64,000 bases of DNA from Salinibacter grassmerensis (GTDB lineage Bacteria; Bacteroidota; Rhodothermia; Rhodothermales; Salinibacteraceae). Positions within the stretch are counted from its first letter, which is position 1. Each line of letters starts with the position of its first letter. The stretch spans positions 54,856 through 118,855 of the forward strand of contig NZ_CAMTTF010000008.1 in NCBI RefSeq assembly GCF_947077765.1. The letters run 5' to 3'. Positions 1 to 64,000 of this stretch are shown here, piece by piece. The notes under the pieces are model-generated. The model was not told the DNA's origin and searched no databases. It saw nothing but the letters and a program-made list of their open reading frames with translations. The translations under genes were made by a program, and so were the position numbers.

Positions 1-1267
1 CGGTGGCGGCGTCGCCCTGCTTGCCCAGCACCTGCGCCGGACGGTACGTGGCCAGCACAAACGCCGGGTAGGCCCCCGACAAAAGGCCCACGAGCACCGC
101 AATGCCGACCGTCACCCCGACCCCGCCCGGCGTCAACAGCCCCTCTAGCTCTAGTGGGGGAAGGTCGAGCAGACTGAAGAGATAGAGGTCGTTGAAGAGG
201 GGCACGAGCCCCGCCAGCAGCAATACGGCGACCCCGGATGCGAGCAGGGCCGTGACCACCGACTCCGTCAAGAACTGCGCAACGAGTTGGGTGCGCTGCG
301 CGCCCAGTGTCTTCCGGACGCCCACCTCCCGGGCTCGCCGTAGCGACCGGGCCACCGACAAGTTCACGTAGTTGAAGATAGCGGCGAGGAGCGCGACGAC
401 TGCCAGTCCCCCCATCAGCCCAAAAATCCATCCGGGCAGTATTAGAAGGCCCGAGATCTCGTTTGCGAGGGTCGGGCTGAACCGCATGTCGTCCAGCGAC
501 TGTACCAGAAGTTGGAGATTGGACGCCACCTCCGACCGGGTCCGATTCTCAAACAGAGTTGTGGCCGCGGCCTGGAGGGTAGACGGCATTGTGTCGTCGC
601 CGAGCCGGACGTACGTGTTTTGGGTGTAGGTCTGCTTCCAGGCGTCCGGGGTGGAGGCCGTGGCGGACTCGTCGCCGGTAGAGAGGTATACGTCGGCATT
701 CACGTGGGAGGGAGCGTCGGAGGGGGAAAGGACCCCGACGACGGTGTGCTTTTCCTCTCCTTCGTGCCGGAAAGATTCGCCTACTGGGTTTGAGACGCCA
801 AACAGCTGCCGCGCCGTCTCCAGCGTCACCACAGCCGTACGGGGCCGCGACAGCGCGCCGCTCTGCGTTCCCGCCCGGAACCGGAAGCCGTCGAAGATTT
901 CCCAGAATGAATCGGTAGTCCGTATGGTCTCGGCGGTTAGGCTTTTGTTGTCGTGGACGATGAAGCTATCATCGTCCTTGTTGACGGAGGCGACGGCGTC
1001 AAGGCCCGCGACCGACTCTCGCAGGGCGGTCGGAAGCGGCCTCGGGGCCGTGGCGTAGCGCGAGCCGTCGCTCTGGTCGAGCGTCGTCACCCGGTGGATC
1101 TTCTCGCTTTCTGAATGGAAGCGATCTACCCGCCATTGCTGGCGCATGAACAGGAGTACGAGCAGGGCCACGGCGAGACTGACGGCCAGTCCGATGCCGT
1201 TAATGGCCGTAGAGCCCCGGTGCTTCCAGAGGGTGCGAACGGCCGTTTTGAGGTAGCTGCGAACCAT
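1..1267 (-). CDS. FtsX/MacB-type ABC transporter permease (3' end beyond window)
   Basis: About 422 residues are visible; the C-terminus lies before base 1. The protein opens with a short cytoplasmic helix and a first membrane segment (about residues 15-40). A large extracytoplasmic MacB-like core follows, then an FtsX domain with the hallmark stretch FNYVNLSVARS and REVGVRKTLGA. The same architecture is seen in the two complete permeases at 2897 and 5400, so the gene is a paralogue. The ATG at 1265-1267 aligns with their MLRNYLKIALR type starts. It lies 91 bp downstream of an ABC ATPase on the same strand and is probably co-transcribed with it. In this family the permease couples ATP hydrolysis to mechanotransmission or export. 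The substrate is unknown. Confidence 0.88.
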   Translation of the reverse strand, partial: MVRSYLKTAVRTLWKHRGSTAINGIGLAVSLAVALLVLLFMRQQWRVDRFHSESEKIHRVTTLDQSDGSRYATAPRPLPTALRESVAGLDAVASVNKDDDSFIVHDNKSLTAETIRTTDSFWEIFDGFRFRAGTQSGALSRPRTAVVTLETARQLFGVSNPVGESFRHEGEEKHTVVGVLSPSDAPSHVNADVYLSTGDESATASTPDAWKQTYTQNTYVRLGDDTMPSTLQAAATTLFENRTRSEVASNLQLLVQSLDDMRFSPTLANEISGLLILPGWIFGLMGGLAVVALLAAIFNYVNLSVARSLRRAREVGVRKTLGAQRTQLVAQFLTESVVTALLASGVAVLLLAGLVPLFNDLYLFSLLDLPPLELEGLLTPGGVGVTVGIAVLVGLLSGAYPAFVLATYRPAQVLGKQGDAAT

Positions 1268-1358
1268 GGGGGGCGTGTTGAACTGACGACAAACGTCTGC
1301 TGCTGCTATCTGTGGACGGGCCTCCTCGCGGATCAGGAGGGCGTTTCGGGACACACAT

Positions 1359-2063
1359 CTATCTGATCTCTTCCGCCGACTCCGCCTCGACGGGGTGGTC
1401 GGCGTCTATCCAGCCGTCGTTCAGCTTGATGATGCGCTCCCCGTAGTCCGCCAGCGTTTCCGAATGGGTCACCTGCACGATCGTCACGTCATCCTCTGTG
1501 TTCAGCCGCGTCAGGGTCTCCATAATCTCCTCGCTCTGGTCCGACTGCAGGTTCCCGGTCGGCTCGTCGGCCAGAATGACCGTGGGCTCGATGATGAGCG
1601 CCCGCGCCACGCCCACGAGTTGCTGCTGCCCCCCGGAGAGCTGGTGGGGAAACAGATCCTTCTTCGCCACGAGCCGAAACCGATCGAGCATCTCGGCCAC
1701 CTTGCTCTCGCGCTCCGACGCGGAGAGGCCCTTGTAGATGAGCGGCGTCTCCAGGTTCTCGTAGACGGTCAGGTCGTCGATCAGGTGGTAGGACTGAAAG
1801 ACGAAGCCGATCTGCGAGCGGTGAATCTCGGTCCGGCGGTCTTCGCTCATCAAGTGGACAGGGTCGCCCATGAACTCGTACGTGCCCTCGGTCGGCGCGT
1901 CGAGCAGGCCCAGGATGTGGAGCAGCGTCGTCTTGCCGGCCCCCGACGGGCCCTGAACGGTGACAAACGCCCCCGCCTCAATGTCGAGGTCAATCTGGCG
2001 GAGGACAAAGGTCTGCGAGAGGCCGTCGCGATAGGCCTTGGTGAGGTCGCGTGTACGAATCAT
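1359..2063 (-). CDS. ABC transporter ATP-binding protein (MacB/LolD type)
   Basis: A 234-residue nucleotide-binding subunit. Visible motifs are Walker [10 protein letters not shown] (38-46), Q-loop VFQSYHLID, signature LSGGQQQ (142-148), Walker B VILADEPT (162-169) and the H-loop histidine in QVTHSE. After the signature the usual Arg of QQQRVA is Leu (QQQLVG), a small deviation. The ATPase should energise the permease encoded just downstream (1-1267). Its ATG overlaps the stop of a small upstream ORF in an ATGA junction, which suggests translational coupling. A sigma-54-like promoter and paired dyads lie further upstream (2279-2394). Confidence 0.93.
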
Positions 2064-2230
2064 AGCAGTACCAGGAGCGAACGAGCGAGAACGGCGACGA
2101 CGGACTGTGCGGGAAGGGCCTCGGACCGCGAGCCCGCGGAGAAGAACACGGACGGCTGCACCGCGAATCTGTCAAGGACGGCCCCTAGACTCCAACTCAG
2201 GAGAACGGCCACTCTTGCCGGACGAGTCAT
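2060..2230 (-). CDS. Possible small exported or membrane peptide, 56 aa
   Basis: No family recognised. The ORF begins at the ATG at 2228-2230 with a basic N-terminus (MTRPAR), then a hydrophobic stretch (VAVLLSWSLGAVL) like a short signal or anchor segment, and ends in another hydrophobic stretch. Its TGA stop overlaps the ATG of the ABC ATPase by 4 bases (ATGA), typical of coupled genes. The start lies about 40 bases downstream of the start site predicted from the sigma-54-like promoter at 2279-2296. A longer version from 2287 would overlap that promoter. It may be chance in GC-rich DNA; only the coupling and position support it. Confidence 0.35.
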   Translation of the reverse strand: MTRPARVAVLLSWSLGAVLDRFAVQPSVFFSAGSRSEALPAQSVVAVLARSLLVLL

Positions 2231-2278
2231 GGCGTCTGTAGGGACGAAAAGGAAAAGGGCAGTTGTACCCGTGGTAGA

Positions 2279-2296
2279 GGTCAACACCTGTGCCAG
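2279..2296 (-). promoter_or_regulatory. Sigma-54-like -24/-12 promoter for the 1-2230 operon
   Basis: Read on the minus strand the site is CTGGCACAGGTGTTGACC. It matches the sigma-54 consensus TGGCACG-N4-TTGC with correct GG-to-GC spacing (10 bases) except that the -12 GC is GA. The predicted start is near 2269. Paired dyads lie about 60-110 bp upstream at 2358-2394. A gene for a GAFTGA-containing sigma-54 activator lies in the same window (10859-12292). The GA at -12 lowers confidence. Confidence 0.5.
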
Positions 2297-2309
2297 GTCT
2301 CAAAAGCCC

Positions 2310-2328
2310 GCCTCAGCGCCGCTGAGGC
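2310..2328. repeat. 19-bp perfect inverted repeat between promoter and activator dyads
   Basis: The sequence GCCTCAGCGCCGCTGAGGC is self-complementary around a central C, with 9-bp arms. It sits between the sigma-54-like promoter (2279-2296) and the dyads at 2358-2394. It could be a separate operator or a local structure. No second copy was found at the matching position upstream of the 10644-10659 promoter, so it is not a shared element of both promoters. Confidence 0.4.
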
Positions 2329-2357
2329 AAGTCTGAGTGGCACGTTCGGGCCTGAAG

Positions 2358-2394
2358 TGTGCGCATTCGCACAGCCCCCTGCGCGTCAGCGCAC
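2358..2394. promoter_or_regulatory. Paired dyad operator, probable sigma-54 activator site
   Basis: The strong dyad is TGTGCGCATTCGCACA (2358-2373), with 6-bp arms around 4 bases. A second dyad, TGCGCGTCAGCGCA (2380-2393), follows. Their centres are about 21 bp apart, two helical turns. The same arm sequence and layout recur at 10710-10746 upstream of the other sigma-54-like promoter. In both places the strong dyad is nearer the promoter. This fits an upstream activating sequence for a dimeric Fis-type HTH regulator. Confidence 0.6.
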
Positions 2395-2459
2395 GATGGA
2401 TGGAGGCGCCCGCAACTGGGCACGAAACGCCAATGCCTGTTCCCATCTGAGTCCCCGTC

Positions 2460-2744
2460 TCAGTCCCCAGCGTTCGGAGCCTCAGTGCTCTTCCTCCGCC
2501 GATGACACGTGATGGGCACGGCCCTGCCTTCCGGCACCCCGATCTGCACAAGCGACCAGTCCGAGTTGTAGTTGTCGAGGAAGGCGCGGATCTGCTCGGC
2601 CCGCTCCCCGGGCGTGACCTCAGGGCCCCAGGTGACCGTTTCGATGCGGTACTCCATCAGAAGTGTTCGCCCGCCGACCGTGACCTCCAGCTCGAGGGTC
2701 TCGTCCGCCTCGGGCATGAGGATCGGAATGCTGACTTGGCCCAT
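2460..2744 (-). CDS. Hypothetical protein, 94 aa
   Basis: No family recognised. It starts at the ATG at 2742-2744 (MGQVSIPILMPEADE). The first 70 residues are acidic and rich in beta-forming residues (LELEVTVGGRTLLMEYRIETV), like other halophile proteins here, while the last 15 are basic (CHRRRKS). It lies 152 bp downstream of the large permease on the same strand and upstream of the dyads at 2358, so it may be the last gene of the upstream operon. Codon use resembles its neighbours. Confidence 0.6.
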   Translation of the reverse strand: MGQVSIPILMPEADETLELEVTVGGRTLLMEYRIETVTWGPEVTPGERAEQIRAFLDNYNSDWSLVQIGVPEGRAVPITCHRRRKSTEAPNAGD

Positions 2745-2896
2745 GGCGTCGCCGCTATTTTGCTGTTCGCCCGCGAAGCTTGCCCATTGCTCCCCGCTGA
2801 CTGTTGGTCCGTTATTGCAAATCGGTTGTAAATCGTCGGAGCGATCCGGGCAGCACCCACGCCCGACGGCCAGCGCCTAACAGTCAACCCGTCTGC

Positions 2897-5302
2897 TCAT
2901 TCGTCGCGAAGCGTCCGGGCCGGGTCGGTCTGCGCGGCACGGACCGTCTGCGACCCGACCGCGAGGAACGCTAATACGCCCAAGCCCGCGGCACTCAGCA
3001 CGAACGGCAGCGCGCCCATCTCAATCCGGTAGGCCATGCTGCGGAGCCAAAGCCGGTTCAGCCACCACGCCAGGGGCAGGCCCAGCGCCCCCGCGGCGCC
3101 CACCAGCCACAGGAAGTCCTTCGACAACAGCCCTACGACGGAGGGCACGGTCGCGCCCAGTGCTTTCCGAATCCCGATCTCGCGGGTGCGGGTCTGCACC
3201 GTGTAGGTGGCAATGCCGAGCAGGCCCAGGCACCCGATGAGGGCGGCCAGGGCTGCCACCAGCGCCAGGACGCCCCCGGCCTCAGCGATCGGCGTCACAA
3301 CCCCGCTCCGTACGATCTCGTCGTAGCGGCGCACGTCGGGAGGGTTCACGGAATCGAACTGCTGCCACGTGCTACTCAGGGCGGTGAGGGCGGCCTGCTC
3401 CTGTGACGAGGCCACCTCGGCGATGGCGGCCCGAAACCCAGCCGGGTCGTAGCGAAACACCACCGGCTGATCCGGCGACTCCGAAAAACGGATGTAGAAG
3501 TTTGGGGTGACGGCGGCGATGCGGACCTGGCGCGTGGTGTCGCGCCGCTCCATCATCACGGGCGCGCCGAGGGCCGACTTCGCCGACTCGAACCCGAGCG
3601 TGCGGGTCGCCGCCTTGTTGGCGACGATCACCTGCCCATCTTCAAATCGCGCCTCCGACCACTCGTCGGTCGTCGTTAGGGGAACGTCGAGGATCCGAAG
3701 CGCCTCGTAGTCGGCCGGGTAGTAGATCGACGCAAAGGAATCGGCAATGTGGGCCGAGTGGAGAGACGCGGTGGTGGTGCGCCCGTCGAGGGGGAGGTTG
3801 CGCACCGCACCCACCTGCTCAACGCCGGTGACGGCCCGGGCCTCCTGCCGGAAGGGCGTCATCGGGGCGTCTTGCAACGCCACGCGCGCAACATGGTCGG
3901 TCCGGACGCCTGCATTGTCCCGCTGCTCCATGTGCTGGACCTGCTGGTAGACCAGCGCCGCGGTCACGATCACCACGATGGCAACGGTAAACTGGAGCAC
4001 CGTGAGAACCTTGCGTAGGGTCATCCAGCCCAACCCGGGCGTCTCGCTCTGCGCACTGGCCTTGAGCACCCGCGCCGGACGGAATTTCGACAGGTGCCAC
4101 GCCGGATAGAGGCCGGCCACGGCCCCCACGCCCAGCGCAAAGAGCAGGAAGGCCCCGTACACGAGCGGGCCCTGCCGCACGTCAATCTGAGCGCCGAGGG
4201 TCTGATGGATCGAGAGTTGGTTATACAGGGGCACGAGTCCCTGCAGGAGTACAAGCGCGAGGCCCAGTGCCAGCAGCGACACGATGGTGCCCTCCGCAAC
4301 AAATTGCCCCATTACCTGCCGCCGCCGGGCCCCCACAGCTTTTCGGACGCCCACCTCCCGGGCCCGCGTGAGCGACCGGGCGGTCGATAAGTTGACGTAG
4401 TTGAAGGCGGCCGCCACCAGCACCAGCAGCGCCAGAATGCCCAGAAAGTACCCGATGACTGACGGCAGCATCCCCGTCGCAATCTCGTTGGGGAGGAGCT
4501 CGCTCAGCGGCAGTGCCGAGAGGGCCTGCAGCCGGAACGCCTCCGGCGGCACGCCCTCCGCCGACGGGGGTGGCAGGTACTGCTCCTCGATCTGCCGGAG
4601 GGTCGGCGCCAGGTCGGCCGGCGTGGTGCCGGGCGCGAGGCGGAGATACGTGTAGTAGGCATAACCTCTATCCCAGTCGCTCTCAATCTCCTCGGCCCGG
4701 GTCTGCTGGAGGGTGGCGAACGAATACAGCACGTCGAAGTCCAGGTGCGACCGATAGGCGTCGCGGTCCACGACGCCAGTAACGGTGAAGGTGCCCATCT
4801 CCTTAAGCTGAAAGGTGCGGCCCATCGGGTTTTGGTCCCCGTACAGCTGGGTTTCGAAGTCCTGGGCGATCACCGCGGTGTAGGGATCACTCAAGACCTC
4901 TGCCGCCCTTCCGGCCTCCAGCTGAAAGCCAAAGAGGTCGAAGAACTGCGGCTCGGCGTAGAGGCCCTGGGCACGGAATCCGCGGTTATCCTGCGACACG
5001 TTGCGGTCGGTGCGCCGCAGACGCGTGGCCGTTTCGAGGCCCGCGACCCCGTCCCGAAGTACCGGCGCCAGTCCCGCCGGCGACGGGGCGTACGGGTCCG
5101 GATTCTCCTGATGGGTGGTCGTGACGCGATGGATGCGCTCGCTGTCGGGATGGAAGTCGTCGTGCGTCACCTGATCCCAGAAGAGCAGGCCCACGAGCAG
5201 GCAGACAGCCATCCCCGCCGCTAGGCCCACCACGTTGATGGCGGTGATGCCCTTCTGCTTCCAGAGCGTGCGGAGCGCAATCTTGAGGTAGTTGCGGAGC
5301 AT
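2897..5302 (-). CDS. FtsX/MacB-type ABC transporter permease, 801 aa
   Basis: A full-length two-FtsX-domain permease. It opens with MLRNYLKIALRTLWKQ and a membrane segment at about 18-42. An extracytoplasmic MacB-like core with the DDFHPDSERIHRV signature follows. The first FtsX domain at about 280-415 contains FNYVNLSTARS and REVGVRKAVGA. After a second periplasmic domain, a C-terminal FtsX domain at about 690-790 contains REIGIRKALGA and ends in ARTLRDE. This long permease class is common in Bacteroidota and Rhodothermota, and its substrates are mostly undefined. It lies 97 bp downstream of the next permease and probably shares a transcript with it and the ATPase at 8161. Confidence 0.92.
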   Translation of the reverse strand: MLRNYLKIALRTLWKQKGITAINVVGLAAGMAVCLLVGLLFWDQVTHDDFHPDSERIHRVTTTHQENPDPYAPSPAGLAPVLRDGVAGLETATRLRRTDRNVSQDNRGFRAQGLYAEPQFFDLFGFQLEAGRAAEVLSDPYTAVIAQDFETQLYGDQNPMGRTFQLKEMGTFTVTGVVDRDAYRSHLDFDVLYSFATLQQTRAEEIESDWDRGYAYYTYLRLAPGTTPADLAPTLRQIEEQYLPPPSAEGVPPEAFRLQALSALPLSELLPNEIATGMLPSVIGYFLGILALLVLVAAAFNYVNLSTARSLTRAREVGVRKAVGARRRQVMGQFVAEGTIVSLLALGLALVLLQGLVPLYNQLSIHQTLGAQIDVRQGPLVYGAFLLFALGVGAVAGLYPAWHLSKFRPARVLKASAQSETPGLGWMTLRKVLTVLQFTVAIVVIVTAALVYQQVQHMEQRDNAGVRTDHVARVALQDAPMTPFRQEARAVTGVEQVGAVRNLPLDGRTTTASLHSAHIADSFASIYYPADYEALRILDVPLTTTDEWSEARFEDGQVIVANKAATRTLGFESAKSALGAPVMMERRDTTRQVRIAAVTPNFYIRFSESPDQPVVFRYDPAGFRAAIAEVASSQEQAALTALSSTWQQFDSVNPPDVRRYDEIVRSGVVTPIAEAGGVLALVAALAALIGCLGLLGIATYTVQTRTREIGIRKALGATVPSVVGLLSKDFLWLVGAAGALGLPLAWWLNRLWLRSMAYRIEMGALPFVLSAAGLGVLAFLAVGSQTVRAAQTDPARTLRDE

Positions 5303-5399
5303 GGGATTTCAGACTTGGTGTTGAGGACCGAGGCGTTGTGATGCTGATGGGTTGAGGAAGCGAATCTCCTGAGCACCCACGCCCCTGAACCGGTGAATG

Positions 5400-7796
5400 C
5401 TATTCCTCCCGAAGCGCGGGGGCCGGGTCCACGAGGGCGGCGCGGATCGAGTGCACGCTCACGGTGCCGAGCGCGAGGAGTGCCACCACGATGCCGGCGC
5501 TCAGAAAGAGCCACGGCCCCAGATCCACGCGGTAGGCAAAGCCCTCCAGCCACGCCTGCGCGCCGAGATAAGCCCCCGGCGCGGCTACGACAAACGCGAT
5601 GCCGACGAGGGCGAGGAAGTCCTTCGACAGCAGGCCAAGGAGGTGGCTCATCGTCGCCCCCAGCACCTTGCGGATGCCAATTTCTTTCCGGCGCTGCCGC
5701 ACCGTGAAGGCCGCGAGTCCGAGGAGGCCCAGGCACGCCACGAACAGGGCCAGGCCCGCGAAGCCGCCGAAGATGGATGCGAGACGCCGTTCGGCCTGGT
5801 ACTGGCGCTCGAAATCTGCGTCGAGGAAGAAGTGCTCGGTCGGATACGCCGGGTAGAGATCGTTCGACGTCTGCCGCAGGTGATCGAGGGCCTGCGATGC
5901 CTGACCGGGGCCTACTCGCATCGCTGCGTACTCGTAGCCTTCGGGGGCGAAGCGCAAAAAGAGAGGCTCGATTTTTTGTCGGAGCGAGAAGTGATGGTAG
6001 TCTTCAACGACGCCTACGACCTCGTAAAGAGTCTTTTCGTTGCGGCGCATTGTCTTTCCGACCGCCGTCCTGGGGCGATCCCATCCGTTCACCTCCACAG
6101 CCGTCTCGTTGACGAGTACCGGGCGCGGATCTTTTGCACCCCGGTCCCCTGGACGAAAGCCACGTCCAGCAATGACCTCCAAGTCGAGGGTTTCCAAATA
6201 GTCCGCATCCACGTCGTACCGGCGCAGGTCGCGCGTCTCGTCGTCGGGATGTCCCTCCGGACGCACCACAATGCCGTCGGCAATCGAGCGGCCCGGCACG
6301 CCGCCCGTCACGGCGGCCCGTTGAATGCTGGGCGCGCGCGACAGCTCCTGCTTCAGCGTGCGATACTGCTGGGCGACCAATGTGTCCGGCACCGGACGCA
6401 GGTCGGCCACGAGCACCTGCTTGTCCTGAAAGCCCAGATCCTGGCCCTGCATGTACGCGAACTGGCGGAGGATCACGGCGACGCCAATCACGAGGGCCAT
6501 GGCCACGCCAAACTGAAAGACCACGAGCCCCTTACGAAGCCACTGCCGCTGCCGCGATCCGGTCAGGAAATCCTGAAGCACGCGCGCCGGCTGGAAGCGG
6601 GAGAGGACCAGGGCCGGGTAGCTCCCGGCCAGGACCCCCACCATGGTCACGCCCACGATGGCCCCTACGATTACCGTGGGGGCTGCCAACGTTGAGACCG
6701 AAAGCGTCTTTCCACTAACGGCGTTCACGAGCGGCAGGCCCACCGCCACGAGGCCCACCGCCAGAACCGCCCCGGACAGTACCGTCAAGACCGACTCGGC
6801 GAGAAACTGCCCGGCGAGGCCGCTCTGCGTGGCCCCGATCGCCTTGCGCACGCCGACCTCGCGGGCGCGGTCCATCGACCGCGCCGTCGCCAGGTTCATG
6901 AAGTTGATACACGCAACCAGCAGCACGAGGACGGCGATGCCTGCAAAGAGGGAGACAGTTTGAATGTCGCCCGATTCGCTTAGGGCATAGCGCCGGTCGG
7001 AGTGAAGGTGGATGTCTGAGACCTGCTGCAAGCTGAGAATAGACGTCATCCCAAGGACCTCCTGTACGCGCCCGCCCGTCTCTTCGTCGACGAACTGGGC
7101 GATGTCTTCCTCAAACGACTGAACGTCGGCGCCACTGGACAGAACGAGATACGTGTAGGCGTTGATGTTGCCCCAACTCTGCTGCTGAGAGTCGCTGAGG
7201 CTCGAGTACGAGAAGACGCCTTCAAACTGGAGGTGAGTATTCGCTGGTGGGTCGTCCACGATCCCTGTCACCGTGTATTCGGTCTCGTCCGCCACGATCG
7301 TCTGTCCCATCGGATCCTGGTCGCCGAAGTACGTCCTTGCGGTCCGCTCCGTCAGCACCACCGACCTCGGCGCCCGTAGCGCTGTCGAATCGCCCCGCTG
7401 CAGCGTAAACCCGAAGGATTCGAAAAGGTCGGGCTCGGCGTAGAAAAACGACCGATCCCGGTAAAACTGCGCCCCCACCTTCACGGTCGGTTCTCGGGCG
7501 TTGTGCAGCCGAACAGCCGTCTCTACCTCCGGATATTTGCGCTCTAGGATCGGGCCGACCGGCTGAGGGGTGGATGCGAGTTCTCGCACATGATCGTCTC
7601 CTTTCAGGTCCGTGACCACCCGGTGGAGCCGATCGCCTGTGGGGTGAAAGTCGTCGTAGCTGAGCTCGTCGGCCACGTAGAGCCCGATGCACGCGCACAC
7701 GGCGAGGCCCACGGCCAGTCCGAGGACGTTGATGGTCGTGTAGCCGAGGTGGCGGCGCATGCGCCGGAGCGCCACGGTGAGGTGGTTGCGGAGCAT
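5400..7796 (-). CDS. FtsX/MacB-type ABC transporter permease, 798 aa
   Basis: A paralogue of the 2897 permease with the same plan. The N-terminus is MLRNHLTVALRRMRRH plus a membrane helix. The MacB-like core has DDFHPTGDRLHRV, the first FtsX domain has INFMNLATARS and REVGVRKAIGA, and the C-terminal FtsX domain has KEIGIRKVLGA and ends PALREE. It lies 73 bp downstream of the internally deleted mini-permease (7870-8076), on the same strand as the ATPase at 8161. It is expected in the inner membrane, perhaps pairing with the 2897 permease as a heterodimer. The pairing is inferred from adjacency only. Confidence 0.92.
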   Translation of the reverse strand: MLRNHLTVALRRMRRHLGYTTINVLGLAVGLAVCACIGLYVADELSYDDFHPTGDRLHRVVTDLKGDDHVRELASTPQPVGPILERKYPEVETAVRLHNAREPTVKVGAQFYRDRSFFYAEPDLFESFGFTLQRGDSTALRAPRSVVLTERTARTYFGDQDPMGQTIVADETEYTVTGIVDDPPANTHLQFEGVFSYSSLSDSQQQSWGNINAYTYLVLSSGADVQSFEEDIAQFVDEETGGRVQEVLGMTSILSLQQVSDIHLHSDRRYALSESGDIQTVSLFAGIAVLVLLVACINFMNLATARSMDRAREVGVRKAIGATQSGLAGQFLAESVLTVLSGAVLAVGLVAVGLPLVNAVSGKTLSVSTLAAPTVIVGAIVGVTMVGVLAGSYPALVLSRFQPARVLQDFLTGSRQRQWLRKGLVVFQFGVAMALVIGVAVILRQFAYMQGQDLGFQDKQVLVADLRPVPDTLVAQQYRTLKQELSRAPSIQRAAVTGGVPGRSIADGIVVRPEGHPDDETRDLRRYDVDADYLETLDLEVIAGRGFRPGDRGAKDPRPVLVNETAVEVNGWDRPRTAVGKTMRRNEKTLYEVVGVVEDYHHFSLRQKIEPLFLRFAPEGYEYAAMRVGPGQASQALDHLRQTSNDLYPAYPTEHFFLDADFERQYQAERRLASIFGGFAGLALFVACLGLLGLAAFTVRQRRKEIGIRKVLGATMSHLLGLLSKDFLALVGIAFVVAAPGAYLGAQAWLEGFAYRVDLGPWLFLSAGIVVALLALGTVSVHSIRAALVDPAPALREE

Positions 7797-7869
7797 GGCT
7801 TTGGGGGTCTAGTGTGAAGGTTGAGGGCAGAGCACATGTCCTTGAGCACCGGGATCCCCAGAGCAGAAT

Positions 7870-8076
7870 TCATTCGTCCCGCAGCGTCGTCGCTGGGTCG
7901 GTGCGGGCGGCGCGGAGGGCGTGTACGCTTGCGGTGAGGCCGGCAATCAGGAGGGCGCCCGCGGCGGTCACCACGAAGGGAAGGGCGCCGAGCGCCAGCC
8001 CTATGATGTTGAGGACGGCGTACAGAGGACGACGTCGGATGCGTCGGAGGGCGATCGTAAGCGTATTGAGGGGCAC
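7870..8076 (-). pseudogene. Mini-permease: FtsX permease with about 700 internal residues deleted in frame
   Basis: The 68-residue reading frame joins the beginning of a permease (GTG-started VPLNTLTIALRRIRRR, then NIIGLALG in the first helix) directly to the end of one (ALPFVVTAAG, then ARTDPATTLRDE). The neighbours at 2897 and 5400 have the same two ends separated by over 700 residues; the 2897 C-terminus reads GALPFVLSAAG and TDPARTLRDE. The join lies near 7985-7990, in a Gly-Ala pair shared by both ends. No stop codon or frameshift interrupts it, so it could still make a two-helix membrane peptide. It sits between the ATPase and the 5400 permease. Confidence 0.75.
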
Positions 8077-8160
8077 GGACTGAAGTGTTCTTGTTGTGAT
8101 GGAGGGGACGAAAAACCGCTCGGTCCAAGAGGGCCAGCCCACACGTTACGCGAACACGAG

Positions 8161-8865
8161 TCAGACCCCAGGATGGGCGGCGTACTCCTGCTCGATGAAG
8201 TTTTCGGAGACGACCTTGCCATCGAACAGGTGGATGGTGCGGGCCGAGTACTCGGCGTCGGCGGGGGAGTGGGTCACCATCACGATGGTGGTGCCCGCCT
8301 CGTTGAGGTCCGAGAGCAGCTCCATCACCTGCGCGCCGTTCGTGGAGTCGAGGTTCCCGGTCGGCTCGTCGGCCAGGATCAGCTTCGGGTTGGCCACCAC
8401 CGCGCGCGCCACGGCCACCCGCTGCTGCTGGCCTCCGGACAACTGCTGCGGAAAGTGATCGCGGCGGTGGGCGATCTGCACCCGATCCAGGGCCGCCTCC
8501 ACCCGTTCGCTGCGCTCGGCGGAGGGGGTGTCGAGGTAGAGGAGGGGCAGCTCCACGTTCTCGTAGACGGTGAGCTCGTCGATCAGGTTAAAGCTCTGAA
8601 AGACGAACCCGATGTTGCCCTTCCGGAGCTTCGCGCGCTGGCGCTCGCTGCGGTCGCCGACCTCCTGCCCGTCGAACGCGTAGCGGCCCTCGGTCGGGGC
8701 GTCGAGCAGGCCGAGCACGTTGAGGAGGGTAGACTTGCCGCAGCCGGACGGGCCCATCACCGACACGAACTCGCCGGTGTCGATCTCGATGTTGACGCCG
8801 TTGAGGGCCAGGGTTTCGACCTCGTCGGTGCGGTAGACCTTCTGTAGGTTCTCGGTCTTGATCAT
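8161..8865 (-). CDS. ABC transporter ATP-binding protein (MacB/LolD type)
   Basis: A 234-residue ATPase with Walker A GPSGCGKST (38-46), Q-loop VFQSFNLID, canonical signature LSGGQQQRVAVARA, Walker B LILADEPT and H-loop MVTHSP. The stretch RTIHLFDGKVV near the end is typical of MacB and LolD ATPases. It is followed by the mini-permease and two full permeases and preceded, after 284 bp without a convincing gene, by the membrane-fusion protein. That gene set is typical of tripartite or mechanotransmitting exporters. It is probably part of the operon driven from 10644-10659. Confidence 0.94.
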   Translation of the reverse strand: MIKTENLQKVYRTDEVETLALNGVNIEIDTGEFVSVMGPSGCGKSTLLNVLGLLDAPTEGRYAFDGQEVGDRSERQRAKLRKGNIGFVFQSFNLIDELTVYENVELPLLYLDTPSAERSERVEAALDRVQIAHRRDHFPQQLSGGQQQRVAVARAVVANPKLILADEPTGNLDSTNGAQVMELLSDLNEAGTTIVMVTHSPADAEYSARTIHLFDGKVVSENFIEQEYAAHPGV

Positions 8866-9149
8866 GGGCTTTTCTTACTGGTTGGAAAAAGTGTGGCTGA
8901 TGCTTGAGCGTAGACCGGGGGCGCCTCCATTCCCCCTAGCGAGGCAGAAAGGCGACGAATACGAATTCGATCGGCACTCGTTACTCGTCACCCGATGTTG
9001 CCGTTGCGTCCGTCCAGGCGGTCCGCCGCGCCCGAGCACGGATGATGCAGGGCTGGACGGCGGCGGTTTGATCACTGGAGACCATATTTGTGGCTCTAAT
9101 AAAAGGTCAGATCCGATTTTGATGTCGGGTCGAAGGCCGTGCACGATTC

Positions 9150-10550
9150 CTACTGGAGAGACAGACGGTCGGCGTCGCCGAAGGTGTCGTAGCTGCTGGT
9201 GATGACCTTGTCGCCCGGCGCCAGCCCTTCCAGCACTTCGAAGTGATTGGGGTTCTGGCGCCCGAGGCGGATGGACCGCCGCACCGCCATGTCCTCGCCT
9301 TCAGCGAGCACGTAGGCCCAGTTGCCGCCGGTGCTTTGGTAAAACCCGCCCCGCGCCAGGAGGGTTGCCTCCTGCGGCTGCCCCAGTTGAAGCCTCAGGC
9401 GCGCCGTCTGGCCGCGGCGCAGGCCGCGGGGGGAGCCGCCCTGCACGGCGAGGTCCACCTCAAACCGGCCGTCCTCAACCTCCGGATAGACGCGGTCGAC
9501 AACGAGGGTGCGGGCCGTGTCCCCGAGGGCGTCGGTGGTGGCCGTCTGGCCGTGCTGGACACGCTCGATGTAAAACTCGTCGACCTGGGCCCGCAGCTTG
9601 AAGTCGTCGGTGTTGTCGACCCGCCCGATCCGCTGGCCCCGCCCGATCGTCTGTCCGACCTCCGCGTTGAGGGACGTCAGTTGCCCGTTGATGGGGGCGC
9701 GGACGGTCAGGCTCTCCACCGATTCCTGGATGACCTCGTACTGCTCGTCGAGCCGCTGACGCTGCTGGCGCTGCTGCTGGAGTTGAGACCGAAAGCTGAG
9801 GGAGTCCTGCCGGTAGGCCGACCGGGTCAGCTCCAGCCGACGGCGCTGGTACCGGAGGTCATCGCGGGTCCGCTGAAACGCCCGGTCGGCAATCAGGTCC
9901 TGATCGTGGAGCCGCTTCTGGCGCTTGAACTGTCGCTCCAGTTGGCGGATCTGGTTCCGGATGTTGGCCAGGTCGCGCTGGAGGCTTAGCCGGCGCTCCT
10001 CCATCGACATCCGCAGCTGCTGCATGTTGCTTCGCTGCTCGGCCAGCCGGGTCTCGGTGTCGGCGAGCTCCAGGCGGAGGTCGTTGTTGGAGAGGCGCAG
10101 AATTGGGTCGCCCGCCCGGACCTGCGCCCCGGCCCGGGCGGGGACCGCCTCGATGCGCCCCCCTTCCTCGGCGCTCAGAAAGACCGTCTTCTCCGGAACG
10201 GCCGTGCCGGTTACCGCGATGAACTCCTGGAAGTCCCCCTGCCCGACAGTCGAAATCGTGACCTTCTCGCGGTCGACATTAAGGACGCGCCCCCCCGTGG
10301 CGGTGTCCCACACGCCGTACGCCAGCGCGCCGACGATCAGAAAGGCCGCGAGTCCGGCGGCTACGCGTGTCGGGGTGAAAACGGGCGTCTCGATGTTGCG
10401 GTCGATGCCTTCTCCGGTGCCGCCCGTTTCGGTATCGCCCCCGGAGGAGGGATTGCCCTGAAGGAGGGGCGACTCGGGCGAGGACGACTCATCGGAGGCC
10501 CGATTCTCGGGGGACGTTCCGTTTGGGGCGGTCGAGTCCTGTGGCGCCAT
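9150..10550 (-). CDS. HlyD/MacA-family membrane-fusion (periplasmic adaptor) protein
   Basis: A 466-residue adaptor. A low-complexity acidic N-terminal tail (1-60) is followed by one membrane anchor (about 62-81, VAAGLAAFLIVGALAYGV). A biotinyl-lipoyl-like half domain (VTGTAVPEKTVFLSAE) comes next, then a long Gln/Arg-rich coiled coil of about 120 residues, the second lipoyl half (VRAPINGQLTSLNAEVGQ) and beta-barrel domains. It should link the inner-membrane ABC permeases to an outer-membrane channel; no TolC gene is in the window. The start at 10548-10550 is preferred because the longer frame to 10724 would run through the sigma-54-like promoter and an operator. The ABC genes downstream are its likely partners. 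Confidence 0.92.
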   Translation of the reverse strand: MAPQDSTAPNGTSPENRASDESSSPESPLLQGNPSSGGDTETGGTGEGIDRNIETPVFTPTRVAAGLAAFLIVGALAYGVWDTATGGRVLNVDREKVTISTVGQGDFQEFIAVTGTAVPEKTVFLSAEEGGRIEAVPARAGAQVRAGDPILRLSNNDLRLELADTETRLAEQRSNMQQLRMSMEERRLSLQRDLANIRNQIRQLERQFKRQKRLHDQDLIADRAFQRTRDDLRYQRRRLELTRSAYRQDSLSFRSQLQQQRQQRQRLDEQYEVIQESVESLTVRAPINGQLTSLNAEVGQTIGRGQRIGRVDNTDDFKLRAQVDEFYIERVQHGQTATTDALGDTARTLVVDRVYPEVEDGRFEVDLAVQGGSPRGLRRGQTARLRLQLGQPQEATLLARGGFYQSTGGNWAYVLAEGEDMAVRRSIRLGRQNPNHFEVLEGLAPGDKVITSSYDTFGDADRLSLQ

Positions 10551-10641
10551 GAGCGAACAGAGATGATTCGGAAGCAGGTCGTAGCGGAGGCAAGGCGTGT
10601 CAGCCTCCACGGGTGCTCTTCGCAATCGCATTTTGTTGTCC

Positions 10642-10659
10642 GCGCAACGGGCGTTCCAG
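10642..10659 (-). promoter_or_regulatory. Sigma-54-like -24/-12 promoter for the adaptor/ABC operon
   Basis: On the minus strand the site reads CTGGAACGCCCGTTGCGC. It matches TGGCACG-N4-TTGC with both invariant elements (GG and GC) at the correct 10-base separation and one mismatch (C to A). The predicted start is near 10632, giving an 80-base leader to the adaptor ATG at 10550. Activator-type dyads lie 50-90 bp upstream (10710-10746). The divergently encoded neighbour is a sigma-54 activator, which strongly supports the assignment. Confidence 0.68.
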
Positions 10660-10709
10660 ACTCCAAGGGGGCCCTCAGCGTCGGCAAGCAGGGGGGCATG
10701 CGGAGCCGC

Positions 10710-10746
10710 TGTGCGGATCCGCACAGTCGGATGTGCGCAATCGCCC
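10710..10746. promoter_or_regulatory. Paired dyad operator, probable sigma-54 activator site
   Basis: A perfect 16-bp palindrome TGTGCGGATCCGCACA (10710-10725) is followed by a weaker half-conserved copy TGTGCGCAATCGCCC (10732-10746). The centres are 22 bp apart. The arms match those at 2358-2373 exactly. The site lies between the divergent adaptor operon and the activator gene, so it may also mediate autoregulation of the activator. The binding protein is inferred, not shown. Confidence 0.62.
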
Positions 10747-10858
10747 GCTGGTTGATGGGACCGCCCGCCATGCCGTGGAAAGAGAAACCATCTGCGGATT
10801 GCTTCGCTTCAGAATGATGTCCCTCAACGCACTTCCGCACGGACGTCCTGGTGTCGCC

Positions 10859-12292
10859 ATGCCTGCCTCCCCCGCGTCCCCCAGTGCCGAGACCAACGGT
10901 CGGGTGCTCGTCGTCGATGACAACCGGGACGTGCTCACAGCACTTCGTCTCCTGCTCAAAGAACACGTGGGCGCGGTCCACACCGCCACCGACCCGTCGT
11001 CCATTCCGTCGCTCCTTGGCGACAACGACTACGACACGATTCTGCTGGACATGAACTTCCAGCAGGACGCCTCCAGCGGCCGGGAGGGGTTTGAGTGGCT
11101 CGGCAAGATCCAGGAGATCGATCCGCGGGCCGTGGTGGTTATGATCACGGCGTACGGCGACGTGGACAAGGCCGTGCGCGCCATGAAGGCGGGGGCAGCG
11201 GACTTCATCGTGAAGCCGTGGACCGACCCGGAGCTGGTGGCGAGCGTCCAGGCGGCCATCAAGCTCCACCAGACCCGCGCGGCGGCGGAGGCATCAGGGG
11301 ACGCCCCCTCAAACGCTGAGCCGGACGTGGCCGCGGCGGCGGAGGAACCGCCGCCCGGGTTCGAGGGCATTGTTGGGAGGAGCGCGGAGATGCAGGCAGT
11401 CTTCGATCTCATCCAGAAGGTGGCTACGACAAGCGCCAATGTGCTCATCCTCGGCGAGAACGGCACCGGAAAAGAACTCGTGGCCCGTGCGGTGCACCGG
11501 CGCTCCGACCGGGCTGAGGGGGCATTCGTGACGGCGGACCTCGGGGCCCTCAGTCCGTCGCTCTTTGAGAGCGAGCTGTTTGGGCACGTGGAGGGGGCCT
11601 TTACGGGGGCCGACGCGGACCGGGCGGGGCGCTTCGAGACGGCCGACGGGGGGACGCTCTTTCTCGACGAGATTGGCAACATTCCCCTGGAGCTCCAGAA
11701 GAAGCTGCTCACGGTGCTCCAGCGCCGTGAGGTGACGCGGGTGGGGGCGGTGGAGGCGCGGCCCGTTGACATCCGGCTGGTGTGTGCCACGAACCAGCCC
11801 ATTTACGACGCGACGAACGACGAGGACTTCCGACAGGATCTTCTCTTTCGCATCAACACGGTCGAGATTGAGCTGCCCCCGTTGCGGGAGCGCGGGGACG
11901 ACGTGCTCCTTCTGGCGCGTCATTTCCTGGGCGAGTACGCGGCGAAATACGATGCCGCGACCACGGGCTTTACGGACGAGGCGCAGGCGGCCCTTCACCA
12001 GTACCACTGGCCCGGAAACGTGCGGGAGCTGAGGCACACGGTCGAGCGGGCCGTCATTCTCAGTGAGTCGGCCCAAATCGAGCCCGGCGATCTGCGCTTC
12101 TCAGCCCCGTCCCGGGATGCCTCAAGCGGTGATGGAGAAGGGGCCTTCAACACCCTCGACCTTGACGATCTGGAGCAGAAGGCGGTCCGGAAGGCGCTTA
12201 GCAAGCACGGGGGCAATGTGAGCCAGGCCGCCGATGAGCTTGGTATTTCCCGCCGTGCCCTTTACCGCCGTATCGAAAAATATGGTCTGTGA
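10859..12292 (+). CDS. NtrC-family sigma-54-dependent response regulator
   Basis: A 477-residue three-domain activator. The receiver domain has acidic pocket VVDDN (18-22), phospho-acceptor Asp64 (LLDMN), MITAYG and Lys119 in VKP. The AAA+ domain has Walker A GENGTGKE (199-206), the sigma-54-contacting loop GAFTGA (246-251) and Walker [11 protein letters not shown]-terminal Fis-type HTH ([19 protein letters not shown]) completes it. The ATG at 10859 begins just before the receiver domain; in-frame ATGs at 10814 and 10817 are alternatives. It diverges from the exporter operon and is followed after 25 bp by a four-helix-bundle gene and then a sensor kinase, its likely partner. GAFTGA fits the two sigma-54-like promoters in this locus. 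Confidence 0.95.
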
Positions 12293-12317
12293 GAATGTGC
12301 GTTTGGGCGAGGGGCGA

Positions 12318-12833
12318 ATGGAGGAGAAGACGAAAAGGCGAGAGGGGGATGAGCAGAAAGTGGGATTGGAGAGCGAGGAGGAATTTCTTGACCAGTATCA
12401 GAAAGATCTTGAGGTCATGGCGATTGAGCGTGTTGAGGATCTGGAGGTGTATCGGTCGGCGTTTTGTTCATCAATGGAGATCTTTCGGCAATCGAAGGAA
12501 CGGCCGAAGGTGGAGCGGTGCGCGTTGGCGGATCAGATTCGGCGGTTCTCGCGGGCGGTCTGTGCGAATCTTTCGGAGGTGTGGCGAAAGCGGCGGTACC
12601 CGAAGCACTTTGTCAACAAGCTGTCGGATGCCGGTGCGGAGGCCAGTGAGACCCGAACGTGGCTCCGGTTTGCGCGGAGTTGTGAGTATCTGGGTTTGGA
12701 AGCGTTCGAGACCTTGGACGATCGGTACGATCGGATCTGCGGGGGACTTGTGCAGATGATGGATGCTCCCGAAAAGTGGTGCGGTCCCACCGACTCTGCT
12801 CAGGAACCCTCGGTTCCCTACGACACGGAGTAA
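12318..12833 (+). CDS. Four-helix-bundle (S23/IVP-like) protein
   Basis: A 171-residue protein. Its centre and end match the four-helix-bundle family first known from 23S rRNA intervening sequences: a run RVEDLEVYRSAFCSSMEIF, then ALADQIRRFSRAVCANLSE and FVNKLSDAGAEASETRTWL. An extra charged N-terminus of about 35 residues precedes the family region. The ATG at 12318 follows GAGGGG. It lies 25 bp after the response regulator and 45 bp before the sensor kinase, so all three are probably co-transcribed. Its function is unknown. Free-standing copies are common in Bacteroidota and Rhodothermota, where they are not inside rRNA genes. Confidence 0.82.
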   Translation: MEEKTKRREGDEQKVGLESEEEFLDQYQKDLEVMAIERVEDLEVYRSAFCSSMEIFRQSKERPKVERCALADQIRRFSRAVCANLSEVWRKRRYPKHFVNKLSDAGAEASETRTWLRFARSCEYLGLEAFETLDDRYDRICGGLVQMMDAPEKWCGPTDSAQEPSVPYDTE

Positions 12834-12878
12834 CGCCTCCTCACCCATTCTCCCTTTCGCCCATTCCTCCGTTCGCAA

Positions 12879-14228
12879 ATGCACAAGCGGTTTCGTGTAC
12901 AGGTGGCTGTGCGGGTTGGGGCCCTGATGGCCTTGGTGGCGGGGGCAGCGTACCTGATCTTCGGGCGCGCTCTCTATCTCCCGGGCGGCCTCCTGGGAGC
13001 GTGCGCCATCCCCGTCGGCGTGTCGCTGGTGCGCTACACGGAAAAGACCACCCGCGACCTCACCCGTTTTCTGGAATCGGTCCGCTACGCCGACTTCACC
13101 CGCCGGTTCACGACCGATGGGCGCGGGCCGGTCTTTGAGGACCTGCGCGACGCCTTCGAGGACGTAACGGCTGAGTTTCGGCGGCTGCGGGCCGAGAAGG
13201 AGCGCCAGGTGCAGTACCTGCAGCAGGTGGTGCAGCACCTCGGGGTGGCCCTGATCACGTACCAGGACGACGGCGAGGTGGAGACGATGAACACGGCCGC
13301 CCGGCGTCTCCTCCGCACCGGCCCCATCCGGCACGTAGAGGCGCTCGAACGGGTGAGCGATGAGCTTGCCGAGGCGCTCCGCACGCTCGACTCTGGCGAC
13401 CAGGCGATGGTGCGGGTGGAGGAGACGGACCGGACGCTCCAGCTGGCCGTCCGGGTGAGCCGGTTTCAGTTGCAGGGGGAGCCCCACGCCCTCGCCTCGA
13501 TTCAGGACCTCCGCAACGAGTTGGAGGAGAAGGAGATGGAGGCGTGGCAGCAACTCACGAGCGTCCTCACCCACGAGATCATGAATTCCGTGGCGCCCAT
13601 CTCGTCGCTCGCCTCCACCGCTTCGCGTCGCCTGCAGTCCGGCGGGGGTACTGGAACGATCACCGCCGACCAGGCCGCCGACGCCCAGGAGGCGGTGGAC
13701 ACGATTGAGCGACGGAGCGAGGGCCTCATGAACTTCGTCGACGCCTACCGCAGCTTCACCGACATCCCGGCGCCCGAGTTTGAGGTCCTCGACGCCAGGC
13801 CCCTCCTCGACGACGTGGAGAGCCTGCTCCGCGCCCAGATCGAAGAGCAGAGTCTTGAGGTTGCGGCCTCCGTCGACCCCCCTGATCTAACCCTCTCTGG
13901 GGACCCCGATCTCCTGGAGCAGTTGCTCATCAACCTGGCGCTGAACGCCGTGCAGGCCATCGAGGAAGACGCTGAGACGAGGCAGGGGCGCATCGAATTC
14001 CGCGCGTTCGTCGACCGGCGGAGTCGTCCCGTGATTCAGGTGGAGGACAACGGCCCGGGCATCCCCGACGACGTGCAAGAGAAGATCTTCGTTCCCTTCT
14101 TTACCACGAAGGAGGAGGGCTCCGGGATCGGCCTCAGCCTGTCGCGCCAAATCATGCGTCTGCATGGGGGCAGTCTCTCGGTCCGCTCCACGGAAGGCGA
14201 CGGGTCGGTTTTCACGCTCCGTTTCTGA
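12879..14228 (+). CDS. Sensor histidine kinase (NtrB-like)
   Basis: A 449-residue membrane kinase. Two N-terminal helices (about 8-30 and 33-52) have almost no loop between them. A HAMP-like or linker helix follows, then a PAS-like region (about 110-210), a dimerisation domain with phospho-acceptor His232 in LTHEIMNSVAP, and a catalytic ATPase domain with N-box NLALNAVQAI, G1 VEDNGPGIP and FFTTKEEGSGIGLSL. The EIMNSVAP H-box is typical of kinases paired with NtrC-class regulators. It probably phosphorylates the regulator at 10859. The near absence of a periplasmic domain suggests that it senses a membrane or cytoplasmic signal. Confidence 0.93.
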   Translation: MHKRFRVQVAVRVGALMALVAGAAYLIFGRALYLPGGLLGACAIPVGVSLVRYTEKTTRDLTRFLESVRYADFTRRFTTDGRGPVFEDLRDAFEDVTAEFRRLRAEKERQVQYLQQVVQHLGVALITYQDDGEVETMNTAARRLLRTGPIRHVEALERVSDELAEALRTLDSGDQAMVRVEETDRTLQLAVRVSRFQLQGEPHALASIQDLRNELEEKEMEAWQQLTSVLTHEIMNSVAPISSLASTASRRLQSGGGTGTITADQAADAQEAVDTIERRSEGLMNFVDAYRSFTDIPAPEFEVLDARPLLDDVESLLRAQIEEQSLEVAASVDPPDLTLSGDPDLLEQLLINLALNAVQAIEEDAETRQGRIEFRAFVDRRSRPVIQVEDNGPGIPDDVQEKIFVPFFTTKEEGSGIGLSLSRQIMRLHGGSLSVRSTEGDGSVFTLRF

Positions 14229-14256
14229 GGAGCGGACGGCACCGCCCCGCGCCAAG

Positions 14257-15687
14257 TCACGATGCCTGTCCCATGGCGGCCTCCCGGTTTTGCCGACTGA
14301 TGAGCTTCCACTTTTCCGTCCGGAAGCGGTAGTAGATGACCGCGGCGGGCACGGCAGTCTCGGCGAACAGGGTGCCGTAGAGCCCCCAGATGCCGAGCGA
14401 CGTGACGGCCCCGAGGTAGGCCAGGGGCAGCGCAAAGACGAAGAGCCCCAACAGCTGGCCGTAGAAGGGCCAGGTGGTGTCGCCGCTGGCACGGAGCGGC
14501 CCCAGGGCGCCGTTCATGACGCCCCAAAGCAGCACGCTCACGCAGGCCGCCCGGATGAGGGCCGTGGTGGTGGTGCGCACGGCGCCCTCGTCCACGAAGA
14601 GCGCGCTGACCGGGTCGGCCACGACGAACACGGCGGCCCCGACTAGGGCGTAGGTCGCGACGGTAAAGCGGAGGGTGTCGCGGGCGTAGCCGTCGGCGTC
14701 CTGTTCGTTGCCCGCGCCGAGCGACTGGCCGACGAGGCTGCTGGAGGCCAGGCCGAAGCCCCAACCGGGCGTGTTCATGAGGGCCCGCACGCGGAGCGCG
14801 ACCACGAAGGCGGCCACCATGTTGGGCCCGTAGAGGCCCACGATGGCGAGCAGGGGAAACTGCCCGCCGTTCTGGGCCACCTTCCGCAGGGCCAGGGGCG
14901 TCGAGATGCGGGCCAGGTGACGGGCGTCCGCTGCGTCCCAGTAGGGCGCCGACCAGTCGATCTGCACGGGCAGGGTCCCCACGAACGGAAGGCGTCCCGC
15001 GGTGAGCCCCCATCCGAGGAAGAGCACGCCGCCGATGCTTCCAAGAACCGTCCCCAACGCGGCCCCGACCACGCCGAGGTCGAAGACAAAGATAAAGACG
15101 GCGTTCAGCCCCACGTTGATCACCGCGCCCCCGGCCCGCACGATCATGGGCGTCCACGCATCGTCGGCCCCGATGAGGGTGCGGCTCCCCACCAGGTTGA
15201 GGGCCGCGAAGGGCATCGCTAGACTCGCGACCCGCAGGTACCGCGTGCCGTACTGGATGGCCTCCTCGCCCGTCCCGATGAGGCGAATGAGCGGCTCCGG
15301 AAGCGTCCAGAACACGACGACCAGGGGCAGTGTCACCAGGAGCGCGGCCACCACGCTCACCTTCACCGCCCGATCAATGTCATCGTGCCGCCCGGCCCCG
15401 TACCGCTGCGAGACGAGGCTAATCGTGCCCCCGGCGATGCCGCCTCCGAGCATGTACGTCATGGTCCAGTACGGCACCCCGTACCCGACGCCCGCAATGG
15501 CGGCCGGCCCCACGGCCACGCCCACCATCGCCACGTCGGCGGTTGCCTTCGACATGCGCGCTAGGCCCGTCAGGATGCGGGGCCAGGCCAGGTCCGCGAT
15601 CCGTTGGACCCGCGACGCCGCGATGAGTTGCAGACGAGCAAGGAGGCGCCCAATGCCCTCGACGGCGGCGCGGATGGGATTCAGCAC
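14257..15687 (-). CDS. MATE-family multidrug/Na+ efflux protein
   Basis: With the GTG start at 15685-15687 the protein is 476 residues, the normal MATE length with about 12 membrane segments. Typical features are MSKATADVAMVGVAVGPAAIAGVG in the first segment and AFVVALRVRALMNTPGWGFG with ASSSLVGQSLGAGN in the second half. The longer frame to 16014 would overlap the divergent stomatin-like gene and adds a non-membrane Arg-rich stretch, so it is rejected. Its 3' end converges with the sensor kinase gene with a 28-bp gap. Family members export cationic compounds in exchange for Na+ or H+; the substrate here is unknown. Confidence 0.9.
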   Translation of the reverse strand: MLNPIRAAVEGIGRLLARLQLIAASRVQRIADLAWPRILTGLARMSKATADVAMVGVAVGPAAIAGVGYGVPYWTMTYMLGGGIAGGTISLVSQRYGAGRHDDIDRAVKVSVVAALLVTLPLVVVFWTLPEPLIRLIGTGEEAIQYGTRYLRVASLAMPFAALNLVGSRTLIGADDAWTPMIVRAGGAVINVGLNAVFIFVFDLGVVGAALGTVLGSIGGVLFLGWGLTAGRLPFVGTLPVQIDWSAPYWDAADARHLARISTPLALRKVAQNGGQFPLLAIVGLYGPNMVAAFVVALRVRALMNTPGWGFGLASSSLVGQSLGAGNEQDADGYARDTLRFTVATYALVGAAVFVVADPVSALFVDEGAVRTTTTALIRAACVSVLLWGVMNGALGPLRASGDTTWPFYGQLLGLFVFALPLAYLGAVTSLGIWGLYGTLFAETAVPAAVIYYRFRTEKWKLISRQNREAAMGQAS

Positions 15688-15836
15688 AGAGGCGGAACGG
15701 AACGGGAAAACAGCGTGGACAGTCCCGATGCCTAGATGGATGACACATCGGGAAAAAAGGCACTCGCGGGACGGAAGGGTTGTTCGGGCAAGCCCAAGCA
15801 CGTGGAAGCTCAGCCCCAGGAATAACTCATTTCTGC

Positions 15837-15925
15837 CATTCCCCTCACGCGCTCTTGACCTGCAGGCCGATGCCTGCGCTAGTCCGCTTCGCGTGTGGAC
15901 GGCGAATGAGAATGTGAGGGGAATG
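15837..15925. repeat. 12-bp inverted repeat pair in the MATE/stomatin divergent intergenic region
   Basis: CATTCCCCTCAC (15837-15848) and its exact complement GTGAGGGGAATG (15914-15925) are separated by 65 bases. They lie in the 319-bp region (15688-16006) between divergent genes. The spacing could suit DNA looping by a dimeric regulator or a long hairpin in a leader. The rest of the region shows no convincing gene. Confidence 0.45.
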
Positions 15926-16006
15926 AAATTCCCGTCATCAATCGGACGCGGGAGACGTGTGTAACTCACGTACCAAGCTGATCTTTTTCCAGTGCCCTCC
16001 CATCTC

Positions 16007-16777
16007 ATGCTCACGTTCTACCTTTTGGCCGCCCTCGTTCTGATTGCGGTCGTTCTCGTCGTGCGCACCTTCAAGGTCGTGAAGGAGTACGAGCGCGGCG
16101 TCAAGTTTATGCTCGGGCAGTTCGTCAAGGTGATGGAGCCGGGCCTCGGCACGGTCATCCCGCTGATCCAGTCGTGGGAGCGGGTCGACATGCGCGTGAA
16201 GGCGGTCGACGTGCCGCGCCAGGAGAGCATCACGCGCGACAATGTAACCGTCGAGATCGACGCCGTCATCTACTACCAGGTGCGGGACGCGGAGAAGGCC
16301 ATCCTGGAGGTCGAGGAGTACATGTACGCCACCCAGCAGCTGGCGCAGACCACCATGCGCAACATCGTCGGGGAGGTGGACCTCGACGCGCTGCTGGCCG
16401 AGCGGGAGCGCATCTCCCAGCAGATCCGTGAGATCATCGACGAGGCCACCGACCCGTGGGGCATCGAGGTGCAGTCGGTGGAGCTGAAGGACATCATCCT
16501 GGCGGAGAACATGAAGCGGGTAATCGCCCGGCAGGCCGAGGCGGAGCGCGAGCGCCGTGCCGTCACGATTCAGGCGGAGGGGGAACTGGAGGCGGCCCAG
16601 AACATGGCCGACGCGGCGGATACGCTCAACGACGAAGAGGGGGCGCTCCACCTCCGCACCCTCCAGACGCTCAACAGCCTCAGCAGCGACGACTCGAACA
16701 CTGTCATCTTCGCCGTGCCCACCGAGGCCCTGCGGGCGCTGGAGTCGATTGGGGGGAACGGAACCGGTGGAGAGTAG
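16007..16777 (+). CDS. Stomatin/prohibitin-family (slipin) protein
   Basis: 256 residues from the ATG at 16007; a GTG at 15992 is an alternative. One N-terminal membrane anchor (MLTFYLLAALVLIAVVLVV) is followed by an SPFH/band-7 domain with the slipin signatures EYERGVKFMLGQF, RQESITRDNVTVEIDAVIYY and WGIEVQSVELKDI. A coiled Glu/Ala-rich region (RQAEAERERRAVTIQAEGE) and a C-terminal tail follow. Such proteins form membrane-bound oligomers and organise microdomains. They are often next to an NfeD protease partner, but no NfeD gene is adjacent here. It diverges from the MATE gene. Confidence 0.95.
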   Translation: MLTFYLLAALVLIAVVLVVRTFKVVKEYERGVKFMLGQFVKVMEPGLGTVIPLIQSWERVDMRVKAVDVPRQESITRDNVTVEIDAVIYYQVRDAEKAILEVEEYMYATQQLAQTTMRNIVGEVDLDALLAERERISQQIREIIDEATDPWGIEVQSVELKDIILAENMKRVIARQAEAERERRAVTIQAEGELEAAQNMADAADTLNDEEGALHLRTLQTLNSLSSDDSNTVIFAVPTEALRALESIGGNGTGGE

Positions 16778-16875
16778 GCCCCGATCGCAGGCAGATGTGT
16801 GCAGTGCCAGTTCTTGACCAGGGCCTAGACTCATGCCCCTGGTGCCTCCCGCACGCTGGCGATGTGTGTGCAACC

Positions 16876-16912
16876 AAAAAGCCGACCTTGGGCCCTAAGA
16901 CCCAAAATCGGC
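16876..16912 (-). terminator. Rho-independent terminator of tRNA-Arg
   Basis: On the minus strand a stem (GCCGA with TCGGC, then TTGGG with CCCAA, around an 8-base loop) is followed by five T residues (16880-16876). It lies 24 bp past the 3' end of the tRNA gene and fits a simple intrinsic terminator. Confidence 0.75.
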
Positions 16913-16935
16913 GGAAAGAAGTGTCTACAATGGTG

Positions 16936-17009
16936 TGCGCTCGGGAGGATTCGAACCCCCGGCCTTCGGTACCGGAAACCGATGCTCTGTCCGACTGAGC
17001 TACGAGCGC
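16936..17009 (-). tRNA. tRNA-Arg (anticodon CCG)
   Basis: Seventy-four bases fold as a complete cloverleaf. Acceptor GCGCTCG pairs with CGAGCGC, and the D-stem is GCTC/GAGC. The anticodon stem TCGGT/ACCGA holds loop TTCCGGT, giving anticodon CCG and reading codon CGG. The variable loop is AGGCC, and the T-arm GGGGG/CCTCC has loop TTCGAAT. The discriminator is A. The next bases read CACCA, so CCA is not encoded directly at the 3' end. A terminator follows at 16876-16912. Confidence 0.96.
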
Positions 17010-17145
17010 ATGTCTAAAAAAGACACTACAGTGTTCGAAGCGCACCCCAAAGTGTTCCTGCAAAGAATCAGCAAAGGGGCAAACAGGAGGGGGCGCCGCA
17101 CTTTCAAGGCGCCGCTAACGTCTCTCCTCACGGGCCCTTCACGCT

Positions 17146-18150
17146 GTGGCGTCTCCCTCCTCTGCTTCCGGCGGTGTCCTGTTCGATCCGTGGACCCGAC
17201 GGGGGCATCTTCCACTGAACGGCCCACTGGAGCGGGCATCGGTGGGACGGCCCACCCTGAGCTTCGTGACGGGCCTGCTGGGCCTCGGGGCCGCGTTTTT
17301 GCTGTTCCAGTTTCTCCTCACCCCCATTGCACTCCTCGCCCAGATCGCGATGGCGGAGGGCGGGCTGTCGTTGGAGGCCTTCCAGAACCCGGAGCGGCTG
17401 ATGGCGTCCTACACGCAGGAGCTGCTGGTCAGCAACAGCATTGGGCAGGTGCTGGGGCTGGCGGTCCCGGCGCTGCTGGCGGCGCGCCTGCACTCCTCCG
17501 AGTGGATGGCGTACCTGCGCCTTCGGGGCGTGGACGGGCGGCTCCTGGCACTGGCGCTGGTCGGGATCGTCGGGCTGCAGCCCGTGACGCAGTGGCTCGC
17601 CGAGCTGAATCGGGCGCTGCCGCTGCCGGAGTCCGTCCGGGCGATGGAGCAGTCGCAGCTGGAGATGATTCGGAGCGTGCTGCAGAGCGACCTGGGGCTC
17701 GTCTTCAGCGTCACGGTGCTGGCGCTCGTCCCTGGGGTCTGTGAGGAACTGCTGTTCCGAGGGTACGCCCAGCGACAGTTTGAGCGAGCCGCCGGGCCGA
17801 CTGGGGGCATTCTTTTGGCGGGGGGGCTCTTCGGGGTGTATCATCTCCGCCCTTCGCAGGCGCTTCCGCTCACGGTACTCGGGCTGTACATGGCGTATCT
17901 CGTGTGGCGCACCGGCAGCCTCCTGCCGGCTGTGCTGGTGCACATCGCCCACAACGGCCTCGCCGTCGTCGGGGCCCGATACGCAGAGACGCATCCCGAC
18001 TACACGGTCCGCGCGCTCGAACAGACCTCAATGCCGTGGTACCTGGTGGGGCTTGGGTTCGTCATTGTGGGAAGTGTTCTCTATGTTATGCATTCCCTTG
18101 CCACTCGCCTTCAGAATTCTCCAGGCGAGGCGGAGCGCTCTTCTCCTTGA
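17146..18150 (+). CDS. CPBP-family intramembrane metalloprotease (CAAX protease-like)
   Basis: A 334-residue membrane protein with about eight hydrophobic segments. The CPBP motifs are present: EExxxR in VCEELLFRGYAQ (Glu200, Glu201, Arg205), FGVYHLRP with a histidine, and HIAHN with the last His/Asn pair. The start is GTG at 17146 (ASPSSASGG follows). Family members cleave peptides within the membrane or act in bacteriocin immunity; the substrate here is unknown. The next gene (DUF2007-like) starts 15 bp downstream, suggesting an operon. Confidence 0.93.
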   Translation: MASPSSASGGVLFDPWTRRGHLPLNGPLERASVGRPTLSFVTGLLGLGAAFLLFQFLLTPIALLAQIAMAEGGLSLEAFQNPERLMASYTQELLVSNSIGQVLGLAVPALLAARLHSSEWMAYLRLRGVDGRLLALALVGIVGLQPVTQWLAELNRALPLPESVRAMEQSQLEMIRSVLQSDLGLVFSVTVLALVPGVCEELLFRGYAQRQFERAAGPTGGILLAGGLFGVYHLRPSQALPLTVLGLYMAYLVWRTGSLLPAVLVHIAHNGLAVVGARYAETHPDYTVRALEQTSMPWYLVGLGFVIVGSVLYVMHSLATRLQNSPGEAERSSP

Positions 18151-18165
18151 CCGTTTCCACGACCC

Positions 18166-18546
18166 ATGAGTTCGCACGAGGAATGGGCGAGTGTTTTTCG
18201 GACTAGCACCGACTACGAGGCCGACCTCGTTCGGGATCGGCTCGACGACAGCGGCATTCCGGCCGTCGTGCTGACCCAGCGCGACCATGCCTTCAACCTC
18301 ACTGTGGGCGACCTCGCCTCGGTGCACGTGATGGTGCCGCCGGAGCAGGCCGACAAGGCGGTGTCGCTGTTGGAGGAGCAACTCTCGGACGAGGAATTGG
18401 AGGCGGCGGCGCTCAGCGCCGACCCCGACGCCCCTCCGGCCAACACCCCCGACCAAGACTCGAAGCTCGACTCCGGGCACGAGCACATGGACCTGGGGCC
18501 GCCCGAAGACGACGCGGAGGACGCCGACGACGACTCGTCCGCGTAG
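18166..18546 (+). CDS. DUF2007-like signal-transducing small protein
   Basis: 126 residues. The first 75 match the DUF2007 pattern: a ferredoxin-like fold beginning with VFRTSTDYEADLVRDRLDDSGIPAVV and ending VHVMVPPEQADKAVSLLEEQ. A highly acidic low-complexity tail of about 45 residues follows, a halophile-style extension. The biochemical role of the family is unclear; some members are thought to bind PII-like partners. It lies 15 bp after the CPBP protease and 47 bp before cdsA. Confidence 0.8.
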   Translation: MSSHEEWASVFRTSTDYEADLVRDRLDDSGIPAVVLTQRDHAFNLTVGDLASVHVMVPPEQADKAVSLLEEQLSDEELEAAALSADPDAPPANTPDQDSKLDSGHEHMDLGPPEDDAEDADDDSSA

Positions 18547-18593
18547 AGGAGCCGGACCGACGCCATGGAATGGATTGATCAGACCGCGTCCCC

Positions 18594-19412
18594 GTGAGCA
18601 ACAACTTCCGCCGGATCGTCACGGCCCTCTTGGCGGCGCCGGTCGTGCTGGGACTGGCGTACCTGGGCGGATGGTGGTTTGCGGGCCTCGTCGCGGGCAT
18701 CGGGGTGCTGGGGCAACGCGAGCTGTACCAGATGGCCCACCAGGGCGGTGCGTGGCCGCAACGGATCTGGGGGTTTCTCGTCGGCATCCTCCTCGTGGGA
18801 ACGTTCCTGCGGCCGTCCCTCTGGCCCGTTGGGGCGACGATTCTGCTCCTTTTCGTCGTAGGCGCGCCGCTGCTGGTGCCACAGGAGCAGTTTCTGTTCA
18901 GCTTCGCGGTAACGCTCGTGGGGGTCGTCTACCCGACGGGCCTGCTCGGGAGCTTGATCTGGCTTCGCGAGACCCAAAGTGCGGCCGTCGGCGACGGGGA
19001 AGCGTTCTGGTTGGTCCTGTTCGTCTTGCTGGTGGTCTGGGCGACGGATGTAGCGGCCTACTACGTTGGCAAGACCGTCGGCCAGCGCCCCCTTGCCCCC
19101 ACCATCTCCCCGAACAAGACGTGGGAGGGCACGCTCGGGGGGCTGGGAGCGGCCCTGATCGTCGGCATCGTGCTCAAGCTGACCGTCGTGGACCTCCTCG
19201 CGTGGGCTCATGTGGCGGCCCTCATCGGAATTGGGGGCGGCGTGAGCCAGCTTGGCGACCTGCTGGAGAGCAAGCTCAAGCGCTCGGTGGCGGTCGACGA
19301 TTCGAGCCAGCTCCTGCCGGGCCACGGCGGGATGCTGGACCGCTTCGACGCGATGGCGGTGGCGGCCCCGCTTAGCGTGCTCTATCTCCACCTCGTCGCG
19401 GGACTGGTGTAG
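18594..19412 (+). CDS. cdsA: Phosphatidate cytidylyltransferase
   Basis: A 272-residue membrane enzyme that makes CDP-diacylglycerol from phosphatidate and CTP, the branch point for phospholipids. The C-terminal CDS signature is complete: SPNKTWEGTLGG, then QLGDLLESKLKRSVAVDD and PGHGGMLDRFDAM. Several hydrophobic segments span the N-terminal two thirds. The start is GTG at 18594. It is flanked by genes on the same strand and followed by a small membrane protein. Confidence 0.95.
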   Translation: MSNNFRRIVTALLAAPVVLGLAYLGGWWFAGLVAGIGVLGQRELYQMAHQGGAWPQRIWGFLVGILLVGTFLRPSLWPVGATILLLFVVGAPLLVPQEQFLFSFAVTLVGVVYPTGLLGSLIWLRETQSAAVGDGEAFWLVLFVLLVVWATDVAAYYVGKTVGQRPLAPTISPNKTWEGTLGGLGAALIVGIVLKLTVVDLLAWAHVAALIGIGGGVSQLGDLLESKLKRSVAVDDSSQLLPGHGGMLDRFDAMAVAAPLSVLYLHLVAGLV

Positions 19413-19562
19413 TGCCTGGTTGCAGTCTGGGAAACGGGGGGCCACGCCAGCGGAGGGGCTGAGGGCCTCTGAGGGCCATCGTACACCGGATTTTGGGAAC
19501 GACGGCTCCGACCGCCCTGTTCGGTCCGGTGCACAGATTTCTGACACGCAGCCGACGCGACC

Positions 19563-19763
19563 ATGGGTCTGTTTAGTGCCGGGCGCGGGCCCCGGTCGTT
19601 CGACTACCGGCCTCGCCAACACGATCCCGAAGAGGAGGACGATCGCGACATCCGGCGGCGGATGAAGTCCCGCCGCGCCCAGGAAGCACAACGCAGTCCG
19701 CTCAGCCTGCTGTTTTTCCTGGCCCTCCTGTTTCTCACGCTGCTCCTCTACTACTCGCTGTAG
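19563..19763 (+). CDS. Small single-span membrane protein, 66 aa
   Basis: No family recognised. A charged cytoplasmic half (DPEEEDDRDIRRRMKSRRAQ) is followed by one C-terminal hydrophobic helix (LSLLFFLALLFLTLLLYYSL) ending at the terminus, a tail-anchored arrangement. The ATG at 19563 is the only good start. It lies between cdsA (150 bp upstream) and mutL (22 bp downstream) on the same strand. Similar short Arg-rich tail-anchored proteins precede mutL in related genomes, to my recollection, but this was not checked. Confidence 0.75.
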   Translation: MGLFSAGRGPRSFDYRPRQHDPEEEDDRDIRRRMKSRRAQEAQRSPLSLLFFLALLFLTLLLYYSL

Positions 19764-19785
19764 GTTTCTCCAATCCGTCCGTGCC

Positions 19786-21774
19786 GTGGCCGACGAGCCC
19801 ACCACGTCCGAGGGCCTCATTGAGGTGATGTCCGACCGCCTCGCCAATCAGATTGCGGCGGGTGAGGTGGTGCAGCGGCCCGCCTCGGTGGCGAAGGAGC
19901 TGACCGAGAATGCCCTCGATGCGGGGGCGTCGTCGATCGAAGTGCTCCTGAAAGACGCAGGCAGTACCCTCGTGCAGGTCGTCGACGACGGGTGCGGCAT
20001 GGGGCCGGGGGACGCGGAGCGCTGCTTTGAGCGACACGCCACCAGCAAGCTCCGCTCGGTGGACGACCTGGAGCGCATCCGGACGCTCGGGTTTCGGGGA
20101 GAGGCCCTCGCGTCGATCGCCGCCGTCGCGCAGGTGACGCTCAAGACAAAGCGGGTGGAGGACGACGCGGGGACCCTGGTGCGGGTGGAGGGGGGCGAGC
20201 AGGTGGCGAAGCGTCCCTGTGCGATCCCGAGCGGGACCTCCGTGGCGGTCCGCAATCTCTTCTTCAACGTCCCGGCCCGTCGCAATTTTCTGAAGACCCC
20301 GGCCACTGAGCTGAAGCACCTCACACAAACCGTCCAGTCGCTGGCCCTCGCCAACCCCGGTACGGCAGTCCGGCTGGAGCACGACGGCCACGAGCACTAC
20401 GACCTGCCCGCGGCGCCGGACGACGACTGGCACGCGGCCACCCGCGCCCGCATCCTCGGCCTCTTCGGCGGCGACCACGAGGGCGAGTTGGTGGCGGTCG
20501 GGGACGAGTCGAGCGACCTCAGGCTGCGTGGGTTCGTCGGGGCGCCGTCGTTCCATCGGAAGACGCGGGGCGAGCAGTTCCTGTTCGTGAACGGCCGGGC
20601 CGTGACGGATCGGTACCTGAGCCACGCGGTCAAAAAGGCGTACGGCGAGCTGGTCCCGGATGGGGCGTTTCCGTTCTTCGCGCTCTTCCTGTCGATGAAC
20701 CCGGAGCGGGTGGACGTGAACGTGCACCCGCAGAAGGAGGAGGTCAAGTTTGACGACCAGAGCGGCATCTACGGGTTCTTGCGGAGCGCCGTGCGGCGGG
20801 CGCTGGGCCGGGTGCACGTGTCGCCGCAGATGGACGACGAGGAGACGTCGGGAGAGAGGGCGGACACGCCCGGTCCCGAATCCGATGAAACGGAGGGCGG
20901 GGGGGACGCCGCGTCGCCGGTGTCGGGGGACGGCACCTCGTCCACGCGGCCCACGCCGACCTCCTTCCAGCCGCGGCAATCGTCCGAGGGGGCGTCCGAT
21001 TCGTCGGGAACCCCGCCGTCTGGGTCGTCCTCCCGGCCTTCGAGTCCCACGAACGAATCCCCGTCGGTGTCGCCCGGCGATCAGTCCGACGCCCTCTACC
21101 GCCCGCCGGATGAGGGCACTGAATCCTCATCGGGGGACGCCCCGGCATCGTCCCCTCCGCGCGGAGAGAAATCGTCTTCGACGCCCGGCGCCGACGGATC
21201 AGAGCGGTCGGAGCGCCCGGTGTGGGGCCTGCACGACACCTACGTCGTGACGCCGACCGAGACGGGCATGATGCTCGTCGACCAGCGGGCGGCGCACCTC
21301 CGCGTGCTGTACGAACGGGCCCAGGCGCATCTTCGCGATCAGCAGGGGGCATCGCAGCGCCTGCTCTTTCCGCACACCGTCGACCTGTCCCCCGCCGAGG
21401 TCGAGCTGCTGGACGAGCTGCGAGACGACCTCGATGCCCTCGGGTTTGAGCTGGAGCGCCTCAGCGGGCGTACCGTCTCGGTGCGGGGCGTGCCGGCCGA
21501 CGTGCCGGACGGGAACGAAGACACGATCCTGGAGACGCTCCTAGAGCAGTACCGCTCCGCCCAGGGTGCGGTCGAGGATGAGCGCCGCGAGCACCTCGCG
21601 AAGACGATGGCCCAGCGAAGCGCCGTGGACCGGGGGCAGCCGCTGTCGGAGGAGGAGCGGCGGGCCCTCCTCAACGACCTGTTCGACTGCGAGATGCCCT
21701 ACGCCGACCCCACCGGTACGCCCACGATCGTCAAGTTTTCGATGGAGGAGCTGGCCGACCGCTTCGGGCGGTAG
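19786..21774 (+). CDS. mutL: DNA mismatch repair protein MutL
   Basis: 662 residues from GTG 19786. The N-terminal GHKL ATPase is intact: LANQIAAGEVV, ELTENALDAGAS, VDDGCGM, and GFRGEALASIA. A Ser/Pro/Asp-rich linker of about 170 residues (about 350-480) joins it to the C-terminal dimerisation domain, which ends PTIVKFSMEELADRFGR. The usual endonuclease motif DQHA-x2-E is here DQRAAHLR (about 499-506), with His replaced by Arg and Glu by Leu. Nicking activity is therefore doubtful. It is followed 30 bp later by tilS. Confidence 0.96.
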   Translation: MADEPTTSEGLIEVMSDRLANQIAAGEVVQRPASVAKELTENALDAGASSIEVLLKDAGSTLVQVVDDGCGMGPGDAERCFERHATSKLRSVDDLERIRTLGFRGEALASIAAVAQVTLKTKRVEDDAGTLVRVEGGEQVAKRPCAIPSGTSVAVRNLFFNVPARRNFLKTPATELKHLTQTVQSLALANPGTAVRLEHDGHEHYDLPAAPDDDWHAATRARILGLFGGDHEGELVAVGDESSDLRLRGFVGAPSFHRKTRGEQFLFVNGRAVTDRYLSHAVKKAYGELVPDGAFPFFALFLSMNPERVDVNVHPQKEEVKFDDQSGIYGFLRSAVRRALGRVHVSPQMDDEETSGERADTPGPESDETEGGGDAASPVSGDGTSSTRPTPTSFQPRQSSEGASDSSGTPPSGSSSRPSSPTNESPSVSPGDQSDALYRPPDEGTESSSGDAPASSPPRGEKSSSTPGADGSERSERPVWGLHDTYVVTPTETGMMLVDQRAAHLRVLYERAQAHLRDQQGASQRLLFPHTVDLSPAEVELLDELRDDLDALGFELERLSGRTVSVRGVPADVPDGNEDTILETLLEQYRSAQGAVEDERREHLAKTMAQRSAVDRGQPLSEEERRALLNDLFDCEMPYADPTGTPTIVKFSMEELADRFGR

Positions 21775-21804
21775 GCGGTTTCTCTCCCACGAGTCTCTCC
21801 CCCG

Positions 21805-23211
21805 ATGTCCCACCCGCTCGTCGACACGGTCGCGGCGTTCAGCGATCGGCACGCCCTTCTGGACGACGAACCGGTACTGGTGGCGGTAAGCGGCGGCGTG
21901 GACTCGATGACGTGTCTCTCCGTCCTCCGCCGACGGGGCATCGACGTGCACGCACTCCACGCAAACTATGGGCTGCGAGAGGGGGCCGACGCGGACGAAG
22001 CCCTGGTGCGCCGGTGGTGCACTGAGCAGTCGCCCCCGGTGCCGCTCTCCGTCGTGGCGCTCGACGCCAAGGCCCGCGCCGCGTCCCACGACGAGTCGCT
22101 TCAGGAGGCCGCGCGCCGGCTGCGCTACGACGCCCTGGCGACGGAGGCCGCGGAGATCGGGGCGCCTGCCGTGGCGACCGGCCACCACCGCAACGACCAG
22201 GCCGAAACGCTCCTCCTCAATCTTGTCCGCGGAAGCGGGCCGGAGGGGCTGGCCGGAATGCGCCCGGCACGTCCCCTGGAGGCCGACCCGTCCGTCACCC
22301 TTGTCCGGCCCCTCCTGAACGCCCGACGGGACGCGATCGAATCCTACGCCGAGTCCACGGGACTCCCGTGGCGGACCGATCCGACCAACCAACGTCACGA
22401 CTACGACCGGGGTGTTGTCCGGACCGACATTCTTCCCCGGCTGGAATCTCACTTCGAGGGCGCGACCGACGCCCTGGCCCGGTCGGCGGACCTCATGCAG
22501 GAATACGTCGACCAGGCCCTCCGGCCGGCCTTGAGGCAGCGGATGACCCGGACGTACACCGACCGTGATGAGGGCGGGGCCCTGTCTGTAGAGGCCCTGC
22601 GTGAGGCCCCGCCCGTCTGGCGCCGTCGCCTCCTTCTGGAGGCCCTGCGCCGCGCGCTGCCCACGGCGCCCTACTCCCGGGCGGTGGCCGAGGAGCTGGA
22701 GGCCCTCGTTGAGGCGCAGGTGGGGAAGCGCGTCGAGGTGGGGGCGGGAACCGTCTGGCGGGAGCGCGGGCAGATGCGCTTCGTGCCCGACGCCGCCACG
22801 CCCGATCCGCTCCCGCCCACGTCCGTTGAATGGGGGACGCCCGTGTCGATCCCGCAGGGCCGTCTCCGGGTGGCACGGTGCGACGAGCAGCCCTCATCGC
22901 TAAATCCGGGCACGCCGCACGTCGCCTACGCCGACGCCGATCGGCTGGGGACGACGCTCACGGTGCGCTCCTGGGCGGATGGCGACCGCATTCGGCCTCT
23001 GGGGCTGGACGGCACGAAACCTGTGAGCGACCTGTTGACGGAGGCCCGCGTGCCGCCCCACAGACGGATGGACGTGTCCGTGCTGTGCGGGGACGGCCGC
23101 ATCGCCTGGGTGGTGGGCCACCGGCTCGACCACCGGGTCCGGGTCCGGCCCGCGACCGACCGGGTGGCCCGGCTCATCCTACGACCACGTGAAAAACCCT
23201 CGGACAATTGA
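21805..23211 (+). CDS. tilS: tRNA(Ile)-lysidine synthase
   Basis: 468 residues. The N-type ATP pyrophosphatase loop SGGVDS is at 29-34, followed by HANYGLREGADADEA and ATGHHRNDQAETLLLNL, all typical of TilS. The enzyme modifies C34 of tRNA-Ile2 to lysidine so that it reads AUA, an essential step. The C-terminal part contains the TilS substrate-binding region (DRIRPLGLDGTKPVSDLLTE). The gene lies between mutL and hpt on the same strand; tilS next to hpt is a common bacterial pairing. Confidence 0.95.
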   Translation: MSHPLVDTVAAFSDRHALLDDEPVLVAVSGGVDSMTCLSVLRRRGIDVHALHANYGLREGADADEALVRRWCTEQSPPVPLSVVALDAKARAASHDESLQEAARRLRYDALATEAAEIGAPAVATGHHRNDQAETLLLNLVRGSGPEGLAGMRPARPLEADPSVTLVRPLLNARRDAIESYAESTGLPWRTDPTNQRHDYDRGVVRTDILPRLESHFEGATDALARSADLMQEYVDQALRPALRQRMTRTYTDRDEGGALSVEALREAPPVWRRRLLLEALRRALPTAPYSRAVAEELEALVEAQVGKRVEVGAGTVWRERGQMRFVPDAATPDPLPPTSVEWGTPVSIPQGRLRVARCDEQPSSLNPGTPHVAYADADRLGTTLTVRSWADGDRIRPLGLDGTKPVSDLLTEARVPPHRRMDVSVLCGDGRIAWVVGHRLDHRVRVRPATDRVARLILRPREKPSDN

Positions 23212-23271
23212 CACTCTTCGGGGCCGCCGCCTAGCTTTGCTCGTCTCATTCGCGCCTCACTTTTTCCACCG

Positions 23272-23871
23272 ATGGCTTCTGACATGCCCGCCACGCGCGA
23301 CCTCTTGGAGACCCCCGTCCAGCCCACCGATGCCGCCGTTACCGTACAGGGCGAACGCTTCCGACGATACCTGTCGGCCGAGCGGATTCAAGAGCGGGTC
23401 GCCGAGATGGGGCAGGCCATCGCCCGCGACTACGCCAGTACCACCCCCATCCTCGTGAGCGTCCTGAACGGGGCGTTCATGTACACCGCGGACCTGATGC
23501 GGGCCATCGACACGGATTGCGAGATCGACTTCATCAAGCTCTCCTCGTACGGGGACGAGAAGGTGTCGAGCGGGGAGGTGCGGGAGCTCAAAAGTATCGA
23601 CGCGGAGCTGGAGGGCCGCGACGTGATCGTGGTGGAGGACATTGTAGACACGGGACTGTCGATGGAGTTCATGAAGCGCCGCCTTGCGGGGTGCAACCCG
23701 GCCTCCCTGCGCGTGTCGACCCTGCTCCACAAGCCCACGGCGACGGAGCCGGACCTCACGCTCGACTACGTCGGCTTCCGCATTCCGGACCTCTTCGTCA
23801 TCGGCTACGGGCTGGACTACGGCCAGCTCGCCCGCAATCTGCCCGACATCTACATCCTCGACGAGGAGTGA
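23272..23871 (+). CDS. hpt: Hypoxanthine phosphoribosyltransferase
   Basis: 199 residues, with the PRPP-binding motif VVEDIVDTGLS (120-130), the flexible-loop serine-tyrosine region KLSSYGDE, and VLNGAFMYTADLMRAI. It salvages hypoxanthine or guanine to IMP or GMP. An N-terminal extension of about 25 residues precedes the family core. The start at 23272 could shift to the second Met (MPATRD, 12 bases later). It follows tilS by 60 bp. Confidence 0.93.
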   Translation: MASDMPATRDLLETPVQPTDAAVTVQGERFRRYLSAERIQERVAEMGQAIARDYASTTPILVSVLNGAFMYTADLMRAIDTDCEIDFIKLSSYGDEKVSSGEVRELKSIDAELEGRDVIVVEDIVDTGLSMEFMKRRLAGCNPASLRVSTLLHKPTATEPDLTLDYVGFRIPDLFVIGYGLDYGQLARNLPDIYILDEE

Positions 23872-24017
23872 TCGGGGCACGGCCTGCAGGCCGCGGACTG
23901 GCATGCCCTCCTGTAAGGGCGCCGTGATTCTGTCCACGATGGAGACGTTGGTCCGTCGAGCGGTTGCTGGGGGGAGGTCCCCGCCCGAGCGTTTTCTTGA
24001 ATCGCAGCATTGGTACA

Positions 24018-25106
24018 ATGGCCGAGTCTTCGCCCCGCATTCTCGTGGTGTACACCGGGGGCACGCTGGGCATGGTGGAGAGCGAGGAGGGCTACGTGCC
24101 GGGGCCCGGCACTCTCGAAGCCCTCATGGAGGAGCGCCTCTCGTTTCAGTCGGAGGACCTTCCCGCCTACGACGTGCACGCGTTCGATCCGCTGCTCGAC
24201 AGCGCAAACATGAAGCCGGCCGACTGGCTCGGCATCGCGGAGGCCATTCGGGACCGCTTTGAGGCATACGACGGCTTTCTGGTTGTCCACGGCACGGATA
24301 CGATGGCGTTCACCGCCTCGGCGCTGTCGTTCATGCTGCATCCGCTCGATAAACCGGTGCTCCTCACCGGCGCTCAACTGCCGTTCGACGAGGCGCGCAC
24401 CGACGCACAGGGGAATCTGCTCACGTCCCTTCTGCTGCTGGCCACCTATCCCGGCCGGCTGGGCGGGGTGCACGTGTTCTTCCACGACCGTCTGTACCGG
24501 GGCACCCGCGTGACGAAGGTGAACGCCGACTCGTTTGCGGCCTTCGACTCCCCAAACTTCCCAACCGTGGGCACGGCGGGCATCGATCTCGACGTGGACT
24601 GGGAGCGGGTGCCGGCGCCCCATCAGCCGCCCCGCCCCCCCGCCGTAACAGAACTCGGGGCGGCGACCGTCTCGGCGTTTCGGCTCTTTCCGGGGCTGGG
24701 GGTGGCGTCCCTGAAAAACGTACTGGCCCCGCCGGTGGAGGGCGTTGTGCTGGAGTGCTTTGGGGCGGGCAATGCGCCGGCACAGAACGACGCGTTCCTC
24801 GATGCCCTGCGCGAGGCGACGGCGCGGGGCGTCGTCATTGTGGCGGTGACACAGCCGCTCCGGGGCACGGCGGACCTCGACCTCTACGCGACCGGCCAGG
24901 CCCTGGCGGACGCAGGCGTGGTGAGCGGGTACGACATGACGACGGAGGCGGCGCTGGCCAAGCTATACTACCTCTTCGAGCAGGACCACTCGCCCGACGA
25001 GGTGCGCCGGCTCGTGCAGAACAACCTTCGAGGGGAGCTGACGCCGCCGGAGGAGGTGCCGCCCGCCCTGGGCCGTACGCGGCGCCGCTTGGCTGGATAC
25101 CGGTAA
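24018..25106 (+). CDS. ansA: Type I L-asparaginase
   Basis: 362 residues from the ATG at 24018. The asparaginase signatures are intact: the nucleophile region VYTGGTLGM (Thr13) and HGTDTMAFTA (91-100). LTGAQLPFDEARTDAQGN and VVIVAVTQPLRG are also typical of cytoplasmic type I enzymes, and no signal peptide is seen. It converts asparagine to aspartate and ammonia. The longer frame to 23964 lacks family residues. The gene converges with tryptophanase, with a 7-bp gap and no obvious terminator. Confidence 0.93.
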   Translation: MAESSPRILVVYTGGTLGMVESEEGYVPGPGTLEALMEERLSFQSEDLPAYDVHAFDPLLDSANMKPADWLGIAEAIRDRFEAYDGFLVVHGTDTMAFTASALSFMLHPLDKPVLLTGAQLPFDEARTDAQGNLLTSLLLLATYPGRLGGVHVFFHDRLYRGTRVTKVNADSFAAFDSPNFPTVGTAGIDLDVDWERVPAPHQPPRPPAVTELGAATVSAFRLFPGLGVASLKNVLAPPVEGVVLECFGAGNAPAQNDAFLDALREATARGVVIVAVTQPLRGTADLDLYATGQALADAGVVSGYDMTTEAALAKLYYLFEQDHSPDEVRRLVQNNLRGELTPPEEVPPALGRTRRRLAGYR

Positions 25107-25113
25107 CGGCGAG

Positions 25114-26532
25114 TCACGACGCTGTGGCGGAGGCGTCTGTCTCGTGGTGGACGGCCCCGGGCTGCTTTGGGCGGAGGTGGGCCGTGAAGTGGCGGAGCTG
25201 AGGGGGCTCTTCGGTGATTTCGTAGCCGCAGAGGGCGTCCTTGCGCGCCACCAGTTCCTCGAAGCACTCGATCACGTAGTCGACGTGACTCTGGGTGTAG
25301 ACGCGGCGGGGGATGGCGAGGCGCAAGAGCTCCTGGTCCGCTGGCTCCTCACTGCCGTCGGGCTGCCGGCCAAACATGACCGACCCGATCTCGACCCCGC
25401 GGATGCCGCCCGTCACGTATAGCGCCACGGCCAGCGACTGGGCCGGGTAGTCCAGCGGTGGAATGTGAGGGAGAAACGACTTCGCGTCGATGTAGACGGC
25501 GTGCCCGCCCACCGGCTTGACGATCGGCACGCCCAACTCCGTGAGGGCCTCGCCGAGGTACCGCGTCGACGCCATGCGGTACTCCAGGTAGTCCTCGTCG
25601 ACAATCTCCTGCAGTCCCACGGCGATGGCCTCCAGGTCCCGTCCGGCCAGTCCCCCGTAGGTTGGGAAGCCCTCCGTGAGGATCAGTTGATTGCGGGCCT
25701 TCCGGGCCCACGTGTCGTCGTCGAGGGCCAGCCACCCCCCGATGTTGACCAGCGCGTCCTTCTTGGCGCTCATCGTCATGCCGTCCGCGTGCGAAAACAT
25801 CTCCCGGACGATCTCCTTGACCGAGCGGTCGTCGTACCCGTCTTCGCGCTGTTTGATGAAGTAGGCGTTCTCGGCGAAGCGACAGGCGTCGAGGACGAGC
25901 GGCACGTCGTGCTCGTCACACAGGGCCTTTGCGCCGCGGATGTTGGCGATCGAGACCGGCTGGCCGCCGCCGGTGTTGTTGGTGACCGTGAGCATAACGA
26001 CAGGAACCCGGCCCCCCTCCGCGACTAGGAGCGCCTCCAGCCGGTCGAGATTGATGTTGCCCTTGAACGGATGTTCCGCGTCCGGAATGTGCCCCGCGTC
26101 AATGACGAGGTCGACCGCCTCGGCGCCCGTGGCCTCAATGTTGGCGCGGGTGGTGTCGAAGTGCGTATTGCTCGGGATTTTGGCGTCGGGACCCGCCACG
26201 ATGCCCATCAGGATGCGCTCGGCGGCCCGGCCCTGGTGGGTTGGCACGACGTGCTCGAACGGCATCAGGTCCTTCACCGCCTCCTCGAATCGGAAATAGG
26301 AGGGCGACCCCGCGTAGCTCTCGTCCCCCTGCATGAGGCCGGCCCACTGCGCCGCGCTCATCGCGGAGGTGCCCGAGTCGGTCAGCAGGTCGATGATGAC
26401 GTCGTCGGCGTGCAGGTTAAAGAGGTTGTAGTGCGCGTCCCGAATCATCCGTTCACGCTCGGCCCGAGACGTGAGTTGAATCGGCTCGACCGACTTGATC
26501 CGGAACGGCTCGATGATCGTATCCATCTCCAT
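25114..26532 (-). CDS. tnaA: Tryptophanase (tryptophan indole-lyase)
   Basis: A 472-residue PLP beta-eliminating lyase. Family motifs are PTHQGRAAE (97-105), DACRFAENAYFIK, the PLP lysine in MSAKKDALVNIGG (Lys258), and GRDLEAIAVGLQE. Tyrosine phenol-lyase has a substrate-binding Arg in the motif SMERG; here the same place reads GVEIG (Ile382), as in tryptophanase. That favours tryptophan cleavage to indole, pyruvate and ammonia. No tnaC-like leader peptide or tnaB permease gene is adjacent. It converges with the asparaginase gene. Confidence 0.92.
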   Translation of the reverse strand: MEMDTIIEPFRIKSVEPIQLTSRAERERMIRDAHYNLFNLHADDVIIDLLTDSGTSAMSAAQWAGLMQGDESYAGSPSYFRFEEAVKDLMPFEHVVPTHQGRAAERILMGIVAGPDAKIPSNTHFDTTRANIEATGAEAVDLVIDAGHIPDAEHPFKGNINLDRLEALLVAEGGRVPVVMLTVTNNTGGGQPVSIANIRGAKALCDEHDVPLVLDACRFAENAYFIKQREDGYDDRSVKEIVREMFSHADGMTMSAKKDALVNIGGWLALDDDTWARKARNQLILTEGFPTYGGLAGRDLEAIAVGLQEIVDEDYLEYRMASTRYLGEALTELGVPIVKPVGGHAVYIDAKSFLPHIPPLDYPAQSLAVALYVTGGIRGVEIGSVMFGRQPDGSEEPADQELLRLAIPRRVYTQSHVDYVIECFEELVARKDALCGYEITEEPPQLRHFTAHLRPKQPGAVHHETDASATAS

Positions 26533-26627
26533 GGCGGACTGAAGAATTCTGGAGTTGAAACGGAATCGTAAACTATCAACTCAGCCAGGCAAGGACAACG
26601 GAGGGGCGAGATGCCGAGAGACGAACG

Positions 26628-27152
26628 CTAGGCGGGAACCGGGTCGAGGGCACGGTCAAGCTGAGCGCGCAACTTTTTGCGGCCCCGGTGGAGGTAGACC
26701 TTGACGGTGTTGAGCGGCATGTCGAGGGCCTCGGCAATCTCCTTGTACTTGAGTCCTTGCAGTTCGCGGAGGGCCACCACCCGCCGGTACGGATCGTCGA
26801 CTCGGTCCAGGGCGTCGAGCACGTGGTCGTGGAGGTCGGCCGCCTCGGTGTGGCGGTCGGGCGTCCGGCTCGGGCTCGGGGCACGGTCCACGCCGTCGGG
26901 GTCGTTCCGGACGGTCTTGCGCCGTCGCTGTCGGGCCCGAAGCCGGTCGATGCAGGCGTTCCGGGTCACGCGCATGAGCCAGGCGATAACCCCGTCCTCG
27001 TCGAGCTCGTCCTGGTGCTCCCAGAGCGTCACCAGTACCTCCTGGGTCACGTCCTGGGCCGTTGCGTCATCGTTCAGCATCGAGCGGGCGAACCGGTAGA
27101 CCTGGTCCTCGTGGTCGGAAACCTGACGTTCAAAGGCGGGAAACGTATTCAT
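26628..27152 (-). CDS. ECF-type RNA polymerase sigma factor
   Basis: 174 residues from the ATG at 27150-27152. Sigma region 2 (VYRFARSMLNDDATAQDVTQEVLVTLWEH) and region 4 (LKYKEIAEALDMPLNTVKVYLHRGRKKLR) are separated by a charged linker, as in sigma-70 family ECF factors. The longer frame to 27182 adds only MVRSIHGSTT. No anti-sigma gene is adjacent, so its control is not visible. The target promoters are unknown. It lies 95 bp upstream of tnaA on the same strand. Confidence 0.93.
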   Translation of the reverse strand: MNTFPAFERQVSDHEDQVYRFARSMLNDDATAQDVTQEVLVTLWEHQDELDEDGVIAWLMRVTRNACIDRLRARQRRRKTVRNDPDGVDRAPSPSRTPDRHTEAADLHDHVLDALDRVDDPYRRVVALRELQGLKYKEIAEALDMPLNTVKVYLHRGRKKLRAQLDRALDPVPA

Positions 27153-27535
27153 CGTGGTGGAGCCATGAATGGAACGAACCAAGCGAGCGCGACGATGGGC
27201 CGTCGCACAACCGCAGGGGACAGGTCGCGCCCCTCCTCGGTTGCAGGGGAGCCTACGGAGTGGGGCGGGGCCGGGATGCCGGCTGCGCGATGAGTGGGAC
27301 GATGCGTGCGATCAATCGCCAATCCTCGTTCTCCGGGCCCCTCCATAAAAAATGCCCCGACCGGGGACCGGCTGGGGCACTGGAGAAACGAGTCGGGACG
27401 TACGGAAAGGCTTCAACCACAGCCCATTGTCCGGACGCTCGCGCGGGCACGCCCTCAGAATTAAGAAAAGACACCGGGCTGGTCTCCAGGCTAGCGCCGC
27501 GCGGAGATCTGTCTCCTCCGAAGCGAGAGCGACCG
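27153..27535. other. Intergenic region (383 bp) without a convincing gene
   Basis: It lies between the ECF sigma gene and the 3' end of the HD-domain gene. It holds a strong intrinsic terminator (27347-27379) serving the minus strand. Short ORFs on both strands are Arg/Pro-rich and lack family features. No other structure was recognised. Confidence 0.6.
27347..27379 (-). terminator. Rho-independent terminator downstream of the HD-domain gene
   Basis: TGCCCC pairs with GGGGCA, and CCGG with CCGG inside, around a GGA loop. On the minus strand the stem is followed by six T residues (27352-27347). It is about 155 bp past the stop of the HD hydrolase gene (27536), so it would end that transcript after an untranslated tail. 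Confidence 0.75.
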
Positions 27536-28849
27536 TCACCCCTCAGAGACTGCGCCGAGGTCCAGGTCGACCGGCTTCGGAAAGCACACGTAGGGCTTCT
27601 CTACGAAGCCTGTGAGGTCCGAGATGGTGGCGGTGTCGGCCATCTGAGAGAGCTCGCGGGCGGTGCCGTCCCGCCCCAGGATGCCAATCAGTTCCTCGTC
27701 GCCGTCGTAGGCAGTGTGGCGCGACACGTTGAGGGTGAGGTAGTGCCGGGCGGCCGCCTCCGCCTCGGAGCGGGGCACAAGGTCCTCGGCCACGAGCCAG
27801 TCCGCCACGTCGGCGCGCCAGGCGTCGATCTGTGCCTCGTCGGGGCGCTGCGAGAGAAAGCGGACGCGCAGGAAAACACGGTTGATGAAGCGGTGGCACA
27901 GGTCGGCCAGAACCGGGTCGGGGCCCTGCATCCACTGCTTGAGGCTGAAAAGGACGTCGGTGTCGTCAAGTTGCAGGTAGTGGTCCTGGACCTCGGGGGT
28001 CTCGATCGCGTCGACGTGCACGTCGTGGTCGAGAAAGAAAAGCAGCGCCCGCGATCCCCGTTGCAGCCAGTCGGGGGCCGGCCCGGCGTCGAGGTGCGTC
28101 TGCGCGCGGCGCAGGATGCCCCGGAGCAACTCGTCGCCGGCCAGCACGGTCTTGTGGAGGTAGACCTGCCAGTACATGAGCCGGCGTGAGATGAGGAAGT
28201 TTTCCACGGCGTAGATGCCCTTCGCCTCGATCATGACCTCCGCGTCGGCCCCGCCCGAGAGGGGATGCACGCGCATGGTCTTGAGCAGACGCTGGACCCC
28301 CACTTCTCCCTCCGCCACGCCGGTGTAGAAGGAGTCGCGCCGGAGGTAGTCGAGCCGGTCCATGTCGAGCTGGCTCGACACCATCTGGTGGAAGAAGGGC
28401 CGGTCGTACGTGTCGTCGAACATGGCGAGGGCCATCTCAAGCGCGCCGTCCATGCGCTCGTTGAGGTCCGTCAGGAGGACCCGGCTCATGTCTTCGTGCG
28501 AAAAGTCCTCGATGAGCTCGTGTTCGAGGGTGTGAGAGAAGGCGCCGTGTCCCACGTCGTGCAGCAGGGCCACGGCCAGGGCGGCGGTCTGCTCCTCCGG
28601 GCTCACGGGCGTGCCCTTCTCGGTCAGGTTGGCGAGGGCGTCCTGCATGAGGGCCATTGCCCCCAGCGCGTGGTTGAAGCGCGTGTGCTCGGCGCCCGGA
28701 AAGACGAGATGCCCGACGCCGAGCTGGCGGATCCGGCGCAGCCGCTGGACCTCCGGCGTCTGGACGAGGTCCATGATCACGTTCTTCGGCACAGAGACAA
28801 ACCCGTGGACCGGGTCTGAGAAAAGCTTGAAGCGCTGGTTGGCGGACAC
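27536..28849 (-). CDS. HD-domain phosphohydrolase (dGTPase/SAMHD1-like)
   Basis: 437 residues from a GTG at 28847-28849, where homologous sequence begins (NQRFKLFSDPVHGFVSVP). Motifs are QRLRRIRQLG, HTRFNHALGA, the HD pair ALLHDVGHGAFSH (His97, Asp98), and DRLDYLRRDSFYTGV with a further metal-site Asp. The family hydrolyses nucleoside triphosphates or related phosphates; the exact substrate is not known. A longer version from the ATG at 28924 adds 25 Arg/Ser/Pro residues and starts 2 bp after the lipase stop. It follows the lipase gene on the same strand. Confidence 0.9.
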   Translation of the reverse strand: MSANQRFKLFSDPVHGFVSVPKNVIMDLVQTPEVQRLRRIRQLGVGHLVFPGAEHTRFNHALGAMALMQDALANLTEKGTPVSPEEQTAALAVALLHDVGHGAFSHTLEHELIEDFSHEDMSRVLLTDLNERMDGALEMALAMFDDTYDRPFFHQMVSSQLDMDRLDYLRRDSFYTGVAEGEVGVQRLLKTMRVHPLSGGADAEVMIEAKGIYAVENFLISRRLMYWQVYLHKTVLAGDELLRGILRRAQTHLDAGPAPDWLQRGSRALLFFLDHDVHVDAIETPEVQDHYLQLDDTDVLFSLKQWMQGPDPVLADLCHRFINRVFLRVRFLSQRPDEAQIDAWRADVADWLVAEDLVPRSEAEAAARHYLTLNVSRHTAYDGDEELIGILGRDGTARELSQMADTATISDLTGFVEKPYVCFPKPVDLDLGAVSEG

Positions 28850-28925
28850 GGGGGAAGAGTGAACAGGTGCAGAGGAGCGTCGAAGGGAGGAGCCGCACGG
28901 GAAGGCAGAGCGGCGCGTCGGCATC

Positions 28926-29798
28926 CTACCATCCGTCGTCGGCTAGATTCTGGACGATGGTGGTGTAGAACGCATTCGAGTCGAAGTCGGCGGCGAGCCC
29001 CGACGAGAGGCCCACCTGTCGGGCGTGATCGGCGTCCACGGTGCCCTGGTAGTCGCCCCAGCGAGCACTCTCGACGCTTACGATGCCGTCGTTTTCCCCT
29101 TCTTCCTCGTACAGGTAGCGGTTCAGGTAGCGAAAGATGGGGGCGATGGGGATGGCGGTCCCTTTGCCCGCCCGGCACCCGTAGGACCAGTATTCGACGT
29201 CCGGATGGTCGGGGACCTCGGGGTTGAACGTGTTTTCCATGTGCTCGGGGGTCAGCTCCGTAAGGGCCCGCCGGAGGTTGGCCGACCCGTCTTCCAGAAT
29301 GTGGGTGCCTACCCAGTCGGCCATGTCCGCCAGCCAGTCGCGCACCAGCTCGGGCTGGTCGAGCACGAGGGAGGCTACGGAGGAGCCGCGATGGGGGGTT
29401 GCGATCGTGACAAGGACGTCGACCACCTCGTGCCAGCCCATGGCCGAGATGAGGTAGCGGGCGTCCAGGCCGCCCATCGAGTGGGCGATCAGCAGCAGGC
29501 GGTCGGTCTTGGCTTCGTCGAGGACGCGCTCCAGGCGGTCGTTCCAGGTGGCGGTCCGGGCGCGGACAGTGTCGTAGGGGGACACGTTGGGCGCCACGGC
29601 CCGCACGCCCTGCGACCGCAGGTGCAGGGCCTCCTTGTGCAGGTGCCCGCCCCGCCGGAAGGACGCCCCCACGCCGAAGCCGTGCATGAGCACGACCGGG
29701 GTCTGTACCGGAATCAGTTCGGGCTGCGGGAAGGGCTCCAGGCCGGTAATGCGCCGCAGGGCGGAGGCCGGAATCGTGGGCTCCGGGTCGTCGGGCAT
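28926..29798 (-). CDS. Triacylglycerol lipase / alpha-beta hydrolase
   Basis: 290 residues. The oxyanion segment VVLMHGFGVG (36-44) and nucleophile elbow AHSMGG (Ser107) are clear. A candidate catalytic Asp in NDGIVSVESARWG and His in DADHARQVG match the pattern of family I bacterial lipases. No signal peptide is visible, so it may be cytoplasmic or use another route. The substrate is not certain. It lies directly upstream of the HD hydrolase gene on the same strand. Confidence 0.87.
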   Translation of the reverse strand: MPDDPEPTIPASALRRITGLEPFPQPELIPVQTPVVLMHGFGVGASFRRGGHLHKEALHLRSQGVRAVAPNVSPYDTVRARTATWNDRLERVLDEAKTDRLLLIAHSMGGLDARYLISAMGWHEVVDVLVTIATPHRGSSVASLVLDQPELVRDWLADMADWVGTHILEDGSANLRRALTELTPEHMENTFNPEVPDHPDVEYWSYGCRAGKGTAIPIAPIFRYLNRYLYEEEGENDGIVSVESARWGDYQGTVDADHARQVGLSSGLAADFDSNAFYTTIVQNLADDGW

Positions 29799-29879
29799 GG
29801 TGGGGGTGAAGGTGCTCGGAAGAATCGCTGGCTGAGTGATACCCGAACTGAACCGGGCGGGTTCGTGGGCCCGACGGCC

Positions 29880-30533
29880 TTACAGCGAGAGGATGGGCAG
29901 GAGCGAAGTGGAATGGCCCATGATGAGCGCTTCGCCGGCGACCACTGCCAGCGCGGCCCCGACGGGCACGCGGATGTTGTCGTTCACCGGCAGCGGGAGG
30001 GCCTCGAGGCCGGCCCCCACCAGGACGCCGCCGGCCGCCGGGCCGAGGGCGATGGACGAAAAGAAGGTCACCACGCCCAGGCCCGTGACCACGAACGCGG
30101 CGGTGCCCTCTACGGTCGCCGAAAGGGGGCCCCATGCATGGCGGCCCCACCGGCGCCCCACCAGTGCGGCGGCGGCGTCCGCCAGCATGGCCATCACGAG
30201 CACCGGCACCGCAATCCGGAGGGGGAACAGCGCCACCATCATGGCGGCGCCTACCAGTACGCACGTGGCCCCATTGAATTGCACCCCCGTTCTTGTTGCC
30301 GGCAATTCTTCCGCCCGCATCAGGGCCCCGAAGCCCCACCGGATGACCGCGTTGAAGGGCTCAGAATAGGCCCGAGCCACGTCGGCGGCGATGGCCACGA
30401 GCGCTGCGGGGGCCAACAGGTACAGTGCCGTCGGCATGCCGATCACCCATGCCCCAAACGGGATCAAGAGGGCGAGGAGGTGGAGGGCCTTCCGGGCGAC
30501 TTCGCCGGTGTACGAGAGGGAAGAGGCGGACAC
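29880..30533 (-). CDS. Dolichol/diacylglycerol-kinase-like membrane protein (CTP-dependent lipid kinase family)
   Basis: 217 residues, mostly hydrophobic, with about six membrane segments. It begins SLSYTGEVARKALHLLALLIPF, whose RKxxH start resembles the polyprenol and phytol kinase family. A loop ADAAAALVGRRWGRHAWG followed by STVEGTAAFVVTG matches the DAxA-VGrrfG and K/S-x-EG signatures of CTP-utilising lipid kinases. The lipid acceptor is unknown. It lies 81 bp upstream of the lipase gene on the same strand and diverges from the dienelactone hydrolase gene. Confidence 0.8.
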   Translation of the reverse strand: MSASSLSYTGEVARKALHLLALLIPFGAWVIGMPTALYLLAPAALVAIAADVARAYSEPFNAVIRWGFGALMRAEELPATRTGVQFNGATCVLVGAAMMVALFPLRIAVPVLVMAMLADAAAALVGRRWGRHAWGPLSATVEGTAAFVVTGLGVVTFFSSIALGPAAGGVLVGAGLEALPLPVNDNIRVPVGAALAVVAGEALIMGHSTSLLPILSL

Positions 30534-30740
30534 GAGACGGCGAAACCAGGGCGCGAGATTCCGTTCGTCTCCCGAACCTTCCGGCCCGGCGATGGTTCAG
30601 CATCTTACCAAATCCGGTTCCACTTCCTGGGCAAAACCAGTGAAGTCCGGGCCGCCTTCCCAACAAAGGGATTTCCTCCTGGGTTGACCGCAGGCCTTTC
30701 GCCGTCTCTCAGCACCTCCTCCCGAAAAGTCCTTGCGCCC

Positions 30741-31616
30741 ATGCGCGCCACCGCTTCTGTACTCGTCGTCTGTATGCTTCCACTGCTCGCTGGCTGTGGC
30801 TCCGGCTCCGACGGTGGCTCCGAGGCCGAACGCATGGCGGAGAAGCACGAGGGCGACACGCCCACAGCCACCGAGGCCGCCCAGGCCCCCGAGATTCCTG
30901 TGGAGGGGCGCACGGTGACCTACACGCAGCAGAATGGGACGGACCAGACTGGGTACCTTGCCGTGCCCGCCAATGAGGACTCGGTGCGGTCGGCGCACGA
31001 GGGCGACGCACTACCCGGCATCGTGGTGATCCACGAGTGGTGGGGCCTTAATGACAACGTCCGGGCTGCCACCCGGCGCCTCGCCGGCGAGGGATACCGC
31101 GCCCTGGCTGTGGACCTGTACGGCAATGCCGTCGCCGAAACGCCGGACTCGGCCCAGGCGCTCATGGGGCGGGCGATGCGCGATGCGTCGCGGCTCGTCG
31201 AGAACGTGCTGGACGGACGAGCCTATCTGACGTCTGAGACCGGCGCGCCCCGGACGGCTCTGCTAGGCTGGTGCTTCGGCGGGGGCATGACGTACCGGAC
31301 CCTGGCAAATGACGCGTCCGGCTTCGACGCGGCCGTGGCCTACTACGGCACGCCGGAGCCCCTTTCTGGGACGGCCCTGCAAGAGTTGGAGACGCCGATC
31401 CTCGCCCACTTCGGCACGGAGGACCAGGCCGTTTCAATCGACGCGGCCCGGGGCTTCCGAGACCGGATGGAGGACACTGGGAAATCGCTCTCGTACCACG
31501 AGTACGACGCCGGCCACGCATTTGCGAACCCGTCGGGGGAGAGCTACCAGCCAGCGGCCGCCGGGCAGGCCTGGACGCGCACGACCGACTTTCTGCGGAC
31601 GCACCTCTCCCCGTAG
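30741..31616 (+). CDS. Dienelactone-hydrolase-family lipoprotein
   Basis: 291 residues from the ATG at 30741. The N-terminus carries a lipoprotein signal with lipobox LAGC (Cys19), so it should be membrane-anchored outside the cytoplasm. The catalytic core has VVIHEWWGLND, the nucleophile in LGWCFGG (Cys178), Asp228 in GTEDQAV and His259 in DAGHAF, a full Cys/Asp/His triad of the DLH type. An acidic Glu/Thr-rich linker (about 20-50) separates anchor and enzyme. The physiological ester is unknown. The longer upstream frame is a shadow of the kinase-like gene. Confidence 0.92.
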   Translation: MRATASVLVVCMLPLLAGCGSGSDGGSEAERMAEKHEGDTPTATEAAQAPEIPVEGRTVTYTQQNGTDQTGYLAVPANEDSVRSAHEGDALPGIVVIHEWWGLNDNVRAATRRLAGEGYRALAVDLYGNAVAETPDSAQALMGRAMRDASRLVENVLDGRAYLTSETGAPRTALLGWCFGGGMTYRTLANDASGFDAAVAYYGTPEPLSGTALQELETPILAHFGTEDQAVSIDAARGFRDRMEDTGKSLSYHEYDAGHAFANPSGESYQPAAAGQAWTRTTDFLRTHLSP

Positions 31617-31704
31617 GCGCTCTCGGTTCCTGCCGAGCACGTGTGGCACCATCGGTTCGACGCTCTCTGCACTCGTTCACTCTTTCGGACCTACGTTCGC
31701 GTAT

Positions 31705-32769
31705 ATGGCCTCTTTTCCGCCCCTCGACAATGACCGCCTGCTCCGCGCCGCCCGCGGGAAGCCCACCGACTGCACGCCGGTCTGGATGATGCGGCAGGCC
31801 GGTCGGTACTTGCCCGAGTACCAGGCGATCCGCGAGGAGCACCGTTTTTTCGAGGTCGTGGAGACGCCCGAGCTCGCGGCGGAGGTGACCATCCAGCCGG
31901 TAGAGCGCTTTTCCCTCGACGCGGCGATTCTCTTCTGCGACATCATGGTGGTGCCGGAGGCGATGGGGCTCACGGTCAAGATGGTGTCGGGGCAGGGGCC
32001 GACCTTCCCGAGGCCCCTCACGACGCCCGACGAGATGGAGCGCCTCGTGGAGCCGGATGTGGAGAAGTCCCTCCAGCACGTGTTTGAGGCACTGACGGTG
32101 ACGCGGCACGAGCTGGCCGGGCGCGTGCCGCTGATTGGCTTCTCGGGGGCGCCGTGGACCCTCATGGCGTACATGGTGGAAGGGGGAGGCAGCAAGTCGT
32201 ACCGGGCCGCCCGGCGCTGGCTGTACCGCCACCCCGAAGCCAGCAAGGCCCTGCTCCAGCGCACGACGGACGTGATTGTCGACTATCTGATCCGCCAGGT
32301 AGACGCCGGGGCGCAGGTGCTTCAGGTGTTTGACTCCTGGGCGGGCCTCCACACCCCCGAGAATTTCCGGACGTTCTGCCTGCCGTACCTCGCCGAGATT
32401 GCCGCGCGGGTGAAGGAGGCGCATCCCGATGTGCCGCTCGTTGTCTTCGCGAAGGGGGCACACTACGCCCTGGACGCGCTGGCGGACACGGACTACGACG
32501 TGATTAGTCTTGACTCTACGATGGACCCGGAAGCCGCCCGTGACACGGTCGGCGACCGGGCCGTCTTGCAGGGCAACCTCGACCCATGCGCGCTGTACGC
32601 CCCGCCCGATGTCCTGCGACGCGAGGTGCAGCATATGCTCGCGGACTTCGGGCCGCACCATCACATTGGCAACTTGGGCCACGGCATGCTGCCGGACCAC
32701 GACCCCGAGCACGCCCGCGTCTTTGTCGACACGGTCCACGAGCAGTCTCGGCACATGCGGACCGTCTGA
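31705..32769 (+). CDS. hemE: Uroporphyrinogen decarboxylase
   Basis: 354 residues from the ATG at 31705. The N-terminal signature PVWMMRQAGRYLPEY (26-40) and the second signature PLIGFSGAPWTLMAYMVEGGGSK are present. Family residues in VFDSWAG and LDPCALYAPP are also seen. The enzyme removes four acetate carboxyls from uroporphyrinogen III to give coproporphyrinogen III in haem synthesis. No other hem gene is adjacent. The gap to the next gene is 69 bp. Confidence 0.97.
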   Translation: MASFPPLDNDRLLRAARGKPTDCTPVWMMRQAGRYLPEYQAIREEHRFFEVVETPELAAEVTIQPVERFSLDAAILFCDIMVVPEAMGLTVKMVSGQGPTFPRPLTTPDEMERLVEPDVEKSLQHVFEALTVTRHELAGRVPLIGFSGAPWTLMAYMVEGGGSKSYRAARRWLYRHPEASKALLQRTTDVIVDYLIRQVDAGAQVLQVFDSWAGLHTPENFRTFCLPYLAEIAARVKEAHPDVPLVVFAKGAHYALDALADTDYDVISLDSTMDPEAARDTVGDRAVLQGNLDPCALYAPPDVLRREVQHMLADFGPHHHIGNLGHGMLPDHDPEHARVFVDTVHEQSRHMRTV

Positions 32770-32838
32770 AGAAGGCCGTTGGCGAGGTCGGAACTGCCCG
32801 CTCTCCCACATTCCGTTTCACGCACCCCCTTGACTGTT

Positions 32839-35145
32839 ATGCTCGATACCGACTCGCCACGGGTTCGCGCCGTCCTTCCGCTACTGTACGTGGCCTGGGC
32901 GGACGGGGTGCTCACGCCGTCGGAGGCCGCGACGATCCGGAGCCACCTTCGCAGGCAGGGGTGGCTCGATGCGTCCACCCGTGAGGAGATCTGCGACCAC
33001 CTTGACCCCCAGTCGCCCCCCACGCCCACGCAGTACCTCCGGTGGATCCGCACGCTGCGGGACGGGGCCGGGAACGCGGCAGTGACGTCCCGGTGCTCAC
33101 TCGCGGAGCTCGGGATGGCCCTCGCAAACGCTGGGGGGGATGGGGTGGCCCTGCCCGAAGATTCTCGTCGGGCGTTGGAAGACATTGAGTCGGCCCTTAA
33201 CATTGACGGGGAGGAGGTCGTGCGTGATCTCCTCGGGGAGCGGCCCGAGCCGTCGCCCGTGGAGCCGGAGGCGCCGTTCGACACGGACGCGATGCAGCGT
33301 CTCCTCGACGGCCCTCACGCGGACCTGCGTGAGAACATCCGCACGCTTCTTCAGGATCCGGCGTTCGAGTACCAGGACGGGCTGGACACCGAGGCCTACC
33401 GCGAGCAGGTTCTTCGCTGGTGCGAGCACCTGGCCGACCAGGGGCTTGGGGCGCTGGCCTATCCCGACGAGTACGGCGGCGGGGGCAACATGGAGCAGTT
33501 CATCGTCGCCTTCGAGACGCTTGCCTACCACGACCTGAACCTGGTCGTCAAGTTCGGGGTGCAGTTCGGCCTGTTTGGGGGAAGCATCCACCACCTCGGC
33601 ACGGAGCGCCACCACGAGGAGTACCTGGACCGCGTGGGCACGCTCGACCTGCCCGGCTGCTTCGCCATGACGGAGTGGGGACACGGCTCGAACGTGCGAG
33701 AGCTAGAGACGACGGCCCGCTACGACCCCGCGACCGAGGAGTTTGTAATCAACACGCCCCACGACGGCGCCCGGAAGGAATGGATTGGCAACGCTGCGGC
33801 CCACGGGCAGATGGCGACCGTCTTCGCCCAGCTCCGGACCGACGGGGAGGAGCACGGGGTCCACGCCTTCCTTGTGCCCATTCGGGCCGACGACGGGACC
33901 CCGCAGCCGCGCGTCCGAATCGAGGACTGCGGCGAGAAGGTCGGCCTCAACGGCGTCGACAACGGACGGCTCTGGTTTGACCAGGTGCGCATCCCACGAA
34001 CGAACCTGCTCGACCGGCACGCACAGGTGGCCCCGGACGGCACCTACGACAGTCCGATCCCGAGCTCCGGCAAGCGCTTCTTTACCATGCTGAGCACGTT
34101 GATCGGGGGGCGCATCAGCGTGGCACGGGCGGGGCTGAGCGCGGCCAAGTCGGGCCTCACGATTGCCGTGCGCTACGGCAACCGGCGCCGCCAGTTTGGG
34201 CCCAAGGACGAACCGGAGGTGCCGCTCCTCGACTACCGCACCCACAAGCGGCGTCTCCTCCCGCGCCTGGCCACGACCTACGCCCTCCACTTTGCGCTCG
34301 ACGACCTCACCGCGCGGTTCACGCGCAAGGGGCGCGGCGAGTCGCTGGAGGCCATCGAGGCGGAGGCGAACGCGCTGAAGGCGTACGCCACGTGGCACAC
34401 GAGCTCCACCCTTCAGGAAGCGCGTGAGGCCTGTGGCGGGCAGGGCTACCGGGCCGACACCCGCATCGGACGCCTCCGGGCGGACACGGACGTCTTCACG
34501 ACCTTCGAAGGCGATAACACCGTGCTCATGCTGCAGGTGGCGAAGGGGCTGCTCTCCGACTTCCAACGGGAGTTTCGGGACATGAACCTGTGGGGGATGG
34601 CGCGGCTGGTGGCCGACGAGGTGGCCACACAGGTACAGGAGCTCAATCCGGTCGTCACGCGCAAGACCGACCCCGAACACCTGCGGGCCCTCTCCTTCCA
34701 GCAGAGCGCGCTTGCGTACCGGGCCGAGAAACAGCTTCAGAACGTCGGCCGGCGCCTCCAGCGGCGCATCGACGACGGTACGGAGCCGTTCGATGCGTTC
34801 GTGGACGTGCAGGATCACCTCGTGCAGTGCGCCCGGGCGGACGCCGAACGAATGATCCTGGAGCGCTTCGCGGACGCGGCCGAGGACGTCGACGATCCGG
34901 ACCTCCAAGACACGCTCACGGCGCTCCGCCGCTTGTTTGCACTGTCCCGCATCGAGGCCGACCTGGACTGGTTCCTGGAGGCCGGCTACGTGAGTGGGGC
35001 GAAGGCAAAGGCCATCCGGGGTGCCGTAAACGACTTGTGCGACGAGGTGCGCCCCCAGGCGGAGGCCCTCGTCAACGCCTTTGGCATCCCGGACGCCCTG
35101 CTGGGCGCCCCGATCGCGACGGAGCCCGGCCCTGGCCCGACGTGA
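32839..35145 (+). CDS. TerB-like domain fused to acyl-CoA oxidase/dehydrogenase
   Basis: 768 residues from the ATG at 32839. Residues about 8-66 resemble a TerB-like helical domain (LPLLYVAWADGVLTPSEAA). A linker of about 70 residues follows, then an acyl-CoA oxidase or dehydrogenase core: YPDEYGGGGN, CFAMTEWGHGSN, GGRISVARAGLSAAKSGL, EACGGQGY, and TTFEGDNTVLMLQVAKG with the segment bearing the usual catalytic Glu. A C-terminal helical region like acyl-CoA oxidases ends the protein. It probably oxidises acyl-CoA esters with FAD, and if it is an oxidase it uses oxygen. The role of the TerB-like part is unknown. Start sites further upstream add no family residues. Confidence 0.9.
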   Translation: MLDTDSPRVRAVLPLLYVAWADGVLTPSEAATIRSHLRRQGWLDASTREEICDHLDPQSPPTPTQYLRWIRTLRDGAGNAAVTSRCSLAELGMALANAGGDGVALPEDSRRALEDIESALNIDGEEVVRDLLGERPEPSPVEPEAPFDTDAMQRLLDGPHADLRENIRTLLQDPAFEYQDGLDTEAYREQVLRWCEHLADQGLGALAYPDEYGGGGNMEQFIVAFETLAYHDLNLVVKFGVQFGLFGGSIHHLGTERHHEEYLDRVGTLDLPGCFAMTEWGHGSNVRELETTARYDPATEEFVINTPHDGARKEWIGNAAAHGQMATVFAQLRTDGEEHGVHAFLVPIRADDGTPQPRVRIEDCGEKVGLNGVDNGRLWFDQVRIPRTNLLDRHAQVAPDGTYDSPIPSSGKRFFTMLSTLIGGRISVARAGLSAAKSGLTIAVRYGNRRRQFGPKDEPEVPLLDYRTHKRRLLPRLATTYALHFALDDLTARFTRKGRGESLEAIEAEANALKAYATWHTSSTLQEAREACGGQGYRADTRIGRLRADTDVFTTFEGDNTVLMLQVAKGLLSDFQREFRDMNLWGMARLVADEVATQVQELNPVVTRKTDPEHLRALSFQQSALAYRAEKQLQNVGRRLQRRIDDGTEPFDAFVDVQDHLVQCARADAERMILERFADAAEDVDDPDLQDTLTALRRLFALSRIEADLDWFLEAGYVSGAKAKAIRGAVNDLCDEVRPQAEALVNAFGIPDALLGAPIATEPGPGPT

Positions 35146-35167
35146 TACGGGCGACGAGCCGCTGGCG

Positions 35168-35437
35168 TCAGAGCAGCAGCCCCCACGCGACGGCCATCCC
35201 CAGACAGCCACCGAGCAGCAGGAGGTCAGTAGGACGAGACCACGCTCCCCGTCTGTAGACCCCGTACAGGGCCACGGGCCAGCACACGAGCACAAGCAGG
35301 CCGAGCCACCCGGTGTGCTCGTGCCACGGCGGGCCCGTTGCCTCCGAAAGGTGAACCTGCGTCAGCGTCTCTCCACAAACCGGGCAATAGTCGTCCGACG
35401 GTTCGCGATGGGCACCGCAGGAGGGACAGCGCTCCAT
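35168..35437 (-). CDS. Zinc-ribbon small membrane protein, 89 aa
   Basis: The N-terminus holds a double CxxC zinc ribbon (CPSCGAHREPSDDYCPVCG, Cys4, Cys7, Cys18, Cys21). Two hydrophobic segments follow, LGLLVLVCWPVALYGVY and LLLLGGCLGMAVAWGLLL. The ribbon would lie on the cytoplasmic side. No specific family or partner was recognised. It converges with the acyl-CoA oxidase gene at a 22-bp gap. Confidence 0.8.
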   Translation of the reverse strand: MERCPSCGAHREPSDDYCPVCGETLTQVHLSEATGPPWHEHTGWLGLLVLVCWPVALYGVYRRGAWSRPTDLLLLGGCLGMAVAWGLLL

Positions 35438-35511
35438 AAGAGAAGAGAAAACGCGTAGAACTTGGCCTGCCTTGGCAGATCGCCCGTGGTCCTATCGGCG
35501 AGACTGCGCGG

Positions 35512-35859
35512 CTAGCTGAAGGTCTGGCCCCGCTGCTCCATGGCCTGGCGGGCGTTTCTCTGCAGCCATCGCCCGAGCTGCATGGCGTGCTCGGGCGTCA
35601 TGACGAGGGACGCCTGCACCTCGCGCGTCAGCTCCCCACGCGTGACCTGCCCGCTGCGCTCACTGAGGTCGACCTGACCGGTCTCGTCGATCTGGTGACT
35701 TACGTGGTGGGGAATGCTACTACGCTCGACGTACAGATTCGCCACCACCGAAGCCCCGTCCGGGGACGGGCCGCCATGCGCCCCGGTCGCGGTAATGGTG
35801 TGCACCGTGTCGGCGTCTTCGTAGACGAACGTGATTTCGTCTTGAGAGTCGTCGGGCAT
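35512..35859 (-). CDS. Hypothetical protein, DUF3467-like C-terminus
   Basis: 115 residues from the ATG at 35857-35859. The C-terminal part (REVQASLVMTPEHAMQLGRWLQRN) resembles the end of DUF3467 proteins, where a strand and a helix follow a conserved SPEHA-like motif. The N-terminal half is acidic (MPDDSQDEITFVYEDAD). Function is unknown. The longer upstream frame overlaps the DUF2911 gene's end and is not preferred. Its 3' end is 74 bp from the zinc-ribbon gene. Confidence 0.6.
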   Translation of the reverse strand: MPDDSQDEITFVYEDADTVHTITATGAHGGPSPDGASVVANLYVERSSIPHHVSHQIDETGQVDLSERSGQVTRGELTREVQASLVMTPEHAMQLGRWLQRNARQAMEQRGQTFS

Positions 35860-35938
35860 GGAGACGGGCCGGTCGGATGGGATGGATCGTGCGGAGCAAA
35901 AATGGGAAACTGGGGTGCAAGGCCCAGACGGGGGCGTG

Positions 35939-36499
35939 TCAGTTCTCGGCGACCTGGATTTCAAACGGAACGCGCGCATCGGCCCAGTACAGAACACAGG
36001 TGCCGGAGGTGTCGGTGACCTCCTCAAACACGAACGTCATCATCTCGTGCTGCGGGGCGGATCCGGGGCTCACGTCCACCCGCAGAGCATCTTCACCCTG
36101 GTTGTACTGCGTGCCCCACTGGTTCGCTACGTCATTGAAGATGATCGTCCAGGAGTCGGGACCCGGAACTGTGTAAAGCGAGTAGGTTCCTGCGGACAGC
36201 GGTTCGCCCTCGACGGTTACGTCCGACGAGACCGAAACCGTGGTGGCCTCGTTCGCGCCGGTGCGCCACACCTCATCGTAAGGTACTAGGTCGCCAAAGA
36301 TGGTGCGGCCGTTCACCTGCGGCCGACCGTATGTGATGCGGACCTCAGTGGTGCCAATGGTCTGTGAAACCGCCGCGTTGGGGCTGGTGCGGGGCTCCTC
36401 GTTGCCCCGTTCCTGAGCGGTCGCCGGGGCGGCTGCCACGAAGCCGAGAAAGCCAGCGGAGAGGAGAAGGGGGAGGAGGCGAGAGAGTGTCTTGGTCAC
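35939..36499 (-). CDS. DUF2911 exported protein
   Basis: 186 residues with a clear Sec signal peptide (KTLSRLLPLLLSAGFLGFVAAAPATAQ, cleavage near 28). The mature part shows the DUF2911 pattern: VSQTIGTTEVRITYGRPQVNGRTIFG, VPYDEVWRTGANEATTV, LSAGTYSLYTVPGPDSWTIIFN, and a C-terminal beta region. The family is common in Bacteroidota and Rhodothermota and its biochemical function is not known. It lies 80 bp upstream of the DUF3467-like gene on the same strand. Confidence 0.9.
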   Translation of the reverse strand: MTKTLSRLLPLLLSAGFLGFVAAAPATAQERGNEEPRTSPNAAVSQTIGTTEVRITYGRPQVNGRTIFGDLVPYDEVWRTGANEATTVSVSSDVTVEGEPLSAGTYSLYTVPGPDSWTIIFNDVANQWGTQYNQGEDALRVDVSPGSAPQHEMMTFVFEEVTDTSGTCVLYWADARVPFEIQVAEN

Positions 36500-36581
36500 G
36501 GTGGAGAAGAGGAGTCAAGAAAGAGAATCCGAACGTCGACGAAAGAGGGCGGGACAGCCGGTCCTGCCCGCAATGAAGGGG

Positions 36582-36869
36582 CTACTCAGTGTCCAGAGAC
36601 CCGGGGCCCGCGATGCTCCCGTCTCGGGTCTCGTACCATTCGATCTCTAGTTCGAGACTAATCTCGGAGGAGTCCCGGTCGTTCGATTCGCGTTCGAGCT
36701 CCACCTCGAACTCCACGTGGTCGGGGACTCGAATCGTCGTGGACTGATCGTCGGACGAGAAATCAAGCTCCCCGGATTCGTCCAGCTCGTCGGCGATGGT
36801 GCGAAGGTACGTGGCGACGTCCGCACGCGAAAGGTTTCGTTCGAATTCGTAAAGCGTATCGTCAGGCAT
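36582..36869 (-). CDS. amphi-Trp domain protein
   Basis: 95 residues with the amphi-Trp pattern: LYEFERNLSRADVATYLRTIADEL, then a strongly acidic strand region ending VEFEVELE and SLELEIEWYE. About a third of the residues are Asp or Glu. To my knowledge the domain is best known in haloarchaea, where it is short and free-standing; its function is not known. On the minus strand TTGACA (36912-36907) lies about 40 bp upstream of the start codon, but the -10 is poor. It diverges from the mrp operon. Confidence 0.85.
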   Translation of the reverse strand: MPDDTLYEFERNLSRADVATYLRTIADELDESGELDFSSDDQSTTIRVPDHVEFEVELERESNDRDSSEISLELEIEWYETRDGSIAGPGSLDTE

Positions 36870-37165
36870 TATTGAGCAAAGTGTTCGAAGAAGATTGTGA
36901 CACAGATGTCAACGTACGTACACGAGCCTGGGGCATCCGTTCATCCTTCGTGGATGAAAAATTGGGGCGATTGATTGGGGGAAACGTGTCGTTGGACCCC
37001 CGAAACCATGAGGTCTCGGTGAATGAGATGAGACTTCACGAGCCAGCACTTACCCTAAAAATGTAAAGTTATGGGGTCAGCCCTATCGCCACTGCGTGGT
37101 GACACGAGAGGGCGCGATGCGTCCGTCGTTTTTATTCGTCGTTTGTAAGAGTTGGGCCCGGTGTT
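36870..37165. other. Intergenic region upstream of the mrp operon (about 296 bp)
   Basis: No credible gene is present. A 64-codon frame at 36872-37066 has no family features and reads across the amphi-Trp promoter region. A/T-rich stretches near 37058-37075 (AAAAATGTAAAGTT) could form part of the mrp promoter, but no clear -35/-10 pair was found. Confidence 0.45.
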
Positions 37166-37477
37166 ATGGTAGAGCTTAGCGGTGCTCCGGCTTGGTTTGC
37201 GTCCGCCTGTCTGGTCGCAATTGCCCTCTCGCTCGTGATGACGGTGATTCGGTTGCTGATGGGCCCGGCCCTCCCGGACCGGGTGGTCTCGTTGGACCTC
37301 GTGGCCTACCAGGCGGTCGCCTTCATGCTCGTCTACGCCGTGCTCACAGGTCAGCCCGCGTTCCTAGACGTGTCGCTGGTACTGGCCCTGGTGGCCTTCC
37401 TCGGGACGGTCGCGTTTGCCCGGTACATTGAGTATTTCTCGGTCGCGGAGGAGGAGGCCCCACAGACGTCGGAGTGA
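37166..37477 (+). CDS. mrpF: Mrp antiporter subunit F
   Basis: 103 residues with three membrane helices. The MrpF/MnhF pattern is present: LSLVMTVIRLLMGPALPDRVVSLDLVAYQ with the conserved GP-LPDR loop, and FLDVSLVLALVAFLGTVAFARYIE. As a small subunit of the multi-subunit Na+/H+ antiporter it is needed for complex assembly and activity. It is the first gene of the operon, which is unusual because F is normally sixth. mrpG begins 43 bp later. Confidence 0.92.
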   Translation: MVELSGAPAWFASACLVAIALSLVMTVIRLLMGPALPDRVVSLDLVAYQAVAFMLVYAVLTGQPAFLDVSLVLALVAFLGTVAFARYIEYFSVAEEEAPQTSE

Positions 37478-37520
37478 CGATGCGGGCCGGCCCTGCACGC
37501 CCAAAGATATAGATTCTGTC

Positions 37521-37925
37521 ATGCTCGCCCAGCAGATTGTCGGCATTTTTTTGATGGGCACGGGTACGCTGTTCGTGTTCGTCGCCGGGCTTGGCGTCCT
37601 GCGACTGCCGGACGTTTACATGCGGCTCCACGCCTCCACCAAGGCCGGTACCCTCGGGGTCGCGCTGAACGCGGCCGGCCTCGTGGCCTTCTATCCGAGC
37701 CTGGGCATCTTCACGCGAGCCTTCGCCCTGGTGCTTTTTCTGCTCCTAACGGCCCCCGTGGCCGCCCACATGATCGGGCGGGCCTCCTATTTTGCCCGAG
37801 AAGAGATGGGCGTGACCCTCTGGGACGGCACGGTCGTGGACCGCATGCTCGACCACCGGGGGGAGGCGCTGTTTTCCACCGGGGTCGTAGGGGAAGAGGC
37901 CGACTCTCCGGACCCAACATCCTAA
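37521..37925 (+). CDS. mrpG: Mrp antiporter subunit G
   Basis: 134 residues from the ATG at 37521. Three membrane helices show the MrpG pattern: GTLFVFVAGLGVLRLPDVYMRLHASTKAGTLG and a final FLLLTAPVAAHMIGRA helix. The C-terminal 40 residues are an acidic tail. It follows mrpF and precedes mrpA by 64 bp. The longer in-frame start at 37416 lies inside mrpF and adds an Arg-rich segment, so it is not preferred. Confidence 0.92.
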   Translation: MLAQQIVGIFLMGTGTLFVFVAGLGVLRLPDVYMRLHASTKAGTLGVALNAAGLVAFYPSLGIFTRAFALVLFLLLTAPVAAHMIGRASYFAREEMGVTLWDGTVVDRMLDHRGEALFSTGVVGEEADSPDPTS

Positions 37926-37989
37926 ATCTGGGCTCGCGCCCGGTGAATTCCTCCAATCGTCTCGTTTTTGGGTCGACCGACGCTAACTC

Positions 37990-40374
37990 ATGGCAATCCT
38001 ATTTGCCGTCTTCTCGGGCTTTGTGCTTGCCCTGGCCTCGCCCTGGCTGACGCAGTACACGGGGCGGGCCACGGGATGGGTGTACGGCCTGCTGCCGGCC
38101 GCCATCACGGGCACGCTGGCGACCCTCGTGGGGCGCGTGGCGGCGGGCGAGACGCTTCGGGTGTCCTATGCCTGGGTGCCTGGCCTGAACGTCAACCTAT
38201 CGTTCTACGTCGACGGGCTAAGTCTCTTTTTCGCCCTTCTCATTACCGGCATCGGGACGCTGATCTACGTCTATGCCGGGGGCTACCTGAAAGGACATCA
38301 CCACCTGGGACGCTTCTTCAGTTACCTGTCCATGTTCATGGCCGCCATGGTGGGGCTGGTCCTGGCGGACAACCTGATCACGTTCTACATTTTCTTTGAA
38401 CTGACGAGCTTCGCCTCGTTCGTCCTGATCGGGTTCAACCACGACGAGGCCCCCTCGCGGCGGGCGGCCTGGCAGGCGCTGCTGGTCACCAAGGCCGGCG
38501 GCCTCGCGCTCCTCGTCGGGTTCATTCTCATGCAGCAGGCGACGGGGACCTTCCAGATCTCCGCAATCCTGGAGTCCGGCGATCTGATTCGTCAGCACAG
38601 CTTCTACCTGCCCATCGTCTTGCTGGTGCTGGCCGGGGCGTTCACGAAGTCGGCCCAGTTTCCCTTCTACTTCTGGCTTCCCAACGCGATGGAGGCGCCC
38701 ACGCCGGTGAGTGCCTACCTCCACTCCGCGACGATGGTAAAGGCCGGCATCTACGTGATGGCCCGCTTTCATCCCGTGCTGTCGGGGACCGACCTCTGGA
38801 TGTGGACTGTGGGCGGCATCGGGGCCCTCACGATGCTCGTCAGTGCCTGGCTCGCCCTGCAGTACACCGACATGAAGGCGATCCTGGCCTACACTACCAT
38901 CATGGCCCTCGGGCTCCTGACGATGCTGCTGGGGCTGGGGACCGAGGTCGCCGTGGAGGCCTGCATGGTGTTCATCCTGGTGCACGCCTTCTACAAGGCG
39001 GCCCTCTTCATGGTGGCGGGGGCGATCGACCATGAGGTGCACGTCCGCGACATTACGAAGCTGCGAGGCCTGTGGAACCGGATGCCCGTGACCGGAGCGG
39101 CGGCCGCCCTGGCGGCCCTGTCGATGGCCGGCATCCCGCCGTTCTTCGGCTTCGTGGGGAAGGAGTTGATCTACGAGGCGGCGACCCACTTCGAGCCGGC
39201 CACGGTGGCGGTCACGGCCGCCTCGGTGCTGGCGAACGTGGCGCTGGTGGCGTCCGCCGGCCTGCTGGTGGTGCGACCCTTCTTCGGGGCGGTGAACGAC
39301 GTTACGGAGCACGCCCACCGGCCCGACGCCGGGCTCTGGTTTGGGCCGGTCGTCCTGGCGGTCTTCAGCGTAGGCCTCGGCCTGGCGCCGTGGCTGCTCG
39401 ACGCCGCGTTCCTCGGCCCGTCGGCGGGGGCGGTCCTGGGCGCCTCCATCGCGCCGCACCTTGCCCTCTGGCACGGCTTCACGCTCGAGCTGGGGCTCAG
39501 CGCCGTGACTGTCGCCGCGGGCGTGGGGACGTACCTGGCCCGAACGGGTCTCCGCACCAACGCGGCCTTCCGGCAGTTTGAGCGCTGGCTCGGGACAGGG
39601 CTCGACCACGGGTACGACAACGTCGTCGACGGGCTCCTGGGCGTGGGACGGTGGCAGACCAATGTGCTCCAGAGCGGCGTCCTGCGCCGCTACCTGTCGA
39701 TCGTTCTGGGGGCAACCATTGCACTCGTGGCGGGCACCTTTTACCACTACGGGTTCTTCGGCGGGCCAATCTCGGTGGCCGAGGTGGCGGGCCACGAGTG
39801 GGTGCTGGCGGTCCTGTCGGTGGTTGGGGCGTTCGGGACCCTGTTCTTCCGGTCCCGCATCGGACTCATCACGTCGCTCGGTGTCTCCGGCTTCAGCATC
39901 GCCCTGCTCTTTCTGGCCTTCGGCGCGCCGGACCTCGCGAAGACCCAGTTCCTCATCGAGACGCTGACGGTCATCCTCGTTGTGCTCATCCTGACCGCCG
40001 TGTCGGATGTAAAAGAGACGCTCACGATGGGGCAGAAGGTGACAAACGGCGCTCTGGCGGCCGGGATGGGCGTCGTCGTGTCGGGGCTGATCCTGGCCGT
40101 TCTCAAGCTGCCCTTCGAGAACCCGATGGGCGACTACTACGCGCAGAACACGTACGTCGAGGGGGAGGGGCACAACATCGTCAATACCATCCTGGTCGAC
40201 TTCCGGGCGCTTGATACCCTCGGGGAGATCACGGTGCTTTTGGTGGCGGGCTTCGGCATCTACGCCCTTCTGCGTGCGGGGACGGCCCCGGACCCCAACG
40301 CCGAGGACGACCCTCCGCCCGAGGACGCATCCGCGCCGATCGAACAGGCTGAACAGACCCAACAGGTACCGTGA
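37990..40374 (+). CDS. mrpA: Mrp antiporter subunit A (with MbhD/MbhE-like C-terminus)
   Basis: 794 residues. The N-terminal part is a NuoL-like proton/Na+ channel module with about 14 helices: [64 protein letters not shown], and [20 protein letters not shown]. The C-terminal third contains MbhD-like ([24 protein letters not shown]) and MbhE-like ([20 protein letters not shown]) segments, as in bacterial MrpA. It couples Na+ export to H+ uptake with the other subunits. Its stop overlaps the mrpB GTG (GTGA, 4 bases). Confidence 0.96.
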
Positions 40375-40805
40375 GGTTTTCCGTCATCCTGCGCACCGCG
40401 GCGCGCCTCCTCGTGCCGCTGATCCTTTTGTTTTCGGTGTTTCTGCTCCTCCGCGGGCACAACGAGACCGGTGGGGGCTTCATTGGGGGGCTCGTAGCCG
40501 GAATTTCGTTTGCCCTCTACGCGATTGCGTACGGAACGGCGGCGTCCCGAGAGGCCTTGCGGGCGACGCCTCCGCGGCTGATGGCCGTGGGGCTGGGCAT
40601 CGCGGTGCTGAGCGGGGTGGTCCCACTGTTCATGGGTGGGGCCCTGCTCGAAGGGCTGTGGGTGAAGTGGCCGGTGAAGGTCGGCACGCCCGTGCTCTTT
40701 GACGTGGGGGTCTACCTGTTGGTCATCGGCTTGACGCTGATGATTGTCTACGAGCTGGACGAGCATAACTCGGGCCTCTTTCCGCAGCCGACCGCCCCCG
40801 AGTAG
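40371..40805 (+). CDS. mrpB: Mrp antiporter subunit B
   Basis: 144 residues starting at GTG 40371, which overlaps the mrpA stop by 4 bases. Four helices carry the MrpB/MnhB pattern: [36 protein letters not shown] and [23 protein letters not shown]. It completes the MrpA-MrpB module of the antiporter. mrpC begins 45 bp later. Confidence 0.95.
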
Positions 40806-40850
40806 GCGTGCTGCGCGACCGGTCCTCTCACAAATCACACGCGGCTCTAA

Positions 40851-41207
40851 ATGGAAACCCTCCTTGCCCTCGTCACCGGCGCGATGGTTGCCATCAGCGT
40901 CTACCTGCTGCTGCAGCGCGATCTGGTGCGAAAAATCATCGGTGTGGTCGTGTTGTCGAACGGCATTCACCTGCTGATCTTTGCGATGGGCCGGATGACG
41001 CGGGGCGCGTCGCCGCTCATTCCCGACGGGGAAAAGTATCCCCCCGAGGTTATTGCGAATCCGCTCTCCCAGGCCCTCATCCTCACGGCCATCGTGATCG
41101 GGTTCGGGCTGCTGGCATTCTCGCTCGTGCTCGTCTACCGACTACACGAATCTAGCGGATCGGCCGACGCCGACTCGATCATTGAGGTTACCCTCGGCGA
41201 CGAGTAG
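40851..41207 (+). CDS. mrpC: Mrp antiporter subunit C (NuoK-like)
   Basis: 118 residues with three helices and the NuoK-type pattern: LLLQRDLVRKIIGVVVLSNGIHLLIFAMG, DPLSQALILTAIVIGFG-like segment (here NPLSQALILTAIVIGFG), and a final LAFSLVLVYRL helix. The subunit is homologous to NuoK of complex I. It follows mrpB and precedes mrpD by 45 bp. Confidence 0.95.
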   Translation: METLLALVTGAMVAISVYLLLQRDLVRKIIGVVVLSNGIHLLIFAMGRMTRGASPLIPDGEKYPPEVIANPLSQALILTAIVIGFGLLAFSLVLVYRLHESSGSADADSIIEVTLGDE

Positions 41208-41252
41208 CTCCCGCGACACGTTCTGCCTGTTGAACTGACCGGTTTCTGGTCC

Positions 41253-42821
41253 ATGTCCGCCCATCTCCTTATCATCCTGCCGCTGATCATCCCGTTCGTG
41301 GCGGCGGTGGCGGCGCTCTTGTTCGCCCAATGGCCCACGGTGCAGAAGGGCATCAACATTGCCAGCATGGGGGGCATCCTGGCGGCGTCGCTGGGGCTGC
41401 TGTCCCGGATTACGGAGCAGGGCATCCAGGTCACGACGATTGGGGACTGGCCGGTCCCGTTCGGGATCGTGTTCGTGGTGGATCACCTGAGCGTCGTCAT
41501 GCTCATCGTGTCCGCCATCATCGGGGTGGCCGTGGCCGTGTATGCGGTGCCGGACGTCGACGACACGCGGGTTCGGTTTGGGTTCTACCCGTTCTTCAAC
41601 CTGCTCATGATCGGCATCAACGGGGCGTTCTTGACGGGGGACCTCTTCAACCTCTACGTGTGGTTCGAGGTCATGCTGATCTCCTCGTTCGTGCTGATCG
41701 TGCTGGGCAACACGGATGAGCAGCTCGCCGGGGCGGTTAAGTACGTCGTCATCAACCTGGTGTCGTCGCTCCTCTTCCTGTCGGGCGTCGGGCTGGTCTA
41801 CGGGATGACGGGCACGCTCAACATGGCTGAGCTCTCGCTGGCCCTCTCCGAGGTGGGCCAGCCGGGGTTGGTGACCGTGGTGGCGATGCTGTTCTTGATT
41901 TCCTTCGGCATCAAGGCGGCGCTCTTTCCACTCTTTTTCTGGCTGCCGGCCTCCTACCACACCCCGCCCGCGTCGGTCTCGGCCTTCTTCGCGGGCCTGT
42001 TGACCAAGGTGGGGGTCTATGCGCTCTTTCGGGTCTTCACGCTTCTCTTTACCCAGGACGTGGGCTACACCCACACGCTTCTGTTGTGGGGGGCGGGGCT
42101 CACCATGGTCACGGGTGTGCTCGGCGCCGCCGTACAGAACGACTTCCGGCGCGTGCTCTCCTTCCACATCGTCAGCCAGATCGGCTATATGATCATGGGG
42201 CTCGCGCTGTACACGCCGCTGGCCATCCTAGGGGGGGTGTTCTACATCGTCCACCACATCATCGTGAAGGCGAACCTGTTTCTCGTCAGTGGGGTGGCGA
42301 AGCGCCTCCGGGGCTCCTTCAGCCTGAAGTCGCTCGACGGCCTCTACGCGTATCACCCCTGGCTGGCCGCCCTCTTCATCATTCCGGCGTTCTCACTGGC
42401 CGGCTTCCCGCCGCTCTCCGGCTTCTGGGCAAAACTGATCCTGACGATCGCCGGCATTGAGGCGGGGGCCTACTGGATCGTGGCGGTGGCCGTCGCCGTG
42501 GGCCTCTTCACGATGTTCTCGATGACGAAGATCTGGGTGAAGGCCTTCCTCCCGGGGGGCGGGGGCGACCTGGCGGACGCGGTCTCGTCGATGGGCCTGG
42601 GCACGCGCGTCATGTATGTGCCGATCGCGGGGCTCGCGGCCCTTACGATCATGATTAGCGTTTTTGCCGGGCCGGTGTACGACCTCGCCGAGCGTTCGGC
42701 GGACGAGCTTTACAATTCCTCCGAATACGTCGAAGCGGTGCTCAACCATGAAGAATCTGCTGCTGACGCTGGTCCTCGCCCTGGTGTGGACGGCCGTACA
42801 GGGCGCGTTCACGCTCGCTAA
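41253..42821 (+). CDS. mrpD: Mrp antiporter subunit D (NuoN-like)
   Basis: 522 residues with about 14 helices. NuoN/NuoM-type features include LFNLYVWFEVMLISSFVLIV, SFGIKAALFPLFFWLPASYHTPP with the conserved Lys and PLFFWLP, and VHHIIVKANLFLVSGVAK. It is a proton- or Na+-translocating subunit of the antiporter. Its last 24 codons overlap the start of mrpE by 74 bases, so the two subunits are probably translationally coupled. Confidence 0.95.
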   Translation: MSAHLLIILPLIIPFVAAVAALLFAQWPTVQKGINIASMGGILAASLGLLSRITEQGIQVTTIGDWPVPFGIVFVVDHLSVVMLIVSAIIGVAVAVYAVPDVDDTRVRFGFYPFFNLLMIGINGAFLTGDLFNLYVWFEVMLISSFVLIVLGNTDEQLAGAVKYVVINLVSSLLFLSGVGLVYGMTGTLNMAELSLALSEVGQPGLVTVVAMLFLISFGIKAALFPLFFWLPASYHTPPASVSAFFAGLLTKVGVYALFRVFTLLFTQDVGYTHTLLLWGAGLTMVTGVLGAAVQNDFRRVLSFHIVSQIGYMIMGLALYTPLAILGGVFYIVHHIIVKANLFLVSGVAKRLRGSFSLKSLDGLYAYHPWLAALFIIPAFSLAGFPPLSGFWAKLILTIAGIEAGAYWIVAVAVAVGLFTMFSMTKIWVKAFLPGGGGDLADAVSSMGLGTRVMYVPIAGLAALTIMISVFAGPVYDLAERSADELYNSSEYVEAVLNHEESAADAGPRPGVDGRTGRVHAR

Positions 42822-43275
42822 CTTTGCGCTCGGCTTTGTGCTCGCCTACGGGGTGCTTCGGCTGTTGCGGCCCCTGCTCGGAGAGGCCAGCTACGACCAG
42901 CGCATCTGGTACAAGGCGTCCCTGGCGGGCTTCTTCGTGAAGGAGCTCGTCAACTCGAGCGTCCGGGTGGCCTGGGAAACGATCACGCCGGGGTATCGCA
43001 TGCGGGCGGGCATCCTCGCCGTGCCGCTCTCCGTGCGGTCGGACCTGGGCATCACGCTCTTCGCGAACCTCATCTCGCTGACCCCGGGCACCCTGAGCCT
43101 CGACGTGTCGGAAGACCGGGAGTACCTCTACGTCCACACCATGTACATCGACCAGGGGGAGGAGGAGGACATCCTGCACCTGAAACGCACACTGGAGCGC
43201 CGCATCATTCTCGCGCTCGGGGGAGAGTCGACCGAGACGCCGCCCCCGACCTCCGACGCGGCGCCCGCCTCGTAG
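42748..43275 (+). CDS. mrpE: Mrp antiporter subunit E
   Basis: 175 residues from the ATG at 42748, inside the mrpD reading frame. The N-terminus is hydrophobic (NLLLTLVLALVWTAVQGAFTLANFALGFVLAYGVLRL), followed by the MrpE core with WYKASLAGFFVKELVNSSVRVAWE, RAGILAVPLSVRSDLGITLFANLISLTPGTLSLDV, and YVHTMYIDQGEEE. It is the last gene of the operon. An acidic or Pro/Thr-rich tail ends it. Its end converges with the epimerase gene at a 39-bp gap. Confidence 0.93.
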   Translation: MKNLLLTLVLALVWTAVQGAFTLANFALGFVLAYGVLRLLRPLLGEASYDQRIWYKASLAGFFVKELVNSSVRVAWETITPGYRMRAGILAVPLSVRSDLGITLFANLISLTPGTLSLDVSEDREYLYVHTMYIDQGEEEDILHLKRTLERRIILALGGESTETPPPTSDAAPAS

Positions 43276-43314
43276 CGCCCGTCCGGGTGGGACCGTGCTC
43301 GGGGGATGAAGACA

Positions 43315-44100
43315 CTACGAGGTCCACCACCGGCGGAGGAGCCAGGTCCCCAGAGCGGTACCGCCCAGGCCCGCCAACAGTGGCGTGAGGGTGGGCGTAG
43401 ACACGGCGTCCGGGTCGACGAGCCCGCTCGTGCGCCCAACGTCGTCGATCTGGGGCACCGTGAGGGTGCCTTCCATCGTGGAAGACACGGCGGCCTGCAC
43501 GGCGGCGGCCGCCACGAACTCGACGGGCAGCGGACGACCCTCGGCCGTGGCGTACGGATGAGGGCGAAGGCTCTGGCCCTGATTGAGAACGGCCGCGAGC
43601 GTCGGCGTGCCCGTCTTCCGGTCTCCATAGACGAGATTCGGGCGGAGTGTCACACTCCGGAGAGAGGGATGGGCTTCCTGGAGGGCCCGCTCGGCCCGGC
43701 GCTTGGCAGACAAAAAAGCGTAGGGGACGAGGGGCGGTTTGTCGCGTACCGAGAGGAATACGAAGGCATCCACGTCGGCCGCGACCGCCGCCTCGGCCGT
43801 GCGGAGCGCCGACTCTGCGTTCACGCGGTCGAACGTGACGTTGCGATCGGGGTACTCGCGGATGGTGGCGATGGTGTGCACCACCGCGTCGGCGTCGTCG
43901 AGCATGTCCCGCCAGGCATCCGCATCGAACACATCGGCCGCCCGCCACTCCACGTCCTGAACCCAGGGATGTCGAGCAGGGGTAAGGGCAGGGCGACCGG
44001 TGCGGCCGAAGGCAGCCACCTCGTGGCCGTTCTGTACGGCGACGCGGCAGATTTCGGTGCCGATGAATCCATTGCCGCCGGGAACGACGAGCTTGGCCAC
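43315..44100 (-). CDS. NAD(P)-binding epimerase/dehydratase-family protein (NDUFA9-like)
   Basis: 261 residues from GTG 44098-44100. The N-terminal Rossmann motif VPGGNGFIG (7-15) is of the extended-SDR GxxGxxG type. DAWRDMLDDADAVVHTIATI and SAKRRAERAL (with the expected YxxxK-like Lys region, here AFLSAKRRAE) follow. The usual Tyr of the YxxxK motif is not clear, so it may bind NAD(P) without a redox reaction, as in complex I accessory proteins. A C-terminal hydrophobic stretch (LLAGLGGTALGTWLL) could contact a membrane. The longer frame to 44289 adds Arg/Pro-rich residues. It converges with mrpE. Confidence 0.85.
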   Translation of the reverse strand: MAKLVVPGGNGFIGTEICRVAVQNGHEVAAFGRTGRPALTPARHPWVQDVEWRAADVFDADAWRDMLDDADAVVHTIATIREYPDRNVTFDRVNAESALRTAEAAVAADVDAFVFLSVRDKPPLVPYAFLSAKRRAERALQEAHPSLRSVTLRPNLVYGDRKTGTPTLAAVLNQGQSLRPHPYATAEGRPLPVEFVAAAAVQAAVSSTMEGTLTVPQIDDVGRTSGLVDPDAVSTPTLTPLLAGLGGTALGTWLLRRWWTS

Positions 44101-44379
44101 GGGACGGGGGCGGGATTGGTCAACAGGAAAGAGGTGTGGAGGCGACACGTCTGGCCGCATCTCGTTGCACGGACGACATCGGAGGCGTAGGGGTTCCTGG
44201 GGGCGAGAGGCGTCCCCGGTGCATCCCCGGTCCGGCGGCGGCCGGCGTGGACACGTGGAGCCCAGCCGGAACGCAGGCGTCGCGTGCAACGTGTCTTGGC
44301 ATTGACCGTAGTGTCACGGAAGCGCTTCCTGGTCCTCCCGGCGTTTTTCCTCAGATCCCATCACAACTCTTCTCCTCCC
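44101..44379. other. Divergent intergenic region (279 bp) between epimerase and icmF
   Basis: No credible gene is present. Short frames on both strands are Arg/Pro-rich. The region should contain both promoters, but none could be picked with confidence by eye. Confidence 0.4.
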
Positions 44380-47300
44380 ATGGACATCGATCGCTATGAG
44401 CCCACCCACCCGGTTCGGTTCGTCACCGCCACGAGTCTGTTCGACGGGCACGACGCGGCGATCAACATCATGCGCCGCATCCTGCAGCAGACGGGTGCGG
44501 AGGTGATTCACCTGGGCCACAACCGCTCGGTGCAGGAGATCGTGGACACGGCCATCGAAGAAGACGCGCAGGGCATCGCCGTGTCGAGTTATCAGGGCGG
44601 GCACATGGAGTACTTCAAGTACATGCACGACCTGCTCCAGGAACGGGGGGCAGGCCATATTCGCGTGTACGGGGGCGGCGGTGGCGTCATCGTGGCCGAG
44701 GAGAAGGTGGAACTGGAGGACTACGGCATCGCCCACATCTACTCCCCGGACGAGGGGATGGACATGGGGCTCCAGGGCATGATCAACGACATGGTGGAGG
44801 AGTGCGACTTCCCGGTCGCAGACGCCGATTTCCACGTGCCGGACGACGTTCCGATGCGGGATGCTCGGGCCGTGGCCCGAAACCTCACGCGCGTTGAGGC
44901 GCCGGAGCCAGAACGGGCGGCGGTGGTCGTGGGGGCGTCGGAAGAGGGGGACGACGTGGAGGCGTCGCCAACCGAGGGGAAGCCGCGGGGCGACGGCCAC
45001 ACCGAATCGCTGAGTGCGGACGACCTGAGCGTAGGGGGAGCGCGGGCGCCAACCCTGGGCATTACCGGGACGGGGGGCGCCGGGAAGTCGACGCTGACCG
45101 ACGAGCTGGTGCGGCGGTTCCTGAACGACCACGACGACCTGGAGGTGGCCGTGCTGTCGGTGGACCCCACGCGGCGGCGCACCGGCGGCGCGCTGCTGGG
45201 CGACCGCATCCGCATGAACGCGATCTACGGGACGAACACGGACCGCGTCTACATGCGATCGTTCGCGACGCGGGCGGCAAACCGCACGACCACGGAGGCC
45301 CTCAAGGAGGCGATCGGGGTGTGCCAGGCGGCGGATTTCGACCTGATTCTCGTGGAGACAGCCGGGATCGGGCAGAGCGACACGGCGATCGTGGACCTCA
45401 CGGACCTGACGCTCTACGTAATGACCCACGACTTCGGCGCGCCGACGCAGTTGGAGAAGATCGGCATGCTCGACCTCGCCGACTTCGTAGCGATCAACAA
45501 GTTCGAGAAGCGGGGGTCGGAGGATGCCCTCCGCGACGTCCGGAAGCAGGTGCAGCGCAACCGAATGCGGTTCGACGAGGACCCGGCGGAGATGCCGGTC
45601 TACCCGACGATGGCGTCGCGCTTCGGGGATCCGGGGGTCACGCGCCTCTACCTCGGGCTGCTCGACCGCCTGAACGAGGGCTTCGACTTCGAGCGCGAGT
45701 CGGGCACGTACGATTGGGACGAGGTGCCCGAGCCGGACCCGTCGGAGGTCGCGATTATCCCGCCGGACCGGCAGCGCTACCTCGGCGAGATTGCGGAGAC
45801 CTGCGACGAGTACCACGACTGGGTGGAGCAGCAGGTAGCGTACGCCCGGAAGTGGGGGGAGGCGAGGGGCGCGCGCCAGCAGGTGGAGGACTGGGCGCCG
45901 GAAGACCAGGACCAGATTGCCGGGCGGCTCGACGAGATGGAGGCGCACTGGTGGGACAAGCTCGACAAACGGTGCAAGGAGATCCTGGAGAATTGGGACG
46001 ACCTGGCCGAGGAGTACCGGCAGGAGGAGTTCACCTACACGGTGCGGGGGCGCGACTTCACGGTGCCGCTCTACCGCGAGAGCCTCAGCGGCACCCAAAT
46101 CCCGCGCGTTGCCCTGCCGCAGACCGACGCCCCGGGCGAGCGGCTGGAATTCGCCCTCACCGAAAACCTGCCCGGGTACTTTCCCTTCACGGCGGGCGTC
46201 TTTCCGTTCAAGCGGGAGGGGGAGATGCCGACCCGCCAGTTTGCGGGGGAAGGGTCCCCCGAACGCACGAACCGCCGCTTCCATCTCGTCTCGCAGGGGG
46301 ACGAGGCAAACCGCCTCTCTACGGCCTTCGACAGCGTCACCCTCTACGGCCGCGACCCCGCCGAGCGCCCTGACATCTACGGCAAGGTCGGCAACGCCGG
46401 TGTGTCCATCTGCACGCTCGACGACATGAAGAAGCTCTTTTCGGGCTTCGACCTCTGCGACCGCAAGACGAGCGTGTCGATGACCATCAACGGGCCGGCG
46501 CCGATGCTGATGGCGATGTTCTTCAACGCGGCCATCGACCAGCAGGTCGAGAAGCACCTGCGCGAGGCGGGCCGGTGGGAGGAGGTCGAGGCAGCGATCG
46601 ACGACCACCTGGGCGACGACCGCCCCGAATACGTGCCGTACGGGCCCGACGGCCGCGAGGACGAGTTGCCGGAAACCCACGACGGCAGCGGGCTTGGGCT
46701 GCTCGGCACCAGCGGCGAGGAGCTCGTGGAGTGGGGCGTCCTCGACCGCGAGACGTACGAGGAGATCAAGGCCGACACCCTCCACACGGTTCGGGGCACG
46801 GTGCAGGCCGACATCCTAAAAGAGGATCAGGCGCAGAACACCTGCATCTTCTCCACGGACTTCGCCCTCCGGCTGATGGGCGACATCCAGCAGTACTTCA
46901 TCGACTGGGACGTCCGCAACTACTACTCCGTCTCCATTTCCGGCTACCACATCGCCGAGGCTGGCGCCAACCCGATCACGCAGCTGGCCTTCACGCTGGC
47001 CAACGGCTTCACGTACGTGGAGTACTATCTGAGCCGGGGCATGGACATCGATGACTTTGCCCAGAACCTCTCGTTCTTCTTCTCGAACGGGATGGACCCG
47101 GAGTACAGTGTCATCGGGCGGGTGGCGCGGCGCATCTGGGCGGTGGCGATGAAGGAGCTCTACGGCGCCAACGAACGGAGCCAGAAGCTCAAGTACCACA
47201 TCCAGACCTCCGGCCGCAGCCTGCACGCCGAGGAGATTCAGTTCAACGACATCCGCACCACACTGCAGGCGCTCATGGCGGTCTACGACAACTGCAACTC

Positions 47301-47898
47301 GCTCCACACCAACGCCTACGACGAGGCCATCACCACGCCGACGGAGGAGAGCGTGCGGCGCGCCATCGCGATCCAGCTCATCATCAACAAGGAGCTGGGA
47401 ATGACGAAGAACGAAAACCCGCTGCAAGGGTCGTACATCATTGAGGAGCTGACGGACCTCGTGGAGGAGGCCGTGCTGCACGAGTTCGAGCGCCTAAACA
47501 ATCGCGGCGGCGTGCTCGGGGCGATGGAGTCGATGTACCAGCGGGGCAAGATCCAGCAGGAGTCGATGAAGCTGGAGGAGTCGAAGCACTCCGGCGACCG
47601 CCCGGTGGTGGGCGTCAACACTTTCCTGCGCGATGAAGACGACGACGCGTCGGGGACGGAGGAGGTGGACCTGATGCGCTCGTCCGACGACGAGAAGCAG
47701 CACCAGCTCCACAACCTGAAGGCGTTTCAGGGGCGCTACGCCGACAAGAACGAGGCCGCGCTTGCGGAGCTTAAGGAGGCGGCCCGCGAGGACGAAAACA
47801 CGTTCGAGGTGCTGATGGAGGCGGTCAAGTACTGCTCCCTCGGGCAGATCACGGAGGCGCTCTTCGAGGTCGGGGGGGAGTACCGGCGCAACATGTAA
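44380..47898 (+). CDS. icmF: Fused isobutyryl-CoA mutase (IcmF)
   Basis: 1172 residues in three parts. The N-terminal cobalamin-binding domain has [11 protein letters not shown] (19-29) in place of the usual DxHxxG, as is normal for IcmF. The central MeaB-like G3E chaperone GTPase has P-loop GTGGAGKST (230-238), ETAGIGQSD and NKFEKRG. The C-terminal radical mutase TIM-barrel has [33 protein letters not shown] and NALD-like [13 protein letters not shown]. The enzyme interconverts isobutyryl-CoA and n-butyryl-CoA with B12, and the G-domain gates cofactor loading. A linker of about 60 acidic residues joins the first two parts. The gene stands alone, with pirin downstream on the opposite strand. 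Confidence 0.94.
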
Positions 47899-47915
47899 AA
47901 AGTCCCCTGCCGACT

Positions 47916-48689
47916 CTATTTCCAGAGGAGGGGTGTCTCCATGTTTAGGTCGAAGAGCAAGGCTTCGGTCTCGGCTCCGAACGTAAGGTGAAGCGCGTCG
48001 GTGTTGGTAACCCCGGCGCCGTCGCCACTTTCCAGGGAGCGGCCGGCAACTTCCAGGTCCCCGTCCACGACCTGGATCCAGGCCCCACGGTTTACCCCCA
48101 AATCGTGCTCGACCCGATCCCCTGCGTCAAACAGGCCTGCGTAGATGTAGGCGTCGGTGTTTACGGGCATCGGGCCGTTCGGACCGGCCTCTTCGGCGGT
48201 GTACGGGGCCACGTAGCAGCGGAACTGCCCCTGTCGCTCGTCGGGTGAAAACCCACGCTCGTGATAAGCAAAGTCGGTCCCGGCCCGGTCCGGAACGAGC
48301 CACATCTGATAGTTGTGCTCGACGACGTCGTGGTGATTCTCCTCGGAGTGGACCATTCCCTCGCTTCCAGCGCTGATGAGCTGCATCTCCCCGGCCGAGA
48401 TGCCGGCCTCGTGGCCCTGGTCGTCGCCGTGGGTCAGCGTGCCCGACGAGACGTACGTGACGATTTCCGCGTCGCGGTGCGGGTGTGCGGAGAACCCCTC
48501 GTGGGGCTGGATGTGGTTCTCCACCATCACACGCAGCGGCCCGAAATGCATCCAGTCCGGGTCGTGGTAGTTCGCGAACGAGAAGGTCATCCAGTTGTCG
48601 GTCCACCCCATGTCTTCAAAGCCCCGCTCGTCACTGCGACGGAGGCGAATGGTGGGGGCGTCGGGGCCGGCAGCCGTCGAGGCATTCAT
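47916..48689 (-). CDS. Pirin-family protein
   Basis: 257 residues with two cupin halves. The N-terminal metal site pattern HEGFSAHPHRDAEIVTYV and GTLTHGDDQG is typical of bacterial pirins (YhhW group), and MQLISAGSEGMVHSE follows. Bacterial relatives can act as quercetin 2,3-dioxygenases; the true substrate is unknown. It converges with icmF and lies 53 bp downstream of the OYE gene on the same strand, probably in one operon with it. Confidence 0.9.
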   Translation of the reverse strand: MNASTAAGPDAPTIRLRRSDERGFEDMGWTDNWMTFSFANYHDPDWMHFGPLRVMVENHIQPHEGFSAHPHRDAEIVTYVSSGTLTHGDDQGHEAGISAGEMQLISAGSEGMVHSEENHHDVVEHNYQMWLVPDRAGTDFAYHERGFSPDERQGQFRCYVAPYTAEEAGPNGPMPVNTDAYIYAGLFDAGDRVEHDLGVNRGAWIQVVDGDLEVAGRSLESGDGAGVTNTDALHLTFGAETEALLFDLNMETPLLWK

Positions 48690-48742
48690 GGTTGGGCGAG
48701 GGACGAAGAGGGATAGGGGAAGGGTACAAACGGGAGTGTCAA

Positions 48743-49891
48743 CTACCCGCGGGGAGCCAGCTCAGCCAGGGACTCGAGCGTGTCGATGGTCTCGCCGTTC
48801 TGGAGCTCCTCCCAGGTGGGGTAGTCCGTGTACCCGCGCTCGTCTCCGTTATAGAAAGTCTCCTCGTCGGGCACGTTGATGGGCAGGCCCTCTTGGAGAC
48901 GCTGGGGCAGGTCGGGGTTGGCCAGGAAGGCACGTCCGAAGGCCACAAGCTGGGCGTATCCGCGCTCGATGGCGTCGGCGGCGGAATTGGTGTCGTAGTT
49001 GCCGTTGGCGACGAGCGCCCCGTCGAAGGCCTCCCGGACGCCGCCGAAGACATCGGCCGCTTCTCCGTCGCCGGCCACGGGCGGCTTGGGGGCGTCCGGC
49101 TCCACGAGGTGGACGTACGCCAGGTCAAACTCGTCGGCCGTTGCCGCCGCCCCGCGAAACGTAGCCTCTGGCGTGTCGTCGTAGATCCCGTGAATGGGAG
49201 CGAGGGGCGAGAGGCGCACGCCCACCCGGTCCGACGTCCACACGTCCGTCACGGCGGTCATCACCTCCCGCAGAAAGCGCAGGCGGTCGTCGAGCGACCC
49301 TCCGTAGCGGTCGGTGCGGTTGTTGGTGCCGGAGCGAAGGAATTGGTCGATGAGGTACCCATTTGCTCCGTGGATCTCCACGCCGTCGAACCCGGCTCGC
49401 TGAGCATTCTCGGCGCCCCGGCGGTACTGCTCCACGATCTCCGGAACCTCCTCCGTCTCCAGGGGACGGGGCGTCTCGAAGGAGACCATGTCCAGATCCG
49501 GCGTGATGACTTGTCCTTCAGCGGGAATGGGGGAGGGGGCGACGGGCTTCTCGCCGTCGTGGTACAGGGAGTGCGAAATGCGCCCCACGTGCCAGAGCTG
49601 TAGAAAAATGCGCCCCCCGGCCTCGTGGACCGCGTCGGTAACCCTCTTCCATCCATCCACCTGCGCGTCGGAGTAAATACCCGGTGTGCGCGGGTAGCCC
49701 TGTCCCTTGGGCGCGACCTGTGTGGCCTCGCTCACGATGAAGGCGGCGTCGGCGCGCTGGCGGTAGTAGGTCGCGTTCATCTCTGCGGGTGCGTTTCCCT
49801 CGGCGGCCCGGTTTCGCGTGAGTGGTGCCATCGCCACACGGTGCGGAAGCGTGAGGGGGCCGAGGTCCAAGTCATCGAAGAGAGAAGCCAC
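48743..49891 (-). CDS. Old Yellow Enzyme family alkene reductase
   Basis: 382 residues from GTG 49889-49891. OYE features include MAPLTRNRAAEG, IFLQLWHVGRISH, the substrate-binding pair in HGANGYLIDQFLR (His174, Asn177), RTDRYGGSLDDRLRF and the FMN-phosphate loop VAFGRAFLANPDLP. Such enzymes reduce alpha,beta-unsaturated aldehydes, ketones and nitro compounds with NAD(P)H. The longer frame to 49936 adds MGLRYCSCAPPPLFL only. It shares a divergent promoter region with the quinone-reductase-like gene at 50190, where two matching operators lie. Confidence 0.93.
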   Translation of the reverse strand: MASLFDDLDLGPLTLPHRVAMAPLTRNRAAEGNAPAEMNATYYRQRADAAFIVSEATQVAPKGQGYPRTPGIYSDAQVDGWKRVTDAVHEAGGRIFLQLWHVGRISHSLYHDGEKPVAPSPIPAEGQVITPDLDMVSFETPRPLETEEVPEIVEQYRRGAENAQRAGFDGVEIHGANGYLIDQFLRSGTNNRTDRYGGSLDDRLRFLREVMTAVTDVWTSDRVGVRLSPLAPIHGIYDDTPEATFRGAAATADEFDLAYVHLVEPDAPKPPVAGDGEAADVFGGVREAFDGALVANGNYDTNSAADAIERGYAQLVAFGRAFLANPDLPQRLQEGLPINVPDEETFYNGDERGYTDYPTWEELQNGETIDTLESLAELAPRG

Positions 49892-49948
49892 GAGGAAAAG
49901 GGGGGGTGGTGCGCAAGAACAATATCTCAGTCCCATATACCCGGTTTA

Positions 49949-49964
49949 TGAAACGTACGTTCCA
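49949..49964. promoter_or_regulatory. 16-bp palindromic operator, copy 1 (OYE/oxidoreductase intergenic)
   Basis: The sequence TGAAACGTACGTTCCA is a palindrome with one mismatched pair (A opposite C at the third position). It matches copy 2 (50018-50033) at 12 of 16 positions, giving consensus TGRAACGWWCRTTCCA. It lies 58 bp upstream of the OYE start codon, suiting repression of that gene. The regulator is not in the window. Confidence 0.6.
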
Positions 49965-50017
49965 GTACCGCCGGCCGATTTCGCGCGTTCTCCGAACAGG
50001 CAAAGATGCGGTCAATC

Positions 50018-50033
50018 TGGAACGATCATTCCA
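50018..50033. promoter_or_regulatory. 16-bp palindromic operator, copy 2
   Basis: TGGAACGATCATTCCA, extended by one more paired step on each side within TCTGGAACGATCATTCCAGA (50016-50035). It is the second copy of the TGRAACGWWCRTTCCA site, 69 bp centre to centre from copy 1, and lies 157 bp upstream of the 50190 gene. Two copies between divergent oxidoreductase genes suggest shared control, perhaps by a TetR- or HxlR-type repressor. Confidence 0.6.
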
Positions 50034-50189
50034 GATGTCGCGCTCAATGACGTGTTGTTTGTGCTAGCACCCCAAAAATAGTGCCCAAGGCCCCCACACC
50101 GAGAACTGCGGATCGGGCGTTGCCATAGGTCCTCTCATCCCGCTCGCAATGTATAGCTAGTTCCGTCCTCACAGATACAGTTTCTTCTC

Positions 50190-51212
50190 ATGAACGCCAT
50201 TGAACTCCACCCCAGCGGCGATGCCTTTAATGCCTTAGAGCCTACGGAGCGTCCCCGTCCGGAGCCCGGACCGGGGCAGGTGCGCGTGCGGCTCCGGGCC
50301 GCGTCCATCAATTACCGGGACCTGTCGATTGCCTGGGGGACGTATCCGGGGCAGCAGGACGCGCCCGTCGTCCCGCTCTCCGACGGGGCCGGGGTTGTAG
50401 ATGCTGTGGGGGAGGGGGTGACGCGCTTCAAGGAAGGCGACCGGGTGGTGAATACCTTCTCGCAGGTGCCGCCCGATGCCCCGCCGTCTGCGTCCCGGCA
50501 GGCCCTCGGCGCTCCGCTCGACGGCACCCTGTCGGAGTTTCAGGTCTTCCACGAAAGCGGGGTTTTGCCCGTGCCCGATTCCCTCTCCTTCGAGGAGGCC
50601 GCCACGTTGCCGTGCGCGGCCCACACCGCCTGGCACGCCCTCTTTGGGGCGGGCACGCCCGTCCAGCCCGGTCAGACGGTTCTGATGTTGGGGACGGGTG
50701 GGGTGTCCATCTTTGCCCTGCAGTTTGCGAAGGCCGCCGGCGCCCGGACGCTCATCACCTCGTCCAGCGACGACAAGCTGGAGCGCGCCCGTGCCCTTGG
50801 GGCCGACGAGACCATCAACTACGAGCGCACGCCCGACTGGCACGAGCCCGTCCTGGAGCGGACCGACGGGGACGGGGTGGACTGCGTGGTCGAGGTGGGA
50901 GGCACCGGCACGCTGGGCCGCTCCTTTCAGGCCGTCGCGCCGGAGGGCAAGATCGGACTCATCGGGGTGCTCACCGACGCGGACGAAAACCCGAACCCAC
51001 AGATGCTCATGCAGCGCCGAGGGCATTTGCACGGCATCTACGTAGGCTCGATCGACCATCCGCGCGACTCCTTTGCGGCCATGAACGCCGCGATTGAGGC
51101 CAACGCCATTCAGCCGGTCGTGGATCGGACGTTCCCGATGGATGAGGCGCAAGAGGCGTACCGCTACCAGGCCGACCAGGCCCACTTCGGAAAGGTTGTC
51201 ATCTCAATCTAG
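50190..51212 (+). CDS. Quinone-reductase-like medium-chain dehydrogenase (MDR family)
   Basis: 340 residues. The MDR fold is clear: an N-terminal GroES-like domain (RVRLRAASINYRDLSIAWG, LSDGAGVVDAVGEGV), then the Rossmann motif MLGTGGVSIFALQFAKAAGA, TSSSDDKLERARALGADETINY and VVDRTFPMDEAQEAYRY. No structural-zinc Cys cluster is seen, so it is of the zinc-free NADPH:quinone reductase type. It diverges from the OYE gene, sharing two operators, which suggests a role in removing reactive electrophiles or quinones. Confidence 0.9.
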   Translation: MNAIELHPSGDAFNALEPTERPRPEPGPGQVRVRLRAASINYRDLSIAWGTYPGQQDAPVVPLSDGAGVVDAVGEGVTRFKEGDRVVNTFSQVPPDAPPSASRQALGAPLDGTLSEFQVFHESGVLPVPDSLSFEEAATLPCAAHTAWHALFGAGTPVQPGQTVLMLGTGGVSIFALQFAKAAGARTLITSSSDDKLERARALGADETINYERTPDWHEPVLERTDGDGVDCVVEVGGTGTLGRSFQAVAPEGKIGLIGVLTDADENPNPQMLMQRRGHLHGIYVGSIDHPRDSFAAMNAAIEANAIQPVVDRTFPMDEAQEAYRYQADQAHFGKVVISI

Positions 51213-51352
51213 GTCCCGAAAGCAGACCCGGCTCAGAGAGAATGGGTGTTTGAGAATCGTTGCGGACGAAGGCATCGGCGGGGCAACGAAGCGCTGGACG
51301 GCACGTACCGTAAACCGACAAGTGTTGTCCCACGGAGCCTTCCCTGCAATCT

Positions 51353-53200
51353 GTGCTCGATCCTCAAATCCTCACCCGCCCCGGGACCGTCCTTCTCGAC
51401 TCGGCGCGACCCGACGCCGAAAACCGGTGGAGCTACGGCTTTACGGCACCGAAGCGCGTCCACACCGCGTCAACCGCGGCGGATGTGCAAGGACTGGTCG
51501 AAACGCTCCAGAGAGAAACGACCCGCGGCAACTACGTCGCGGGGTATTTTTCGTACGAGGCTGGATACCCGTTCGTAGACCTCGAGATTCCGGAGCGGGC
51601 CGATTCCACCCTCGCGTGGTTTGGCGTCTATGACGCGCCGCGCCGCCTTGCGCCGGCGGATGTGGAGGCGGGCCTGAAGACCCTCGACGCGCGCCCTGCC
51701 GTCGAGGACGTTCGGCTGGGCGTCTCGGAGTCGGACTACATCGACGACGTCCGGGCGGTCCGGCGCCACATCGGTCAGGGCAACGTGTACCAGATCAACT
51801 ACACGGCCCCGCTTCGCTTCCATGTGAAAGGCGACCCGCGAGGCCTCTATCGTCGCCTGCGGGGTCGCCAACGCGTCCCATACGGGGCATATCTCCACTG
51901 TGGCGACCGCCAGATCCTGTCCCTATCCCCGGAGCTGTTCTTTCGGCGTGCGGGCGACCGGCTGGTGACCCGGCCCATGAAAGGCACCATCCGCCGCGGT
52001 CGAACGCAAGTTGAGGATCAGGCCCTGCGGGAGGAGCTCGCCGCCGACCCGAAGAACCGGGCGGAGAACCTGATGATTGTCGACCTGCTCCGCAACGACC
52101 TGTCGGTATGCTCCCGCCCGGGGACAGTCACGGTGCCGTCCCTCTACGAAACGGAGCCGTACCGGACGGTTACGCAGATGACGTCCACCGTTGAGGGGCG
52201 CCTCCAAGACGATGCGGGCCTCGCCGAGGTGCTCCGCGCGCTCTTTCCGTGCGGCTCGATCACCGGCGCCCCCAAGCGCCGCGCCATGCGGATCATTCGA
52301 GACCTGGAGGCGGGCCCCCGCGGCGTCTATTGTGGGGCCGTCGGCATGGCGGGCCCGGACGATACGGCGGCCTTCAATGTCGCCATCCGCACCGCCGTCA
52401 TCGACGGGAGCGAGGGCACGATGGGCATTGGCAGCGGCATCGTGTGGGATTCCGATCCGGCGGCCGAGTACGAGGAGTGTGCCCTCAAGGGCAACTTCCT
52501 GACGCAGGATCGGTCCGTGCAGACGCACTCGACGACGCCCCCCGACGACGACCTGAAGCTCATCGAAACGATGCGCGCCGACGGTGAGCAGGTCCTGCTT
52601 TTTGACCGGCACGTCGCGCGTCTTGCCCGTTCGGCGGACTACTTCTCGTTCCCGTTCGACGAGGCACGGTTTCGGTGTCGTGCCCGGCGGGCCGTGGCCC
52701 GGGCTGAGGAGGGACAGAGCGTCAAGGTTCGTGCGACGCTCGACCGGTGGGGACGCATTGCGGTCCAGGTCACCCCGATTCAGGAGGCCTCCGGCGGGGT
52801 GTGGCGGCTGACCGTCGCGGAGGAACGGGTGGACCGTTCCGATCCGCTGTTCTACCACAAAACCACGCGGCGCGGCCTGTACGATCGCGCCCTGCGGGCG
52901 GCCCGTGACACTGGGTTCGACGAGGCGATTCTCCTGAATCAGGAGGGGCAAGTCACCGAGGGCGCCTACAGCAACGTGTTCGTCCAGCAGGGCGATGCGC
53001 TGTGGACCCCACCGGTGGAGGCTGGGTTGCTGGCGGGGGTGTACCGGGACCACGTGCTGGAGACGCGCCCGGAGGCCGCCGAGCGCCCGCTAGACCTTCA
53101 AGACCTTCGAGAGGCAGACGCCTTGTACTGCTGCAACGCAGTCCGGGGCTGGTGCAGAGCGGAGCTTGCGGTGGAGGCTGAGGCCCCCGCCCCGAGTTGA
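51353..53200 (+). CDS. pabBC: Bifunctional aminodeoxychorismate synthase I / aminodeoxychorismate lyase (PabB-PabC fusion)
   Basis: 615 residues from GTG 51353. Residues about 1-390 are PabB: GNVYQINYTAPLRF, SLSPELFFRR, PMKGTIRRG with the chorismate-enzyme Lys, and FPCGSITGAPKRRAM. Residues about 405-615 are the PLP lyase PabC: the putative PLP Lys in YHKTTRRGLYDRAL and EAILLNQEGQVTEGAYSNVF. Together they make 4-aminobenzoate for folate from chorismate and ammonia. The glutaminase PabA is not adjacent. Its end overlaps the long frame of acs by 4 bases, but the real acs start is further on. Confidence 0.93.
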   Translation: MLDPQILTRPGTVLLDSARPDAENRWSYGFTAPKRVHTASTAADVQGLVETLQRETTRGNYVAGYFSYEAGYPFVDLEIPERADSTLAWFGVYDAPRRLAPADVEAGLKTLDARPAVEDVRLGVSESDYIDDVRAVRRHIGQGNVYQINYTAPLRFHVKGDPRGLYRRLRGRQRVPYGAYLHCGDRQILSLSPELFFRRAGDRLVTRPMKGTIRRGRTQVEDQALREELAADPKNRAENLMIVDLLRNDLSVCSRPGTVTVPSLYETEPYRTVTQMTSTVEGRLQDDAGLAEVLRALFPCGSITGAPKRRAMRIIRDLEAGPRGVYCGAVGMAGPDDTAAFNVAIRTAVIDGSEGTMGIGSGIVWDSDPAAEYEECALKGNFLTQDRSVQTHSTTPPDDDLKLIETMRADGEQVLLFDRHVARLARSADYFSFPFDEARFRCRARRAVARAEEGQSVKVRATLDRWGRIAVQVTPIQEASGGVWRLTVAEERVDRSDPLFYHKTTRRGLYDRALRAARDTGFDEAILLNQEGQVTEGAYSNVFVQQGDALWTPPVEAGLLAGVYRDHVLETRPEAAERPLDLQDLREADALYCCNAVRGWCRAELAVEAEAPAPS

Positions 53201-53325
53201 AATTGGGCCCCCAAATCCCTAAAGTATCTCCCGTGGGAAGCAGGGGCAGTCTAAAGATCGAAGCCCTTCCAAACAGGGGTGCCCTTGTCCCGCTCACCAT
53301 CCCGTACATGAAACACCTGCACGTC

Positions 53326-55317
53326 ATGGCCGACGCAGACGCCGCTCTCGAAGCCCGACTCTCCGACCAAGAGTATCTCCGGCCCCCCTCCGCGTTCGTG
53401 GGACAGGCCAACGTGTCGGACCCGGCGGTCTATGATCGGTTCGACGACTTTCCGGAGGGATTCGAGGAGTACGCCGACCTTCTGGACTGGCACAACCGCT
53501 GGGACGAGGTCTTCGACGGATCCGACCCGCCCTTCTTCGAGTGGTTCGCGGGCGGTGAGCTGAACGCCTGCTTCAACTGCGTGGACCGTCATCTCCACGA
53601 GCGGCCCAACCAGGCGGCCTTCATCTGGGAGGGCGAGGACGGCACGCAGCGCACGCTGACGTACCGGGACCTTTACCGCGAGGTCAACAAGATGGCGGCC
53701 TCCCTCCGCGACGTGGGCGTGCAGGAGGACGACGTGGTCACGCTCCATCTCCCGATGGTGCCCGCGCTTCCCATCACCATGCTTGCCTGCGCCCGAATTG
53801 GCGCGCCGCACTCGGTCGTCTTCGGCGGCTTCTCGGCTAGTGCCCTCGCCCAGCGGGCCACCGACGCCGACTCCGACGTAATCGTCACGATCGATGGCTA
53901 CTACCGGCGGGGCGAGTTCCTGCACCACAAGGAAAAGGCCGACACCGCAGTGGAGGAGGCGGACACCGATATTGACACGGTGCTGGTGTGGGAGCGCCAC
54001 GAGGGCGACCTCCACCCCGACGCCGATCTGGAGGAGGGCCGTGACATTCTCGTGTCCGAACTCCTTGCCAACAACGAGCGAGCGCGGGTTGAGCCGGTGT
54101 CCCGGGACGCCGAAGATATTCTTTTCTTGATGTACACGTCCGGCACCACCGGCGAGCCGAAGGGGGCCCAGCACCGGACCGGAGGGTACCTCAGCTACGT
54201 GGCGGGCACCTCGAAGTACGTGCTCGACATTGAGCCGGAAGACACATACTGGTGTGCCGCCGACATCGGATGGATTACCGGCCACTCCTACATCGTGTAT
54301 GGCCCGCTCGCGCTGGGGACGACGAGCGTGATGCGGGAGGGCGCCCCCGATCACCCGCACAAGGGCGTCACCTGGGAGATTGCCGAGCGCTATGATGTCG
54401 ACATCTTCCATACCTCCCCCACGGCGGTACGGATGTACATGAAGTGGGGCAAGGAGCACCCGGCGGCGTACGACTTCAACTTCCGCCACATGACGACGGT
54501 CGGGGAGCCGATCCAGCCTGAGGCGTGGCTCTGGTACTACGAGCACATCGGGAACGAGGACGCCGTCATTGTCGACACGTGGTGGCAGACGGAGACGGGG
54601 GGGCACCTCATTACCAACCTGCCGGCCCTGCAGGACATGAAGCCCGGCTCGGCCGGCTATCCGTGCCCGGGCATCCAGCCGGCCATCTACGACAACAATG
54701 GCGATCCCGTAGAGGCCGCGAGTGGGCAGGCGGGCAACCTGGTAATCGAGCGCCCCTGGCCCGGCATGCTGCAGACCGTGTACGGCGACGACCAGCGCTT
54801 CATCAACGAGTACTGGCGCCGCTTCTCGGACGTCGACTCCGACGACTGGCGCGACTGGGTCTACGAGGCCGGCGACGGGGCCGTCCACGCCCAGGACGGC
54901 TACTTCCGTGTCCTGGGGCGCCTCGACGACGTGATGAACGTGGCCGGGCATCGACTCGGCACCATGGAGCTGGAGTCGGCCGTGGCCCAGGTGTCCGAGG
55001 TGGCCGAGGCCGCAGTGGCCGCGCGACAGGACGACCAGAAGGGGAATGTGCCCGACGTGTACGTGACGCCTCGCGACGGGGTCGCGGCGTCCGACGAGTT
55101 GCGGCAGGACATCGTCGCCGCGATTGAGAAAGAGATCGGAGCCTTCGCCCGCCCGGGGAACGTTATCTTCGTCGGGGACCTGCCCAAGACGCGCTCCGGC
55201 AAAATCATGCGTCGTCTCCTCGAGAACATCTCCAACGGCAAGGACCTCGGCGACACCACGACCCTCCGCGACCCGAGCGTCCCCAACGAAATCCGCCGGC
55301 AGGTTCAAGAGGCGTAG
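53326..55317 (+). CDS. acs: Acetyl-CoA synthetase
   Basis: 663 residues from the ATG at 53326; an ATG at 53308 is equally possible. Acs hallmarks are seen: FNCVDRHL, SVVFGGFSASALAQR, P-loop-like YTSGTTGEPKG, WCAADIGWITGHSYIVYGPL, VDTWWQTETGG with the Trp that limits the acyl pocket, YFRVLGRLDDVMNVAGHR, and the acetylatable Lys in KTRSGKIMRRLLE. The enzyme activates acetate with ATP to acetyl-AMP and then acetyl-CoA. The Trp favours acetate over longer acids. It converges with the penicillin-acylase homologue at 55346. Confidence 0.95.
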   Translation: MADADAALEARLSDQEYLRPPSAFVGQANVSDPAVYDRFDDFPEGFEEYADLLDWHNRWDEVFDGSDPPFFEWFAGGELNACFNCVDRHLHERPNQAAFIWEGEDGTQRTLTYRDLYREVNKMAASLRDVGVQEDDVVTLHLPMVPALPITMLACARIGAPHSVVFGGFSASALAQRATDADSDVIVTIDGYYRRGEFLHHKEKADTAVEEADTDIDTVLVWERHEGDLHPDADLEEGRDILVSELLANNERARVEPVSRDAEDILFLMYTSGTTGEPKGAQHRTGGYLSYVAGTSKYVLDIEPEDTYWCAADIGWITGHSYIVYGPLALGTTSVMREGAPDHPHKGVTWEIAERYDVDIFHTSPTAVRMYMKWGKEHPAAYDFNFRHMTTVGEPIQPEAWLWYYEHIGNEDAVIVDTWWQTETGGHLITNLPALQDMKPGSAGYPCPGIQPAIYDNNGDPVEAASGQAGNLVIERPWPGMLQTVYGDDQRFINEYWRRFSDVDSDDWRDWVYEAGDGAVHAQDGYFRVLGRLDDVMNVAGHRLGTMELESAVAQVSEVAEAAVAARQDDQKGNVPDVYVTPRDGVAASDELRQDIVAAIEKEIGAFARPGNVIFVGDLPKTRSGKIMRRLLENISNGKDLGDTTTLRDPSVPNEIRRQVQEA

Positions 55318-55345
55318 ACGCCAACTCTCTCGCGTCCCACACAAA

Positions 55346-57313
55346 CTACGGCGCCGACGGAACGAGCCGGGTCGTGTTTGTGACCGAGGCCCGCTGAACC
55401 GAGGCGGGGGGCGGACGGTCGTGGGATCGAAGGGACCGGGCGAAGAAGCCCGAGGGGTCAAAGCGCAGGCGTCGCACCGTGAGATCGCCGCGGGGGCCCT
55501 GCATCCAGCCGTCCCAGTGCGTCGGGGCGGGCCCAAGGGGGAGCGGGTCGGTCCGCGCCGCGCCGCCCGACAGGCTGGAGGCGTGTCCCCGGCCGGGGCG
55601 GTTTAGCGGCGCAAACCGCGTGCTGCTCAGGTCAGACAGGTCTTCCGTGACGAGGCTGTCGGCCGCCCACACGGGAAAGAAGCGACGCCCCGGGACGGCG
55701 CGCTCCCACCGCCACCGCCGCACGTCGGTGCCGTAGCGACGAGTGAGCGAGTCGACGGCTGTGCGAAATGCCCGGCGTCGGCGCGGCCCCGCGAAAAAGG
55801 CTGAATCGGCCGGGGTCGGGCGGCGGCCAATCTCGCGTTGATAGGCGCGCAGCCACTCCTCAAACACAACCGCCCCGATACTGGCCGGGTCGTAGACGGC
55901 ATCCCAGTTGCGCAGGTACGAGCGGGCGTCGACGGTCGTGGAGTCGGGATCGTCGAGCGAAGCCAAGTCGGGCACGAGGGCCGGAAGGAGGGCGGCCGCC
56001 CAGGTGCTCGAGTCGCTCGTGCTCCACCGAGCCGGGGCAACGGGGCCCGTTCGGGCCTGTGCCCGGAGCCCGTCGGCCTGGTGGGCGGCCCAGTCGGACC
56101 GACCGACAAGGATGGAGGTGGGGCCGCGATCGACCACGGGCGGCTGGCCCTCAACCGTCCAGGCGCCCGCCGAGTCCACCCGCAGCCCTTCTCCCGCCAC
56201 GAGATGGAAGTCGGAAGGCGTAGCGTCACGCTCCGCACTCAAGTTGGCCGTGGTGAGCCACCGTGAAAGATCGGTCCGGGCACGGAGGCCAGACCACTCC
56301 AATACCCAGGCCGAATCGGGGCGCATCGTGCCGACGCGAACCCCGTTTCCGTACCGCCGAATCTCGACCAACTGCTCATCCCCCTGGGACGGCGCGATAC
56401 GTTCGTGGCGGACGCGGGCTTCTGTGGAGTCGACGTTGACGGGGGCAAGCTCAGCATCGCTGTGGAGCAGGTAGGTCCATCGTTGGCCCTCCGCGCGGCC
56501 GGTGGGAAAGAGTGGAGCGCCCGGGAGGGAGGCCGTGACTGTAGGGGGGGCGCCGGGGCGCCGGATGGCGACCTCCTGCACCACCGGATCGGCCGTGGCC
56601 CCCAGTACGTGCTTAGCAAAGAGCGCCGTCTGGGTTGTGTCGCCCGACCCGCGTGCGGCCCACGCTACACTGCGCGAGCGTCCATGCAGGCGGAGCCAGC
56701 GCCGGAGCTGACGATCGGCGGTGCGAAAGTTGGCGAGGCCGGAGCCAGAGAGGGCGCTCTTCGGAGTGGGGGCGGTGCTCGTCCAGGCCACCAGCCGTTC
56801 GATGGCCAACGAGTGCCAAGGAGCCCAGCGCTCGGGGGTGAGGTTAAAGCGCAGAAATGGGCCCCGCTGGTGCACGCGGTCGGACTGGAGGGCTGCGTTC
56901 AGGCCGCGGGCGTATGCCTGAAGGCGCTCTTGAGTCGTGGCGTCGAGCCGATCGTACGCCCGGCGCGCATGGTGCGCGAAGCCGAGCCGACGCGCGTGTC
57001 GGTCGATGGACACGAGGTCGCCGCCGAACGCAGTGGAGAGTGTGCCGAGGGCCGTGTACCGCCACACCGTCAGGGTCCAGGCCCGTTTCATGCCGTGCAC
57101 GTAGCCCAGCGCCGTGAGCGCGTCGGCGGCGTCGGTGGCCTCAATCGTTGCGGTGTGCCGGCTCGTCCAGCCGACCGTCGTGGTGTCGCGGAGGCCGTCG
57201 ATTGAGTGCTCGGCTGGAGGGGCGGTGACAGGCCCGCTGAGGGTCCACCACAGGACGACCCCGGCGGCAGCAGCCAGGACCCCCGTCAGCCCAAGGTAGA
57301 GGCGTCGGGACAC
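55346..57313 (-). CDS. Divergent penicillin-acylase-family protein, possibly inactive
   Basis: 655 residues with an N-terminal signal or anchor helix (LGLTGVLAAAAGVVLWWTL). The early family pattern YVHGMKRAWTLTVWRYTALGTLSTAFG is present, and DRHARRLGF follows. At the expected autoprocessing site the usual SN-x-W is SVAW (Ser215), and the normal NDPHL stretch downstream is FAKHVLG. The nucleophile Ser may survive, but the oxyanion and Asn residues look lost. Substrates of the family include acyl-homoserine lactones and beta-lactams; none can be assigned. It lies 38 bp downstream of the polX gene on the same strand. Confidence 0.75.
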   Translation of the reverse strand: MSRRLYLGLTGVLAAAAGVVLWWTLSGPVTAPPAEHSIDGLRDTTTVGWTSRHTATIEATDAADALTALGYVHGMKRAWTLTVWRYTALGTLSTAFGGDLVSIDRHARRLGFAHHARRAYDRLDATTQERLQAYARGLNAALQSDRVHQRGPFLRFNLTPERWAPWHSLAIERLVAWTSTAPTPKSALSGSGLANFRTADRQLRRWLRLHGRSRSVAWAARGSGDTTQTALFAKHVLGATADPVVQEVAIRRPGAPPTVTASLPGAPLFPTGRAEGQRWTYLLHSDAELAPVNVDSTEARVRHERIAPSQGDEQLVEIRRYGNGVRVGTMRPDSAWVLEWSGLRARTDLSRWLTTANLSAERDATPSDFHLVAGEGLRVDSAGAWTVEGQPPVVDRGPTSILVGRSDWAAHQADGLRAQARTGPVAPARWSTSDSSTWAAALLPALVPDLASLDDPDSTTVDARSYLRNWDAVYDPASIGAVVFEEWLRAYQREIGRRPTPADSAFFAGPRRRRAFRTAVDSLTRRYGTDVRRWRWERAVPGRRFFPVWAADSLVTEDLSDLSSTRFAPLNRPGRGHASSLSGGAARTDPLPLGPAPTHWDGWMQGPRGDLTVRRLRFDPSGFFARSLRSHDRPPPASVQRASVTNTTRLVPSAP

Positions 57314-57351
57314 GATCTTGGAGAATGGGAAGTGGAAACGAGCAGCGGGCC

Positions 57352-59028
57352 CTACGATCGAGTGTCATTGAGCCACTGCACAAAGGCATCCAGGGACTTC
57401 GCGTTGAGACACTGGTCGGGCGTCAGCCAGCCCTTCCGCCCCACAGCCACGCCCCACTTCACGTAGTCGAGCTCCGAGGTCGCGTGGGCATCCGGGTTGA
57501 TTGAGATCAGAACCCCCTGATCGGTGGCGTGTCGAACCCACCGCCAGTCGAGGTCGAGCCGGTGTGGGTTGGCGTTCAACTCCAGCGCCACGTTGTGCTC
57601 GGCGCACGCCTCGATCACACGTTCGTGGTCGATGGGGTAGCCCTCCCGGCCGAGGAGGAGGCGGCCTGTCGGGTGGCCGAGGATGCGGGTGTGCGGGTTG
57701 CCGACGGCCCGGACAAGGCGCTCGGTGGCCTCCTCCTCCGTCATGCTGAAGCCAGTGTGGACGCTTCCCACCACGAAATCGAAGGCCTCGAGGATCTGTT
57801 GTTCGTAGTCGAGTGACCCGTCTCGAAGAATGTCGCTCTCGATGCCGTGGAAAATGCGGAAGGGCGTCTCGTCGTCCGCAAGTTCGTCGTTCAGCCGGCC
57901 CACCGCGTCGCGTTGGTCGCGGACCTCCTCGGGCGACAGGCCGTCGGCAATGCGGAGCGACTGGCTGTGGTCGCAAATGCCAAAGTACGAGTAGCCGCGG
58001 TCCCGCGCCGCTACCGCCATCTCGCGGAGCGTGTGTGCGCCGTCGCTGTAGGTCGAGTGGTTGTGGAGACAGCCGTCGAGGGCCTCCGTCGTGAGAAGCT
58101 CCGGCAGGTCGTCGCCGGCCGCCGCCTGCACTTCCCCGTGGCCTTCGCGGAGGGCCGGCGGCACGAACGCCACTCCGGCGGCCTGGTAGAGGGCCTTCTC
58201 GTCGGTGTGTTTGGCCGGGGAGCTGGCGTGTTCGGTCAGCGCAGCGCAGTGATCGGGGGTTCCGGTGGTGCGCCACCAGGCCGTTCCAAATTCGTCCGAT
58301 GACGTGAGGTGTACTGCGACGGGCAGTCCCTCGTCCAGGTGGCCCGTCACCACCGCGTCCTCGGAGGTAGCGTCATCGAGGTGTGGGTCGAGCCAGTCTG
58401 TAACCGACGGTGCGGTGTCCGTGGACACGAGGACATCGGCCCGCTCCACGGTTTCGGTGCGGCGCCGAAGGGCACCGGTGGGTTCGGCCCGGTCGACTGC
58501 GTCGAGAGCGCGGAGCGACTGAAGAAAGGAGTGGGTTGCCGTCCAGGCGTCGGCGAGACGCCACTGCGCTTCATAGCGCCGGAGCTGGCGCACGTTCTCC
58601 AGAATGTTCTGTTGTGTCTTGGCGCCGAAGCCGTCGAGGCTCGCGATGCGGTCGGTCTCCGCGGCGTGCTCGAGCTCATCGAGCGATTCAATATTGAGCT
58701 CCGTCCAGAGCCGGCGGGTTCGTTTCGTCCCGAGTCCGTTCACCTGCAAGACGTCCATGAGACCCGGGGGAACGGCACTTCGCAGTTCGTCCCGGAGGGT
58801 GAATGAGCCCCCGTGGACAACCTCGGCGATGTGGTCGGCCATTCCATCCCCAATCCCCGATACCTCGACGAGGGTGTCGTCCCGGAGACAGTCGGCGGCG
58901 GGGGCATCAAGGTCCTGCAGCGACCGGGCGGCCCGAGAGAAGGCCCGGGCCCGGTGCGGGTTCCCGCCCGTGAGTTCGAGTAGGTCGGCCGTTTCCTGCA
59001 AAATCTGGGCAACCTCGTCGTTGCTCAT
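57352..59028 (-). CDS. polX: PolX-family protein: degenerate polymerase domain plus PHP phosphoesterase
   Basis: 558 residues from the ATG at 59026-59028. Helix-hairpin-helix motifs (SGIGDGMADHI, NGLGTKRTRRL) bind DNA. The nucleotidyltransferase palm is aligned on GALRRRTETVERADVLV. The first catalytic Asp is Arg196, the second is kept (Asp198), and the third is Ala238 (VAVH instead of VDFR). The C-terminal PHP domain is intact: LHNHSTYSDGAHT, ICDHSQSLRI, HGIESDI, HPTGRLL and NPDAHAT. The protein probably keeps a PHP exonuclease or phosphoesterase role in DNA repair but is unlikely to polymerise. Confidence 0.9.
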   Translation of the reverse strand: MSNDEVAQILQETADLLELTGGNPHRARAFSRAARSLQDLDAPAADCLRDDTLVEVSGIGDGMADHIAEVVHGGSFTLRDELRSAVPPGLMDVLQVNGLGTKRTRRLWTELNIESLDELEHAAETDRIASLDGFGAKTQQNILENVRQLRRYEAQWRLADAWTATHSFLQSLRALDAVDRAEPTGALRRRTETVERADVLVSTDTAPSVTDWLDPHLDDATSEDAVVTGHLDEGLPVAVHLTSSDEFGTAWWRTTGTPDHCAALTEHASSPAKHTDEKALYQAAGVAFVPPALREGHGEVQAAAGDDLPELLTTEALDGCLHNHSTYSDGAHTLREMAVAARDRGYSYFGICDHSQSLRIADGLSPEEVRDQRDAVGRLNDELADDETPFRIFHGIESDILRDGSLDYEQQILEAFDFVVGSVHTGFSMTEEEATERLVRAVGNPHTRILGHPTGRLLLGREGYPIDHERVIEACAEHNVALELNANPHRLDLDWRWVRHATDQGVLISINPDAHATSELDYVKWGVAVGRKGWLTPDQCLNAKSLDAFVQWLNDTRS

Positions 59029-59382
59029 GGGCGTATGTGGCTCGGAGAGAGATAGCGCTGAAAAGAACACTTCCGCAACATGCCGGCCCGCCGAATTGAT
59101 TCCAGTACGGACCTGAAAGAGTCATGAGGTACGGACCGGTGCAGTTGGGCCGAGGTCGTGGGACTGCTGAAGAATTGTTGATGGTATGTTTACGGCAGGC
59201 ATATGGGGAAGTGTGGAGGAACCCTGGACGGTCGGGTCATTTGGGGATCAGCGGACTTTGCCGGGCGCTCCAAAGCAAGACGTGTGCTATCGATAACCCT
59301 GCTTGGGTGTATTCTTCCCGCGCCGTTCACAGAAAGCGAATGCGAAAACCCCGAGTACGAATGAATTCGACAATTCCGTCTT
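59029..59382. other. Intergenic region upstream of the exbB promoter
   Basis: About 350 bp divergent between polX and the exbB operon. An ORF at 59124-59417 encodes a basic 97-residue protein without family features and reads through the exbB promoter, so it is not called. Local A/T-rich stretches near 59170-59210 and 59340-59380 contrast with the GC-rich neighbours. Confidence 0.45.
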
Positions 59383-59411
59383 TTGACAACCTCTTCTGGG
59401 CTGTGTATACT
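59383..59411 (+). promoter_or_regulatory. Consensus -35/-10 promoter of the exbB operon
   Basis: TTGACA (59383-59388), 17-bp spacer, TATACT (59406-59411). The -35 is a perfect match and the -10 matches TATAAT at 5 of 6. This is the best housekeeping-type promoter seen in the window. The predicted start is near 59418, leaving a leader of about 200 bases before the exbB ATG at 59617. The leader has a small hairpin (GCAGA with TCTGC) near 59424-59442. Confidence 0.72.
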
Positions 59412-59616
59412 AGGTAATTGTGAAGCAGAGCCTACGGATCTGCTTGCGCGTGCACGGCCATTTTGTTTGTGTGAGACTGTTTCTGCGGACCTTCCACCTG
59501 CTGGCACGTAGCGCTGAGGGCCGTTCCGGCTGGCCCAACTGGGCTTGACCCCAGTCTCGTACCCCCTCACCCCTGAATTTCACCCTCCAATAGACTCGAC
59601 TGAGCACTAGCCACTT

Positions 59617-60363
59617 ATGGTCATCCTGGACAAGCTGTCGGTTCACCTTCTGCTCCTGTTGCCCCAACAGTCCGGTGGAAGCGGTGCCATCAACGCCCTC
59701 GTTGAACGCTTCAACGAGGGGGGCGAGTGGATGTGGCCCGTTCTCATTTGCCTTATTATTGGGCTCGCGATCTCATTTGAGCGCATCATTTCGCTGAACC
59801 GTGCCGACATCAACACGCAGGCGTTCCTGCAGCGCGTGAAGGAGGCCCTTGATGAGGGCGGAATTCCGGCGGCTGAGGAGGAGTGCGCCAGCACGCGAGG
59901 CCCCGTCGCGTCTGTCTTCCAGGCTGGACTGCTCCGGGCCGACGAGGGCATCGACGCTGTAGAGGAGGCGGTCGTCTCCTACGGGTCCATCGAGATGAGC
60001 TTCCTCGAGCGGGGACTCGTTTGGCTTTCGCTCTTCATTAGCGTTGCCCCGATGCTCGGCTTCCTCGGAACCGTCATCGGAATGATCGAAGCCTTCGACT
60101 CGATCGAGCAGGCCGGAGACATTTCCCCGCGGCTGGTGGCCGGAGGAATCAAGATTGCTCTCCTGACGACCGCCTTCGGGCTTATCGTGGCGGTCATCCT
60201 GCAGTTCTTCTACAACTACGCCGTGTCGAAGATCGACCGGCTGGTGGCCGAGATGGAAGACGCCTCCATCGAACTGGTCGACGCACTCGTGGCCCTGGAG
60301 CGGGGCGAGTCCGCCACGGCTGAGAAGTCAATTCCGGAGAGTGTTGGCGAACGAGAAGAGTAG
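59617..60363 (+). CDS. exbB: ExbB/TolQ/MotA-family proton channel protein
   Basis: 248 residues. Three membrane helices are visible: a first near 38-55 (WPVLICLIIGLAISFERI), then VWLSLFISVAPMLGFLGTVIGMIEAF and LVAGGIKIALLTTAFGLIVAVILQFFYNY, both matching the ExbB/TolQ pore pattern. It should form the proton-driven motor with the two downstream ExbD proteins, energising outer-membrane transport or envelope processes. No tonB gene is adjacent. The last 15 residues are acidic. Confidence 0.93.
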   Translation: MVILDKLSVHLLLLLPQQSGGSGAINALVERFNEGGEWMWPVLICLIIGLAISFERIISLNRADINTQAFLQRVKEALDEGGIPAAEEECASTRGPVASVFQAGLLRADEGIDAVEEAVVSYGSIEMSFLERGLVWLSLFISVAPMLGFLGTVIGMIEAFDSIEQAGDISPRLVAGGIKIALLTTAFGLIVAVILQFFYNYAVSKIDRLVAEMEDASIELVDALVALERGESATAEKSIPESVGEREE

Positions 60364-60465
60364 GGAAGCGGGTGGGTCCCTGCGCGCCGCCGGACTGGGG
60401 GGCGCAGGGGGGCGCTTCCCCGGTCCTCTTCTCTCTTTTTCCGACGATAGACTGACACCCCCTTT

Positions 60466-60747
60466 ATGAGTCAGAATGCCATTCTTCCCATTGCCATCTG
60501 GGCGGCCATTGCCCTTGCCGGGCTCAGCCTGTTGGGAATGGGCATCTTCGGCCTCCGTAGCCTCGTGTACGGCAAGGTGCAGCCCCTCAGCATCGCCATC
60601 ATCGCGATTCCTGGGGTCCTGATTGCGATCCTCGGGTCTACGATGGAGACGTGGGTCCAGGCGGGCATATACACCCTTGTCGCCATGTTTGCCTTGGCTG
60701 CCTTGAGCCTCTTGTTAACGGGCCTACGCAAGCTTTTCATGATGTAG
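60466..60747 (+). CDS. Small three-helix membrane protein between exbB and exbD
   Basis: 93 residues, almost all hydrophobic: ILPIAIWAAIALAGLSLLGMGIFGL, PLSIAIIAIPGVLIAILG, and AGIYTLVAMFALAALSLLLTGL. No named family was recognised. It lies 102 bp after exbB and 53 bp before the first exbD on the same strand, probably within the same operon. It may be an accessory subunit of the ExbBD motor; that is inferred from position only. Confidence 0.8.
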   Translation: MSQNAILPIAIWAAIALAGLSLLGMGIFGLRSLVYGKVQPLSIAIIAIPGVLIAILGSTMETWVQAGIYTLVAMFALAALSLLLTGLRKLFMM

Positions 60748-60800
60748 CCGTCCCGTCCTCGACAACGCACTGAATTGTCCACCGGTAGTGACCTCAAATT

Positions 60801-61409
60801 ATGCCTGGACTGCTGGAGAAGCGGCGCAGCGACCGAGAAGAAGCGTCAATCCCGACCGCGGGAATGGCGGACATTGCCTTCCTGCTCCTCATTTTCTTCC
60901 TGGTGACCACGACGATTAACGTCGACACCGGAATCGGCATGACCCTGCCGCCGAAGCTGAAACCAGAGCAGGAGCCTCCTCCGGTGAAGGAGCGCAACCT
61001 TATGAACGTGCTGGTCAACGCCTCGGGGGACGTGCTGGTCGACGAAGAGCGGGCCCGGGTGTCCGAGATCCGTGACCGCGTCAAGACCCACGTGCTGAAC
61101 TACGGACAAGACGCGAGCCTGTCCGTAAGCCCGGACGACGCGGTGATCTCGATCAAGACCGACGCCGCGACGCCCTACAACACGTATATCGAGGTTCTAG
61201 ATGAGGTGTGGATGTCGTACCGCGAGATCTGGGACCAAATTGCCCGGACCAACCGGCTTCCGGGCCCGGACGGCGGATCGGCGGGACTCGAGCAGACCTA
61301 TTCCAGCTACCGGGAATACTACAACCAGCTCGGTCCGGACGAGGATAACCAGATTCGGGACACCTTTGGTGCTCAAATTTCGATTGCCGAGCCCGACTCC
61401 GGCGAGTAG
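60801..61409 (+). CDS. exbD: ExbD/TolR-family protein (first copy, extended)
   Basis: 202 residues. A short cytoplasmic tail is followed by one membrane helix with the conserved Asp (MADIAFLLLIFFLVTTTI), then a periplasmic domain (MTLPPKLKP, NVLVNASGDVLVDEE). It is longer than usual because of an extra C-terminal region rich in Tyr and Asp (SSYREYYNQLGPDEDNQ). The Asp carries protons in the ExbBD motor. Confidence 0.92.
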   Translation: MPGLLEKRRSDREEASIPTAGMADIAFLLLIFFLVTTTINVDTGIGMTLPPKLKPEQEPPPVKERNLMNVLVNASGDVLVDEERARVSEIRDRVKTHVLNYGQDASLSVSPDDAVISIKTDAATPYNTYIEVLDEVWMSYREIWDQIARTNRLPGPDGGSAGLEQTYSSYREYYNQLGPDEDNQIRDTFGAQISIAEPDSGE

Positions 61410-61472
61410 GAGCCTTGCCTCCTGCACGAGGGCTTCCGACTACACGTTTTTGCTCACTGATACCTCCTTCTC

Positions 61473-61934
61473 ATGGCGTCGCAGAAGTTTCAACGGGGAA
61501 GTTCAAGCACGGAGCCGGAGTTTACGACCGCTTCGCTCCCGGACATCGTCTTCATGCTGCTGATCTTCTTTATGGTGGCGACGGTGCTTCGAGAGACGGA
61601 CATCAAGGTCCGTACACAACTTCCGCAGGCGGAAGCCTTGACGAAGATCGACCAGAAGCGGCTCATCTCGAAGGTGCACATTGGCCCGCTCAAGCGGGGC
61701 GAAAATCAGGGCGACACCGCGATCCAGATCGACGATGCCCTTATTGAGAACCGCCGCACCATCCGACAGATTATGTACAACAAGCTGCAGGAGCAGCCGC
61801 AGCTGATTGTGTCGCTCAAGGTCGACCAGGAGTCCGAGATGGAGATTATCAATGAGGTGCAGCAGGAACTCCGCGAGGCGAATGCCCTCCGTATCAATTA
61901 CTCGTCCAATCGCGAGGGGCCTCCTCCGTCCTGA
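61473..61934 (+). CDS. exbD: ExbD/TolR-family protein (second copy)
   Basis: 153 residues of normal length. The membrane helix with Asp is SLPDIVFMLLIFFMVATVL, followed by a periplasmic domain with VHIGPLKRGEN and QIDDALIENRRTIRQIM. Tandem exbD copies after one exbB are common in Bacteroidota-type operons. It is the last gene; a strong terminator follows 20 bp later. Confidence 0.93.
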   Translation: MASQKFQRGSSSTEPEFTTASLPDIVFMLLIFFMVATVLRETDIKVRTQLPQAEALTKIDQKRLISKVHIGPLKRGENQGDTAIQIDDALIENRRTIRQIMYNKLQEQPQLIVSLKVDQESEMEIINEVQQELREANALRINYSSNREGPPPS

Positions 61935-61954
61935 TGATTCGCGCCCTCGATCCA

Positions 61955-61986
61955 AAAAGCTCTGCCTCCCGGCAGGGCTTTTTTGT
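61955..61986 (+). terminator. Rho-independent terminator of the exbB operon
   Basis: AAAAAGC and CTGCC pair with GGCAG and GCTTTTTT around a TCCC loop, with a T-rich tail. The stem plus T-run is classical. The A-run on the other side could also let it work in the reverse direction. Confidence 0.85.
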
Positions 61987-62084
61987 TTGCCCCGGCCTGT
62001 CTTTGGCGGCTTCTTCGCTGAGGAGCGCAGGGCGACTAGACCCACGTACGCTTTTCCCACTGACCCCCAACCACACCACCATCT

Positions 62085-63107
62085 ATGGCCCATCAACTCA
62101 CCCTGCTCCCCGGCGACGGCATCGGCCCCGAAGTTACCGAGGCGACCCTCCAAGTCATTGAGGCCGCCGGTGTCGACATCGACTGGGACCGGCACCGCGT
62201 CATTGGAGCGAATGCGGTCGAGCGGGGACGCCCCGCACTGCCGCCCGACATCGTCGACTCCATTCAAGAGCACGGTGCCGCCCTCAAAGGCCCCGTGACG
62301 ACGCCGGTGGGACAGGGGTTTACGAGCGTGAACGTCCAGCTCCGCCAGCGCCTGGATCTGTATTCGAACGTCCGGCCCGCCACGAGCCTGGAGGGCCTGG
62401 ACACGCCCTTCGACGATGTTGACCTGATTATCTTCCGCGAAAACACGGAGGGCCTCTACTCCGGTATTGAGTACTACGACGAGCGGCTCGACATTGCGGA
62501 CTCGATTGCCCGGGTGACCAAGCGCGGGGCCGAACGCATCATCCGGTTCTGCTTCGAGTACGCCCAGGCCCACGGCCGCGAGCACGTGACGCTCGCCCAC
62601 AAGGCCAATATCCTTAAGAAAACCTCGGGCCTCTTCCTGGACATCGGCCGGGACATAGCGGCGGAGTACCCGGACATTGAGTTCCAGGACAGCATCATCG
62701 ACAACCTGTGCATGCAGCTCGTCACCAACCCGGAGAACTACGACTGCATCGTGTCGACGAATCTCTTCGGCGACATTCTAAGTGACCTGACGGCCGGACT
62801 CGTCGGGGGGCTGGGCGTGACGCCCGGGGCAAATATTGGGGACGACCTGGCGGTCTTCGAGGCGGTCCACGGGAGCGCGCCGGACATTGCGGGCCAGAAC
62901 GTGGCAAACCCCACGGCGATGACCCGGACGGCCGCGATGATGCTCCAGCACATTGGAGAGGACGAAGCGGCCACGGCGATCGAACAGTCCCTCTTTGCCA
63001 TGTACCGGGATGGCGATACGCTGACGCAGGATGTGGGTGGGGACGCCTCGACATCCGAGTTTGCGGATGTCCTCTCGGACCGAGTGGCGAGTAAAGTTGA
63101 AGCGTAA
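62085..63107 (+). CDS. idh: NAD-dependent isocitrate dehydrogenase
   Basis: 340 residues of the isopropylmalate/isocitrate dehydrogenase family. Substrate-binding Arg cluster SVNVQLRQRLDLYSNVRP, ENTEGLYSGIEY, the catalytic Lys in HKANILKKTSG, STNLFGDILSDLTAGLVGG and the NAD-binding EAVHGSAPDIAG are all seen. The EGLYSGIE and VFEAVHGSAPDIAGQ strings match NAD-type isocitrate dehydrogenase more than leuB. The enzyme converts isocitrate to 2-oxoglutarate in the TCA cycle. It follows the exbD terminator and precedes the DUF4293 gene by 21 bp. Confidence 0.9.
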   Translation: MAHQLTLLPGDGIGPEVTEATLQVIEAAGVDIDWDRHRVIGANAVERGRPALPPDIVDSIQEHGAALKGPVTTPVGQGFTSVNVQLRQRLDLYSNVRPATSLEGLDTPFDDVDLIIFRENTEGLYSGIEYYDERLDIADSIARVTKRGAERIIRFCFEYAQAHGREHVTLAHKANILKKTSGLFLDIGRDIAAEYPDIEFQDSIIDNLCMQLVTNPENYDCIVSTNLFGDILSDLTAGLVGGLGVTPGANIGDDLAVFEAVHGSAPDIAGQNVANPTAMTRTAAMMLQHIGEDEAATAIEQSLFAMYRDGDTLTQDVGGDASTSEFADVLSDRVASKVEA

Positions 63108-63128
63108 CTGATTGCCGACCTGATCTAC

Positions 63129-63554
63129 ATGATCCAACGCATCCAGACCGTCTACCTGCTTCTTGGCGTCCTCGCACTGGCGGCCATGGGCCTGTTCGAG
63201 GTGCCCTGGAGCGACCCCGCTGCACAGCGGTACGCCTGGTTTGTCCCGTCGGTCATCGGGCTGCTCGTGGGCACCGCCGGAACTGCGCTGGGGGCCATTT
63301 TCCTCTATGAGCGGCGAAAGACGCAGCGAACGGTCGTGTATGGGCTACAGTTGCTCACCCTCGCGCTTGCAGGGGTGCTGTACGGCGGGCTGTACACGAC
63401 CGGCACCCTCACGTTCACCGATCCGACGGGCATTTTGTGGAGCCGCACGATCGTGCTGCTTCTTCCCATCATCGCGTATGCCCTGTTCCGGCTGGCGCGC
63501 CGGGGGATCGAGAACGACATTGAATTGGTGGAGTCGATGGACCGGATCCGGTAG
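63129..63554 (+). CDS. DUF4293 membrane protein
   Basis: 141 residues with four hydrophobic segments. It begins MIQRIQTVYLLLGVLALAAMG, the highly conserved start of DUF4293, and ends with an acidic tail (NDIELVESMDRIR). Function is unknown; the family is confined to Bacteroidota and allied phyla, which supports the taxonomic placement. It lies between idh and an EamA transporter gene. Confidence 0.9.
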   Translation: MIQRIQTVYLLLGVLALAAMGLFEVPWSDPAAQRYAWFVPSVIGLLVGTAGTALGAIFLYERRKTQRTVVYGLQLLTLALAGVLYGGLYTTGTLTFTDPTGILWSRTIVLLLPIIAYALFRLARRGIENDIELVESMDRIR

Positions 63555-63578
63555 CTGCGGCATCTCCACGCCCCCCTC

Positions 63579-64000
63579 ATGTCCGATTGGCCTCGCCGGA
63601 TCTACGTCGTCCTGAGCCTCGGCGTCCTCAGCTTTGCCTTTGCGCCTATTCTGGTGCGATGGGCGGGCGACGTGCCGGGCCTGGCAATCGCGGTGTGGCG
63701 GACCGTAACGGCGGCGGCCGTGCTGATTCCGGTCGCGGCGGTCCAGGCCGGGACAGAACTCCGGCGCCTGACGCGTCGAGACGTGACGCTGACGGGGGTG
63801 GCCGGCGTCTTTCTGGGACTGCACTTCATCGCCTGGATTGAGTCGCTGTACCACACGACGGTGGCCAGCGCGTCGGTGTTGGTTACCACGAGCCCCATCA
63901 TCCTGGCCGCTCTCGGCTATGTATTTCTGGGGGAGCGACTGCGCCGCGGGACCGTCCTTGCCATCGGAATTGCGGTCGGGGGGGCGGGGCTGATCGGGTG
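63579..64000 (+). CDS. EamA/DMT-family transporter (3' end beyond window)
   Basis: The first 140 residues are visible. Four helices show the EamA pattern: LSLGVLSFAFAPILVRWAGD, VPGLAIAVWRTVTAAAVLIPV, GVFLGLHFIAWIESLYHTTVASASVLVTTSPIILAALGYVFLGERL, and LAIGIAVGGAGLIG. It is a likely metabolite exporter of unknown substrate. The start ATG is at 63579, 25 bp after the DUF4293 stop. Confidence 0.9.
   Translation, partial: MSDWPRRIYVVLSLGVLSFAFAPILVRWAGDVPGLAIAVWRTVTAAAVLIPVAAVQAGTELRRLTRRDVTLTGVAGVFLGLHFIAWIESLYHTTVASASVLVTTSPIILAALGYVFLGERLRRGTVLAIGIAVGGAGLIG

Follow-up and report, generated by a model that had tools for sequence, protein, structure and literature searches.

The locus raises the question of whether two blocks of ABC exporter genes are switched on together by one regulator. 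The window, i.e., the whole stretch of 64,000 nucleotides that was analysed, belongs to a 3.78 Mb genome of the genus Salinibacter. A first-pass annotation had predicted a single two-component, sigma-54-controlled regulon for both ABC blocks. This prediction is supported by relatives, in which the same elements stand before the same types of gene and in helical register. Judged from sequence, it is highly probable that an NtrC-family activator (EBP) and its partner kinase bind the dyads of the window and drive all exporter operons. The genes concerned are the following.

1-1266, minus strand: MacB/FtsX-type permease, truncated by the window edge (tblastn)
1359-2063, minus strand: ABC ATPase D of the exporter island (PF00005; best NCBIfam match DarD)
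2060-2230, minus strand: leader ORF of 56 aa with a hydrophobic start, between promoter 2 and ATPase D
2460-2744, minus strand: orf94, small protein, present in many related islands (tblastn)
2897-5302, minus strand: duplicated MacB_PCD/FtsX permease, ADOP-like (Pfam, NCBIfam)
5400-7796, minus strand: duplicated MacB_PCD/FtsX permease, ADOP-like (Pfam, NCBIfam)
8161-8865, minus strand: ABC ATPase A of the exporter island (PF00005; best NCBIfam match DarD)
9150-10550, minus strand: HlyD-type periplasmic adaptor (PF13437; NCBIfam RND_mfp above cut-off, DarC below)
10859-12292, plus strand: NtrC-family activator (EBP) with receiver, sigma-54 AAA+ and Fis-type HTH domains (Pfam)
12879-14228, plus strand: sensor histidine kinase with H-box and HATPase (Pfam, motifs)

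Beyond the truncated permease, a second one was found upstream of the window by tblastn. The stop codon of the 56-aa leader ORF overlaps the start codon of ATPase D (ATGA). Leader ORFs were also present in genomes G004, with the same overlap, and G020; both are longer and have a membrane-type stretch. Pfam and NCBIfam searches gave no match for orf94. A short ORF at 7870-8142 (minus strand) resembles the start and the end of a permease with the middle absent. It had no Pfam match and is perhaps a collapsed permease copy within the island.

The best NCBIfam matches of the exporter genes were the darobactin-type exporter DarBCD (NF038010, NF038007), i.e., DarC for the adaptor and DarD for the ATPases, and the duplicated permeases of ADOP (TIGR03434) for the window permeases. 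The adaptor scored 216.8 bits against a cut-off of 450, ATPases A and D 278 and 217.9 bits against 375, and the permeases 88.2 and 101.6 bits against 700 in the DarBCD comparison. With TIGR03434 the window permeases reached 330.2 and 279.5 bits, and four permeases of three relatives 288-311 bits, against a cut-off of 622.3. Because all of these scores are below the curated cut-offs, the genes are considered relatives of DarBCD and ADOP, not members.

Two promoter-dyad elements, called modules 1 and 2, were located before the two exporter blocks.

2280-2295, minus strand: sigma-54 type promoter 2, TGGCAC-N5-TTGAC, before the second ATPase block, 9/11 consensus positions
2358-2373, no strand: strong dyad of module 2, TGTGCG-N4-CGCACA, exact copy, TGTGCGCATTCGCACA
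2380-2395, no strand: weaker dyad of module 2, 22 bp further out, two mismatches (from sequence)
10643-10658, minus strand: sigma-54 type promoter 1, TGGAAC-N5-TTGCG, before the adaptor, 9/11 consensus positions
10710-10725, no strand: strong dyad of module 1, TGTGCG-N4-CGCACA, exact copy, TGTGCGGATCCGCACA
10732-10747, no strand: weaker dyad of module 1, 22 bp further out, two mismatches (from sequence)

The two minus-strand sites of sigma-54 type that had been claimed are thus present, as are both strong dyads and, each 22 bp further out, the weaker ones. Promoter 2 reads TGGCAC-AGGTG-TTGAC (minus strand, 2295-2280) and has GA, not GC, in its -12 element; counterparts were found before ATPase D in G004 and G020. 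Promoter 1 reads TGGAAC-GCCCG-TTGCG (minus strand, 10658-10643). Neither of the weaker dyads would stand out by itself, and the one of module 1 lies 22 bp out in loci L028, L029 and L030 as well. The distance from the strong dyad to the -24 element is 62 bp in module 2 and 51 bp in module 1, which bears out the offset of one helical turn claimed for the two elements.

The dyads could also be read as transcription terminators or RNA hairpins of upstream genes, since the 2358 dyad comes after orf94 on the same strand. This reading was rejected because the 10710 dyad is placed between two divergent genes, where no gene ends. Neither of the strong dyads is followed by a run of T, and a whole-turn distance to a promoter is not expected of terminators, so that this origin is considered extremely improbable.

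As the first-pass annotation had stated, a GAFTGA-containing activator lies beside the adaptor-side element; GAFTGA is at residue 246 of EBP 10859. The acidic residues and the T and K motifs of its receiver are present, and searches against solved structures returned NtrC-family and Fis-type relatives. In relatives, the kinase gene adjoins the EBP gene. HATPase_c in kinase 12879 and Response_reg in the EBP exceeded the Pfam cut-offs, whereas HisKA scored 18.2 bits, below its cut-off of 26.9; the H-box motif is present. The kinase has two hydrophobic segments near its N-terminus, at about residues 7-34 and 32-51, and therefore probably has very little protein outside the membrane. Between the two genes, a gene for a 23S rRNA-intervening-sequence protein (PF05635) was found at 12315-12830 (plus strand). 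It looks inserted, because in the congeneric genomes G004 and G006 only about 80-90 bp separate EBP and kinase.

The rpoN gene, on whose presence the proposal had been made to depend, was found as one copy in the genome (PF04552, E 1.7e-58). The features of a sigma-54/EBP regulon were therefore found together, i.e., rpoN, an AAA+ EBP with GAFTGA and an HTH, and conserved -24/-12 and palindromic sites. Those of a two-component system are likewise there, as the receiver has its motifs and the partner kinase its H-box and HATPase. From these elements we infer binding of the activator to the dyads, firing of the promoters and signalling from the kinase to the activator.

In the proposed mechanism, kinase 12879 would phosphorylate the NtrC-type activator 10859, and a Fis-type HTH dimer of the activator would occupy each dyad. 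Paired dyads, two helical turns apart, would lie on one face of the DNA. From there, the assembled AAA+ ring would reach the polymerase with sigma-54 at -24/-12. The distance to be spanned is about 52 or 63 bp in the window and 74 or 85 bp in some relatives, and whole-turn spacing would keep the ring facing the polymerase. Firing of the sigma-54 promoters before both exporter blocks would activate all parts of the ABC export island at once. Many permease operons of larger islands have their own copy of the module.

In the window's own genome, the dyad is rare. Exact TGTGCG-N4-CGCACA occurs at two places in 3.78 Mb, and both are within the window. The search was made for exact and one-mismatch dyads, and 11 further places had one mismatch; a reversed control pattern with at most one mismatch gave 7 places. 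None of the 11 had a -24/-12 site of at least 9/11 within 20-130 bp, the best being one site of 8/11 at a gap of 26 bp. A wider regulon built on these one-mismatch dyads was therefore rejected for this genome. The genome-wide search for dyads with promoters that had been suggested at first pass thus left only the two window sites.

Orthologs of the EBP were found in 59/244 genomes of the class at a threshold of E <=1e-115, and among 60 relatives they separate from paralogs. A dyad and a sigma-54 promoter were present between the HlyD-type adaptor side and the EBP in 58/58 ortholog loci. Here a dyad was counted at >=8/10 fixed positions of TGTnCG-N4-CGnACA, upstream of the promoter, and a promoter when the best adaptor-side site had >=8/11. 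Locus L160 (G220) gave no row in the promoter scoring, so that the 60 EBP places are not all within the 58. G021 has a partial EBP and was left out of the counts. As the adaptor side of L076 is in L075, this locus was omitted when arms and phase were counted. Within the genus Salinibacter, the adaptor was found in 3/13 genomes, the same three as the EBP. Of these, G006 has the EBP and a dyad with one mismatch, none being exact, and no second module was found in the 40 kb examined.

Exact dyads were found in 11/12 genomes whose EBP has R or K aligned with R466, the covarying residue of EBP 10859, and in 6/48 genomes without such an EBP (60 genomes, own included; Fisher p 4e-7, kinship ignored). 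In the 60 genomes the dyad occurred at 33 places, and the reversed control pattern at 15. The six dyad-bearing genomes without an R/K-type EBP were G017, G020, G025, G030, G032 and G053. The first three have the module and no EBP was found in them; their drafts are 62, 88 and 56% complete, respectively. In G030, G032 and G053 the exact dyad had no promoter. Exact dyads without a promoter were observed in L095, L098, L099, L100 and L101, and probably arose by chance.

The genome has 12 PF00158 matches, seven of them strong, and with seven strong EBP genes the dyads might bind a regulator other than EBP 10859, i.e., a repressor or another strong EBP, and be near the promoters by coincidence. The three draft genomes with modules in which no EBP ortholog was found would agree with such a regulator. 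Against it, the dyad stands beside this EBP in all 58 loci, exact dyads occur mainly where orthologs of EBP 10859 occur, the dyad sequence changes with the recognition helix of the EBP, and the dyad is in helical register with the -24 element. Another regulator is thus unlikely, and EBP 10859 is preferred as the dyad-binding protein. The last two of these points are described below.

Helical register was seen in the distances between the best dyad and the promoter in the 58 EBP loci, i.e., 51-54 bp (13 loci), 62-65 bp (6), 72-75 bp (29), 82-89 bp (9) and 96 bp (1). The clusters near 52, 63, 74 and 85 bp correspond to steps of one helical turn. When each of 31 genera contributed a single gap, the gaps were concentrated in phase with R 0.75 at 10.7 bp, promoter and dyad having been picked without regard to phase. 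This value was reached by 0/5000 random sets, which overstate independence because the genera are related. Where paired dyads of >=9/10 were found at one promoter (12 cases), they were spaced by 21 bp (9 cases), 20 bp (2) or 22 bp (1); the window's own pairs are below the threshold of this count.

Sigma-54 sites directed towards the EBP were also observed. Such a site (>=8/11) between the dyad and the EBP was found in 24/58 loci, including L106, L137 and L153, compared with 3.7 expected from mononucleotide shuffling. There were 27 of these sites, 19 of them at gaps of 43, 53-54, 60-64 or 74-75 bp. The window has no EBP-directed site at >=8/11. By these counts, the EBP gene of many relatives may be driven by the same enhancer as well, i.e., by a two-way enhancer with possible self-activation.

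The dyad sequence varies together with one residue of the activator. In the 13 loci whose EBP has R or K at the R466 position, base 4 of the dyad arm was G in 26/26 half-sites. It was T, C or A in 75/76 half-sites of the A type, 6/6 of the G type and 6/6 of the T type, so that outside the R/K types one G was found in 88 half-sites, in an A-type locus. L110, whose two half-sites both have T, was counted as of unknown type and, being short, was also left out of the tree. With at most one mismatch, TGTGCG dyads were present in 13/14 R/K regions and 1/45 others, and TGTTCG dyads in 0/14 and 36/45, respectively. The R/K region without a dyad is L076, whose adaptor side is missing from the region.

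The R/K proteins were separated from all others in the tree by one branch, which has a support of 100/100. The match between residue and base is therefore a single switch, i.e., one event, and the tree holds no independent replicate of it. The outgroup was poor, because the row for L056 was not the activator but the longest frame at that locus; the root, and hence the direction of the switch, is not trusted. The NtrC residue equivalent to 466 is presumably N457. In LuxO, Ser423 is among the critical residues of the HTH (PMC11407668). Our own mapping, which uses the position ahead of the I/L-Y-R motif, would make residue 466 the counterpart of LuxO Ser423.

By stricter criteria, 52 dyad-promoter combinations at 40 promoters were found in 1.24 Mb of sequence. 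Among the controls, a single combination had its dyad on the wrong side, and each of three dinucleotide shuffles gave 0; as the 1.24 Mb had been chosen for holding an EBP ortholog or an exact dyad, it is the wrong-side control, unlike the shuffles, that corrects for this choice. These counts also bear on the rival reading in which the -24/-12 sites match by chance and the genes are transcribed with another sigma factor. The shortness of the GG-N10-GC pattern and the GA at -12 of promoter 2 would favour chance. The contrast between 52 combinations and none in the shuffles, together with a best site of at least 8/11 in 58/58 loci, makes this reading very improbable, and the sites are taken as candidate sigma-54 promoters.

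By looser criteria, 68 promoter-dyad units were obtained. By the next matched gene, 22 units stand before the adaptor, 18 before a permease, 6 before an ATPase and 10 before the EBP; 12 had no such gene, and no unit was inside a matched gene. The two sites of the window are thus members of a series of modules, of which one relative has seven. In that relative (G035), 7 modules, 19 permeases and one adaptor were found in 110 kb, with ATPase A at one end of the island, ATPase D at the other and a third, distant ATPase (32% identity) inside. G047 has 5 modules and 12 permeases, G056 has 4 modules and 10 permeases, and the window's own genome has 2 modules and 4 permeases. Modules with a promoter of >=8/11, a dyad of at most one mismatch to TGTGCG-N4-CGCACA and a gap of 40-99 bp were collected from nine stretches of eight genomes. 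All of them (27/27) were oriented along the direction of the exporter genes, and the nearest dyad was at 51-54 bp (16 modules) or 62-65 bp (11).

Distant third ABC ATPases (32-33% identity) were located at L073 13448-14113 (the G035 island) and at G056:C8:41755-42420. The S. altiplanensis island has permease fragments at its far end (G006:C16:334523-335214), and the 40 kb examined there had one long permease only. The permease array may thus shrink as well as grow.

A broader reading would be that of an expandable export array, in which permeases that are interchangeable and grow in number share one adaptor and two ATPases. Each permease operon would come with a copy of a cartridge made of enhancer and sigma-54 promoter at whole-turn spacing, the shared regulator would tie ATPase-less 'orphan' permeases to their energy source, and residue 466 would have reset the address between TGT(T/C/A)CG and TGTGCG across the island. 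This proposal is tentative, and we consider its chance somewhat less than even.

The kind of regulon is already known, i.e., two-component control with sigma-54, and the added interest is the modular spread over a permease array. Enhancers of sigma-54 promoters are usually positioned 100-150 bp upstream (PMC7057263). In Clostridiales the sites are mostly 100-250 bp away, TGT...ACA with a spacer of 10-12 bp is common, and 170/263 EBPs control one operon, the rest two to six (PMC6615313). The NifA/FhlA-type and Clostridiales regulons resemble the present one in having an EBP with a Fis-type HTH and a sigma-54 promoter at the targets (PMC6615313). These regulons further share TGT...ACA inverted repeats, often several per promoter, and an EBP that usually adjoins its targets (PMC6615313). 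They differ in distance, as the nearest site here is about 51-89 bp from -24 in 57/58 loci and theirs is mostly at 100-250 bp. Unlike theirs, the present targets include a repeated permease array, and one EBP is predicted for up to 7 modules, compared with one to six operons in Clostridiales (PMC6615313).

Sigma-54 promoters were reported to be enriched before FtsX-like ABC permeases (COG0577) in a 2025 survey, which called this the first evidence (PMC12316311). The permeases behind those promoters belong to the superfamily found here and are likewise predicted to be controlled by sigma-54, in Bacteroidota too. In the parts of the survey consulted, the account is one of promoter enrichment and names no activator, binding site or island for FtsX-like permeases; Rhodothermota and Salinibacter are not mentioned in its text. 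Among titles and the beginnings of abstracts, no published account joining activator, site and island was found, and this survey was the nearest publication. Six terms on ABC export and upstream sites were absent from the text of PMC3162934.

Little was found in print on the control and the ATPase partners of MacB/FtsX-type permeases. If the regulon is real, these permeases would have a named activator, binding site and promoter in 59/244 genomes of the class. The ATPase partner of orphan-like duplicated permeases would be open to direct experiment. The gaps of about 52, 63, 74 and 85 bp would be a natural spacing series for helical phasing at a short-range sigma-54 enhancer, and one residue with one base pair would serve for testing the specificity of a Fis-type HTH. 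Three features merit a test, namely the modular build of the permease array, the series of whole-turn spacings and the change of address by one residue.

Beyond the class, 80 loci were sampled, of which 7 were contigs already in the set. A dyad at the set criterion was found in 6 of the remaining 73, i.e., in four Parabacteroides loci at a gap of 54 bp, in one alphaproteobacterium at 83 bp and in one Aminicenantes locus at 24 bp, the last being an odd distance. The Parabacteroides loci (L188, L189, L190 and L194) have related EBPs and TGTCCG-like dyads 54 bp from a sigma-54 site, and L189 and L194 have an additional gap of 75 bp. These gaps share the register seen in the class of Salinibacter.
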